The translations under genes were made by a program, and so were the position numbers. Shown one piece after another: positions 1-39,877 of a stretch of DNA of 39,877 nucleotides. Origin of the DNA: a virus; IMG/VR virus record IMGVR_UViG_3300027788_000027, positions 1 to 39,877 of that record; one strand, 5' to 3'. Below the pieces are notes generated by a model, which worked only from the letters and a program-made list of their open reading frames with translations, was not told the origin of the DNA and searched no databases. How positions within the stretch are numbered: the stretch's first letter is position 1; every line of letters begins with the position of its first letter.

Positions 1-186
1 AAAGGAGTGGCTATACTAGCGTGGAAGGATACAGACTTCCATGACGATCATCATTATGTAGTTATGGCTCAAAATCAAAAGCTAGAGTTTGTCACATGGA
101 CTTGGGCTAATGGTGGCTTTCACAATGGACACTACTATAACGATAATGAGCTAAAAGCATGGTCAAACTATAAGAAGCGCACATAA
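1..186 (+). CDS. Early hypothetical protein, 5'-truncated by the window edge
   Basis: Open from base 1 in frame 1 to a TAA at 184-186. It is the C-terminal part of the 98-residue protein encoded in full at 38896-39192. The first 33 codons match that copy exactly and the rest differ at several residues. The function is unknown. The sequence is rich in His, Asp, Trp and Tyr (motif DFHDDHHYVV) and has no membrane segment. Its stop overlaps the start of the next gene (TAATG), so the two are translationally coupled. Confidence 0.75.
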   Translation, partial: KGVAILAWKDTDFHDDHHYVVMAQNQKLEFVTWTWANGGFHNGHYYNDNELKAWSNYKKRT

Positions 187-410
187 TGACTAAACGATAT
201 ATTAACCCGCAATTTGTAAGCCGTGAAGTGCCTAAGAAAGACTTACAAGGCATACTTAAGGCCATGCGTAAACATCCCGCCATGACTGTAGAGAAGACCA
301 CAGGAGGATACACAGTCACAGATACTAATGGAATTCTGGCACTACAGGCCATGGTAGGTAATTATGCGTATCTAGTGCGCTTCAATAAAGGCTGGTTTAG
401 TCACGTATAA
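186..410 (+). CDS. Early hypothetical protein, 74 aa
   Basis: A small early protein of unknown function that begins at the ATG inside the TAATG overlap with the preceding gene. It is homologous, at roughly half identity, to the 70-residue protein at 39389-39601. The shared C-terminal motif is YLVRFNKGWF, and both have a TGGY.V.D...G hairpin-like stretch in the middle. The N-termini are unrelated. The conserved C-terminus in two diverged copies supports real coding. No Cys, membrane or known DNA-binding motif is seen. Confidence 0.7.
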   Translation: MTKRYINPQFVSREVPKKDLQGILKAMRKHPAMTVEKTTGGYTVTDTNGILALQAMVGNYAYLVRFNKGWFSHV

Positions 411-430
411 CACTAGATTTGTGTTTTCTG

Positions 431-457
431 ATTGGCTTGAGTTACACTTAGGCCAAT
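431..457 (+). other. Conserved intergenic hairpin
   Basis: ATTGGC (431-436) pairs with GCCAAT (452-457) around a 15-base loop in the gap before the Cys-rich gene. The same structure and loop occur at 39621-39649, although the flanking genes have diverged. That suggests selection on the RNA or DNA structure. No U-tract follows, so it is not a standard terminator. Confidence 0.5.
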
Positions 458-495
458 TACATAACGCAAACATAAACAATAACTGAGGTATCACC

Positions 496-1251
496 ATGTT
501 ACTAGGCACCAACAAAATTAAGGTTAAAACTAAAGCACCCAAATCACGTGGGTACATTATGTATCAAGGCCCATCAATGCTCACAGGCGCTGAAATTGTA
601 GTCATTGCTACTATGCAAACCACTAATGATAAAACTGGCGACATGGTACAGACATGGATACTGGACGCGAATACAAACCCCGTGGAAGCTATTAAAACAG
701 GCGCTGATGAAAACGTGTGTGGTCATTGCCCTCACCGTGGCACTACTTGTTATGTAAATGTAGGTCAAGCGCCTAATGCCGTATACAAGGGCTTTAAGCG
801 TGGTATATATCCACAGTTTGACATGGCTTTACATGGCGCCTATTTTGCACACAGAAAGACACGTTTAGGCGCCTATGGTGATCCAGCCGCAGCACCATAT
901 ACCACCATGGCCTTAATTGCTGGTTTAGGCCTAGGTCATACAGGATATACGCACCAAATAGCGCATAAGGGCTTTGACAAGCGCTTTATAGACTTGTGCA
1001 TGGTAAGCGCTGATACGCCTAAGCAAGCCCGTAAATATCAATCTATGGGCGCTCACACGTTCAGGGTAGCATTAGAAGGCGATAGCCTAGCAGAAGGCGA
1101 AATAGAATGCCTAGCAGATAGTGAGGGCTTACAATGTGTAGACTGTGGCCTGTGTGATGGTACCAAAAAGAATGTCGCCATTACTGTACATGGTAGCGGT
1201 GCAAGTAAATTTAAATCTGCTATGGTTATCCCTAGCACTATGGTGGCTTAA
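496..1251 (+). CDS. Cys-rich conserved phage protein, 251 aa
   Basis: This belongs to a family I recognise from many phages, with the hallmark CGHCPHRGTTCYVNVGQAPN near residues 75-95. Its function is not established. It has two Cys clusters, CxxCPHR...C near residue 75 and CVDCGLCDG near residue 220, which probably bind metal. There is no signal peptide or membrane helix. The start ATG follows the recurrent ribosome-binding context GAGGTATCACC. The first 191 bases recur at 39687-39877 with only three differences, so this gene is much better conserved than its upstream neighbours. Confidence 0.8.
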   Translation: MLLGTNKIKVKTKAPKSRGYIMYQGPSMLTGAEIVVIATMQTTNDKTGDMVQTWILDANTNPVEAIKTGADENVCGHCPHRGTTCYVNVGQAPNAVYKGFKRGIYPQFDMALHGAYFAHRKTRLGAYGDPAAAPYTTMALIAGLGLGHTGYTHQIAHKGFDKRFIDLCMVSADTPKQARKYQSMGAHTFRVALEGDSLAEGEIECLADSEGLQCVDCGLCDGTKKNVAITVHGSGASKFKSAMVIPSTMVA

Positions 1252-1252
1252 C

Positions 1253-1345
1253 ATGTATCTAATTAATGATTTAATGCTAATAGGCGCTATTCTCATGGCG
1301 CCTGTGGTTCTAAGCTATATACTTTATAAACTAATGGATAGGTAA
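1253..1345 (+). CDS. Small membrane protein, 30 aa
   Basis: A 30-residue ORF starting 1 base after the stop of the Cys-rich gene. Almost the whole protein is one hydrophobic helix (residues about 4-26: IGAILMAPVVLSYIL and flanks) followed by a short K-L-M-D-R tail. The sequence directly supports a single-pass inner-membrane peptide of unknown role. The tight spacing between two genes supports coding, but a peptide this short could be fortuitous. Confidence 0.5.
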   Translation: MYLINDLMLIGAILMAPVVLSYILYKLMDR

Positions 1346-1349
1346 CACA

Positions 1350-1757
1350 ATGAAAGTATCAGTATACAGAAATTTACATAACGGCTTAATAAGTATAAAA
1401 AGCGATTCTAGTGGCCTTGTGTTAGGCCATGCGGAAAGCGTAGATATAGCATGGGCAGACTTTGTTGTTAACGAAGCGGGACGCCAGAGAGTGCTTAAGG
1501 AAAAGCAAAAGAATGTACATGCATACGTGAAAGGCCTACTATTGAATACTATAGGCTTTACGCCATACAAAGGACGCTATTTGCAAAGATGTACAGCCTT
1601 AGGCGCTATACATTCAACGTATAAGGATACAATAGTCTCATATAACCCATACAAAGCGCCTCACTTTGTCATTAAAGGCACAAGCGACAAAGTAAGCAAG
1701 GCAAAATTGTGTACTGTGTCACATGATGGTACTATATCAGGCTATGGTATTGAATAA
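1350..1757 (+). CDS. Conserved phage protein with NVHAYVKG motif, 135 aa
   Basis: Begins MKVSVYRNLHNG and contains GRQRVLKEKQKNVHAYVKG near residues 46-64 and VSYNPYKAPHFV near residue 92. I recognise this combination from a widespread family of uncharacterised phage proteins of similar length. No function is known. It is basic and probably cytoplasmic. The start follows AGGTAACACA, the same leader-like ribosome-binding context used by several early genes here. Confidence 0.75.
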   Translation: MKVSVYRNLHNGLISIKSDSSGLVLGHAESVDIAWADFVVNEAGRQRVLKEKQKNVHAYVKGLLLNTIGFTPYKGRYLQRCTALGAIHSTYKDTIVSYNPYKAPHFVIKGTSDKVSKAKLCTVSHDGTISGYGIE

Positions 1758-1779
1758 CTAAACAAAGGAGGCGCAAGCC

Positions 1780-1932
1780 ATGTTAGAAGCTATTATCAGT
1801 CTAGTATCGTTTATTATGTGGCCTATAGTATTATGGGTTTTGTGGGCATACCTCACAGAATCACCAGCCAATAAACAGTTTAGACGCGACCAAGCAAAGA
1901 AAAATAAAGCACGTAACAAAAAAAAGAGGTAA
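1780..1932 (+). CDS. Small membrane protein with basic tail, 50 aa
   Basis: Residues about 3-25 (IISLVSFIMWPIVLWVLWAY) form one hydrophobic helix. The C-terminal 20 residues are almost all Lys, Arg, Asn and Gln, which predicts an Nout/Cin single-pass protein. The strong Shine-Dalgarno AAAGGAGG precedes the ATG. The 19 bases from the ribosome-binding site through the ATG (1764-1782) are identical to those at 2514-2532. The function is unknown. A small cationic early membrane protein could act on the host envelope, but that is speculation. Confidence 0.6.
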   Translation: MLEAIISLVSFIMWPIVLWVLWAYLTESPANKQFRRDQAKKNKARNKKKR

Positions 1933-1936
1933 CACA

Positions 1937-2089
1937 ATGAAAGACTACAAACACAAGCGCCTACAGGCCTCCTGTGAGGTACGCAAGCAAGAAAGGCTAG
2001 ACAAGTACCTTAGCATAGGCTTAAGCGCCTTAGGCGGCTTAATAGGCCTCTTCTGTATCATTTACGCTACACACGTGGCTTTAAACTAA
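1937..2089 (+). CDS. Small membrane protein, 50 aa
   Basis: The basic N-terminal half (MKDYKHKRLQ...KQERLDK) is followed by one hydrophobic helix (residues about 25-47, LSIGLSALGGLIGLFCIIY). It is preceded by GAGGTAACACA, the recurrent early ribosome-binding context, and starts 4 bases after the previous stop. With the 50-residue protein just upstream it forms a pair of small single-pass membrane proteins of opposite charge layout. The function is unknown. Confidence 0.6.
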   Translation: MKDYKHKRLQASCEVRKQERLDKYLSIGLSALGGLIGLFCIIYATHVALN

Positions 2090-2112
2090 ATATAAAAAAA
2101 GGATAAATTATC

Positions 2113-2352
2113 ATGGCAAAGTATCAAAAAACAGTAGACATTTGGTCTTTAACACAAGAGCAGAGAAAAGGCCTACAGGCAGGGCAATGGATAACAGCGG
2201 GTAAGGGTGGTAAATTTGAAACCAAAGGTATCTGGTGCGGGGTTGGTAAGAGTGGCAATGATGTTGCTATTTGGTTAGGGAACCTAGCAAGTCGCAAAGG
2301 CGCTGCTAGACTTGAGCACATTAGATTTATGATGCAATATGCAAGGGGTTAA
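2113..2352 (+). CDS. Hypothetical protein, 79 aa
   Basis: Soluble, basic and rich in Gly (AGKGGKFETKGIWCGVGKSG near residues 30-50). I do not recognise it. There is no membrane helix and a single Cys. It sits in the early small-gene cluster with AAAAAAGGAT upstream of the ATG and a 2-base gap to the next gene. The GxGKSG stretch resembles a nucleotide-binding loop but lacks the surroundings of a P-loop, so no function is proposed. Confidence 0.6.
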   Translation: MAKYQKTVDIWSLTQEQRKGLQAGQWITAGKGGKFETKGIWCGVGKSGNDVAIWLGNLASRKGAARLEHIRFMMQYARG

Positions 2353-2354
2353 CC

Positions 2355-2543
2355 ATGAGTACACTATTAACCAAACTTGATGATATACAGTATGATTTTA
2401 ATTTTCAATTTGCTATCGCCTTAAGCGACCCAGAACTAGTGGTTGCTAGTTTACGTGATCATGGCGTAATGATAGACATAGCAAAAGCTAATGAGCTAAT
2501 AGTAAACCTAAAGAAAGGAGGCGCAAGCCATGAGCAAAAGTAA
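2355..2543 (+). CDS. Hypothetical protein, 62 aa
   Basis: A predominantly helical, mildly acidic protein with no recognised domain. Its last 14 bases overlap the start of the next gene, and they contain the AAAGGAGG ribosome-binding site for that gene. This suggests coupled translation. The function is unknown. Confidence 0.55.
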   Translation: MSTLLTKLDDIQYDFNFQFAIALSDPELVVASLRDHGVMIDIAKANELIVNLKKGGASHEQK

Positions 2544-2841
2544 ACTAAGCACTCAAGCGACCGAAGTATACAATACTCTGCTTGAATTAAACTGGAGTGA
2601 ACCATACTTAACGCTTGAGCACATACAAGCAACCACAGGCCTAGGGCGCTCTAAATTAGCGCCTGTGCTTGCCGAGCTTATAGGTGATAGTAAGGTATTA
2701 CATGGGAATGAAGAGGCCTTAGGCGAGCTTATAGAGACCTTCACGCCTAAAGTAAAAGGGGTTGCATATGGTTACCCATTAGATTATTATACATTTGATG
2801 AATGGATTGAACATAAACTTAAAAATGAGGTGACAAAATGA
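2530..2841 (+). CDS. Putative winged-helix DNA-binding protein, 103 aa
   Basis: Residues about 28-57 (LTLEHIQATTGLGRSKLAPV and following) read as a helix-turn-helix: a helix, a GLGRS turn, and a recognition-like helix with an AELIGDSKV wing. The C-terminal half (YGYPLDYYTFDEWIEHKL) is aromatic and acidic. The inference is a small transcription regulator or a modifier of host machinery, which would fit an early gene. I cannot assign a named family. The ribosome-binding site AAAGGAGG is strong and duplicates the one at 1764. Confidence 0.6.
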   Translation: MSKSKLSTQATEVYNTLLELNWSEPYLTLEHIQATTGLGRSKLAPVLAELIGDSKVLHGNEEALGELIETFTPKVKGVAYGYPLDYYTFDEWIEHKLKNEVTK

Positions 2842-3032
2842 GATGTAAAGCGTGTAACGTCATATTGAATGACATAGAATTGAGTAGAAAAGACAAAGAT
2901 ACAGATTTATTTATTGATTTGTGCGGAAAGTGCTTGACATACTCAAATGAAGCAAGTTATAATGTTGACTTAGAAGTAGACATTAACATAAACGAAGTTA
3001 AAGGGGATAGCCCATGGCTAATTCAACAATAA
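2838..3032 (+). CDS. Small zinc-ribbon protein, 64 aa
   Basis: Two CxxC pairs (C3/C6 and C29/C32) about 23 residues apart form a probable zinc ribbon. The tail is acidic (VDLEVDININEV). It overlaps the previous gene by 4 bases (ATGA) and the next by 19. A consensus sigma70 promoter lies within its coding sequence at 2934-2963. Small zinc-ribbon proteins in phages often bind host polymerase or nucleases. No specific role can be assigned here. Confidence 0.6.
   Translation: MRCKACNVILNDIELSRKDKDTDLFIDLCGKCLTYSNEASYNVDLEVDININEVKGDSPWLIQQ
2934..2963 (+). promoter_or_regulatory. Sigma70-type promoter inside the zinc-ribbon gene
   Basis: TTGACA (2934-2939), an 18-base spacer and TATAAT (2958-2963). 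Both hexamers are exact. It would start transcription near 2970, ahead of the gene at 3014, and feeds the replication block. The spacer is one base longer than optimal and there is no extended -10. Confidence 0.65.
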
Positions 3033-3268
3033 ATATTGAGATTGATGTTCTAAATGAGACTGTAATGCTCGAAATTGAGGTAGTATGGCACATGAGTGTC
3101 GCTGGTGAGCTTACAATTGACGACTTTTATGGTTACCACTTCAACTATAAGACAGGTGAATACACACGTATTCCTGAGTGGTTGCATAAGATCATTGAGA
3201 CTACTCAACTATTAGAGGAGGAGTATACAGACCTAATTGACCTTAATTGTGATGAAAGGACATATTGA
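3014..3268 (+). CDS. Acidic hypothetical protein, 84 aa
   Basis: Strongly acidic (many Glu and Asp) with two internal repeats of the pattern NxExxVLxExxV at the N-terminus. It could be a DNA-mimic or protein-binding factor, but that is conjecture. It starts inside the end of the zinc-ribbon gene and is the first gene after the promoter at 2934. The consensus promoter at 3271 follows 3 bases after its stop. The family is unrecognised. Confidence 0.55.
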   Translation: MANSTINIEIDVLNETVMLEIEVVWHMSVAGELTIDDFYGYHFNYKTGEYTRIPEWLHKIIETTQLLEEEYTDLIDLNCDERTY

Positions 3269-3270
3269 GG

Positions 3271-3299
3271 TTGACAAGGTTTAACACGTTTGGTATAAT
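3271..3299 (+). promoter_or_regulatory. Perfect sigma70 promoter of the replication operon
   Basis: TTGACA (3271-3276), a 17-base spacer, and TATAAT (3294-3299) preceded by TG at the extended -10 position. This is as strong as a sigma70 promoter can look. Transcription would begin near 3306 with an approximately 150-base leader before the SSB gene. It points to middle or early expression of replication genes by host RNA polymerase. Confidence 0.9.
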
Positions 3300-3459
3300 A
3301 TACCTAAGAACAAAAGAAATTCTTTTAGTTAATTCATAATGAATCAATTAAAGTTTACCTTAAGACTCTTAAGTAGTTCATATAAACTACATATTAGTCT
3401 TTACCCTAGTGCTTGGTCAATAATGGTCAAGCCTAATAAAACCCATAAAGGATAATTTT
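3300..3459 (+). promoter_or_regulatory. Structured leader shared with the late operon leader
   Basis: Non-coding 160 bases between the promoter and SSB. Positions 3323-3353 hold a 31-base module built on ATTCATAATGAAT followed by CAATTAAAG. The same module occurs twice, on the opposite strand, in the late leader (37916-37945 and 37851-37878). It is followed here by CTTAAGACTCTTAAG. Two further hairpins are visible: GTAGTT/AACTAC (3373-3378 with 3385-3390) and GCTTG/CAAGC (about 3412-3433). I infer a common RNA processing, stability or regulator-binding element. Confidence 0.65.
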
Positions 3460-3825
3460 ATGTCAGTAATTAATGGTAGTGCAGCATTTGTCAATCTAAC
3501 AGAGCATGAGCTTTATCAGGGGCAGTCAACTGGTAAGTATTCATTGACAGTTACCCTAGACGATGCGTCAATCACGCAGCTAGAGGCGCAGGGCGTTAAG
3601 ATGCGCACCTATGAGGGGCAGCAGCAGCGCAAGTTTGCCTCTAAGTTCAACGTGCCTTTATATGAGGCCAATGGTGACGAGTTCATGGGCGCCATTACAC
3701 GTGGTTCCTTGGTACGTGTACAGTACAGCCTAGGTGATGAGCACCCTGTACATGGCTTTACCCCATACCTCGATAAGGTCAAGGTACTGGAGCTTGCCAC
3801 TAGCAACACAGACGAGGACTTCTAA
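3460..3825 (+). CDS. Single-stranded DNA-binding protein (T7 gp2.5-type, compact)
   Basis: A 121-residue OB-fold-like protein with a beta-rich body (YSLTVTLDDAS, RGSLVRVQYSLG) and an acidic tail ending NTDEDF. An acidic tail with terminal Phe is the T7 gp2.5 hallmark, used to contact polymerase and primase-helicase. The protein is about half the length of T7 gp2.5 (232 aa). It coats single-stranded DNA at the fork. It is the first gene after the strong promoter and leader at 3271-3459, and primase-helicase and polymerase follow. The assignment rests on position, tail and composition rather than a diagnostic motif. Confidence 0.75.
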   Translation: MSVINGSAAFVNLTEHELYQGQSTGKYSLTVTLDDASITQLEAQGVKMRTYEGQQQRKFASKFNVPLYEANGDEFMGAITRGSLVRVQYSLGDEHPVHGFTPYLDKVKVLELATSNTDEDF

Positions 3826-3879
3826 GGCCTCTTAAGTTAACCCCTAGCCCTACTATTCCCCTTAGGGCTAGGCCTCTTA
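3825..3879 (+). other. Intergenic hairpin flanked by direct repeats
   Basis: CCTAGCCCTA (3843-3852) pairs perfectly with TAGGGCTAGG (3863-3872) around a 10-base loop. It is flanked by direct repeats of AGGCCTCTTA at 3825-3834 and 3870-3879. There is no U-run, so intrinsic termination would be poor. An RNase III-type processing site or a partial attenuator that lowers helicase relative to SSB expression is plausible. Confidence 0.55.
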
Positions 3880-3908
3880 CAACGCACCACAGGAGCTTAC
3901 AGAGCTAT

Positions 3909-5540
3909 ATGCGTAAAGAACAGACAGAGAGTACCTTTGTAAAGCATGGCCCTTGTTCCTCTTGTGGTTCATCGGATGCTAATGCTATTTACTCAGACAA
4001 TCATCAAGTGTGCTTCTCATGTAATGCGTACATACATGGTGATGGGTCAGTAGTTAATACTAATAAGACAAGAGCGAGGCCTTTAGAAATGACAGGCACA
4101 ATAGCAGCTATACAGGATAGACGCATAAGCATGGATACAGCCAAGCGTTATGGCGTCACAGTAGAGAATGGTGAGGATGGTAGCATTAGTAAGCACCATT
4201 ACCCATATCACAATCAGGAGGGTAACAAAGTAGTTGGCACTAAGGTACGCAATGTAGCGACCAAGGATTTTTATGCCACAGGCGACCTAGGCAGTGCTGG
4301 CTTGTTTGGTCAGCAATCTTTTGCAGCAGGTGGTAAGTACATAACCATTACAGAGGGTGAGATAGACGCCATGGCAGCGTATGAGATGAATGGTGGTTTC
4401 CCTGCCGTATCTATTCGCTCAGGCGCCAACAGCGCAGTCAAGGACGTTAAGGCCAGCCTTGAGTACCTAGAGACATTTGATAAGGTAGTCATATGCTTTG
4501 ACTCAGACGAGGCAGGTATCAAGGCCGCACAGGACGTTCTACCGCTGTTTAGCCCTCGTAAGGCCAAGGTATGCACCCTGCCCCTTAAGGACGCTGGCGA
4601 TATGCTCAAGGCCAACAGGGTACGTGAGTACACTAAATGCTGGTGGGATGCCAAGGCCTACAAGCCTGAGGGTGTTGTAAGCCTAGGTGACCCTGACGTA
4701 TGGGATAAGTTTCTTAAGCGAGGTACAGAAGAGGTAACACCACTACCTGCAAGCTTTGGTAGTCTTAATGCCATGATGAATGGCGGTATCGCAGCAGGTG
4801 AGGTGACAGTCATAGGCGCCCTAACGTCCATAGGTAAGACCACTATGGTTTATAACCTAGTGCATGGTATGTACGTAGAGAGTGCTAAGAAGATCGGTTG
4901 TGTGTTCCTAGAGGCTGACGTTGGCGAGACAGTAGAGAAGCTACTATCAGTGTACATGGGTACTAACATTGCAGATGTATCTAATGAGGACAGGGATTAC
5001 AATCTGTACCATGAGAAGTATGACGAGATGGCAAACAGTGACAAGCTACACATCTTAGATCATCAAGGTGCGTTAGAGGCTGACGAGTTATTTGCTAAGA
5101 TGCAATACTTGGTTAAAGGCTTAGATTGTGATATAATAATACTAGACCCCCTGCAAGCAGCGGTGACCAGTAATGAGAATGGAACCATTGATGCGTTCAT
5201 GGACAAGTGCCTTAAGCTTGCCAAGAATACAGGTGTTAGTATTATCATTGTTAGTCACATGCGTAAGCCACACGCTAAGGACGCCCACGATGTAGGTGAG
5301 TATGACTTGAAGGGCAGCGGTTCAATCAACCAGATTGCTTTTAATACTATACTCCTGTCAAGGGACAAAATGACGGACGATGATTACGCACGTAACTGTA
5401 CTCAGGTGCAACTAGTTAAGTGTAGGCGTACAGGACGTACAGGGGTAGCTGGCTGGCTCTTTTATGAGAACCATAGCAGTCGCTTGGTAGCTACTCAGGC
5501 ACCTGAGACTAAGGCAGCTAACGCACATGACGATTTTTAA
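3909..5540 (+). CDS. Bifunctional primase-helicase (T7 gp4-type)
   Basis: 543 residues, close to T7 gp4 (566). Domains in order: an N-terminal zinc-binding domain with C16, C19, C35 and C38; a TOPRIM primase core with EGEIDA at residue 149 and the DSDEAG motif near 198; and a RecA-like hexameric helicase with P-loop GKTT at residues 309-312. The helicase Walker B is IIILDPLQA near residue 415 and the C-terminal part carries ...VSHMRKP. The residue before the P-loop Leu is Ala rather than the usual Gly (ALTSIGKT). It unwinds DNA and primes the lagging strand beside the polymerase and SSB encoded next to it. Confidence 0.93.
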   Translation: MRKEQTESTFVKHGPCSSCGSSDANAIYSDNHQVCFSCNAYIHGDGSVVNTNKTRARPLEMTGTIAAIQDRRISMDTAKRYGVTVENGEDGSISKHHYPYHNQEGNKVVGTKVRNVATKDFYATGDLGSAGLFGQQSFAAGGKYITITEGEIDAMAAYEMNGGFPAVSIRSGANSAVKDVKASLEYLETFDKVVICFDSDEAGIKAAQDVLPLFSPRKAKVCTLPLKDAGDMLKANRVREYTKCWWDAKAYKPEGVVSLGDPDVWDKFLKRGTEEVTPLPASFGSLNAMMNGGIAAGEVTVIGALTSIGKTTMVYNLVHGMYVESAKKIGCVFLEADVGETVEKLLSVYMGTNIADVSNEDRDYNLYHEKYDEMANSDKLHILDHQGALEADELFAKMQYLVKGLDCDIIILDPLQAAVTSNENGTIDAFMDKCLKLAKNTGVSIIIVSHMRKPHAKDAHDVGEYDLKGSGSINQIAFNTILLSRDKMTDDDYARNCTQVQLVKCRRTGRTGVAGWLFYENHSSRLVATQAPETKAANAHDDF

Positions 5541-5552
5541 CTAAGGTGACCT

Positions 5553-7277
5553 ATGACTAGATTAATATTCGATATAGAGACTAATGGCCTAGCGCCTACA
5601 AAGGTATGGTGCATTATCACTAAGGATATTGACACTGGCGTCATAAGCTCATACGTAGAGGGCCAGTGGCCTACATTTAATATAGCAATAGCACAAGCAC
5701 AGGAGGTTATAGGGCATAACATTATAGGTTATGACATACCAGCATGTGAGAAGTTACTAGGCACTGACTTTAGCGCCTGTAAGATCACAGACACATTAGT
5801 CATGTCAAGACTAGCAGACCCACAGCGCGAGGCACACAGCCTAGGACACTGGGGCGAGAAGCTTGGATACCCTAAGGGTGACTATAGTGATTGGACTCAC
5901 TACACGCACGATATGCTCCTTTACTGTGAGCAAGATGTAAACGTAAACCATGAGGTGTACAAAGCTTTACTTAAAGAGCTAAAGGACTTTAAGCCTGATA
6001 GCCTTGAGCTAGAGCATGGTGTACAGCATATCATACAGCAGCAAATTAGAAACGGCTGGCTTTTGGATTCGCCAAAGGCTAGGGATTTAGTAGCGGAATT
6101 ACAGGAGAAGTCATATGAACTTGAGGAAGTTGTCCAACAAGTGTTTTTACCTTTACCTACGTACATTAAGGAGATTGTTCCCAAGCTTAAGAAAGACGGC
6201 ACCTACAGCATCGTCGGACTCAAGTTCCTCGGTGAAAGATGGGAAGAAGTAGGTGGGCCTTTTAGTCGTATTGACTGGCCTGTTTTTAATCTGGCTAGTA
6301 GGCAGCAGATAGGGCGCTACCTCAAGCACTTTGGATGGAAGCCTAAGGCCTTTACAGAGACAGGCCACCCTATCGTATCTGAGGACATACTTAAGAATGT
6401 CAAGGGCATACCTGAGGCTGAGTTGATTGCCTCCTACTTGTTAGTAGGTAAGCGCATAGCTCAGGTACGTAGTTGGCTTGAGGCTGCCCATGAGGACACA
6501 GGGCGGGTACATGGTTACGTTAATACTAATGGTGCTGTGACAGGGCGTATGACCCACAGCAAGCCTAATTTAGCGCAGGTGCCTAGCTCTAGTAGCCTTT
6601 ACGGGCCAGAGTGTCGCTCATGTTGGATAGTACCTAAAGGTTATAAGCTTGTTGGTATAGACGCCTCTGGCTTAGAATTGAGAATGCTTGCCCACTTCAT
6701 GGATGATGCAGACTATACTAACACTATACTCACAGGAGACATACACACAGCTAACCAGAAAGCTGCTGGTCTTGATACTAGAAATCAGGCCAAGACTTTC
6801 ATATACGCTTATTTATATGGCGCAGGTGACGAGAAGATAGGTAGTATTGCAGGTGGCGGTAGAGTAGTAGGTAAAAGACTTAAGGATAGTTTCCTCAAGG
6901 CTACGCCAGCGCTTGCAAAGCTTAAGGAAAATGTTGCACAGTCAGCAGCTAAGGGCTACATAACAGGCTTAGATGGACGTAAAGTGTTTATCAGGTCAGA
7001 ACATGCAGCACTTAATTCGTGTTTACAGTCAGCAGGTAGTTTAATTATGAAACAAGCCTTGATTATTCTTGACAGATATGCTATACTATGGGGTATAGAC
7101 TATAAGTTTGTTGGCAATATCCATGACGAGTTTCAAGTGGAAGTTAGGGAAGATCAGGCAGGTAAGTTTGGTGCATTAGCAGCTAGTTGTATTGAGGCTG
7201 CTGGTATCCACTTTAAGCTCAGGTGTCCTCTAGCTGGTGAGTTTAACGTAGGTGACTCATGGGCTGAGACACACTAA
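5553..7277 (+). CDS. Family A DNA polymerase (T7 gp5-type)
   Basis: 574 residues, shorter than T7 gp5 (704). The 3'-5' exonuclease domain shows DIETNGL at the start, then NIIGYD, and the third motif YCEQD. Polymerase motif A is DASGLELRM at residue 370, motif B RNQAKTFIYAYLYG at residue 410, and motif C HDEF at 524. Tyr in the O helix (FIYAY) matches T7. The region equivalent to the T7 thioredoxin-binding loop is clearly shorter, so processivity may not depend on thioredoxin as in T7. Replicates the genome with the adjacent helicase and SSB. Confidence 0.95.
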   Translation: MTRLIFDIETNGLAPTKVWCIITKDIDTGVISSYVEGQWPTFNIAIAQAQEVIGHNIIGYDIPACEKLLGTDFSACKITDTLVMSRLADPQREAHSLGHWGEKLGYPKGDYSDWTHYTHDMLLYCEQDVNVNHEVYKALLKELKDFKPDSLELEHGVQHIIQQQIRNGWLLDSPKARDLVAELQEKSYELEEVVQQVFLPLPTYIKEIVPKLKKDGTYSIVGLKFLGERWEEVGGPFSRIDWPVFNLASRQQIGRYLKHFGWKPKAFTETGHPIVSEDILKNVKGIPEAELIASYLLVGKRIAQVRSWLEAAHEDTGRVHGYVNTNGAVTGRMTHSKPNLAQVPSSSSLYGPECRSCWIVPKGYKLVGIDASGLELRMLAHFMDDADYTNTILTGDIHTANQKAAGLDTRNQAKTFIYAYLYGAGDEKIGSIAGGGRVVGKRLKDSFLKATPALAKLKENVAQSAAKGYITGLDGRKVFIRSEHAALNSCLQSAGSLIMKQALIILDRYAILWGIDYKFVGNIHDEFQVEVREDQAGKFGALAASCIEAAGIHFKLRCPLAGEFNVGDSWAETH

Positions 7278-7289
7278 CTGGGATACACT

Positions 7290-7715
7290 ATGGAAAACAA
7301 ACAGTTTCAGTTGTTTAAGGACTCTTATAAAGGGAATGCAGAATCTAAAGACACTAAGGTTTGTTCTAAGTGTACTAATGCTTTACCTTTGTCTTACTTT
7401 GGCCCCTCAGGTGGTGGTGTTTATCTAAGGGCTGAGTGTAGGTCGTGTAATAATGAGTTAAGCAGGGTACGTAGTCGTCTTAAAGCTATACATGGTTCAC
7501 CTCCTTTAGCTTATAAATGCCCCGTATGTTTATGTAATGAAAAAGAAGCAGAAGGAAGAGGTGGTGCTGCTGGTGCTTGGGTTCTTGACCATGACCACAA
7601 TACAGATACATTTAGAGGGTGGCTTTGCCATAGTTGCAACAGAGCATTGGGTGGATTCAATGATAATGTTCCTCGTATAAAGAGAGCCATTAAATATATA
7701 GAAGGTAAATTATGA
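7290..7715 (+). CDS. Endonuclease VII-like HNH nuclease
   Basis: 141 residues with four zinc-ligand pairs: C25/C28, C50/C53, C77/C80 and C113/C116. The active-site stretch WVLDHDHNTDTFRGWLCHSC (residues 97-116) is typical of the recombination endonuclease VII family and related free-standing phage HNH nucleases. It lies between polymerase and exonuclease, a common insertion place for homing-type nucleases. It could resolve branched DNA, but this genome also has endonuclease I. A selfish or superinfection-exclusion role is therefore equally likely. Its stop overlaps the next start by 4 bases. Confidence 0.85.
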   Translation: MENKQFQLFKDSYKGNAESKDTKVCSKCTNALPLSYFGPSGGGVYLRAECRSCNNELSRVRSRLKAIHGSPPLAYKCPVCLCNEKEAEGRGGAAGAWVLDHDHNTDTFRGWLCHSCNRALGGFNDNVPRIKRAIKYIEGKL

Positions 7716-8470
7716 ACATAAAAAATAGTAAAGGCAAGCCCTTTGACAAATGCTTTATTGATGCTGATTCTATCATCTATCGCATAGCTCTTAAGACTGA
7801 TATAGGCTTAAGAAAAGCTATGGAGTATTACGATAGGGCCATTGAAGAGATACAATGGGAGACTTGTAGCGATAAAGTATTTGTAGCTTTAAAAGGTACT
7901 GGTAACTTTCGTTATGGTATAGCAGAAGATTACAAAGGCCAGCGTAAGCTTAAAGAGCAAGAGGAAGACCCTAATCCTGAGTTAACAGAGAGGCGCAAGG
8001 AACTCAACGAGTATGCTTATAGCCTAGGGCATTTCAAGTCTGATAACTGTGAGGCTGATGATGTAGTATCCATATGGGCGCAACAAGCCTTAGATGCTAA
8101 GGAGCACTTTGTTATTGCACACATAGACAAAGACATTGACATGGTAGAAGGTTGGCATTACAACTTCACCAAAGAGACTTTGTATTATATATGTAAAGAC
8201 CAAGGCTACCGCAAGATGTGCCTACAGATGCTCACAGGAGACTCTACGGACAACATACAAGGCCTCGTAGGTATCGGGCCTAAGAAAGCTGAGAAGCTCC
8301 TAGTTGATGTGCCTACGGCTGGTATGCTGGCTAAGGTACGAGAGGCATGGGAAGAGGCTCACCCTGAGGATTGGCATGACAGGCTAGAGGTGTGTTGGAA
8401 CCTACTGTACATGAGGCGTGATTGGGGCGGCTTTAGGCGCTTAACCATAGAGGATACTTTAAATGTCTAG
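7712..8470 (+). CDS. 5'-3' exonuclease (T7 gp6-type, FEN/PIN-like)
   Basis: 252 residues. Metal-binding acidic residues are arranged as in 5' nucleases: D17 and D19 (FIDADS), E114-A-D-D117, D139-K-D141, and D177..D180 within LTGDSTDN. A helix-3-turn-helix follows (GLVGIGPKKAEKLL). In T7 the homologue removes RNA primers and degrades host DNA for nucleotides. Here it sits directly upstream of endonuclease I, giving a DNA breakdown and recombination pair that would supply the ribonucleotide reductase-driven nucleotide pool. Confidence 0.9.
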   Translation: MNIKNSKGKPFDKCFIDADSIIYRIALKTDIGLRKAMEYYDRAIEEIQWETCSDKVFVALKGTGNFRYGIAEDYKGQRKLKEQEEDPNPELTERRKELNEYAYSLGHFKSDNCEADDVVSIWAQQALDAKEHFVIAHIDKDIDMVEGWHYNFTKETLYYICKDQGYRKMCLQMLTGDSTDNIQGLVGIGPKKAEKLLVDVPTAGMLAKVREAWEEAHPEDWHDRLEVCWNLLYMRRDWGGFRRLTIEDTLNV

Positions 8471-8621
8471 TAAAGGTCACTGGTTCCCTTGTGGGAACAT
8501 AAACATGAAAGGACGTAAGACACAGAAAGCTGCTTGTGGGTGCTGTAGTGAAATACAGAACCAAAAAGACAAGCTCCTTAGAAAAATACATAGAAAAGAA
8601 GCTAAGGAGACTTATGACTAA
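8463..8621 (+). CDS. Small Cys-containing basic protein, 52 aa
   Basis: Starts with ATG overlapping the exonuclease stop by 8 bases and ends 8 bases into endonuclease I. Cys residues at 10 and in CGCC near residue 25-28 are followed by a charged helix (NQKDKLLRKIHRKEAKE). Short proteins with a Cys cluster and basic helix are frequent in podovirus replication operons, and their function is unknown. Its presence also explains why the endonuclease I start should be placed at 8614 and not further upstream. Confidence 0.6.
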   Translation: MSSKGHWFPCGNINMKGRKTQKAACGCCSEIQNQKDKLLRKIHRKEAKETYD

Positions 8622-8991
8622 GTTTAGATCAGGCCTTGAAAGTGCCTTTAGTGACGCTGTTGGCCCTACGGGATTCCAGTATGAACCTTATAGACTACCT
8701 TACACGATACATAAGAAGTACGTACCAGACTTCATATGTGAGCGTACAGGAGCTATGATAGAGTGCAAGGGATTCTTTAGAGTAGGTGACACACAGAAGT
8801 ACAAAGCTATCAGGGACGAGATTGATAGACCATTGATATTTGTATTCTCTGATTCACGTAAGCGCCTTAGGAAAGGCTCTAAGATGAACCTAGGTGAGTG
8901 GTGTGACAAAGAAGGTCTGGCACACTTCACCATGAAATCTATTGATAAGTTACTGGAGCATTTAAAATGTCTAGCACCTTTGAAGAAGTAA
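8614..8991 (+). CDS. Endonuclease I, Holliday junction resolvase (T7 gp3-type)
   Basis: 125 residues from the ATG at 8614, chosen because AAGGAG lies 4-9 bases upstream. The frame is open back to a GTG at 8536 with no ribosome-binding site. The FRSGLE motif and the catalytic set E9, E24, D39, E50, K52 (VPDF and IECKG) match T7 endonuclease I E20, E35, D55, E65, K67. T7's enzyme is 149 residues. It cuts branched DNA, resolving replication junctions and helping degrade host DNA together with the exonuclease upstream. Confidence 0.92.
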   Translation: MTKFRSGLESAFSDAVGPTGFQYEPYRLPYTIHKKYVPDFICERTGAMIECKGFFRVGDTQKYKAIRDEIDRPLIFVFSDSRKRLRKGSKMNLGEWCDKEGLAHFTMKSIDKLLEHLKCLAPLKK

Positions 8992-9134
8992 AAGAACAGA
9001 TATTAAATAAGTATGACGTTGACTTCTTGTGTGAGCTGTTAGGCATTACAAGTGAGTCTTTAGTTGATCGTTACGAAGACTTGGTAATGAAAAACTTAGA
9101 TATATTTACTGAGGAGGACGAAGCTAATGACTAA
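8967..9134 (+). CDS. Small acidic phage protein, 55 aa
   Basis: It overlaps endonuclease I by 25 bases and the next gene by 8. The core reads DFLCELLGITSESLVDRYED, a pattern seen in short acidic proteins of many phages near replication genes. The function is unknown. The acidic C-terminus (FTEEDEAND) also holds, at DNA level, the GAGGAGG ribosome-binding site for the gene at 9127. Confidence 0.65.
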   Translation: MSSTFEEVKEQILNKYDVDFLCELLGITSESLVDRYEDLVMKNLDIFTEEDEAND

Positions 9135-9354
9135 AGTTAAATGGCACGTAATAAAAAAACAATATATTGAAGGTGGTAAAGAATCAGAAGGTTTTACCAT
9201 GACTAACATTGTTGCAACAGGTGATAAAAAGAATTGTAAAAAAATAGCTAAAGACTTAGGAGGACACGACAGTGACCTAAGCTACGGAGGAAATACTACC
9301 TCTTATTACTGTGTAAGCGCAGATGAACTAAAAGAGGATTCAGACAATGAATAA
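9127..9354 (+). CDS. Hypothetical protein, 75 aa
   Basis: Soluble and lysine-rich, with an N-terminal half like a single beta-alpha unit (KWHVIKKQYIEGGKE). The family is unrecognised. It is preceded by a strong GAGGAGG site and overlaps both neighbours by 8 bases, so translation is probably coupled through this segment. Confidence 0.6.
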   Translation: MTKVKWHVIKKQYIEGGKESEGFTMTNIVATGDKKNCKKIAKDLGGHDSDLSYGGNTTSYYCVSADELKEDSDNE

Positions 9355-9700
9355 AATTATAGATTGGCCTAAGTATAATTTTATAGATGATTTTGGAGAT
9401 ATGGAGGCAGTAATGACCCAAGAAGAACCTAAAGCACTTGAGACTCAAGTAGGTGGAAGTCACTACCAGAACATGAAGATTCAGCCTATAGAGTTCATAC
9501 AGGCTAACAGGTTATTCTTCTGTGAAGGTAACGTAGTTAAGTATGTCGTTAGGTGGCGTACTAAGAACGGGCTTGAGGACTTGAAGAAAGCAAGGCATTA
9601 CCTTGACCTTCTGATTGAAGAGAACACCCCTGTTGCTACAGAACAGGAGACTGCTCTAGCACCTAGGCACACCAATGAACCAATAGACGGGAACAAGTAA
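9347..9700 (+). CDS. DUF3310-type protein (T7 gp1.7-related domain)
   Basis: 117 residues. GGSHYQNMKIQPIEFI followed by GNVVKYVVRW and LEDLKKARHYLDLLIE is the DUF3310 signature. That domain is related to part of T7 gp1.7, reported as a nucleotide kinase, so a role in nucleotide metabolism is possible. The location beside lysozyme, glutaredoxin and ribonucleotide reductase fits. A second start at 9413 has the better ribosome-binding site (GGAGG 6 bases upstream) and would give 95 residues. The first start is kept because it overlaps the previous gene. Confidence 0.8.
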   Translation: MNKIIDWPKYNFIDDFGDMEAVMTQEEPKALETQVGGSHYQNMKIQPIEFIQANRLFFCEGNVVKYVVRWRTKNGLEDLKKARHYLDLLIEENTPVATEQETALAPRHTNEPIDGNK

Positions 9701-10140
9701 TGACTCCACTAGCTAAGATGATTACAGCACATGAGGGTGTAGAGACACACGCTTACAAATGCACAGCCAATAAGATTACCATAGGCGTAGGGCGTAACAT
9801 AGACCCTAATGGAGGCATAGGCTTAAGTCAACGGGAGATAGCCTACTTACTAGCTAATGACATTGAGCGTGTAGAGGAAGAACTATCAATGGCATTTCCA
9901 TGGACTATTGACTTGATCATGCACTCCCCTGCTCGTTATGACGCCTTGGTGGACATTTGCTTTAACCTAGGTATGCCTAGGCTACGTAAGTTTGAAAAGG
10001 CTCTACAGGCCTCCTATGACCACAAGTGGGACGTAGCAGCAGACGAGTTTATGGATAGTCGATGGGCCAAGCAAGTAGGCAAGAGAGCAGTTGAGATTTG
10101 CGCTATGATTCGTACAGGTGAATACCAGAAGGAATACTAA
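9700..10140 (+). CDS. Endolysin, T4/P1-type lysozyme (GH24)
   Basis: 146 residues. The catalytic triad spacing is exact: E12, C21 and T27 (E-x8-C-x5-T) in the context HEGVETHAYKC and TIGVGRN, as in P1/P22-type lysozymes where Cys replaces the T4 Asp. It hydrolyses the glycan strands of peptidoglycan. No signal or anchor sequence is seen, so export should depend on a holin, probably the 3-TM protein at 23619-24023 on the other strand. It is encoded in the replication block, away from the other lysis genes. It shares TAATG overlaps on both sides. Confidence 0.93.
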   Translation: MTPLAKMITAHEGVETHAYKCTANKITIGVGRNIDPNGGIGLSQREIAYLLANDIERVEEELSMAFPWTIDLIMHSPARYDALVDICFNLGMPRLRKFEKALQASYDHKWDVAADEFMDSRWAKQVGKRAVEICAMIRTGEYQKEY

Positions 10141-10331
10141 TGAAAGGTCAAGTACGAGGGTTAGCGTTAGAGCTACTAAGGCAGGATTGTGTAGACAGTT
10201 TAGATAAAGCTCAGGATTTATATGATCTAGGTTCAGAGAGTAAGACTTATACAGAAGCAGAGCGTAATGCTATTAGTTCTTGTAAGATTTATGACGAAGC
10301 ATTACATGGGAGCACCAAGGATGATCATTAA
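10140..10331 (+). CDS. Hypothetical helical protein, 63 aa
   Basis: Overlaps the lysozyme stop (TAATG) and the glutaredoxin start by 11 bases. It is predicted helical and rich in Leu, Asp and Ser. The last third (YTEAERNAISSCKIYDEALHG) resembles a helical hairpin. The family is unrecognised and the function is unknown. Confidence 0.55.
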   Translation: MKGQVRGLALELLRQDCVDSLDKAQDLYDLGSESKTYTEAERNAISSCKIYDEALHGSTKDDH

Positions 10332-10554
10332 GTTTTACACAGAGGGTTGTCAGCCTTGCAAAGCTGTTACTACTGTACTTAACCATGAAGAGGTTGACTA
10401 TACATCTATTGATATTGGGAAAGATATTAATGAAGCAATCAAGTATAAGGTACGTAGTGTGCCTACTGTACTTAACACTGAAACTGGAGCCACCCTAGTT
10501 GGATTTAAGGGGATTAGAGAAACAACGGAGTGGGTAAATGAGCATTGTAATTGA
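10321..10554 (+). CDS. Glutaredoxin/thioredoxin-fold redox protein
   Basis: 77 residues from ATG 10321. The start is chosen because the fold begins there with the beta strand MIIKFYTEGC. The redox motif is C10-Q-P-C13, and the cis-Pro loop SVPTV lies near residue 48. It sits directly upstream of NrdA and overlaps it by 17 bases. It is therefore most likely the electron donor that re-reduces ribonucleotide reductase, acting like NrdH or glutaredoxin. It could instead be a polymerase processivity partner, but the T7-type binding loop in the polymerase is short. Confidence 0.88.
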   Translation: MIIKFYTEGCQPCKAVTTVLNHEEVDYTSIDIGKDINEAIKYKVRSVPTVLNTETGATLVGFKGIRETTEWVNEHCN

Positions 10555-12292
10555 TTATAAGCGTAACAAGTTACTGTCGGAACAGGCCTATACGCTCCTT
10601 AAGGACTACTACTGTCGTGAGGGTGAAGACCCTCAAGATGCCTATGCACGTGCTGCTACGGCATTCAGTAAGCATGACTATGAACTAGCACAACGCATCT
10701 ATGACTACGCCAGCAAAGGCTGGTTTATGTTCAGTTCCCCTATATTAAGCAACGCCCCTAAGGAGGGGGAAAAGATAAATGGATTACCTATTAGCTGTTT
10801 CCTCAGTTACGTGCCTGATAGCCTTGATGGTCTTATCGGACACTCGACAGAACTACGATGGCTTAGTGTTAAAGGTGGTGGAGTGGGCGGCCATTGGAGC
10901 GACATTCGTAGCGTTAGTGATGTGGCTCCTTCACCAATACCTTTCTTAAAAACAGTAGACAGTGACATGACAGCCTACAGGCAGGGTAAGACTCGTAAGG
11001 GTTCTTATGCAGCCTACATGGACATTAGCCACCCTGACATCATTGAGTTTATTAACATTCGTGTACCTACAGGAGGTGACCCTAATCGTAAGGCTTTTAA
11101 CTTACACAATGCAGTGAACATTACTGACCGATTCATGGACGCTGTAGTAGCTGGTGACCCTTGGCCTTTAGTAGACCCTAATGACAAAACAGTACGTGAC
11201 TTACTACCAGCACGTGAGTTATGGGAACGTCTGATTGAGACACGCTTTCGTACAGGTGAGCCTTACTTAAACTTTATTGATGAAGCCAACCGACACTTAC
11301 CACCATCAATGAAAGAGAAGGGACTTGAGATACATGGGTCTAACCTGTGTAACGAGATTCACTTACCTACGTCAGATGAACGTACAGCAGTTTGTTGTTT
11401 GTCAAGTGTTAACTTAGAGTATTATCAAGAGTGGAAAGACACCACTATGGTAGCTGACTTAATTACTATGCTTGACAATGTAATTAGTTTCTTTTGCTTC
11501 CATGCACCTAAGGAGCTACGTAAGGCTGTCTATAGTGCCACACAGGAGCGTTCACTAGGACTAGGGGCAATGGGGTTCCATAGCGCCTTACAACGCTTAG
11601 GCGTCCCGTGGGAGTCTCCTATGGCTACTACAATCAATACTGATATGTTTACGCACATCAAAGCCCAAGCTCGATCTGCTTCTGTATATCTAGCTGAGGA
11701 ACGTGGGGCTTGCCCAGACGTAGCAGGAATGCGTAACAGCCACTTACTGGCTATAGCACCTAATGCTAACAGTAGTATCATTGCTGGCTGTAGTGCAAGT
11801 ATAGAGCCTCTTAAGTCTAATGCCTTTACGCACAGGACAAGAGTAGGTGCTCACCTAGTACAGAATAAGTATTTAGATAAGGTGCTTAAGGCGCATAACA
11901 AAGACCCTGAGTGGGTAGCAGCACAATGGAAGTCTATTGTACTCAACGAGGGCAGCGTACAGCACCTAGAGTGGATGGATGAATGGGAGAAGGAAATCTA
12001 TAAGACTGCCTTTGAGCTTGACCAACGATGGGTTATTGATCATGCAGCAGGTAGACAGCCTTACATATGCCAAGGGCAGAGTGTTAACCTATTCTTCCCC
12101 GCTGGTACAGACAAGGCCTATGTAAATGAAGTACACCTGAGAGCTTTCAATAAGAAGCTTAAGGGTTTGTATTACCTAAGGACTAGCGCAGGTTCTAAGG
12201 CTGACACAGTAAGCTTAAAGCCTACTAGAGTGGCCTTAGCTGACTTTGCAGAAGATCAAGATGATGATGAATGTTTAAGTTGCCAAGGATAA
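10538..12292 (+). CDS. nrdA: Class I ribonucleotide reductase, large subunit
   Basis: 584 residues, well below the usual ~760, because the N-terminal ATP-cone domain is absent. Catalytic Cys residues are visible: C87 (GLPISC), C271 in N269-L-C-N-E273, and C286/C287. The radical-transfer tyrosines are in KGLYYLRT near the end. The C-terminus CLSCQG supplies the redox pair C579/C582, which would be reduced by the glutaredoxin encoded just upstream. It makes deoxynucleotides for phage replication with NrdB (12541-13494). Loss of the ATP-cone removes dATP inhibition, as is common in phage enzymes. Confidence 0.95.
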   Translation: MSIVIDYKRNKLLSEQAYTLLKDYYCREGEDPQDAYARAATAFSKHDYELAQRIYDYASKGWFMFSSPILSNAPKEGEKINGLPISCFLSYVPDSLDGLIGHSTELRWLSVKGGGVGGHWSDIRSVSDVAPSPIPFLKTVDSDMTAYRQGKTRKGSYAAYMDISHPDIIEFINIRVPTGGDPNRKAFNLHNAVNITDRFMDAVVAGDPWPLVDPNDKTVRDLLPARELWERLIETRFRTGEPYLNFIDEANRHLPPSMKEKGLEIHGSNLCNEIHLPTSDERTAVCCLSSVNLEYYQEWKDTTMVADLITMLDNVISFFCFHAPKELRKAVYSATQERSLGLGAMGFHSALQRLGVPWESPMATTINTDMFTHIKAQARSASVYLAEERGACPDVAGMRNSHLLAIAPNANSSIIAGCSASIEPLKSNAFTHRTRVGAHLVQNKYLDKVLKAHNKDPEWVAAQWKSIVLNEGSVQHLEWMDEWEKEIYKTAFELDQRWVIDHAAGRQPYICQGQSVNLFFPAGTDKAYVNEVHLRAFNKKLKGLYYLRTSAGSKADTVSLKPTRVALADFAEDQDDDECLSCQG

Positions 12293-12299
12293 CAACTAA

Positions 12300-12390
12300 T
12301 TGTTTCTTATAGTTTACTTTGTATCGTAAAGTATACATTACAGTATACATATTTAAAGTAAAGTGTACATTACAGTATACATATTTAAAG
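12300..12390 (+). repeat. Tandem 31-bp repeats upstream of the nrdB transcription unit
   Basis: Two near-identical 31-bp copies (12328-12358 and 12360-12390, one mismatch) start 32 bp apart, about three helical turns. Each contains GTATAC or GTGTAC, then ATTACA, then GTATAC: an imperfect palindrome. A further inverted repeat TTTAC/GTAAA lies at 12314-12330. It is the only sizeable gap inside the + strand block downstream of SSB. I infer a regulator-binding site or promoter between nrdA and nrdB. Confidence 0.6.
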
Positions 12391-12400
12391 GATAAGAGTT

Positions 12401-12544
12401 GTGAGCCGTACAAAACGTAAACCAAAGACAGGGGCTAAAGCAGTATCACACCAATGTAGAAACAATGGAGAATGTGACTATTGTAAGAGTAATAAATTAC
12501 ATAAGCACAGACGAAACGAAAGTATGACTAAGGAACATGAATGA
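12401..12544 (+). CDS. Small Cys/His-rich phage protein with GTG start, 47 aa
   Basis: Begins with GTG after AAAGGATAAGAGTT and overlaps the nrdB start by 4 bases (ATGA). The core HQCRNNGECDYCKSNKLHKH (residues 17-36) has three Cys and several His. It matches a small-protein pattern I recognise in many phages (CRN.G.C.YC..N). It probably binds zinc and nucleic acid. The role is unknown. Confidence 0.7.
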   Translation: MSRTKRKPKTGAKAVSHQCRNNGECDYCKSNKLHKHRRNESMTKEHE

Positions 12545-13494
12545 GTTTATTAACAGTATCACCAGCATATAAGCCCTTTAACTACTCAAGCTTTGTGGAG
12601 CAAGCCATTGAGCATGATAAGTTAGCTTGGGGTGAGTGGGAGTGTGACCTACAGGAAGATGTAACACAATGGAAGTCAGGTAAGATCAGCAACGAAGAGA
12701 AGAACTTTATCACTCAGATACTCAGGCTATTCACACAGTCTGATGTTATCGTAGGTGGTTCTTACGTAGATGTGTTCCTACCTCGCATTAAGAACAATGA
12801 AGCACGTATGATGATGTTATCGTTTGCACAGCGAGAGACTATCCATATGCGCTCCTACGCCCTGCTTAACGATACCCTAGGCTTCCCTGAGGCTGAGTAC
12901 ACAGCGTTCCTTGAGTATGACGCTATGGCTGAGAAGCTTGAGTTTATGCAGACCTTTGACCCAGACACTAAAGCAGGATTAGCTAAGGCACTAGCGCAGA
13001 CTGTTTGTAATGAGGGCATGAGCTTATTCTCAGCCTTTGTAATGCTCTTGAACTTCCAACGCTTTGGTAAGCTTAAGGGTATGTGTGAGATTGTAGAGTG
13101 GAGTATACGGGACGAGACTATTCATGTCGCAGGTATGACAGAATTGTTTCGTACTTTTATTAATGAGAATCCAGAGGTGGTCGATGATAAGTTTAAACTA
13201 TCTATCTATGAAATGTACAGGACTGCTGTCGAGCTTGAGGACAAGGTTATTGATCTGGCGTTTGAACTGGGAGGTGTGGAAGGTCTTACGGCTAGTGAAG
13301 TCAAAGAGTACATCAGATACATTGCCGACAGACGATTAGTTAACCTAGGTCTTAAGCCTAATTGGGACGTACAGGAGAATCCTCTTCCGTGGCTTGATTG
13401 GGTACTTAATGGTGACAGCTTCAAGAACTTCTTTGAGGGTCGTGTGACGGACTATAGCGCAGACGGAATGTCTGGTGAATCGTGGGGGTGGTAA
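12541..13494 (+). CDS. nrdB: Class I ribonucleotide reductase, small subunit
   Basis: 317 residues. All diiron ligands are present with E. coli spacing: D68, E99, H102, E158, E192 and H195. The radical tyrosine is Y106 in RETIHMRSY. It generates the tyrosyl radical used by NrdA. Separated from nrdA by a 31-bp tandem repeat and a 47-residue ORF, so the two subunits may be regulated separately. The ORF directly upstream overlaps its start by 4 bases. C-terminus YSADGMSGESWGW. Confidence 0.96.
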   Translation: MSLLTVSPAYKPFNYSSFVEQAIEHDKLAWGEWECDLQEDVTQWKSGKISNEEKNFITQILRLFTQSDVIVGGSYVDVFLPRIKNNEARMMMLSFAQRETIHMRSYALLNDTLGFPEAEYTAFLEYDAMAEKLEFMQTFDPDTKAGLAKALAQTVCNEGMSLFSAFVMLLNFQRFGKLKGMCEIVEWSIRDETIHVAGMTELFRTFINENPEVVDDKFKLSIYEMYRTAVELEDKVIDLAFELGGVEGLTASEVKEYIRYIADRRLVNLGLKPNWDVQENPLPWLDWVLNGDSFKNFFEGRVTDYSADGMSGESWGW

Positions 13495-13495
13495 C

Positions 13496-13717
13496 ATGAG
13501 TGTACAGTTAAATGACCTTGTAGACATAGAGCAGATTACAGTGATTTGCTTAGGGCAGTTCCACAGTGATCTTAAGGAAGAAATGGAGTTTGGAGATAAG
13601 GACGATGTACCAGAAGTGTTACGTTTAATCATAGCCATTGAGACTATCTTTAAGGAGATTATGCGGCCTGAGGATTACTTTGCATGGAAGACTAACACAG
13701 GGTTTGACATTCATTAA
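13496..13717 (+). CDS. Hypothetical protein, 73 aa, last gene of the + block
   Basis: ATG at 13496 follows GGGGGTGGTAAC immediately after the nrdB stop. The frame is open further upstream but without a better start. A mostly helical acidic protein with EVLRLIIAIETIFKEIM near residues 42-58. No family recognised. It directly precedes the bidirectional terminator. Confidence 0.6.
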   Translation: MSVQLNDLVDIEQITVICLGQFHSDLKEEMEFGDKDDVPEVLRLIIAIETIFKEIMRPEDYFAWKTNTGFDIH

Positions 13718-13729
13718 ATCGTAGGTATT

Positions 13730-13768
13730 AAAAAGCCCTACTTAAGGAGACTTAGGTAGGGCTTTTTT
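13730..13768. terminator. Bidirectional intrinsic terminator between convergent operons
   Basis: AAAAAGCCCTAC (13730-13741) pairs perfectly with GTAGGGCTTTTT (13756-13767). An inner TAAG/CTTA stem is capped by a GAGA (GNRA) tetraloop. There are T-runs on both strands, so it can stop both the + strand replication transcript and the - strand structural transcript. Confidence 0.95.
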
Positions 13769-13779
13769 GTGCTTAGGTT

Positions 13780-15744
13780 TTACTTATCTTCTTTGTTATC
13801 TATGAAAGAGCCAGCACCTAAGTAGTTACCCCCTAATTGACGATAATCAGCTTCCTCAGGCTTTACTTTACCTGCAACACTTTCTATAACGTCCATCCTT
13901 TGCTGTGTTGTAGCATTAACATTATTAAATCGTTTAACAGGAGGTACACCATACTTAGCCTCAAGTGCCTCAGACCCTTTCAATATAGGGTTGACATAGT
14001 TAGGGTCATTAACTGAATAACCTTTAGGTTTTTTTGTGTCTTTAATTAAATCATCTAACGAGCCTGTCAAAGGAGGAAAAACAGTGAGTAAGTCTGCACC
14101 ACCTACAGGTTTAACCCCTAACATATCAGAAGCGTCAGAAGCTGCGAGTGTATAAGAGTTTTGTCTAGTTGATAGGGCAGCCCAATGGTTCATACCTCCC
14201 AGTTCTTTTGCTTGTGATTTATGACTACCTGAGAAATACCATACTCCTTCTTGGGCATCGTATTTTGCAGGAGGTAGATCATCAATCTGTTTGTTTAAAA
14301 CATCAAAACTTTCTTGTTGTGTTTTTGATAAAGATTTACCATCAGCAAGCATATCATTATACTTTACATATTTACGTACACTTTTTGTAGGACTTTTGGC
14401 GCCTCTTAGACGCATGACATCTCCCATTAACTGAGTATCTAATAAATGGTTAGGTTTTAATTCATTAGCCAGTACACCTAAAAATCGACTAACGTCTGCC
14501 TTATCAGTTATTAACTCATGGCCCATATTAGGGTGGTGATCAACAGGGTTCTTAACTAATATTTGAACATTATCAGTATTTCCCTTTAATCCCCAAGCTT
14601 CTACTAAATGCTTTTGAAAAGCATCTTCTATAGCAGCACTAGGAGGACGAGCATTACGAGCAACGCCAGAATCCCACACACCTTGCATACCCGAACCACC
14701 TAATGTTCCAAAGGACATTACCTGAGGGCCAAATAATTCTTTAACTAAAGGACTATTTGTTCCTGTTTGTTTGTCCATTAAACCTTGGTAAGCTTCGGAA
14801 CCTGCTTGAAAACTAGGCGCTTCTTTAGCAAGCTTAAGTATTTTGTCTTTATTTTTAAAATGAGGTTTAAGTTCTTCACCTAAAGCAGTCTTTTTATTGT
14901 AAGCTATTTTTAGTTTATTTTTTGCTGATTTAACTCCAGCAGGTGTTTTGGCGTTAGCTACCTGTTCTTTTAATTTAGTGACCTGTGTGCCTAGTTTATC
15001 AAAGTCATTGAATTTATTACCTAGACCTAAAGCCTGTAAGTGCCTTACGTTCTGTTGTAACATTCCTTCTGATATACCTGTCTGCCTTAAGGTTGCTAAA
15101 GATTGTGGTGTAAAAAGTTCTTTAATTGACCTACCTACTGCAACAGCACCTGCTTGAGCCACACCCGTAAGTTTAGCCAGTGGATTACCACTATAGAAAC
15201 CTTCTAGCTTAGTATCAGTATTACGGGCAACTTGATTTATTGTGTTACCAGAAAATAATTGTTTTCCTTTACCACCTGTAAATAGACCTAATCCCGTTTC
15301 AACAGCATTGCTTGCCATTCTGTAAGCATCGGGAAACTTTTCAGATAGGTAAGAATCCACAGGAGTTGACGTAGGTATCTTTTGCATCACAGCGCTCATA
15401 GCATTGCCCATAGGCTCTGTTATTACGTCAGGGATGGGTATAGACATTGCTGTACCAAATACGTCACCTACGCCTCCTACAGTGTTTTTAGCAGCAGTAA
15501 GGCCTACATCAAGTGCGCTACGATCTCCACTTGAATAAGCGGAGGTAGCTTTGTCAATATCGGCTTGACGAGAGCTTAAGGAAGTGTTAAGTTTTCCCCA
15601 CTCTTCCTTTACTTCATCACTCGCCATCCTACCAGCTTGGGCAAGTACAAGGTTTTGCATAGATGAACCCATTTCTTCATTTTCAGAAGCACTTGGCCCT
15701 TGACCTTCTATATTATACCCTAACCAATCTAAAGTATTGTACAT
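13780..15744 (-). CDS. Putative internal virion/ejection protein, 654 aa
   Basis: Last gene of the structural operon. It is a large soluble protein with a helical N-terminal half rich in Ala, Ser and Gly (DIDKATSAYSSGDRSALDVG) and a basic middle (KTPAGVKSAKNKLKIAYNKK). No enzymatic motif is recognised. In T7-like phages, genes after the tail-tube genes encode the internal core ejected into the host, and the position fits that. The start at 15744 is preferred because AGAGGG precedes it; an ATG at 15768 (662 aa) has no ribosome-binding site. Confidence 0.6.
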   Translation of the reverse strand: MYNTLDWLGYNIEGQGPSASENEEMGSSMQNLVLAQAGRMASDEVKEEWGKLNTSLSSRQADIDKATSAYSSGDRSALDVGLTAAKNTVGGVGDVFGTAMSIPIPDVITEPMGNAMSAVMQKIPTSTPVDSYLSEKFPDAYRMASNAVETGLGLFTGGKGKQLFSGNTINQVARNTDTKLEGFYSGNPLAKLTGVAQAGAVAVGRSIKELFTPQSLATLRQTGISEGMLQQNVRHLQALGLGNKFNDFDKLGTQVTKLKEQVANAKTPAGVKSAKNKLKIAYNKKTALGEELKPHFKNKDKILKLAKEAPSFQAGSEAYQGLMDKQTGTNSPLVKELFGPQVMSFGTLGGSGMQGVWDSGVARNARPPSAAIEDAFQKHLVEAWGLKGNTDNVQILVKNPVDHHPNMGHELITDKADVSRFLGVLANELKPNHLLDTQLMGDVMRLRGAKSPTKSVRKYVKYNDMLADGKSLSKTQQESFDVLNKQIDDLPPAKYDAQEGVWYFSGSHKSQAKELGGMNHWAALSTRQNSYTLAASDASDMLGVKPVGGADLLTVFPPLTGSLDDLIKDTKKPKGYSVNDPNYVNPILKGSEALEAKYGVPPVKRFNNVNATTQQRMDVIESVAGKVKPEEADYRQLGGNYLGAGSFIDNKEDK

Positions 15745-15777
15745 TCTATTGTTCCCTCTACTGTCCATAACTGTAGA

Positions 15778-17586
15778 TTATTGATTAGCTGCACCTTTAA
15801 GTGGAGGACGTTCAGCGTTTTTCTCAAGGTCTGATAGTAGACCAATAACAATCAAACGATCAGCTTTAAGTTGCTTAAGTAAAGCAGTGTCTTTAGTTGT
15901 TTTAATTAAAGCAGCAGTACCTGTTAGTAAGCTACCTAACCCTTGCCTTAGCTTTGGGCCTGTCAGGACATCATAACCAATAACACCTGCGGTTGCGGCA
16001 GCAATACCACCTAAAGCATAAGCTGCATTACCACTACTCACCCAGTACGCCATTCCTCCACCTAAGGCACGTAAAGCCATAGGTGTTTTAGGTATGCTAA
16101 TGTTACCACCAGTTACTTTTTGCCATAATCTACCTACAGCATTACGTGATTCATTTATAGCTTTATCACCTGTAACGTCCCAAGCCTTATAAAGTTTATG
16201 TTGCTTGTCCAGTAAATCCTTGACTTTAACATCAGGGACTGCACTCGCCACAGCTTCATTCATAATAGTTCTTATCTCTGACACAGCAACTGCTTTACTG
16301 TTTATGTACTCTTGAGTTAAAGATTTAGGCTGATGCTTATTTATAAACTTATCTAGTTGTTTACGGGCATCTAATAAACCTGCGGCAGTACCATCTGATT
16401 CTTTCACTAAACGAATAGCTGTTGTCATTAGATCAGTAGCAAACTTAGGAGTGCCTCCTGCTAAACCAAAACCAATGCTTTCGGGGAAGTTATCCATAGA
16501 ATCTTGTAGTTGTTGTACTACATCAACATTTAATGGAGGGTTACCTGCTTTACCAATATCTGCTTTTAACTTCTCAGCGGTACTTGTTATTTCATCATAA
16601 ATAGCATTACGAGAGCCAGTGAAACTACCATTAGGTTTTAACTTAGGAACCATTGCCGTAATATCAATTATTTCGTCAGCTTGTTCAGTGAAATTAGGCT
16701 TGATAGTATTAAGCATACCCTCTGTACGAGTAGGCGACATAGTAGTAGTCATGTCACTTGTCTCAGGATGGATAGGTGAAAGCATATCAGACACATTTTC
16801 CCTTCTATTCTTCCATGTGCTTTTAGCCGCTGACGACTTCATGCCGCTACCTACAGCATCTAAACCAGCTTCAATTTTAGTGTTTGTACCTAAAGAAGCA
16901 ATGCTAAATACATTCTTTATCATCCTATCGTAATGAGGATATTCTTTAGCCATTGCTAGATACTTAGGGTAATTTTCTTTAGCAAGCTCTATCATCTCTT
17001 GAACTGTGGGTAGTTCTGCTATAGCTTGACCTATGTCAATTACAGCATTAACTGTAGGGTTCTCTATGACATCAGGTGTTACATTACTAAGAACTTTACC
17101 AGCTATCTTAACCCCTTCAATCATTACGTCACCAGCAGCAGGAATGATAGCCTCACCTAGGTTTGCAACAGCTAACTCTTGCACATTCTGAGGCCTAGCA
17201 TCCTGTGAATAATGAGATTCAATAGGGTCACGTGAACCTAACAGTGACTGAGTAGCGGCTTGATCTGGTGACATAGTACCAGCTTCTACCTGAGGCCTTA
17301 AGGTTTCTGCTTTATCCTGTACGGCTGTTTGAAACTCTTGCTGGTTAGTGTCCATAACTTTACCAGCATTAGCAAAAGAACTTTGGATATTTGCACCTGC
17401 TTCCGCTTGCATCTCACCATAGTCATACTGTTGAGCAGTGTACCTAGGTTCCTCAACTTCTGCCACTTGTCCCTCAGTTTCTAATTTCTCCAATTCTGCG
17501 ACAATAGCGTCAATTTCATCCGCAGGAGCACCAGCAGACTGTGCTGCCGTTAAAGCAGTAAGTAACTGATCTTGTGTATATAACAT
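15778..17586 (-). CDS. Putative internal virion protein, 602 aa
   Basis: Starts MLYTQDQLLTALTAAQSAGA, a helical acidic N-terminus. A long helical body follows, then a hydrophobic Gly/Ala-rich stretch near residues 505-535 (ALGGGMAYWVSSGNAAYALG then IAAATAGVIGYDVL) that could insert into or cross a membrane. A membrane-active segment late in a large virion protein would suit an ejection-channel component. The start overlaps the preceding gene (ATAATG). No known enzymatic motif; the assignment comes from position and composition. Confidence 0.6.
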   Translation of the reverse strand: MLYTQDQLLTALTAAQSAGAPADEIDAIVAELEKLETEGQVAEVEEPRYTAQQYDYGEMQAEAGANIQSSFANAGKVMDTNQQEFQTAVQDKAETLRPQVEAGTMSPDQAATQSLLGSRDPIESHYSQDARPQNVQELAVANLGEAIIPAAGDVMIEGVKIAGKVLSNVTPDVIENPTVNAVIDIGQAIAELPTVQEMIELAKENYPKYLAMAKEYPHYDRMIKNVFSIASLGTNTKIEAGLDAVGSGMKSSAAKSTWKNRRENVSDMLSPIHPETSDMTTTMSPTRTEGMLNTIKPNFTEQADEIIDITAMVPKLKPNGSFTGSRNAIYDEITSTAEKLKADIGKAGNPPLNVDVVQQLQDSMDNFPESIGFGLAGGTPKFATDLMTTAIRLVKESDGTAAGLLDARKQLDKFINKHQPKSLTQEYINSKAVAVSEIRTIMNEAVASAVPDVKVKDLLDKQHKLYKAWDVTGDKAINESRNAVGRLWQKVTGGNISIPKTPMALRALGGGMAYWVSSGNAAYALGGIAAATAGVIGYDVLTGPKLRQGLGSLLTGTAALIKTTKDTALLKQLKADRLIVIGLLSDLEKNAERPPLKGAANQ

Positions 17587-19058
17587 TATCGCGCCCCTAA
17601 TTGTCTAGTGCTAAGTTGTTGTGATGCGAGTGTTAACCATTTATTAACTACTGATTGTTGCTTAGTTGTGCTTGCACGATCAGCAGGTTCTTCAAGGAAG
17701 AAAGATAGTGCTGTTTTTTGTTTCTTTTCATCAGTTGCATCAGTACGATCTACCATACGTTGAACAACCTTATTATGTTCTCTAATTAAATTAACATATC
17801 CCCTGCGTTCAATTTCTAAAATTTTCCTTATGGCTAAAGGAGTCATGTCTACGTTACCCGCTGCCATTTGAGTAGCGTATTCCCTGTCCTTATCAGATAG
17901 ACCTGTACCAGCACCAAAGGCTTTGATTATGTTAGCTACAGCGTTACCACGATAAGCTAAATAAGTTTCAGTATTAGCAGTTATTTCGGTGGCTTCTTCA
18001 CTTGATAATCCTATTGCTTCTAAACTCTTAGCAATACCTAAACGCATTTCACCAAACTTTCCTGCTATAATGCCCTTATCAAAAATGTCCATAGATTGAT
18101 CATTAATATAAATACCATTTATAGCTGAGTTAGCTTTTTCATTTAAATCACCATAGTTCTTTACTTCTGCGCCTACTAAAGCTTTAGTTATTTCATCTAA
18201 CATAGGAACTACTTCTTGTGTTTGCCTAGGTGCAGCCGATAAACCTAATTCACTAGGATACATCCAAGAATTTGTAGCTAGGTTCCAGACCTTACCTTGC
18301 TTATCTACACGATATATTTGAGTACGTCCGTCAGCGTTCTTGTAGTTTACTAACTCAGCTTCTTTTCCTTCTAATGCTTTAATAAACATATCATCAGAGA
18401 CATTATCATGCTTACCCGCTAAAACTTCTTTTACGTAATCTTCACTTTTTCCATGCTGTCTTGCTAACTGCGCACGTGTCTTACGATTGCCTCCTTGAAG
18501 CATAGTAACTTTTTCTTGCTCTGCTATGACTGAGGCAGCCTCGTCCATGTCACTACCTGATTCTAAATCAGCAGCAGTATACGTAAGGCCAAGCTTATTA
18601 GCGGATTCAATTAAGCGTTCTCTACGGGCTTGTTCCTTAGTCTCTAAAGCTAGTTTAGCTGCGTCTTCTTTCTTTTGTGTAAAACCTGCTTGTGCTTGAT
18701 CAAACAACTGTTTACCTGACTCTATATAGCCCATTTGAATTAATTTATTAGATAATTCTAATTGGTGTTCTGGGCTTGATCCTGTATATGCAGAACCAAA
18801 CTTAGCTTGCATTTCTTCCTGTTGTGCAATATCAGCTTTACGTTCAGCCATTATTTTATCTTCACCGCCCATAGAGTCACCTAAGGCACGACCTAAGGCA
18901 GAACCTAAGAAACTAACGGCACGTGCTTTAGCAGGGTCACGTGCGCCCTGTGCAGCATTAGTCATTAATGTCTGTTGTAGGTCAGTAGCTCTTTTGTTAC
19001 GCTGTTGTAACAATTCATCGACTGAGGGTAGTTGTGTAAATAAACCTTGTTGTGCCAT
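17586..19058 (-). CDS. Putative internal virion protein, 490 aa, coiled-coil rich
   Basis: The start at 19058 is set by a perfect GGAGGT 7 bases upstream; the frame extends to 19094 without support. Highly charged helical regions (DEAASVIAEQEKVTMLQGGN; AKLALETKEQARRERLIESA) predict coiled coil. I see no lytic transglycosylase motif. It lies between the Gln/Asn-rich protein and the 602-residue protein in a probable ejection-protein cluster. Function unproven. Confidence 0.6.
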   Translation of the reverse strand: MAQQGLFTQLPSVDELLQQRNKRATDLQQTLMTNAAQGARDPAKARAVSFLGSALGRALGDSMGGEDKIMAERKADIAQQEEMQAKFGSAYTGSSPEHQLELSNKLIQMGYIESGKQLFDQAQAGFTQKKEDAAKLALETKEQARRERLIESANKLGLTYTAADLESGSDMDEAASVIAEQEKVTMLQGGNRKTRAQLARQHGKSEDYVKEVLAGKHDNVSDDMFIKALEGKEAELVNYKNADGRTQIYRVDKQGKVWNLATNSWMYPSELGLSAAPRQTQEVVPMLDEITKALVGAEVKNYGDLNEKANSAINGIYINDQSMDIFDKGIIAGKFGEMRLGIAKSLEAIGLSSEEATEITANTETYLAYRGNAVANIIKAFGAGTGLSDKDREYATQMAAGNVDMTPLAIRKILEIERRGYVNLIREHNKVVQRMVDRTDATDEKKQKTALSFFLEEPADRASTTKQQSVVNKWLTLASQQLSTRQLGAR

Positions 19059-19059
19059 G

Positions 19060-20625
19060 TTATGAACCTCCAAATATGCCTGATAACCAACCACTGCCGC
19101 CTGTAGTGCCTAAGAATGAAGAACCTAAGCTAGTAAGACCTGAGAGCCAAGGGTCTGGCTGATAGTTGTAGTTGTTAGCTTGAGCTTGTCCTGTAATACG
19201 TGCTGTTTCATTGCCATATTTACCTAGCTCGTAGTTCTGATCTAAGCCTTGCTGTTGTTGCTGTTGTGCTATTAATTGATTACGTACTTGAGGTTCAAGC
19301 ATACTAGCGGTAAGCATACCTTGACCAGTACCCATAAGGTTAGCATAACGCTGTTGGTCAGTCATTTGATTAGTATTAAACTGATTCAAGTTAAGACCCG
19401 CACGTTGGACTTCTTGACCAAAGGCATCTTGAGTAGATTGTGCGGATAACCCTGCTAAAGCCTGAGACTGTGCAGCGTTCATACCAAACATATCAGGATT
19501 CATCATGCCTGAGTCTTCACCAGCACCTAAGCCCTCACCAGATAACTGTAGGCCTATACGACCTAAGCCTTGCATCTGTTCTAAGTTTTTAGCACGTTGC
19601 TGTGCAAAGGCTGGCTCAAGTAATGAAGAACGCTCATTGAATAAGTCAAGACCTGCTTGTTGTGGGTCAAAGTTATAATTAAACTGATCAGCAGACTGTA
19701 GTGCATCCTGACCCGCTACGTTAAACATTCCTTGACCTTGTTGTGCCATGTCACTTAAGCCAGCGTAAGGGTCTGAGTTACCCGTTCCTGATCTAAAGGT
19801 AATAGGCTTGAATGTGCCTCCTGTAGGCTGGTAGTTTCTTGTTCCTCCTATGTCTGGCTGTGGTAATTGACCACCAAGAAAAGAGTTCATCATGTTACCA
19901 CCGCCTCCTCCTGCGTTACCCATACCAGCCTGACCTCCAAAAGCACCCTCAGGACTCATAAACTGCTTCTGTCCTTGTGTCATACTATTCCACTGTTGGT
20001 CACTAAAGTTACTAGGCTTCTGAGGGCCAGTGTAACTGTTAGGTGCTGCTTGATTTTGTTTTACAATATTACGTGCATAATTAACTTGATCTTGTAATGA
20101 ACCTATGTTAGCTTTCTGAGTAGGGTCTAAGCCATCAAAAATAGCTTGAGAAGCTGGACTCATTCCGTATCTAGTCTGATCTGCAAAAGACTGTATAAAG
20201 GGTGAGAAGGGAGTACCAGCCATTTGCATCCAACCACCAGCAGTGTTAGGTAGCTGAGGCGTAAAGTTTTGACCCATTATAGCTGCATCGGCTCTTGACA
20301 TGTCTGTTTGTTGACCACCATAAGTGCTGCGATCATCTACAGGTACGTTATTAGAATACTTTTGCATTTCCTGAGCACGACTTATAGCTAGGTTAGCTTG
20401 AGCACGTTCTTGAGCTACTCGTTGTTGACGTTGTGCTTCTACTGCCGCTGCTTGTTGTCTAGCGGCTTCTTGTTTTTGACCTAATGCAACCCTAGCTGCT
20501 TCTAACTGTGCCGCTGCTGCTCTACCATCACCATTACCTCGATCATTAGCATTTCTACCTCCATTGTATTCGTTAACACGTGACTGCGTATTCTTATTAC
20601 CATATCCGTCATCTATACTCGGCAT
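19060..20625 (-). CDS. Gln/Asn/Gly-rich virion protein, 521 aa
   Basis: Residues about 40-90 form an Ala/Gln/Arg coiled coil (AARQQAAAVEAQRQQRVAQE). The rest is rich in Gln, Asn and Gly with low complexity (GNAGGGGGNMMNSFLGGQLP) and ends in a Gly/Ser-rich hydrophobic tail (GSSFLGTTGGSGWLSGIFGG). The start at 20625 overlaps the preceding fibre gene (TAATG) after AGAGGA; a longer reading from 20643 uses a TTG. Probably a virion or ejection protein. Disorder-prone composition suggests it unfolds to pass the tail. Confidence 0.6.
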   Translation of the reverse strand: MPSIDDGYGNKNTQSRVNEYNGGRNANDRGNGDGRAAAAQLEAARVALGQKQEAARQQAAAVEAQRQQRVAQERAQANLAISRAQEMQKYSNNVPVDDRSTYGGQQTDMSRADAAIMGQNFTPQLPNTAGGWMQMAGTPFSPFIQSFADQTRYGMSPASQAIFDGLDPTQKANIGSLQDQVNYARNIVKQNQAAPNSYTGPQKPSNFSDQQWNSMTQGQKQFMSPEGAFGGQAGMGNAGGGGGNMMNSFLGGQLPQPDIGGTRNYQPTGGTFKPITFRSGTGNSDPYAGLSDMAQQGQGMFNVAGQDALQSADQFNYNFDPQQAGLDLFNERSSLLEPAFAQQRAKNLEQMQGLGRIGLQLSGEGLGAGEDSGMMNPDMFGMNAAQSQALAGLSAQSTQDAFGQEVQRAGLNLNQFNTNQMTDQQRYANLMGTGQGMLTASMLEPQVRNQLIAQQQQQQGLDQNYELGKYGNETARITGQAQANNYNYQPDPWLSGLTSLGSSFLGTTGGSGWLSGIFGGS

Positions 20626-21410
20626 TATGCTGTCCTCTTCCAAAAGTATACGACAATATACGGCTGTACAATATCGTGTGAGTGGGCTGCTCCACCGCCT
20701 TCATAATCTAGCTCAGTCTGCCTAGGGTATGAAGTAGGCTGACCTGCTGCAACAGAGTCACTAGAACCATCTGGGTTGCCGTTGCCTTGTATTCCTGTGT
20801 ACCCATGAACGTGACTAGGTATTTCATTAAGTGTAAGCGTATGTTCATCTGTCTTAGTACCGCCTACTTCCTCTACTGTATTGAAGTCACTGTCACTTGC
20901 ATTGATACCCACTAAGACACGACCAGCACCAAAGGCTGCCCAAGTACCTACGCCAAGTAAGCTGTTAGGGTTAGTTGCGACTACTGATGTGTACACAGAG
21001 CCTACAGGATACGCTAGACCATTAATAGTTGCTGCTGTGGGCGTAGCGGCCTGTACAAAGGCTGTAGTAGCTAACTGTGTAGTATTAGTGCCAGCAGCCG
21101 CTGTAGGAGCCGCAGGGACGCCTGTGAACGTAGGGGCGTCTATGGGTGCCTTAGCTACAACACCAGCCACTATAGCAGCCTGTGTGAACGCTGTGGTGGC
21201 TATCTGTGTGCTGTTCGTTGCTGTAGCGGGTGTAGGTGCCGCTGGTATGCCTGTTAACGTAGGCGCACTTAGATTAGCTTTAGTAGCTACAGACGTTTGT
21301 ATGTTTGTAAACTCGTCATCAATCTCAGTACCACTGACAGTCTTGAGTGCGTTACCTGTAGGTAAGGCGTCCTTTGATGCAAAGTTAGTTGCTTTAGTAT
21401 AATTAGACAT
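20625..21410 (-). CDS. Collar-type tail fibre protein, 261 aa
   Basis: Two tandem copies of a Pro/Ala/Thr repeat (APTLTGIPAAPTPATATNST and APTFTGVPAAPTAAAGTNTT) lead into a tail-collar domain (YPVGSVYTS...GVGTWAAFGAGRVLVGIN). The C-terminus has paired His (SHVHGY, AAHSHD) and ends DIVQPYIVVYFWKRTA. Such HxH motifs bind iron in trimeric phage fibres such as T4 gp37. Likely a distal or needle-like receptor-binding fibre. It is separated from the main fibre cassette by the tail-tube genes. Confidence 0.8.
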   Translation of the reverse strand: MSNYTKATNFASKDALPTGNALKTVSGTEIDDEFTNIQTSVATKANLSAPTLTGIPAAPTPATATNSTQIATTAFTQAAIVAGVVAKAPIDAPTFTGVPAAPTAAAGTNTTQLATTAFVQAATPTAATINGLAYPVGSVYTSVVATNPNSLLGVGTWAAFGAGRVLVGINASDSDFNTVEEVGGTKTDEHTLTLNEIPSHVHGYTGIQGNGNPDGSSDSVAAGQPTSYPRQTELDYEGGGAAHSHDIVQPYIVVYFWKRTA

Positions 21411-21412
21411 AT

Positions 21413-22969
21413 TTAAAGTACCTTACCTTGTTTGGCGTATAGTGAAATTTTCTGTAATGACATAGGTGTGCCATTTATATCAGTAGTAAAACCTATCTGT
21501 ATAATGTCACCTGCGCCTTGTGTTGATGCTTTCTGTTCATTGATTAGAACTGAACCTGAGTATTGACCTACGCCATACTCGGTTATGCCATACTCAAACA
21601 CAGTTCCTGTTTCTAATGTAAATGTATAACTGTAATATACTGGACTATAATCATATCCAATTTTTAATGTAAAGCTCTGTCCTGTAGCGCCTACTGTAGT
21701 TGCTGACAGCTTCTTTACAATTTTAGAAACATTAGCCATACCTAAGTCAAAGAAGTTACTGTAGTAAGCCATTTCGTACTTAGAACCATCATCCTGATAA
21801 CCTCTGTACTCTGCCACACCATTAGCTTCTGCAAAGTATAATGTAGAGTCTATAGATAAGAAACCCTTAGGTGATACAGAGGGCCATATTGTAGCCCTAA
21901 AGCTGCCATCCTCTAAAGGCGCTCTGGTGTCAAAACAAAAAGTCTGTTGTGACGTAGGAAAAGTAATTAAGTAAAAAGCATTAATAGGTGAGTAGACTGA
22001 CTTAATTAAATTAATGTTCTCAGCGTTAATGGCCTGTATTACATCATCACGTACATTCTTAGAGATGTCTCGCATAGGCTGAGATTTTTCTTGTATGGTA
22101 CGGCTTAATGAACGTATACCAGTGGTACTTAAGAACAAGATGTCTTCACCAGTGTTCTGTACGGAGTCTCTAGCGATACAGCCGACACCTTCAATAACTT
22201 CCACTAAGGTTAAACTTGAGGTAGTCATACCTGCTTGAAAGTTATCACCATCACCATAGATAATAATGTTGTTCTTACAGAATATAACTAAGAAGCCGTT
22301 ATGGGCGCCTAAGGCTACAATCTCGTCCATGCCTTGTGTAAGTACGGAAGATATATTAATGTTACCAGAAGTACCTCCACTCCACTTAGTACCATTAAGA
22401 ACATCAGTAAAGTAAACTGTATTTTTATTAGTGGCTGTGTCAGCAGCCCATAAGCGCCCGTAGGCTGCTAATACTGTGTGGGCGCTAGGAGGCGTACCTG
22501 TAGTTCCTGTGTGTGTTGCTATGGATTTAAAAGTATCTGCACTGCCAGAGTTAGTATACACTAGCGGTAAGTAGCCACGTTGAAAGAAATAATGATGATC
22601 ATTTAGTGTAGCTGCTTGCCAGTTACCTGCGGCTATTGTGTCTGTAGTAGAGGGAGTCAAAGTTACTAGGTTTGTAAGACCTTTGTAAAACTTGTCAACA
22701 CTGAACGATAGTAACGTGTCAACGCCTACAACATCTTTAAAGTTAGAAACTCCTATTAAATTGACATTAGCATTAGCACCTGTTGAACCATCTTTAGCGT
22801 TACTACGAGTCTGCCAGCCCTTACGTGCTCCTAATCGTCCGTACTTATCTATGACGCAGTTGTCTGCCTGTAGTGCAAAACCTTCCTGTAGTGTTACACC
22901 TGACTCTTGGGTGTTTAAGCCATAGAATGCAGGTGCAGCAATAGAGGAGGACATTAATTGTTTAGCCAT
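21413..22969 (-). CDS. Putative tail tubular protein B (T7 gp12-like)
   Basis: 518 residues, beta-rich throughout. The N-terminus TQESGVTLQEGFALQADNCV and the RLGARKGWQTR segment recall podovirus nozzle/tube proteins that start by interacting with the upper tube. WAADTATNKNTVYFTDVLNG near residue 195 looks like one blade of a beta-propeller. It lies directly after the putative tail tubular A gene, the same order as in T7. Shorter than T7 gp12 (794 aa), so the identity is by position and style. Confidence 0.65.
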   Translation of the reverse strand: MAKQLMSSSIAAPAFYGLNTQESGVTLQEGFALQADNCVIDKYGRLGARKGWQTRSNAKDGSTGANANVNLIGVSNFKDVVGVDTLLSFSVDKFYKGLTNLVTLTPSTTDTIAAGNWQAATLNDHHYFFQRGYLPLVYTNSGSADTFKSIATHTGTTGTPPSAHTVLAAYGRLWAADTATNKNTVYFTDVLNGTKWSGGTSGNINISSVLTQGMDEIVALGAHNGFLVIFCKNNIIIYGDGDNFQAGMTTSSLTLVEVIEGVGCIARDSVQNTGEDILFLSTTGIRSLSRTIQEKSQPMRDISKNVRDDVIQAINAENINLIKSVYSPINAFYLITFPTSQQTFCFDTRAPLEDGSFRATIWPSVSPKGFLSIDSTLYFAEANGVAEYRGYQDDGSKYEMAYYSNFFDLGMANVSKIVKKLSATTVGATGQSFTLKIGYDYSPVYYSYTFTLETGTVFEYGITEYGVGQYSGSVLINEQKASTQGAGDIIQIGFTTDINGTPMSLQKISLYAKQGKVL

Positions 22970-22971
22970 GG

Positions 22972-23622
22972 TTAATAGACCTCCCAGATTAGTTCCTCTG
23001 GGTGCTTGTTAGCGTCTAAAGCAATAGCGTCAGATAGGAAGTTTTGAGCAAGAGCCTTAGCCGATACTGCTGACATACCTCCGTCTTCACCACGCTCCTC
23101 AAGGGCCATAGCATAGGCTAAAGTTTGCACAGGTAAGTGAGGTACACGTACTGTATCTGCATCAGCCACAAGCTCCTGTGAGCGCATGATTACGTTAAAG
23201 TAGATAGTGTACACACCATTAGGGATAGGGTACAAGTCTACCTGTGTGTCACCTGCTACACTCACGCCATTAAATACGTAGTATTCTGGGTTACCTTCAA
23301 CTGGTGTGTTATTAAGAAATACATTGTTAAACCAGTGTGGGTCTTTATACTTTAAGAAGGTATTAGATGTTAAGTTAACTACGTCTAGTATAGCTACGTT
23401 GTTACCTGAGTTAGTAAGCACATAGTTAAATACACCATCTTGGGTAACTGCTGTTAATGTCTGCCTAAGAACAGACCAGTTCCATGCTGACTCAACAAAC
23501 TCTTTAGCATCATTAATAAATAAACTAATTAACTTTGAGTAACTATTCTCATTAACACTGTCAACCTCACGTTCCCGTAGCCTCACAAGTACGTTGTTTA
23601 CCATCTCTTTATGTGTCTTCAT
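22972..23622 (-). CDS. Putative tail tubular protein A (T7 gp11-like adaptor)
   Basis: 216 residues, close to T7 gp11 (196). The N-terminal helical region (NDAKEFVESAWNWSVLRQTL) is followed by beta strands and a helical end (LPVQTLAYAMALEERGEDGG). This pattern is common to podovirus adaptor proteins that connect portal to nozzle. It overlaps the holin gene by 4 bases and is followed 2 bases later by the putative tube B gene. Confidence 0.7.
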   Translation of the reverse strand: MKTHKEMVNNVLVRLREREVDSVNENSYSKLISLFINDAKEFVESAWNWSVLRQTLTAVTQDGVFNYVLTNSGNNVAILDVVNLTSNTFLKYKDPHWFNNVFLNNTPVEGNPEYYVFNGVSVAGDTQVDLYPIPNGVYTIYFNVIMRSQELVADADTVRVPHLPVQTLAYAMALEERGEDGGMSAVSAKALAQNFLSDAIALDANKHPEELIWEVY

Positions 23623-24023
23623 GTGGCTTTACCATTTAATTTTTCTACTGTTCTAAGACCTGCAAGGCCAAGCATTGCTAACGTAAGTTCAAGCATAGCG
23701 TCTAAGGGTAACTCAGGGCTACCTAGTTCTGGTGCTACCCATTGTAGGATAGGGTTAATAACAAATGCAAACAAGAAGCCTAAGCCACATACCCACATGA
23801 GAAAGGGTCTAGCTCCTGCAACAAAGGTAGACCTGTGATTAGCCTGTACCTTCATAATCTCTGCTTGCATCATAGAGGGCTGCATAGCTAACTTCTGCTT
23901 AAGTAGTTCGCCTTGTGCTCTCTCTTCATCTGATGTAAACACATTGTCTATAATGTTACCAATGGCTTCTATAGGCTGTGCAACAGCACTACCACCACCA
24001 AATAAACTACTTAATATTCCCAT
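23619..24023 (-). CDS. Holin of the 3-TM GTA type
   Basis: 134 residues. NHRSTFVAGARPFLMWVCGL followed by GFLFAFVINPILQW is the signature of the GTA_holin_3TM family. Hydrophobic stretches lie near residues 66-98 and 107-124. The N-terminus is a short amphipathic region, MGILSSLFGGGSAVA. It would permeabilise the inner membrane late in infection and release the lysozyme encoded at 9700-10140. It lies in a cluster of small membrane proteins before the tail-tube genes. Confidence 0.85.
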   Translation of the reverse strand: MGILSSLFGGGSAVAQPIEAIGNIIDNVFTSDEERAQGELLKQKLAMQPSMMQAEIMKVQANHRSTFVAGARPFLMWVCGLGFLFAFVINPILQWVAPELGSPELPLDAMLELTLAMLGLAGLRTVEKLNGKAT

Positions 24024-24041
24024 GCTGTATTACCTCTGGCA

Positions 24042-24209
24042 TTACATATCTCCATTAAAGTATAACCAAGCAGCAAATGCACCTGCACCTATAATCCACA
24101 TTAGCTTCTTAGTCACTGATTTACCTACGGCAAGATAGAAGCGGTCATATGCCCTGTCTGCTGCTAACTCTGCTATTTCTTCTTTCTGCTTCTGAGTTAA
24201 GTTTTCCAT
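24042..24209 (-). CDS. Small membrane protein, 55 aa
   Basis: The acidic/basic helical N-terminus (MENLTQKQKEEIAELAADRA) is followed by one hydrophobic helix at residues about 36-51 (LMWIIGAGAFAAWLYF). It lies just upstream of the holin in the same operon, 2 bases after the next protein upstream. Likely a lysis accessory protein such as an antiholin or a pinholin-like peptide; this is inference from position and topology. Confidence 0.65.
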   Translation of the reverse strand: MENLTQKQKEEIAELAADRAYDRFYLAVGKSVTKKLMWIIGAGAFAAWLYFNGDM

Positions 24210-24211
24210 GC

Positions 24212-24658
24212 CTAGTAATATCCTTTAATATAGATAGCTGCACCTAACAAACTAGCTATGATAACAATAAACCCTAAGCCTACTTTTATAGCTATAGATA
24301 AATTATCTTGTAATGCTTTAGCTCTTGCTGCTCTTTGGCGTATTGCCGCTTGTTTAGTTTCTTTCAAGTCTCTAGTGTACTGGGCTTTAAACTTAAGAAA
24401 GTCTTGATACCCATGTAGACGTTGCTTGTTCAACATGAACTTAAGTTCTTCTTCCTGTCTAGCTAGTTGCTCCTTGGCTTGAAAGGCTTCTAATATATTT
24501 CCTGAGCCATTAGCCACTTGCTTCTGTATTGTCTTCTCAGCACCAAAGTATTTACCTAGGGCTGCTCCAGCATCTGCGATCTCTCTCCCGTTAGTCAAGG
24601 TAGACTTGATCACCTTAAATGCTGCATTAGCAATCGCTAATTCTGCTAACATATCCAT
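24212..24658 (-). CDS. Coiled-coil protein with C-terminal membrane anchor, 148 aa
   Basis: A long charged coiled coil spans residues about 55-120 (AKEQLARQEEELKFMLNKQR; LKETKQAAIRQRAARAKALQ). A C-terminal membrane helix follows (IAIKVGLGFIVIIASLLGAA). Tail-anchored topology differs from the usual N-terminal anchor of an i-spanin. Virion-associated roles are also possible. It lies in the small membrane protein cluster next to the holin and overlaps its upstream neighbour by 13 bases. Confidence 0.65.
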   Translation of the reverse strand: MDMLAELAIANAAFKVIKSTLTNGREIADAGAALGKYFGAEKTIQKQVANGSGNILEAFQAKEQLARQEEELKFMLNKQRLHGYQDFLKFKAQYTRDLKETKQAAIRQRAARAKALQDNLSIAIKVGLGFIVIIASLLGAAIYIKGYY

Positions 24659-24828
24659 AACCTCTTTGAATACTGATGCTCTGTAAGCTCGTAGGGAGCC
24701 ATAGGAGGCCTTATAAACCTATAGTCATACTCACGTATTACTTGAGGCTCTACGACCAGCACAGAGCCTTGTGGAGCCTGTGAGGGGCTAAAGTACGTGG
24801 GATAGACTTCCGATACAGTAGACCACAT
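24646..24828 (-). CDS. Hypothetical protein, 60 aa
   Basis: Pro- and Tyr-rich, with PSQAPQGSVLVVEPQVIREY in the first half and no membrane helix or signal peptide. It overlaps the preceding gene stop (TGATG) and the following gene by 13 bases. Unrecognised. Its place between two probable envelope proteins hints at a lysis or virion role only by association. Confidence 0.5.
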   Translation of the reverse strand: MWSTVSEVYPTYFSPSQAPQGSVLVVEPQVIREYDYRFIRPPMAPYELTEHQYSKRLWIC

Positions 24829-25055
24829 CAGATAGACCTCATATCTTTAACACAGAAAGCTGTAATAGTCTTTGTAGCTTCTATCTTAACTACCGAATAA
24901 CCTACCATAGGGCTAACCACAGGCTCGTAGCCTCCTATTGTACCTACACGTAATAACTCTTTTCTACAACCATCAAATGTTCTGTGGCTAGACATTATTG
25001 TAGGTACTTGAGGTTCACCACTGGCTAACATTGTGGCTAACACGATAGCCCACAT
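24828..25055 (-). CDS. Putative exported small protein, 75 aa
   Basis: The N-terminus MWAIVLATMLASGEPQ is hydrophobic with a small-residue stretch that could be a signal peptide. The remainder is soluble with two Cys (near residues 30 and 68) that could form a disulfide in the periplasm. It starts by TAATG overlap with the preceding gene. Its location in the membrane/lysis cluster makes an envelope role plausible, but it is not recognised as a known spanin or inhibitor. Confidence 0.55.
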   Translation of the reverse strand: MWAIVLATMLASGEPQVPTIMSSHRTFDGCRKELLRVGTIGGYEPVVSPMVGYSVVKIEATKTITAFCVKDMRSI

Positions 25056-25192
25056 TACTTCTTAGCTTTCTTATGACTTAAAGGCTTACTAGACGCAGTA
25101 TGCTTTGCACCTGTCATAACTTTACCATTAGTCTTGTGTGTCTTGCCTGTGTATGCTTTACCATTTGGTAAGTAATGTGTAACACCTTTCAT
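25055..25192 (-). CDS. Small basic protein, 45 aa
   Basis: Starts MKGVTHYLPNGKAYTGKTHK and ends in a Lys cluster (LSHKKAKK). This pattern recurs in small proteins next to phage structural genes, and its function is unknown. The start overlaps the preceding gene by 4 bases (ATGA) and the stop overlaps the next start. Highly basic, so it could bind DNA or the virion interior. Confidence 0.65.
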   Translation of the reverse strand: MKGVTHYLPNGKAYTGKTHKTNGKVMTGAKHTASSKPLSHKKAKK

Positions 25193-25338
25193 TTCTTTAC
25201 CCTCTTCTTAGCTGTCTTAGCTGCTTGTGTAAAGTCACTAGCCTTAGGTCTGCCTTTGGCTCCTTTTGGCTTCATAGTTTCACCAGAGCCAGATTTGATT
25301 CTTTTCTTCTTTGCATTAATGTTTTTGTATAGGCTCAT
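25189..25338 (-). CDS. Small basic phage protein (MSLYKNINAKKKRI family), 49 aa
   Basis: MSLYKNINAKKKRIKSGSGE and the following FTQAAKTAKKRVKK form a family I recognise across many podoviruses and other phages. The start at 25338 is set by that conserved N-terminus and by the ATGA overlap with the gene upstream; the open frame runs further to 25425 without support. Highly basic. Function unknown, usually found beside tail genes. Confidence 0.75.
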   Translation of the reverse strand: MSLYKNINAKKKRIKSGSGETMKPKGAKGRPKASDFTQAAKTAKKRVKK

Positions 25339-25658
25339 ACGATGGCCTCTCTTGCTGCTGCTCTGGCTGTAGTCACATCGGCTGGCACTGCTACTGCGGT
25401 TTCTGCATGGCGAGTGATGTACCAATCTGTAGAATTTAGATACTCAAGTGACTCAGAGTTAACCAAAGACTGAGCATTAGCTGCAATCTCTGCATCAGTG
25501 TATTGCGGTTCTGGTGTGTTACCCTCTGCAATCCATGCGAGTACGTCAGCGCAGTGACGATTAGGTCGTGAGTTAGGTACTGACATATTGCCATTGACTA
25601 ACCAGCCAGACTCTTGTGTTTTGCAGGAGGTTATCCATGCTGTGTTGTTTTCAATCAT
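25335..25658 (-). CDS. Putative tail fibre assembly protein, 107 aa
   Basis: The C-terminal segment SLEYLNSTDWYITRHAETAV followed by PADVTTARAAARE matches the end of tail fibre assembly chaperones, which read ...LN.TDWYV.R..E....IP..... It lies 2 bases downstream of a fibre-like gene, the usual place for its chaperone. It would assist trimerisation or attachment of that fibre. Confidence 0.7.
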   Translation of the reverse strand: MIENNTAWITSCKTQESGWLVNGNMSVPNSRPNRHCADVLAWIAEGNTPEPQYTDAEIAANAQSLVNSESLEYLNSTDWYITRHAETAVAVPADVTTARAAAREAIV

Positions 25659-25660
25659 AG

Positions 25661-26662
25661 TTATAGCTCCGCATCAAACACTAAGTTTACAGGGATATTT
25701 GTTCCTGTTCCTTCTATAAAATAGGGTCTTTGTGCGGTTAAACCCCCTGCCGTTGTAGCAGTTAAACCAGTTGCTTTAGTGCTAGACACAACTCCTTGAA
25801 CTGCTAACCCAGTTAACCCTGTTCCAACACTTGCGTTTGATACAGACATGTTGCTTATTGACGCTACTGTCAGGGTAGTTAAAGACCGCATAATCACAGG
25901 ATGCGCTACCATTGCATATACTGTAGTGCTGCTATTAGACAGCCCCGTAGCAATTCTGTGCGCTGATGATGGTGAATTACCTAATACAAAGCAATAGCGG
26001 TGGCAATCCGCTAGAATTTCCCCGTAGCTCCGATGCTCAAAGTCAGTGGCTACTGAGCCTAGTTCTAGTTGTACGTCTGCAATCTCAATATAATCACCAG
26101 CACTATTACAGTCTGCTTTGAACAATACAAATAAATCTCTTGTCAAATCTGTGCTACTATCTGTTAATACCCTAGTGTCTGTAATTTTCTGCCACGAGGT
26201 TGTTAAGGAAACAGTAGGAAGGGTAGTTTGAACATTGTTTGTTTCTGCCCCGCTATTATAGAACCTGTATTCACTATATAAAGTAACAGCAACATTGGCT
26301 CTAGCCCAATAGCTTTGTGTAACCGTTTTGCCTGATACAAAAGAACTAGCACTTTCTATTTTTTGGTATATATAATTTGTACTACCTGCTGAACCTGCAA
26401 CACGGGCTACATATTTTGTTGAACCATTAAAAGTACCTGTCTGCCTTGAGATTGTATTACCGCTATAATAAGTAGCCCATCTGTCGGCTGACAAATAACC
26501 GCCATACCCATCACCAGATTTCGTTGCTGTAGTACCCCTCTGCCATACATCAAACCCACCATTAATAATAAGGTTCTTACGACCAGCCCTAGCTGCGGTG
26601 TCTCCTGCTGTGATGTCTGCTGCTAGACCTGTGTAGTCCGAGTTTTCTCTTGCCTTGGTCAT
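25661..26662 (-). CDS. Receptor-binding/tail fibre protein with GGFDVWQRG motif, 333 aa
   Basis: Residues about 28-45 read RKNLIINGGFDVWQRGTT, a motif typical of phage tail and carbohydrate-binding proteins. Beta-rich domain to about residue 210, ending in DYIEIADVQLELGSVATDFE, which is characteristic of the jelly-roll ending of such modules. The rest is variable (Ser/Thr-rich). It probably binds surface glycans. It is followed by its likely assembly protein. Confidence 0.75.
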   Translation of the reverse strand: MTKARENSDYTGLAADITAGDTAARAGRKNLIINGGFDVWQRGTTATKSGDGYGGYLSADRWATYYSGNTISRQTGTFNGSTKYVARVAGSAGSTNYIYQKIESASSFVSGKTVTQSYWARANVAVTLYSEYRFYNSGAETNNVQTTLPTVSLTTSWQKITDTRVLTDSSTDLTRDLFVLFKADCNSAGDYIEIADVQLELGSVATDFEHRSYGEILADCHRYCFVLGNSPSSAHRIATGLSNSSTTVYAMVAHPVIMRSLTTLTVASISNMSVSNASVGTGLTGLAVQGVVSSTKATGLTATTAGGLTAQRPYFIEGTGTNIPVNLVFDAEL

Positions 26663-26673
26663 ACGTTATTCTC

Positions 26674-27003
26674 CTAGGGTTTCGGGTGTGCATCTTTAGC
26701 TGCTTGAATTGATGCTGTCATATCATCAGGGAAAACCCCTGCATGAAAGAGAGCATCCAACTGATCGCCAATGGACGGATAACTTCTATCATGTTTATAT
26801 TGTACTGCTGCAGCCACAGTTTCTTTTTCTGTATCTACAACTACGTTTTCACCTTCCATTTTATAATTGCCATATCTACAAAATGGTAGGTCACTGATTA
26901 TAAAGAATCCACCTGTTTTATTTTTTTCTATAAAGCTATCTTGATCGGCAACTAAAACTTCAGCAATAACTTTTACTATTCCATTTACATTTCTAACAAT
27001 CAT
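26674..27003 (-). CDS. XkdW-like tail protein, 109 aa
   Basis: The segment YPSIGDQLDALFHAGVFPDD near residues 74-93 is the core of the XkdW-type family found next to tail fibres in many phages. Probably assembles with or caps the fibre encoded just upstream at 27006-28163. Function in detail is unknown. Confidence 0.7.
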   Translation of the reverse strand: MIVRNVNGIVKVIAEVLVADQDSFIEKNKTGGFFIISDLPFCRYGNYKMEGENVVVDTEKETVAAAVQYKHDRSYPSIGDQLDALFHAGVFPDDMTASIQAAKDAHPKP

Positions 27004-27005
27004 TA

Positions 27006-28163
27006 TTATGTCTCCGTTTCAGCATATAAAGCAGTGACATCAGCTTGGATTAATGCTCTATTAAATGTTCTGATCTGGTCAAAGTAACCAGCGTTACCTG
27101 CAGTAGTTCCATCACACCTATTGCCAATTCTAATACCTTGATCCCAAGTTCTATGAGTATCTGTAGAATTCGCTGACATTACTATATGGTACCAATTCCC
27201 AGCAGTAAAGTTATATTGCCCAGTATTAAACACAGTTCCATTAATCCACATGTTACCTGTGCTACCACTGGTAGTGGTATCATTGGTCCAGTTTATATTC
27301 TGGCTGCCTCCACCAGATTGAGTATAAAGATAGCTTCTGCCACTGTTTGGCGCATCATGCCTAAAATCCACGATATATCCGTTATCAGAACCAACACAGT
27401 AGTACCATAGGCTAACTGCGTATATCTGTGGAATCCCAGCAATATCAATATATGTGCTATCACCCATAGTGTTAATGGCGTGTGATCCAAATTTATTTGT
27501 TGTTGTGAAAGAAGCCCCAGTTGAGGTAGCAGTGTAAATACCACCAGTATCATTGAGGGTATTATTTAATCTATGCAGAGAGGTTGCTGAGTTGTCTTGT
27601 AAAAAATCATATGTGGACGTGAATACCTGTGCACTGCCAGAGGAGCGCCAAGTAGAACCGTTAAACGATTTCAACACCTTGTCTGTTGTATTGTGGTAGA
27701 TGCCACCATTCACATTTGCTCCGCCAGTGTTTGCAGCAGTATCAGTGGCATATAGTGGTGGGGTAAACATCTTTGATGCTGACACTGTACCATTAAGTAT
27801 TAAGTTGCCAGTCATCGTGCCGCCAGCTAAGGGTAGCTTAGTAGCAACCTCAGTAGTGGTAGCCTTAGCAGCCAACAGCGTATCAGCCTCTGTCTTATTA
27901 TAATGATCTGCTACAGTAAACGTCTTCAAGGAGATCACAGTCACTTCATCATTCAATAGCAGTGCTACAGTGAACGTGATGCTGTTGCCGTTGGTCGCTG
28001 TGAAGTCGGTTGTGTCTGTTAGTAGTACGCCATTGACGTAGACTTCAATGAAGCTAGGTGTGTAGCTTAGACCTGTCTTTACTGTCTGTCCTGCGGTTGC
28101 TAAGAATGAGACTTTCTCTTGAGCCTTGAGACTTAATTTTGCTGATCTGCCTAGATAGCTCAT
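27006..28163 (-). CDS. Tail fibre protein with C-terminal LamG-like lectin domain, 385 aa
   Basis: The N-terminal region (VKTGLSYTPSFIEVYVNGVL and TDFTATNGNSITFTVALLLN) is a module often seen at the base of phage fibres. A coiled segment follows (HYNKTEADTLLAAKATTTEV). The last ~190 residues form a concanavalin/LamG-like sandwich ending AGYFDQIRTFNRALIQADVT, the usual closing strand-helix of LamG domains. Likely binds host surface sugars. Confidence 0.8.
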   Translation of the reverse strand: MSYLGRSAKLSLKAQEKVSFLATAGQTVKTGLSYTPSFIEVYVNGVLLTDTTDFTATNGNSITFTVALLLNDEVTVISLKTFTVADHYNKTEADTLLAAKATTTEVATKLPLAGGTMTGNLILNGTVSASKMFTPPLYATDTAANTGGANVNGGIYHNTTDKVLKSFNGSTWRSSGSAQVFTSTYDFLQDNSATSLHRLNNTLNDTGGIYTATSTGASFTTTNKFGSHAINTMGDSTYIDIAGIPQIYAVSLWYYCVGSDNGYIVDFRHDAPNSGRSYLYTQSGGGSQNINWTNDTTTSGSTGNMWINGTVFNTGQYNFTAGNWYHIVMSANSTDTHRTWDQGIRIGNRCDGTTAGNAGYFDQIRTFNRALIQADVTALYAETET

Positions 28164-28166
28164 GTC

Positions 28167-28397
28167 TTACTCCGTGGCTGGTAACAATGCTTTCAAAGCT
28201 GCTGCATCACTAGCTGCATCCATAGACACTTGCAATGCTGCATCGTTGGTACGGATGGTTGCCCTTGATGCCTCGGCTGCTTCACTCTCCGCAGGGATAG
28301 TTGCTTTGATGTCTAAGGGTGCAAAGGCTGCGTTTCGTGCGGCTCTACGAGCGTCATGGGCAATGACTTTGGCTTTGGTCATGTCAACTGTAATCAT
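28167..28397 (-). CDS. Ala-rich helical protein of the fibre cassette, 76 aa
   Basis: About one third Ala, with MTKAKVIAHDARRAARNAAF near the N-terminus and heptad-like spacing. Probably a helical accessory of a neighbouring fibre. It overlaps the XkdW-like gene upstream by 4 bases. An open frame also exists on the opposite strand (28162-28416), judged a shadow of the repeated Ala codons. Confidence 0.6.
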   Translation of the reverse strand: MITVDMTKAKVIAHDARRAARNAAFAPLDIKATIPAESEAAEASRATIRTNDAALQVSMDAASDAAALKALLPATE

Positions 28398-28684
28398 TTC
28401 GGGTACTCCTGTTTAATAGCAGCGATAGCATCTTGCCATGTGGTTGTTGAGTTGATGAGGTCGTCATAGCGCATCTCATCTTGGTTGAGTAAGTTGTACT
28501 TAGCTTTGCGTGAACGTGCGTATGCTTGGGCATCGTAGGCTGCTTGTAGCCTTGTTAACTCCGTAGTTATTTCTGCATCAGTAGGCTGAGTTTGATCTGT
28601 GTCGTGCCATTCAATCTCCCCATCTCTGATAACTAATTGTGCGTTAGGTCGTAGGCTCATTATTGCTGTCATTGTATCAATCAT
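28394..28684 (-). CDS. Fibre-associated small protein, 96 aa
   Basis: Starts MIDTMTAIMSLRPNAQLVIR, then EIEWHDTDQTQPTDAEITTE, a pattern typical of small proteins accompanying phage tail fibres (XkdW/tail assembly-like). A helical C-terminus (TTTWQDAIAAIKQEYP). Overlaps neighbours by 4 bases on both sides. Confidence 0.65.
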   Translation of the reverse strand: MIDTMTAIMSLRPNAQLVIRDGEIEWHDTDQTQPTDAEITTELTRLQAAYDAQAYARSRKAKYNLLNQDEMRYDDLINSTTTWQDAIAAIKQEYPK

Positions 28685-29136
28685 GGTTCTATCTCCATTA
28701 CTACCATGTTATCCGTTCCACCATTGAGGTTTGTTTTCGCCTCGCCATATTCTGCCTCCAAAGTAAGTTTGTATGTTACTGCACCTGCTGCGCCAGTATC
28801 TACAGCCCTTGGAGTCATATTTACAGAACCAGCATTGTCGGAGGCAGCAACATTACTTCTAGTAAAATACCTATCAATCTGCAGTTGAGTAGTATCTCTA
28901 TATAGTCTACATTTCCAACCGTGGTCATCACCATCCTCATTAACCTGCACATTTAATGATGCTGTTATAATAACTTTAGACGTTGCAGAAATCTTTGTGT
29001 AACTGAAACTATGTACTGTGGTAGGTGTAGCACTTGTAGTAGTGATAGTAGTATTAAAAGTTGAGATATGAGAACCTAGTAACTTGACACTCTCATCCGT
29101 ATCAAAGTTATCATCACCTCGTATTACTGTAGCCAT
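28681..29136 (-). CDS. Beta-rich virion/fibre protein, 151 aa
   Basis: Thr/Ser-rich beta protein (FNTTITTTSATPTTVHSFSY; SKVIITASLNVQVNEDGDDH) with a jelly-roll look. It ends TYKLTLEAEYGEAKTNLNGG...MVVMEIEP, resembling spike head domains. No close family recognised. Part of the contiguous fibre cassette, overlapping the next gene start by 4 bases. Confidence 0.6.
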   Translation of the reverse strand: MATVIRGDDNFDTDESVKLLGSHISTFNTTITTTSATPTTVHSFSYTKISATSKVIITASLNVQVNEDGDDHGWKCRLYRDTTQLQIDRYFTRSNVAASDNAGSVNMTPRAVDTGAAGAVTYKLTLEAEYGEAKTNLNGGTDNMVVMEIEP

Positions 29137-29348
29137 TATGCACCCACTCCATCGGTCAACGTAGCCTCATCAACTGACCACGCATTGCGAAATGTGCGGT
29201 CTGAGGGTACAACTGAGTCGTCCACAATTTTAAACTTCAATCCCGTTGGTACGTCTTTTAAAGCAGTCTGTGCGTCAGTTAAGGAACAGTTCGCTGCTGG
29301 TGTTATTACGGCTACACTGCCGTCTGTTTGTTGGTATATGATTTTCAT
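29136..29348 (-). CDS. Small fibre-cassette protein, 70 aa
   Basis: Starts MKIIYQQTDGSVAVITPAAN and contains VVPSDRTFRNAWSVDEATLT, a motif common in short proteins next to phage fibres and in tail assembly-like proteins. Its stop overlaps the next start by 1 base. Likely an assembly factor or connector. Confidence 0.65.
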   Translation of the reverse strand: MKIIYQQTDGSVAVITPAANCSLTDAQTALKDVPTGLKFKIVDDSVVPSDRTFRNAWSVDEATLTDGVGA

Positions 29349-29363
29349 TCGTTTGTTCCTTTG

Positions 29364-29750
29364 TTATGAGCCAAAAACTATAAATGATAGGTAATTACTA
29401 TCTACAATACCGCTTTCAGTGTTTGTGTTGCGAACTCCAAAACTTGTGGTTGACCTAGCACCTTGGTTAGAGTCATACATAAGATGAGCAGATGTTGTGT
29501 TTTGACCATCACCTCCACCTACGATGGAATAGTTGTTGTTATTTAGGGCTGTCGCTATGTTGGCCCGATAGTAGCCAGTTCCCTGATCCGAAATGCTACT
29601 TATATTATAGCTATCATGGATACTCACAGTTCCACTACCATTAAACGCACACCAGACCTTAGCCATGCGCTTATCTAACGCTGGAATAGCTGGAGGATTA
29701 GTTGTGGTTCCGTCTGAGTGCAGGAGGGTGTTTGCTTTGATTGTTGACAT
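29364..29750 (-). CDS. Short tail-spike-like protein A, 128 aa
   Basis: Begins MSTIKANTLLHSDGTTTNPP, a frequent opening of marine phage fibre proteins. Then AKVWCAFNGSGTVSIHDSYN and GTGYYRANIATALNNNNYSI, which align with the neighbouring protein at 29752-30153. The two appear to be tandem paralogues. Probably a receptor-binding domain with a small compact beta fold. Confidence 0.7.
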   Translation of the reverse strand: MSTIKANTLLHSDGTTTNPPAIPALDKRMAKVWCAFNGSGTVSIHDSYNISSISDQGTGYYRANIATALNNNNYSIVGGGDGQNTTSAHLMYDSNQGARSTTSFGVRNTNTESGIVDSNYLSFIVFGS

Positions 29751-29751
29751 G

Positions 29752-30153
29752 TTATTGGCCTCCCATGACTATTGCATTTACATTTTCGTGGTCAATATTT
29801 GCTATTGGGCTTGCCCCACTACTACCTCTAATGTTAAAAGAAGTGGTAGTCATTCCTGTGATTTCCCCGCTACCTCCCCACAATAAAGAATCTAATTGGC
29901 ACTGACCCGAAGTAGTGTTTGCACCTGTACCTGTTACAGAAATAGCGTAATTAGTATTGGCAAGGGTAATAGATAAATTGACTCTGTACTGACCCACTGC
30001 ATTATCTGTAAGGCTACTCACGTTTTCGCTGCCTCGTATAGAAACTGCACTGCCATCAAAGTTTACCCAAGCTGTCGGTATTAGCTGCTGACTCTTTACA
30101 GTAGGTATGCCACCCGTGACGTTTGTTAAATCGTTTGCTTTGACTGTACTCAT
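29752..30153 (-). CDS. Short tail-spike-like protein B, 133 aa (paralogue of A)
   Basis: Same architecture as the next gene: MSTVKAND opening, then AWVNFDGSAVSIRGSENVSS and VGQYRVNLSITLANTNYAIS. The start at 30153 is set by ATGA overlap with the upstream stop; the frame extends to a GTG at 30165. Adjacent diverged paralogues suggest duplication to bind different receptors or to build a heteromeric tip. Confidence 0.7.
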   Translation of the reverse strand: MSTVKANDLTNVTGGIPTVKSQQLIPTAWVNFDGSAVSIRGSENVSSLTDNAVGQYRVNLSITLANTNYAISVTGTGANTTSGQCQLDSLLWGGSGEITGMTTTSFNIRGSSGASPIANIDHENVNAIVMGGQ

Positions 30154-30509
30154 AAGACCACCCACGTACTTCCAGAGGCTACTGTTACTGTGTACCCTGA
30201 GTTAACTGTTATTGGCCCTATGGTCATACCATTCTCAGTACCAGCGAATGTAATGTTCTCTGCTATGACTTTGGCGTTGGTGCGAATAACGCTGTTGGTT
30301 CCAAGTGATGGGCCTCCGAGAGCAACGGCAGAGTTAATCTTTGCTGCTGTGACTGAACCATCTGTTATCTTTGCTGTAGTGACTGCATTGTCTACAATCT
30401 TAGCTGTAGTGACTGCGTTGTCTACAACCTTGGCTGTAGTGACTGAACCATCTTTTAGTTCACTTGTACCAACAGATTCAAATGGACTGACGTTACCTAT
30501 GTAAGGCAT
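30150..30509 (-). CDS. Repeat-containing fibre protein, 119 aa
   Basis: Starts MPYIGNVSPFESVGTSELKD followed by about four decapeptide repeats of the type VTTAKIVDNA, then a beta domain ending TVTVASGSTWVVL. Such repeats form the shaft of marine phage fibres. At DNA level the repeats are 30 bp long (30373-30445). Confidence 0.75.
   Translation of the reverse strand: MPYIGNVSPFESVGTSELKDGSVTTAKVVDNAVTTAKIVDNAVTTAKITDGSVTAAKINSAVALGGPSLGTNSVIRTNAKVIAENITFAGTENGMTIGPITVNSGYTVTVASGSTWVVL
30373..30445. repeat. 30-bp tandem repeats in a fibre gene
   Basis: GCTGTAGTGACTG recurs at 30373, 30403 and 30433, exactly 30 bp apart, encoding the VTTAKIVDNA decapeptides. In-frame unit gain or loss could change shaft length. 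Confidence 0.8.
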
Positions 30510-30518
30510 ATGCTACTC

Positions 30519-30842
30519 CTATGCAATCTCAAGAATACTAGCGAACACTTCTAAGTCTCCAGCAACTGACGCTGTAAGTCCTAAGATGTCTCCAGCTTCT
30601 AAGTTGATCGGCTTATCCATTAGTAAGGTAGCGTCTGCTGGTACAGGGACAGTCTTACAGATGTGGCGGTAGGTTGTGCCTCCGTCTACTGTAACCTCAA
30701 CAGTTACATCTGCGTCATTGACACCATCAATATTAGAGATGTACAGTGCGTGAATGACAGACTGTGTAGATGATGGTGCTGTATATAAAGTAGTGCGTGA
30801 TGTGCCTATAGCAACACCAGCATTTTTAAATGTATTAGCCAT
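30519..30842 (-). CDS. Small beta-rich virion protein, 107 aa
   Basis: Starts MANTFKNAGVAIGTSRTTLY and contains HALYISNIDGVNDADVTVEV and GDILGLTASVAGDLEV. This is a beta-sandwich-like protein that I recognise as recurrent in marine podovirus structural clusters, generally described as a virion protein of unknown role. Lies between the shaft-repeat protein and the Ala/Ser-rich fibre. Confidence 0.65.
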   Translation of the reverse strand: MANTFKNAGVAIGTSRTTLYTAPSSTQSVIHALYISNIDGVNDADVTVEVTVDGGTTYRHICKTVPVPADATLLMDKPINLEAGDILGLTASVAGDLEVFASILEIA

Positions 30843-30844
30843 TG

Positions 30845-31612
30845 TTAGCCTCCTAGGGCGATAGCCATGGCGACACTTGCACCGATGGGGTCATAAACTG
30901 TAGTTAAGTTATTTATTGCTGTGGTTACTGCACTTGAGGCACTGGAGGCACTTGAGGCTGCGTTAGTAGCCGATGTATTTGCTTCTGATGCTTTAGTGGT
31001 TGCTGTTGATGCGCTTGTGCTGGCTTCTGAGGCTTTGGTAGTTGCTGTAGAGGCACTTGTGGACGCACCTGAGGCACTAGAGGCTGCTGCGGTAGCTGAG
31101 TTAGCTGATGCAGTAGCAGAGTTACCAGAGTTAGTGTTTGATGTAGCCGCATTAGTAGCTGATGTACTTGCTTCTGATGCTTTAGTTGTTGCTGTAGTAG
31201 CACTGGCTGCTGCTGCGGTAGCTGAGTTAGCTCCTGCTGTGGCAGAGTTAGCGGATGCTGTAGCACTGTTGGCTGAGTTAGTGGCTTGTGTAGAAGCTGT
31301 GGATGCACTAGCTGCTGAATTGGTTGCTGATGTAGCTGCTTCTGATGCTTTGGTAGTCGCCACAGTTGCCTGTGCAACGGAAGTGTCTTTACTAGCAGAA
31401 GATGCTGTAGCACTTAAAGCTGATTGAGTTGCCGCATTGGATGCGTTAGTAGCGGAGGTGCTTGATTGCCCTGCGCTAGTGGATGCGTTAGAGGCGCTGT
31501 TAGCTGCCGCTGTCGCTGAATCTGTGGCATTGATTGCCTGTTGTGTTATTTCATTGAGAGTGGAGTCTTGCGTTGAATCACCAGAACCACCTGTACCTCG
31601 GTATATCGCCAT
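30845..31612 (-). CDS. Ala/Ser/Thr-rich low-complexity fibre shaft protein, 255 aa
   Basis: Most of the protein is Ala, Ser, Thr and Asn in a heptad-like pattern (TATTKASEASTSATNAATSN repeated with variation). It ends TVYDPIGASVAMAIALGG. This forms a trimeric coiled-coil rod as in many phage fibres. Long open frames on the other strand and in a second frame are artefacts of codon repetition. First gene after the capsid terminator. Confidence 0.8.
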   Translation of the reverse strand: MAIYRGTGGSGDSTQDSTLNEITQQAINATDSATAAANSASNASTSAGQSSTSATNASNAATQSALSATASSASKDTSVAQATVATTKASEAATSATNSAASASTASTQATNSANSATASANSATAGANSATAAAASATTATTKASEASTSATNAATSNTNSGNSATASANSATAAASSASGASTSASTATTKASEASTSASTATTKASEANTSATNAASSASSASSAVTTAINNLTTVYDPIGASVAMAIALGG

Positions 31613-31640
31613 CTTGTTTACACCACTTCAAGAATTAAAA

Positions 31641-31670
31641 GAAAATAAAAGGGAACCGCAGTTCCCCTTT
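31641..31670 (-). terminator. Intrinsic terminator after the major capsid gene
   Basis: On the minus strand AAAGGGGAAC, loop TGCG, GTTCCCTTTT (one G-U wobble), followed by a T-rich run (31641-31650). It sits between the capsid and the fibre genes. It should make capsid mRNA the most abundant end and reduce fibre expression, as T-phi does in T7. Confidence 0.85.
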
Positions 31671-31687
31671 AGTGTTACTAGTGATGT

Positions 31688-32641
31688 TTAGCCGTTTACA
31701 GCCATTACAAAACCAGTCTCAGGACGTAATACCTGAGTGCCGTACAAGCGATCAGCAGTGTACAAGGTTCCTAAGAACTCTTGCTTGTACTGAGTCTGTG
31801 AACGTACACCTTGCTGCTCTGCAAGTACCATAGTGTCCTTGTGACACAACACAGCACCACGGATTTGACCGCCAGCAGAGTTCTCAGAAGCAGTCTCAAG
31901 AACAGGAGCGTTAGTAGATACCATAATGTCGATACCATACAACTCACCGATCTTACCATTCACAGTGCCTTGACCATTAACAAAGTCAGAGCTAACGTAA
32001 CGATCAATACCCATGATAGCATTACGTAGTGAAGGTGGAATAACTAAAGAGCGTCCATCCATAGGGGTGTCTGCATCGTCCATCTTCTGTACCATGTCAC
32101 GAAAGAAAGCATCGGTAAACAAGTCACCAACAACCATCTGGTCAACAGCGTAAGCCGTAGTACCTGTAGATGCGTCATTGTAGAAGGTAGCAGTAGTAAC
32201 AAAGTTAGAACCATCACCATTACCGAAAGACTTACCAAGGGTAAATAGATCATCGTCTACTTGCTTACCTAGGGCATAGCCAGCATCACCAGTATAGAAC
32301 TGACGTAGTGAAGCAAGTGCTTGTACGTTAGTAATATCTTCAATCATGCGTGAGTATTCAAAGTGCTTGTTAATGGTGACTAGAACTTCACCCTCTGTAG
32401 CGTTCTGAATAGTTACTGCTGTGTTTTCAGCCTTAGCTGATGCAACACCACGGGTAGGCTTAGGGATATGAATAGTATCGCCTTTCTTACCTTGCATTGC
32501 AATCTTCTTGACCAAAGGTGCAAGAACTAAAGTTTTCTCATATGCTGCAATTACTTCATCTGACCAAATTTCGGGGATGAATGTTGCTGCTGAGGTGTTA
32601 TCTACCATACCGCCTGTGGCGGGATATACGGAAGTAGCCAT
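31688..32641 (-). CDS. Major capsid protein
   Basis: 317 residues. The N-terminal AATFIPEIWSDEVIAAYEKT, followed by LVKKIAMQGKKGDTIHIPKP and EGEVLVTINKHFEYSRMIED, matches HK97-fold coat proteins of podoviruses. The place directly downstream of the scaffold and upstream of a terminator is classical. Compared with T7 gp10A (345 aa) it is slightly shorter. No sign of a frameshift product. Confidence 0.9.
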   Translation of the reverse strand: MATSVYPATGGMVDNTSAATFIPEIWSDEVIAAYEKTLVLAPLVKKIAMQGKKGDTIHIPKPTRGVASAKAENTAVTIQNATEGEVLVTINKHFEYSRMIEDITNVQALASLRQFYTGDAGYALGKQVDDDLFTLGKSFGNGDGSNFVTTATFYNDASTGTTAYAVDQMVVGDLFTDAFFRDMVQKMDDADTPMDGRSLVIPPSLRNAIMGIDRYVSSDFVNGQGTVNGKIGELYGIDIMVSTNAPVLETASENSAGGQIRGAVLCHKDTMVLAEQQGVRSQTQYKQEFLGTLYTADRLYGTQVLRPETGFVMAVNG

Positions 32642-32664
32642 TTTAAATTTCTCTCTATATTAGG

Positions 32665-33483
32665 TTATTTGACCCTCTTTTCAGCGTATGCTTTTTGAAT
32701 ATCATCTGAAAGAGCTAAGTAGCGTTCTGGGTCTGTTTTCATTAGTTTAATAATATCAGCTCGTCTATAGATTTTCTTGGAAGTGCTTGAGTCGGGATTG
32801 CCACGTGTGTAGCCATTCGACCCTTGGTTGACAGCCTGTTGCCTACCTTCTTTCTCAGACTTCAATGTTTGATTGATAGCACCTGAGCGATCTTTCCATA
32901 AAGAGAAAAGTTCATTAGCTGCTTCCATGTCAAAATGTTGGTCTGCCTGTACAAACATACGTGTCCTTACGGGTGAGGCTTGAATCCACTCAGCGAACTT
33001 GGGGTCTTTTACAATCTCAGGTATCTCTGGGTGATCTTTTTGTAGTACAGCCATTGAGGTTTGTTGTTTATAAGCTCTCGTTGACTCTTCTGCTGCCTTT
33101 ACCGATGGGTGATTATTAATCGCACGTTCTATTGCTTTCTCAGGGTCAGAATAAAAATCTATGTCTTCATCTGTTTCGCTTGCTCCTTGTGCTGCTGGAG
33201 TTTGCGAGTCGAGTTGTGTGTTGATATAGCTATCGACTACTTTACGTAAGTCACCTACTTCTGAGCTTTGACGACCTAGGAGCTTTTCAGCTTCTTGGTG
33301 CATCCTTACTACATCTTCAAGTGATTTACCATTGTACTTATCAGGGACTGCCTCAGGTTCATTTGACGCTTGGTTTACCTCTTGCGGAGGTTCCACAGTG
33401 CCTTGTGTATCTTGAGCCATGTCGTCTAAACTATCAAAACGCTCGGATTGTAATTCCTCGTCTTCGAGGATAACTGCTGCCAT
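32665..33483 (-). CDS. Scaffolding (capsid assembly) protein
   Basis: 272 residues, strongly acidic N-terminus (ILEDEELQSERFDSLDDMAQ). Helical, Gln/Glu-rich central region (EDVVRMHQEAEKLLGRQSSE) and a basic C-terminal end (SKKIYRRADIIKLMKTDPER). This charge asymmetry is typical of podovirus scaffolds, whose basic end contacts coat. It sits just upstream of the capsid gene. Confidence 0.85.
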   Translation of the reverse strand: MAAVILEDEELQSERFDSLDDMAQDTQGTVEPPQEVNQASNEPEAVPDKYNGKSLEDVVRMHQEAEKLLGRQSSEVGDLRKVVDSYINTQLDSQTPAAQGASETDEDIDFYSDPEKAIERAINNHPSVKAAEESTRAYKQQTSMAVLQKDHPEIPEIVKDPKFAEWIQASPVRTRMFVQADQHFDMEAANELFSLWKDRSGAINQTLKSEKEGRQQAVNQGSNGYTRGNPDSSTSKKIYRRADIIKLMKTDPERYLALSDDIQKAYAEKRVK

Positions 33484-33540
33484 ATTAAACTCCGTACCTT
33501 AGTATTGTGGAGAGGGATTAAAAATGAAAGCTTCCTAAGA

Positions 33541-33777
33541 TTAGGAGTTAACTTTCTCTGCTTGCACTCTGCCTCGCTCATGGTCTTTAACCCACTTTAG
33601 AGTTGCTCCAGCAAAGTCGCCAGAGAAGGGTTCTAAAGAAGAACGGGGAGAGGAAAGTTGTCTGGTTGCTAAGGCGTCACATGACTTACATTTCTGTGTG
33701 TCAGGTGAGCCTTTAACCATGTGTTCATTTAAGTGACCTAGTGTGCATTTGTAATCGTATACTTTATACATCAGCAT
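33541..33777 (-). CDS. FmdB-like zinc-ribbon protein, 78 aa
   Basis: KVYDYKCTLGHLNEHMV and C30-K-S-C33 resemble the FmdB/CxxC zinc ribbon common in phage structural clusters. Start is uncertain: ATG at 33777 or 33771, or GTG at 33783. None has a clear ribosome-binding site, and all overlap the previous gene. Function unknown; probably binds metal. Confidence 0.7.
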   Translation of the reverse strand: MLMYKVYDYKCTLGHLNEHMVKGSPDTQKCKSCDALATRQLSSPRSSLEPFSGDFAGATLKWVKDHERGRVQAEKVNS

Positions 33778-34009
33778 CTGCACTTAAGGACTCTTGTCCT
33801 TGTAGATTAGTTTCTTCTAGTCTAAGAAGAGTGCCAAGGATATTAAGTTGGCCCTTACGGAAGTAAAGGTCTTCAATAGTCTTGACTTGTTCTACGGAAT
33901 CAATGTTAGGAACTTGGAGTTTTAAGTCTTCAATCAGTAAACCCCAACCTTGCATACGGAAGAGGTCATTCATCTGCCTAAAGTAAACTTCTAATTCGTC
34001 ATCTGTCAT
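33764..34009 (-). CDS. Small helical protein between portal and scaffold, 81 aa
   Basis: Acidic helical protein (MTDDELEVYFRQMNDLFRMQ) with two probable helices forming a coiled hairpin (VEQVKTIEDLYFRKGQLNIL). First gene after the consensus promoter at 34021-34049. A similar small gene sits between portal and scaffold in other podoviruses. Function unknown. Confidence 0.65.
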   Translation of the reverse strand: MTDDELEVYFRQMNDLFRMQGWGLLIEDLKLQVPNIDSVEQVKTIEDLYFRKGQLNILGTLLRLEETNLQGQESLSADADV

Positions 34010-34020
34010 CTATACTACCT

Positions 34021-34049
34021 ATTATACCATGTTTTTAACAAAAAGTCAA
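34021..34049 (-). promoter_or_regulatory. Sigma70 promoter for scaffold and capsid genes
   Basis: On the minus strand TTGACT (34044-34049), 17-base spacer, TATAAT (34021-34026), with TG one base upstream of the -10 (extended -10). The start would be near 34014, five bases before the ATG at 34009, so the first transcript would be almost leaderless for that gene. Drives extra capsid expression. Confidence 0.8.
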
Positions 34050-34082
34050 GATTTTTCTTTACTTTTCCTAGGAAGTGTGGTA

Positions 34083-36134
34083 TTAGAGGCCACTGGAGAC
34101 TCTAATGTTTCCACCTGCCCCTCTAGTTTGGCTATCCTGCTCAAAAGCTTGCTGTAACTCTGGTTGATTTGCTCCACTACTTGTAGGAGTTCGCGTTGGG
34201 ATACCATTTTGTGTTCCTTGTGATTTATATTCGATTGCTTTATCTTTCAAAATGCGATCCGCAACAGCAAGCCTACGCTCAAATTGCTTATCGTCCTCAT
34301 TTCCTTCTTTAATGTTGGCTGTGATGGCCTTAATACGTTCAATCTCAAGCTCCTGTGGGACTGCCTGAGTCTCTGCTGCTAACTTACCTGCTCTAGCATT
34401 AGATTCGTTAGCTTGGCTGCTTAAAGCGGCTGTCTGGGACGCTTGGAACGCCAATTCAGCTTGTCTAGTCTCTTCACCTGCTTTCTGAGCTTCTGGTGTA
34501 GGCTGAGAGGCCTTATCAATCAAGCCTATTAACTCTTCTCTATTGGCAACATTCATATTATCAACAATAGACTTAAGCATGACAGGGTAGTAAGGCGTAT
34601 CCTTGCCCATAGTCTGCAAGAGTTGTACTAACTGGCTGACCTCATACTCACGTGCTATGATACCTAAGGAGCTAGTAGCACAGAACTTGTAATCAGACAC
34701 AGGGTAAAGCTCAGGCTCATACTGCATATAACGCCAAGCCGCCTTAGATACGAAAGGTATCAAGAATGACTCTTGGAAGTTAACCAAGGTGCGCTTATGT
34801 CGTTTAATGATTGCACCTAGGGACATCGAAATGCCAGCAGCAGTTGCCTCACCATTTATAGAGCCTCCAACACCAGAAGAGTCTACGGCACCTGTCGATT
34901 GCTGTACCATAGTCTGTAGTGCTTGAGCCTGAGCAAAAGTTATTTGGCTTACGTTACCAAAGTTAAACGGATTAATGATTTCCTTTGGGTCGCCATTGGT
35001 TAATAGTATCTTACCAGCACGAATCTCTGGCTTAGTGCCTCTAGGGATGCGTGTAGCGTCCATAGCAAGCATAGGGTGTACTGTGAGTGCTAGGGCGTCT
35101 ATACGTGCTCGTAGCTCTGCGTCTAGTGCTTTCTGGCTGTTGTAACCCTTCTCACATACACCACGGCCCCAGAAGCGGCTAGGTACTACGTCCCAAGGGA
35201 ATGCAACTACAGGACGATCTTTCATCATGTATGGGCTAGGCTCTGCTTTAAGTAGGACAGACTCATTACCAATGATGACTACAGATTCAATGTAGTAGCT
35301 TTGTTTTTCATCATCATCTAGCTCGTAGTCAAGCTCTTTCTCAAGTAGATGCCTAGGCACAAGACCATAATACTTAGTTAATCGTACCTTGTCGTCTTGG
35401 TGTACAGTTAACTCTGAGTCAGGCTCTAGGTCAAAGTCTTCACTAGCGTTACCTAAGTAGCCATCACGATAGACACCAGACTCTTGTAGCTGCTCTACTA
35501 AGTGAGAACTGACAAACTCGTCAATAGCTACACCTAAGGCTTCCTCTACGTTAGTGGCTACAGGGTCAATACGAAAGTTCTGAGGTAAGATAGGACGTAG
35601 GCGTACTACAGTGCGCTTACTAATGTTAACACCCACAGCTTCCATAGCGCCACCCATGACTTCCTCAGTCGCAGGTTTCATCTCATTTATTTCTTCTAAG
35701 ACTACTTCACCAATGCCATTACCAAAGACTGCTGAGTTAATTAAACACTCAGACACATCACGCCTAATCTTAGTCATGTCAAAGTCTTCATGTAGCTTCT
35801 TACGTAAGAACATAATGTCCTCAGTCTCTGAGTCGCCCATGTTATCTTTAATGTCAAAGTATTTACCACGACCAAAGGTAGCCTCTTCAATCTCTGCTAC
35901 GTTAGACTCTACAGCTTGTTGTAAGGCAGGTGCAATAATCTGACTACGCTCTGCTTGTCGTGTCTTGTCTGAGGCATTCCAAATACCACGCCATAGACGA
36001 TAGTATTCCTGATGCTTCTCACTATAGTTATTCTCGTAGTAGTCGCCCCAATCGTCCACTTTAGTGAGTACCCAATCTTCTAAGGATTGCTCAATAATAA
36101 TTGGGTCTGTACTTTCGTTGTAATCGTTTTTCAT
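34083..36134 (-). CDS. Portal (head-tail connector) protein
   Basis: 683 residues, longer than T7 gp8 (536) but in the range of portals from related podoviruses without RNA polymerase. The N-terminus has aromatic/acidic helices (YYENNYSEKHQEYYRLWRGI) and APALQQAVESNVAEIEEATF, characteristic of podovirus portals. The central part has QSTGAVDSSGVGGSINGEAT. A Gln/Ala-rich C-terminal helical barrel region closes the protein. It forms the dodecameric gate and docks terminase, which is encoded just upstream. Confidence 0.9.
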   Translation of the reverse strand: MKNDYNESTDPIIIEQSLEDWVLTKVDDWGDYYENNYSEKHQEYYRLWRGIWNASDKTRQAERSQIIAPALQQAVESNVAEIEEATFGRGKYFDIKDNMGDSETEDIMFLRKKLHEDFDMTKIRRDVSECLINSAVFGNGIGEVVLEEINEMKPATEEVMGGAMEAVGVNISKRTVVRLRPILPQNFRIDPVATNVEEALGVAIDEFVSSHLVEQLQESGVYRDGYLGNASEDFDLEPDSELTVHQDDKVRLTKYYGLVPRHLLEKELDYELDDDEKQSYYIESVVIIGNESVLLKAEPSPYMMKDRPVVAFPWDVVPSRFWGRGVCEKGYNSQKALDAELRARIDALALTVHPMLAMDATRIPRGTKPEIRAGKILLTNGDPKEIINPFNFGNVSQITFAQAQALQTMVQQSTGAVDSSGVGGSINGEATAAGISMSLGAIIKRHKRTLVNFQESFLIPFVSKAAWRYMQYEPELYPVSDYKFCATSSLGIIAREYEVSQLVQLLQTMGKDTPYYPVMLKSIVDNMNVANREELIGLIDKASQPTPEAQKAGEETRQAELAFQASQTAALSSQANESNARAGKLAAETQAVPQELEIERIKAITANIKEGNEDDKQFERRLAVADRILKDKAIEYKSQGTQNGIPTRTPTSSGANQPELQQAFEQDSQTRGAGGNIRVSSGL

Positions 36135-36138
36135 ATGT

Positions 36139-37416
36139 TTAGTATCCGCTGATTAAATCTAATGTTTCAAAGTCATCTTGTTCTTCAAAGTTGCCTATGT
36201 AAGCTACTTTAGCAAGTTGATCTACATAGGCTAGACTGTCTATTAGGTCATCATGTGTTAAGGGGTCAGGAAACTGGAATAGCTCGTCACAGAAGCGTGA
36301 ATGCCAATCCTTCTTCTTCTTGTTAAGAGTTATACGACCATGCTCAAAACGTCCCTGTAAGGCCCACATAACCCTGTCAGTCTTCTTCTGGTTACCATGG
36401 GTTAGTTCCTCAACTCTAAAGAAGAATGACTGTCTCTTCATCATATCCATTAACGGAGACATAACAGCTTGTTTTGATATTCCTTTCTCAATACCAACGG
36501 ATAAAGGTTTATAATCTTTTACTGCTTGGAATATTTTAGTTGCTGTTTCATCTAAAGTCCACCTGCCATAGATCATGTCCTCAACGAACCAACCCTCTTC
36601 ATTGACAAAAACAATGGCTAAGGAAGAGTTATCCAATCGGCTAGTCTTACCTTTCTTCTTACTAACATCTTGGAAGCCAGCTAAGTCAATGGCTATGTAG
36701 TAGTCTCCATCACTTGTAGGCTTAGTGCCAAATTGGAGCCATTCCTCTTTAAACATCTCAGAACCTTGGTTCTTAAAGGAGGCCATAAACTCTTGTTGGA
36801 AAGCATGGGTTGACATACTCTTCTTAGCTACGTCTATTTCCTCAGGGTCTAAAGTTTCATTGTCGTAGCTTGTGAAGTGCCAAGCACTAAAGGTGACATC
36901 ATCATCCCCACTTAGCTCTGCGTACTTGTATAAGTCATAGAAGTGGTTACGACCCTTGGGTGTGCCTATGAATAAGCAAGAACCCTTTTGGTCTGCTAAT
37001 GCAGGTCTTAAGATTTCCTCAAACACCTCAGGTTTCATGTCTGCATATTCATCTAAGCATAGGAACTTAAGACTTACGCCACGCATTGTGTCGGGTCTAT
37101 CGGCTCCCTTAAGGCTTATGGTTGCACCATTGACTAAGGTTATTTGCATATTGTTGATATGGGAACTACGGATTACTGGTTGGCCTAGCTCTACTAGAAG
37201 ACTCCACATGATGTCTCTAGCCTGACCTTGGGTAGGTGCTACGTAGAAGACATGGGAGTTAGGCTTATCGGCTTGTAAGGCATTGACAATAAGAAGCCAA
37301 GCAGCTAGGCGGGACTTACCACACCTTCGTCCTGCGGCTACTACTCTAAAGCGAGTAGGGTCTGCCCATACTTCCTTCTGCCAATCTAATAGCTCTATGT
37401 TTAAGTCTGCACTCAT
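36139..37416 (-). CDS. Terminase large subunit
   Basis: 425 residues. Walker A is AAGRRCGKS (residues 27-35) and Walker B LKFLCLDEYAD with D122/E123. The nuclease domain begins YYIAIDLAGF with a catalytic Asp and continues MIYGRWTLDETA. C-terminal HDDLIDSLAYVDQ supplies a later nuclease Asp. ATP-driven packaging and cutting of concatemers. Overlaps the small subunit gene by 4 bases. Confidence 0.95.
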   Translation of the reverse strand: MSADLNIELLDWQKEVWADPTRFRVVAAGRRCGKSRLAAWLLIVNALQADKPNSHVFYVAPTQGQARDIMWSLLVELGQPVIRSSHINNMQITLVNGATISLKGADRPDTMRGVSLKFLCLDEYADMKPEVFEEILRPALADQKGSCLFIGTPKGRNHFYDLYKYAELSGDDDVTFSAWHFTSYDNETLDPEEIDVAKKSMSTHAFQQEFMASFKNQGSEMFKEEWLQFGTKPTSDGDYYIAIDLAGFQDVSKKKGKTSRLDNSSLAIVFVNEEGWFVEDMIYGRWTLDETATKIFQAVKDYKPLSVGIEKGISKQAVMSPLMDMMKRQSFFFRVEELTHGNQKKTDRVMWALQGRFEHGRITLNKKKKDWHSRFCDELFQFPDPLTHDDLIDSLAYVDQLAKVAYIGNFEEQDDFETLDLISGY

Positions 37417-37799
37417 ATTATTTCGTATTCCCCTTCTTGGGCATCTGTGTCTTGGGAACCTGAGATGTCCGTAGAGCCTACGCCAGTGATGTTAATCTGT
37501 ATGGATGACTTACCACTACCCTTAATGATTTCTTTCTCAAAGGCTGCTACAGGAGCTACCCTGTCCATTACAAGCTTCCATGCTGAGGCTTGGTTCTTAT
37601 GGTCATTGTCTAAGGCTGCATCAAAGATAGCCTCTAGGACTTTAGCTGACTTAGGGGAAGCAAGCATCCTAGCTTTGTACTCATTGATAATTGTAGCGTC
37701 ACCCTTAGGCCGACCAATAATACCCTTAGGTTTCTTTAGTGTTGACTTAGGTGGCCTACCTCTGCGTTTAGCAACTGCGGGTTCTTTTGTTATTGACAA
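37413..37799 (-). CDS. Terminase small subunit (probable)
   Basis: 128 residues. The basic N-terminus has AT-hook-like motifs (RRGRPPK; IGRPKGD), then a helical middle (SPKSAKVLEAIFDAALDNDH) and an acidic C-terminus. Immediately precedes the large subunit and overlaps it by ATGA. No ATG is available; TTG at 37799 is preferred because AGAGGT lies 7-12 bases upstream. First gene of the structural operon. Binds genome packaging sites. Confidence 0.8.
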   Translation of the reverse strand: MSITKEPAVAKRRGRPPKSTLKKPKGIIGRPKGDATIINEYKARMLASPKSAKVLEAIFDAALDNDHKNQASAWKLVMDRVAPVAAFEKEIIKGSGKSSIQINITGVGSTDISGSQDTDAQEGEYEII

Positions 37800-37800
37800 A

Positions 37801-37978
37801 TCAATTACCTCTTTGTTGAGATTGAGTCTTACTTAAGTATACTTAAGAATCTTTAATCAATTCATTATGAATAAACTGTAAGAGTCTTAAGTATACTAAA
37901 GATTCTTAAGTAATGCTTTAATTGATCATTAATGAATAACTAAAAGGTTCTTAAGAAGAAGCTTTACAACTTAAGTAT
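37801..37978 (-). promoter_or_regulatory. Structured leader of the structural operon with repeated modules
   Basis: Non-coding 178 bases downstream of the late promoter. Two copies of the TTCATNATGA-type module (37916-37945 and 37851-37878, minus strand) match the module in the leader at 3323-3353. There are six CTTAAG sites in 150 bp, including a perfect 16-bp palindrome CTTAAGTATACTTAAG at 37832-37847 and a near copy at 37884-37899. Candidate regulator-binding or RNA processing region controlling the late genes. Confidence 0.65.
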
Positions 37979-38007
37979 ATTATAACATATTTAGAGCAGA
38001 ATGTCAA
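37979..38007 (-). promoter_or_regulatory. Perfect sigma70 promoter of the structural operon
   Basis: On the minus strand TTGACA (38002-38007), 17-base spacer, TATAAT (37979-37984), with TG one base upstream (extended -10). Transcription would begin near 37972 and read leftward into the terminase genes. Mirror image of the promoter at 3271 in strength and in the module that follows. Confidence 0.9.
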
Positions 38008-38220
38008 TATATTTCTTGTGTTTCTTTTGTAACTCTATGTAACCCAATGTTCCTTTAGGTTACACATGAGAATAACTCTCATCCCCATGTACACCAAGGG
38101 TTTACCTGTGTTTTCTTTTGTAATCTTTTATTGACTTTTGTCAAAGTAAAATGCTACTTTTTTGTGCTTAGGCGCCTACCACACATTAGCAGCACAGGCG
38201 CCACGCCCCCGCCCCCAAAG
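38008..38220. other. AT-rich spacer between late promoter and DnaA boxes
   Basis: No gene is seen. Contains a small hairpin ATGAGA/TCTCAT (38066-38082), T-rich tracts (38100-38165) and repeated GGTTACA/GTAACC. Two GGCGCC palindromes flank a 20-base stretch near 38171-38203. The T-rich stretch beside the DnaA boxes is a candidate DNA-unwinding element. Confidence 0.5.
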
Positions 38221-38525
38221 TTATCCACAGGTTCTTAAGTTATCCACAGGTTACACACAGGTTACACACAGGTTATCCACAAGCCTCAAGGCACCTGAGT
38301 TATCCACAGGTTATCCACAGGCTACCTAAGGACTTGAGTTATCCACAGGTTATCCACAGGTTATCCACAGGTTCTTGAGTTACCACAGGTTTACTACGGT
38401 TGTCAATAGCGTGACTATTGTGGCTTGTGTAGTCACAGGTTTACAAGTGTGTGCCAGTGTGGGTGCCTATGGAGACATGAGTAACCTGTGCATAACCTGT
38501 ACATAAGTCACATAAGTTATCCACA
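38221..38525 (+). other. DnaA-box array, candidate replication origin
   Basis: Nine exact TTATCCACA boxes on + strand at 38221, 38240, 38273, 38300, 38311, 38339, 38350, 38361 and 38517. There is one consensus box on the minus strand (TTATGCACA, 38487-38495). Variant boxes TTACACACA lie at 38251 and 38262. Several start exactly 11 bp apart (38240-38251-38262-38273, 38300-38311, 38339-38350-38361), putting them on the same DNA face. This is the pattern of a DnaA-loading origin or a DnaA titration site. Confidence 0.85.
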
Positions 38526-38534
38526 GGTGCCTGA

Positions 38535-38599
38535 GGCTTTATATAAGCCGTTCTAAGCGTGTTTAGTGTAAAACCTAAGCAAACATATGACTAATGTTT
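38535..38599. other. Inverted repeats between the DnaA array and sigma54 promoter 1
   Basis: GGCTT/AAGCC around TATAT at 38535-38549, and AAACAT/ATGTTT with a 7-base centre at 38581-38599. The second is centred about 55 bp upstream of the predicted P1 start. Possible protein-binding sites. Confidence 0.4.
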
Positions 38600-38618
38600 T
38601 TACGTCGATTCTAGGTTA

Positions 38619-38635
38619 TTGGCACGATAGTTGCT
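38619..38635 (+). promoter_or_regulatory. Sigma54 (RpoN) promoter P1, perfect consensus
   Basis: TTGGCACGATAGTTGCT matches YTGGCACG-N4-TTGCW at every fixed position: -24 element TGGCACG (38620-38626), -12 element TTGC (38631-38634). Transcription start near 38646, reading into the early operon. Requires an activator ATPase of the host. Confidence 0.82.
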
Positions 38636-38645
38636 TAAGATACCC

Positions 38646-38660
38646 GCACTACATTGGTGC
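38646..38660. promoter_or_regulatory. NtrC-type enhancer box 1
   Basis: GCACTACATTGGTGC fits GCAC-N7-GTGC, the half-site pattern of NtrC enhancers, and resembles the E. coli glnA sites. It sits at the predicted P1 start and is centred about 199 bp upstream of the P2 start. Confidence 0.7.
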
Positions 38661-38666
38661 GCCCTA

Positions 38667-38681
38667 GCACTACAATGGTGC
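38667..38681. promoter_or_regulatory. NtrC-type enhancer box 2
   Basis: GCACTACAATGGTGC, exactly 21 bp (two helical turns) from box 1, as expected for cooperative dimers. Centred about 178 bp upstream of the P2 start. Confidence 0.7.
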
Positions 38682-38685
38682 GTGT

Positions 38686-38813
38686 CTCTAGCCCTTGCTA
38701 TGCCTAGCTATCAGGCAATAGTGTCAATATAACGTCATATTATTGCACTACTATGGTGCATTGGTGCTATGCCTTGCTTATGCCTATATAGCCTCTAGCC
38801 CTTACCATGCCTA
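38686..38813 (+). repeat. 21-bp direct repeat pair in the early control region
   Basis: CTCTAGCCCTT-C-ATGCCTA occurs at 38686-38706 and 38793-38813 with two mismatches, 107 bp apart. It suggests past partial duplication of the promoter region, also seen in the paired sigma54 promoters and multiple enhancer boxes. Confidence 0.6.
38745..38759. promoter_or_regulatory. NtrC-type enhancer box 3
   Basis: GCACTACTATGGTGC inside TGCACTACTATGGTGCA, so the symmetry extends to 17 bp, followed by an extra TTGGTGC half-site. Centred about 100 bp upstream of the P2 start, the usual enhancer distance. Confidence 0.75.
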
Positions 38814-38825
38814 CGTTTGCCATTG

Positions 38826-38842
38826 TTGGCACGTGTATTGCA
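38826..38842 (+). promoter_or_regulatory. Sigma54 (RpoN) promoter P2, consensus
   Basis: TTGGCACGTGTATTGCA matches YTGGCACG-N4-TTGCW at all fixed positions: TGGCACG (38827-38833), TTGC (38838-38841). Start near 38853, giving a short leader of about 43 bases to the ATG at 38896. The three enhancer boxes lie upstream of it. Confidence 0.82.
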
Positions 38843-38895
38843 TTAAGTCTAGTAGCGAGGCATAAGGCCAAACGCACTACTATATAGGTAACACC

Positions 38896-39192
38896 ATGAC
38901 TAACTACACTACTGACGCACAAATAGACGCACAAGGCCTTAAGCATGAGGAATGGCTAGAGGCTAGCATGGCGGCTCAACGTCATATGTTTAACACTGCT
39001 AGAGGTAAAGGAGTGGCTATACTAGCGTGGAAGGATACAGACTTCCATGACGATCATCATTATGTAGTTATGGCTCAAAATCAAAAGCTAGAGTTTGTCA
39101 CATGGGTATGGGCTAATGGTGGCTTCCATTGTGGTCACTACTATAACGATAATGAGCTAAAAGCATGGGCAAACTATAAGGAACGCACATAA
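38896..39192 (+). CDS. First early gene, hypothetical protein, 98 aa
   Basis: Full-length copy of the protein truncated at the left edge of the window. Starts MTNYTTDAQIDAQGLKHEEW after AGGTAACACC. The central part is aromatic and His-rich (AILAWKDTDFHDDHHYVVMA; WANGGFHCGHYYNDNELKAW). One copy has Cys where the left copy has Asn (FHCGHYY against FHNGHYY). No known family. It is the first gene after the sigma54 promoters, the place where host-takeover genes usually lie. Confidence 0.75.
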   Translation: MTNYTTDAQIDAQGLKHEEWLEASMAAQRHMFNTARGKGVAILAWKDTDFHDDHHYVVMAQNQKLEFVTWVWANGGFHCGHYYNDNELKAWANYKERT

Positions 39193-39377
39193 TGAGCGAT
39201 ATTAAAACACTAGACACTTTTGTCATTATACATGACATTTTAGACGCTGATAATTACGACGATATGTGCAAAAAACTATCTAATTTGCATTTAGAATTGG
39301 CACGTAAATACTATAAAGACACAGGGAATAAGATAGGCCCACAGGCTAATGTCGCCCTTACTACTACTATTGATTGA
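39192..39377 (+). CDS. Early hypothetical protein present in only one terminal copy, 61 aa
   Basis: Starts by TAATG overlap. Helical and acidic in the first half (DTFVIIHDILDADNYDDMCK), basic in the second. No family recognised. The gene is missing from the left copy, where the ATG of the overlap instead opens the 74-residue gene. A clean presence/absence polymorphism in the early region is typical of dispensable host-takeover genes. Confidence 0.65.
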   Translation: MSDIKTLDTFVIIHDILDADNYDDMCKKLSNLHLELARKYYKDTGNKIGPQANVALTTTID

Positions 39378-39388
39378 GGTATAAACCC

Positions 39389-39601
39389 ATGACTACTAGC
39401 ACACACTTTACACGTATGTTAACCAAACCAGAAACACAGGATATATTGAAGGCGCTTAGAAAGCGTGATGATATGGAAGTATCTAAAGTTACAGGAGGGT
39501 ACTCTGTATTGGATAACGAGGGCCAATTAGTGCTCAGGGCCATGATAGGCACTAGAGGCTATTTAGTGCGCTTTAATAAAGGCTGGTTTAACGCTGACTA
39601 A
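39389..39601 (+). CDS. Early hypothetical protein, 70 aa (diverged copy of 186-410)
   Basis: ATG 39389 lies nine bases after GAGG; an in-frame TTG at 39374 is less likely. Shares the ending YLVRFNKGWF and KVTGGYSVLDNEGQL with the left copy, while the N-terminus (MTTSTHFTRMLTKPETQDIL) is different. Function unknown. Confidence 0.7.
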   Translation: MTTSTHFTRMLTKPETQDILKALRKRDDMEVSKVTGGYSVLDNEGQLVLRAMIGTRGYLVRFNKGWFNAD

Positions 39602-39620
39602 CAATAGATTTGTATTATCT

Positions 39621-39649
39621 AATTGGCTTGAGTTACACTTAGGCCAATT
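39621..39649 (+). other. Conserved intergenic hairpin, right copy
   Basis: AATTGGC (39621-39627) pairs with GCCAATT (39643-39649) around the same 15-base loop as at 431-457. The stem is one pair longer than in the left copy. Confidence 0.5.
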
Positions 39650-39686
39650 ACATAACGCAAGCATAAACAATAATTGAGGTATCACC

Positions 39687-39877
39687 ATGTTACTAGGCAC
39701 CAACAAAATCAAGGTTAAAACTAAAGCACCCAAATCACGTGGGTACATTATGTATCAAGGCCCGTCTATGCTCACAGGCGCTGAAATTGTAGTCATTGCT
39801 ACTATGCAAACCACTAATGATAAAACTGGCGACATGGTACAGACATGGATACTGGACGCGAATACAAACCCCGTGGA
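39687..39877 (+). CDS. Cys-rich conserved phage protein, 3'-truncated by the window edge
   Basis: N-terminal 63 codons of the protein encoded in full at 496-1251, with three base differences. Cut by the window end before the first Cys cluster. Confidence 0.8.
   Translation, partial: MLLGTNKIKVKTKAPKSRGYIMYQGPSMLTGAEIVVIATMQTTNDKTGDMVQTWILDANTNPV

Follow-up and report, generated by a model that had tools for sequence, protein, structure and literature searches.

A putative NtrC-dependent sigma54 control region upstream of the early operon of a marine-type phage

The window described here, the whole stretch of 39,877 nucleotides that was analyzed, appears to come from a marine-type bacterial virus. 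Its genes lie in two divergent arms that meet in a gap at 37.8-38.9 kb. The rightward arm contains small early ORFs, followed by genes for a T7-type primase-helicase, a PolA-type polymerase, an exonuclease, endonucleases, and ribonucleotide reductase. The leftward arm contains genes for terminase, an SU10/P22-type portal, capsid, and tail proteins. We infer from gene content and position that the operon of small ORFs is early; it resumes at the start of the contig, from 186 to 3268. The two contig ends (1-686 and 39007-39877) overlap at 93-94% identity, with one gene gained or lost between them. The contig thus closes a circle but brings together two strain variants in the early region. The sigma70 promoters and the first early genes are as follows:

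3271-3299, + strand: promoter of the replication operon, a perfect sigma70 match (TTGACA-17-TATAAT)
37829-37955, no strand given: CTTAAGTATACTTAAG and related palindromes that resemble operators, located downstream of the promoter of the structural operon and partly common to the replication promoter
37979-38007, - strand: promoter of the terminase/structural operon, a perfect sigma70 match (TTGACA-17-TATAAT)
38896-39192, + strand: first early gene, 98 amino acids, of no family
39192-39601, + strand: further small early ORFs of 61 and 75 amino acids

Both perfect sigma70 promoters score 17.1 bits and are kept in relatives. In contrast, the best sigma70-like match upstream of the first early gene scores 7.2 bits and coincides with a sigma54 element (see below). 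The initial annotation had reported no good sigma70 promoter for the gene at 38896 in this gap, and that statement holds. Common operator-like palindromes follow the sigma70 promoters of the replication (3271-3460) and structural (37829-38007) operons, which suggests that one phage regulator acts on both.

The virus had been described as a T7-like phage, a label that fits only its replication proteins. The primase-helicase, PolA-type polymerase, and endonuclease I are of T7 type and are related to those of the Autographiviridae. Unlike the Autographiviridae, with their gene order on one strand and in one direction, this virus has divergent arms, a different portal, and no phage RNA polymerase. 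A search for single-subunit RNA polymerase (PF00940) found none in the window and none in the three relatives searched, whereas it did find that of the T7-like Klebsiella phage ZK1; we therefore rejected T7-like transcription. Because there is no phage RNA polymerase gene, transcription relies on host RNA polymerase, unless an unrecognized enzyme is encoded. We also searched the genome for a sigma54 gene and for a sigma54-activator gene and found neither, and we dropped the notion that the phage supplies its own activator or sigma factor. No tyrosine-type integrase (PF00589) was found in the window, so there is no indication of this type that the phage is temperate. No close cultured phage was found. 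A terminase scan of GTDB for a host yielded six doubtfully binned MAG contigs (Sphingobacteriales, Verrucomicrobiales, Euryarchaeota, and others), none of them credible.

The gap between the two arms contains two sigma54 elements, P1 and P2, located precisely where the initial annotation had placed them. Between P1 and P2 are three exact copies of the motif abbreviated GCACTACNATGGTGC, overlooked in that annotation, which we take to be NtrC boxes (TGCACY-N5-GGTGCA).

38619-38635, + strand: sigma54 -24/-12 element P1, TTGGCACGATAGTTGCT, exact consensus; predicted start ~38646
38646-38660, + strand: NtrC box 1, GCACTACATTGGTGC, exact GCACYN5GGTGC, conserved; center at -200 from the P2 start
38667-38681, + strand: NtrC box 2, GCACTACAATGGTGC, exact GCACYN5GGTGC; center at -179 from the P2 start
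38686-38706, + strand: direct repeat, copy 1, CTCTAGCCCTTGCTATGCCTA
38726-38741, no strand given: dyad AATATAACGTCATATT, located between boxes 2 and 3 and conserved without change in the nine clade sequences compared
38744-38760 (inner match from 38745), + strand: NtrC box 3, TGCACTACTATGGTGCA, exact over the full 17-bp consensus, conserved; center at -101 from the P2 start
38793-38813, + strand: direct repeat, copy 2, CTCTAGCCCTTACCATGCCTA
38826-38842, + strand: sigma54 -24/-12 element P2, TTGGCACGTGTATTGCA, exact consensus; predicted start ~38853

P1 and P2 have no mismatch to YTGGCACGN4TTGCW, are 207 bp apart in the only large intergenic gap, and point at the same operon, toward the ORF at 38896. 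Each has GG at -24 and GC at -12, ten bases apart, as in sigma54 promoters. Two exact matches compare to 0.0025-0.0046 expected (Markov model with the composition of the window, both strands). When up to two mismatches are allowed, there are just three occurrences in the window, and the pattern is uninformative at that stringency; thus, the exactness and the position of the elements are the signal. Apart from P1 and P2, every site in the genome has at least two mismatches.

The NtrC boxes are similarly exact. There is no further occurrence of GCACY-N5-GGTGC without mismatch in the window (0.15 expected per window). Box 3 fits all fixed positions of the 17-bp dyad TGCACYN5GGTGCA, and boxes 1 and 2 fit the inner 15 bp; box 1 differs from the shorthand by one central base. 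The E. coli glnA promoter was retrieved as a control for box sequence and spacing. At glnAp2 the boxes are GCACCAACATGGTGC, centered at -140, and GCACTATATTGGTGC, centered at -108, comparable to the box at -101 and the distal pair in the window. In one relative (L103), box 2 is GCACTATATTGGTGC, the same sequence as this E. coli box. The two control regions are alike in box sequence, in having several boxes upstream of a -24/-12 element, and in spacing. Unlike glnAp2, the control region of the window serves a phage early operon. It has three boxes, with the distal pair farther out (-179 and -200) and a conserved dyad lying between boxes, and another sigma54 element is found on their upstream side.

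The boxes are upstream of P2 and just downstream of P1, so P2 is the natural target of NtrC. All three lie within the ~70-200 bp upstream that is usual for activator sites of sigma54 promoters. P2 is the candidate for the main early promoter, and P1 may be auxiliary. P2 was found in every clade member examined, although these members had been selected for P2. P1 was retained in three relatives (L009, L084, L095) and was present with CAT for CAC in four others (L096, L098, L107, L109). L103 has unrelated sequence in place of P1, keeps P2 and all of the boxes, and has two further sigma54 patterns farther upstream.

Just upstream of the sigma54 region are nine exact DnaA boxes (TTATCCACA; 38221-38525), all on the + strand. 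Similar arrays are present in relatives L003, L006, L011, L013, and L036. The array is possibly an origin that depends on host DnaA, or a DnaA sink.

We measured conservation in relatives chosen regardless of their promoters. A terminase scan of IMG/VR gave 80 relatives, 54 with sufficient upstream sequence. Forward sigma54 sites were present in the corresponding gap of 29 of the 54, for a total of 74 sites compared to 0.85 expected. Seventy of the 74 were exact matches to TTGGCAYRN4TTGC. There were 17 sites in the reverse direction. Conservation of the -24/-12 elements is partial, as some close relatives lack them.

In a separate scan of IMG/VR, we searched for an NtrC box followed after 50-80 nt by TTGGCACN5TTGC and found this arrangement in 29 contigs. 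Spacing of 300-330 nt gave four contigs, and reversing the sigma54 motif gave none. Based on these controls and the expected counts, we rejected a chance origin of the motifs. Twenty-one of the 29 contigs are related to the window by terminase or helicase, with terminase identities of 26-100%. Boxes 1 and 2 were not required by the search, and all of their half-site bases (20/20) are kept in L103 and L095; the remainder of the region is 69% (L103) or 75% (L095) identical, and the terminase of L095 is 64% identical. A podovirus-like phage, L110, is unrelated; it has a single NtrC box and three sigma54 sites directed toward its leftward genes.

The initial annotation had named loss of the -24/-12 elements from otherwise conserved relatives as evidence against these promoters, and such loss was found in part. 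Four relatives (L008, L010, L011, L013) have terminases 84-88% identical to that of the window, yet no sigma54 sites. Their control regions are of other kinds, not versions in which the sites have decayed, which argues for module exchange and not for lack of function. In another seven (L003, L113, L115, L116, L118, L119, L137), one forward element is paired with an inverted one that stands in place of the NtrC boxes. In three freshwater-looking relatives (L088, L091, L100), the boxes are upstream of a sigma54 site that points to the terminase side. Because relatives lack, replace, or reorient the sites, the control region behaves as an exchangeable module. We read the loss of sites as turnover between regulatory solutions, perhaps accompanying changes of host.

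The analysis thus shows sites that are regularly spaced with respect to one another, conserved in part, and recurrent in other phages, and it shows neither a good sigma70 promoter for the early operon nor an activator encoded by the phage. We put at roughly 80% the probability that the region from 38540 to 38895 is an NtrC-dependent sigma54 control region through which phosphorylated host NtrC and sigma54-RNA polymerase switch on the early operon under nitrogen limitation. Sigma54 promoters are enhancer-dependent and do not fire without a specific activator. The proposal of sigma54 control and of a need for a host activator ATPase, already in the initial annotation, is supported, and the boxes allow the activator to be named as NtrC. 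In the proposed mechanism, which extends to binding, transcription start sites, timing, and physiological meaning, host NtrC that is phosphorylated at nitrogen shortage would occupy the three boxes. Through looping of the DNA, it would reach sigma54-RNA polymerase held in a closed complex at P2 (and P1), and the ATPase of NtrC would open the promoter. The early operon of small genes would then be expressed, or strongly boosted, in a nitrogen-limited host or when infection drains glutamine.

It is conceivable, though we think it unlikely, that an unrecognized sigma70 or other promoter mainly drives the early operon and that NtrC and sigma54 merely boost it under nitrogen limitation. Sigma70-like sites were found close to the first early gene of two relatives (L006 and L010), and an AT-rich dyad in the window (GGCTTTATATAAGCC, ~38536-38550) could contain a weak -10; the early region of the window may have a weak sigma70 promoter. 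Against this, the best upstream score is far below those of the other two operons and belongs to a sigma54 element.

The arrangement of sites in some relatives bears on another alternative. Tandem sigma54 patterns are present in at least 120 viral contigs. Of 119 examined, 51 encode a recognizable relative of the window's terminase, and some of the others match by chance within long reading frames. Several relatives of the window have arrays of up to eight sites. In L058, L077, L020, and L042, the arrays consist of 5-8 sites, commonly at intervals of 26-28 nt, and lack a nearby NtrC box. Convergent inverted pairs, separated by 3-7 nt, are present in the early gaps of L003, L053, L077, and L088 and in Vibrio phages VspSw_1 and PG07. 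The spacing of such pairs, as in TTGGCACGATACTTGC-TTTAT-GCAATACTTGTGCCA, is too tight for simultaneous firing, and each pair is possibly a single bidirectional sigma54 site. Long arrays and convergent pairs would suit decoys or roadblocks that trap sigma54-RNA polymerase in closed complexes, keeping it off host genes or blocking transcription, rather than productive promoters. The window has just two sites, with NtrC boxes at an activating distance, and sites across the family are mostly oriented toward the early operon (74 versus 17); we find this explanation improbable. That the motifs are sites for a phage-encoded regulator or replication protein and merely resemble sigma54 and NtrC sites is very improbable: although arrays, inverted pairs, and nearby DnaA boxes are reminiscent of multi-site regulatory or origin DNA, it demands an exact match to two independent bacterial consensus motifs at a working distance, and one relative has a box identical to one from E. 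coli glnA.

Lytic phages are generally thought to begin infection with strong sigma70 promoters that are active in any growing cell. An early operon behind NtrC would couple infection to the nitrogen state of the cell, and would account for how a virus senses host nutrition without a sensor of its own. Nitrogen is limiting in much of the ocean. We are evenly divided on a broader proposal, that there is a widespread class of aquatic phages whose lytic program is conditional on the nitrogen-starvation response of the host, with the early operon silent or poorly expressed until NtrC is phosphorylated, and whose control cassette has been gained, lost, and swapped among related phages and has arisen in or spread to several unrelated lineages. 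The combination of sites could help to identify such phages from sequence and to predict usable hosts, namely bacteria that have RpoN and NtrC.

It is already known that phages make use of the nutrient regulators of their hosts. A related proposal of nitrogen-linked control was made for cyanophages: T4-like myoviruses have genes under the host nitrogen-stress regulator NtcA, with 1-16 NtcA sites per genome (PMC3037559). The cyanophages and the window are alike in placing phage genes under a host nitrogen-stress regulator. They differ in that NtcA is not a sigma54 enhancer-binding ATPase, and in that NtcA sites are dispersed upstream of functionally diverse genes whereas the window has a single early-operon enhancer. 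What appears to be new is an enhancer-dependent sigma54/NtrC early operon. The literature searched contained no report of a phage early operon controlled by sigma54 or NtrC, which is weak evidence since subscription journals were mostly outside its coverage. The nearest paper on a T7-like phage concerned a putative phage sigma54-like protein, not promoters.

Among cultured phages, we found no such sigma54 sites in Klebsiella phage ZK1, Pseudoalteromonas phage Slicky01, or Vibrio phage 1.157.O. VspSw_1 has six exact sigma54 patterns near its pre-early genes; three of these are repeats, in antisense, of a single gene-start context, no NtrC boxes were found, and we treat this phage as a lead only. 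As in the window, a few sigma54-consensus sites lie around the pre-early genes of the T5-like Vibrio phages VspSw_1, PG07, KIT04, and Ceto. Sites in the cultured T5-like Vibrio phages, whose hosts are known, are at 4826-4860 (L202), 4550 (L203), 750 (L204), and 4236-4270 (L205).
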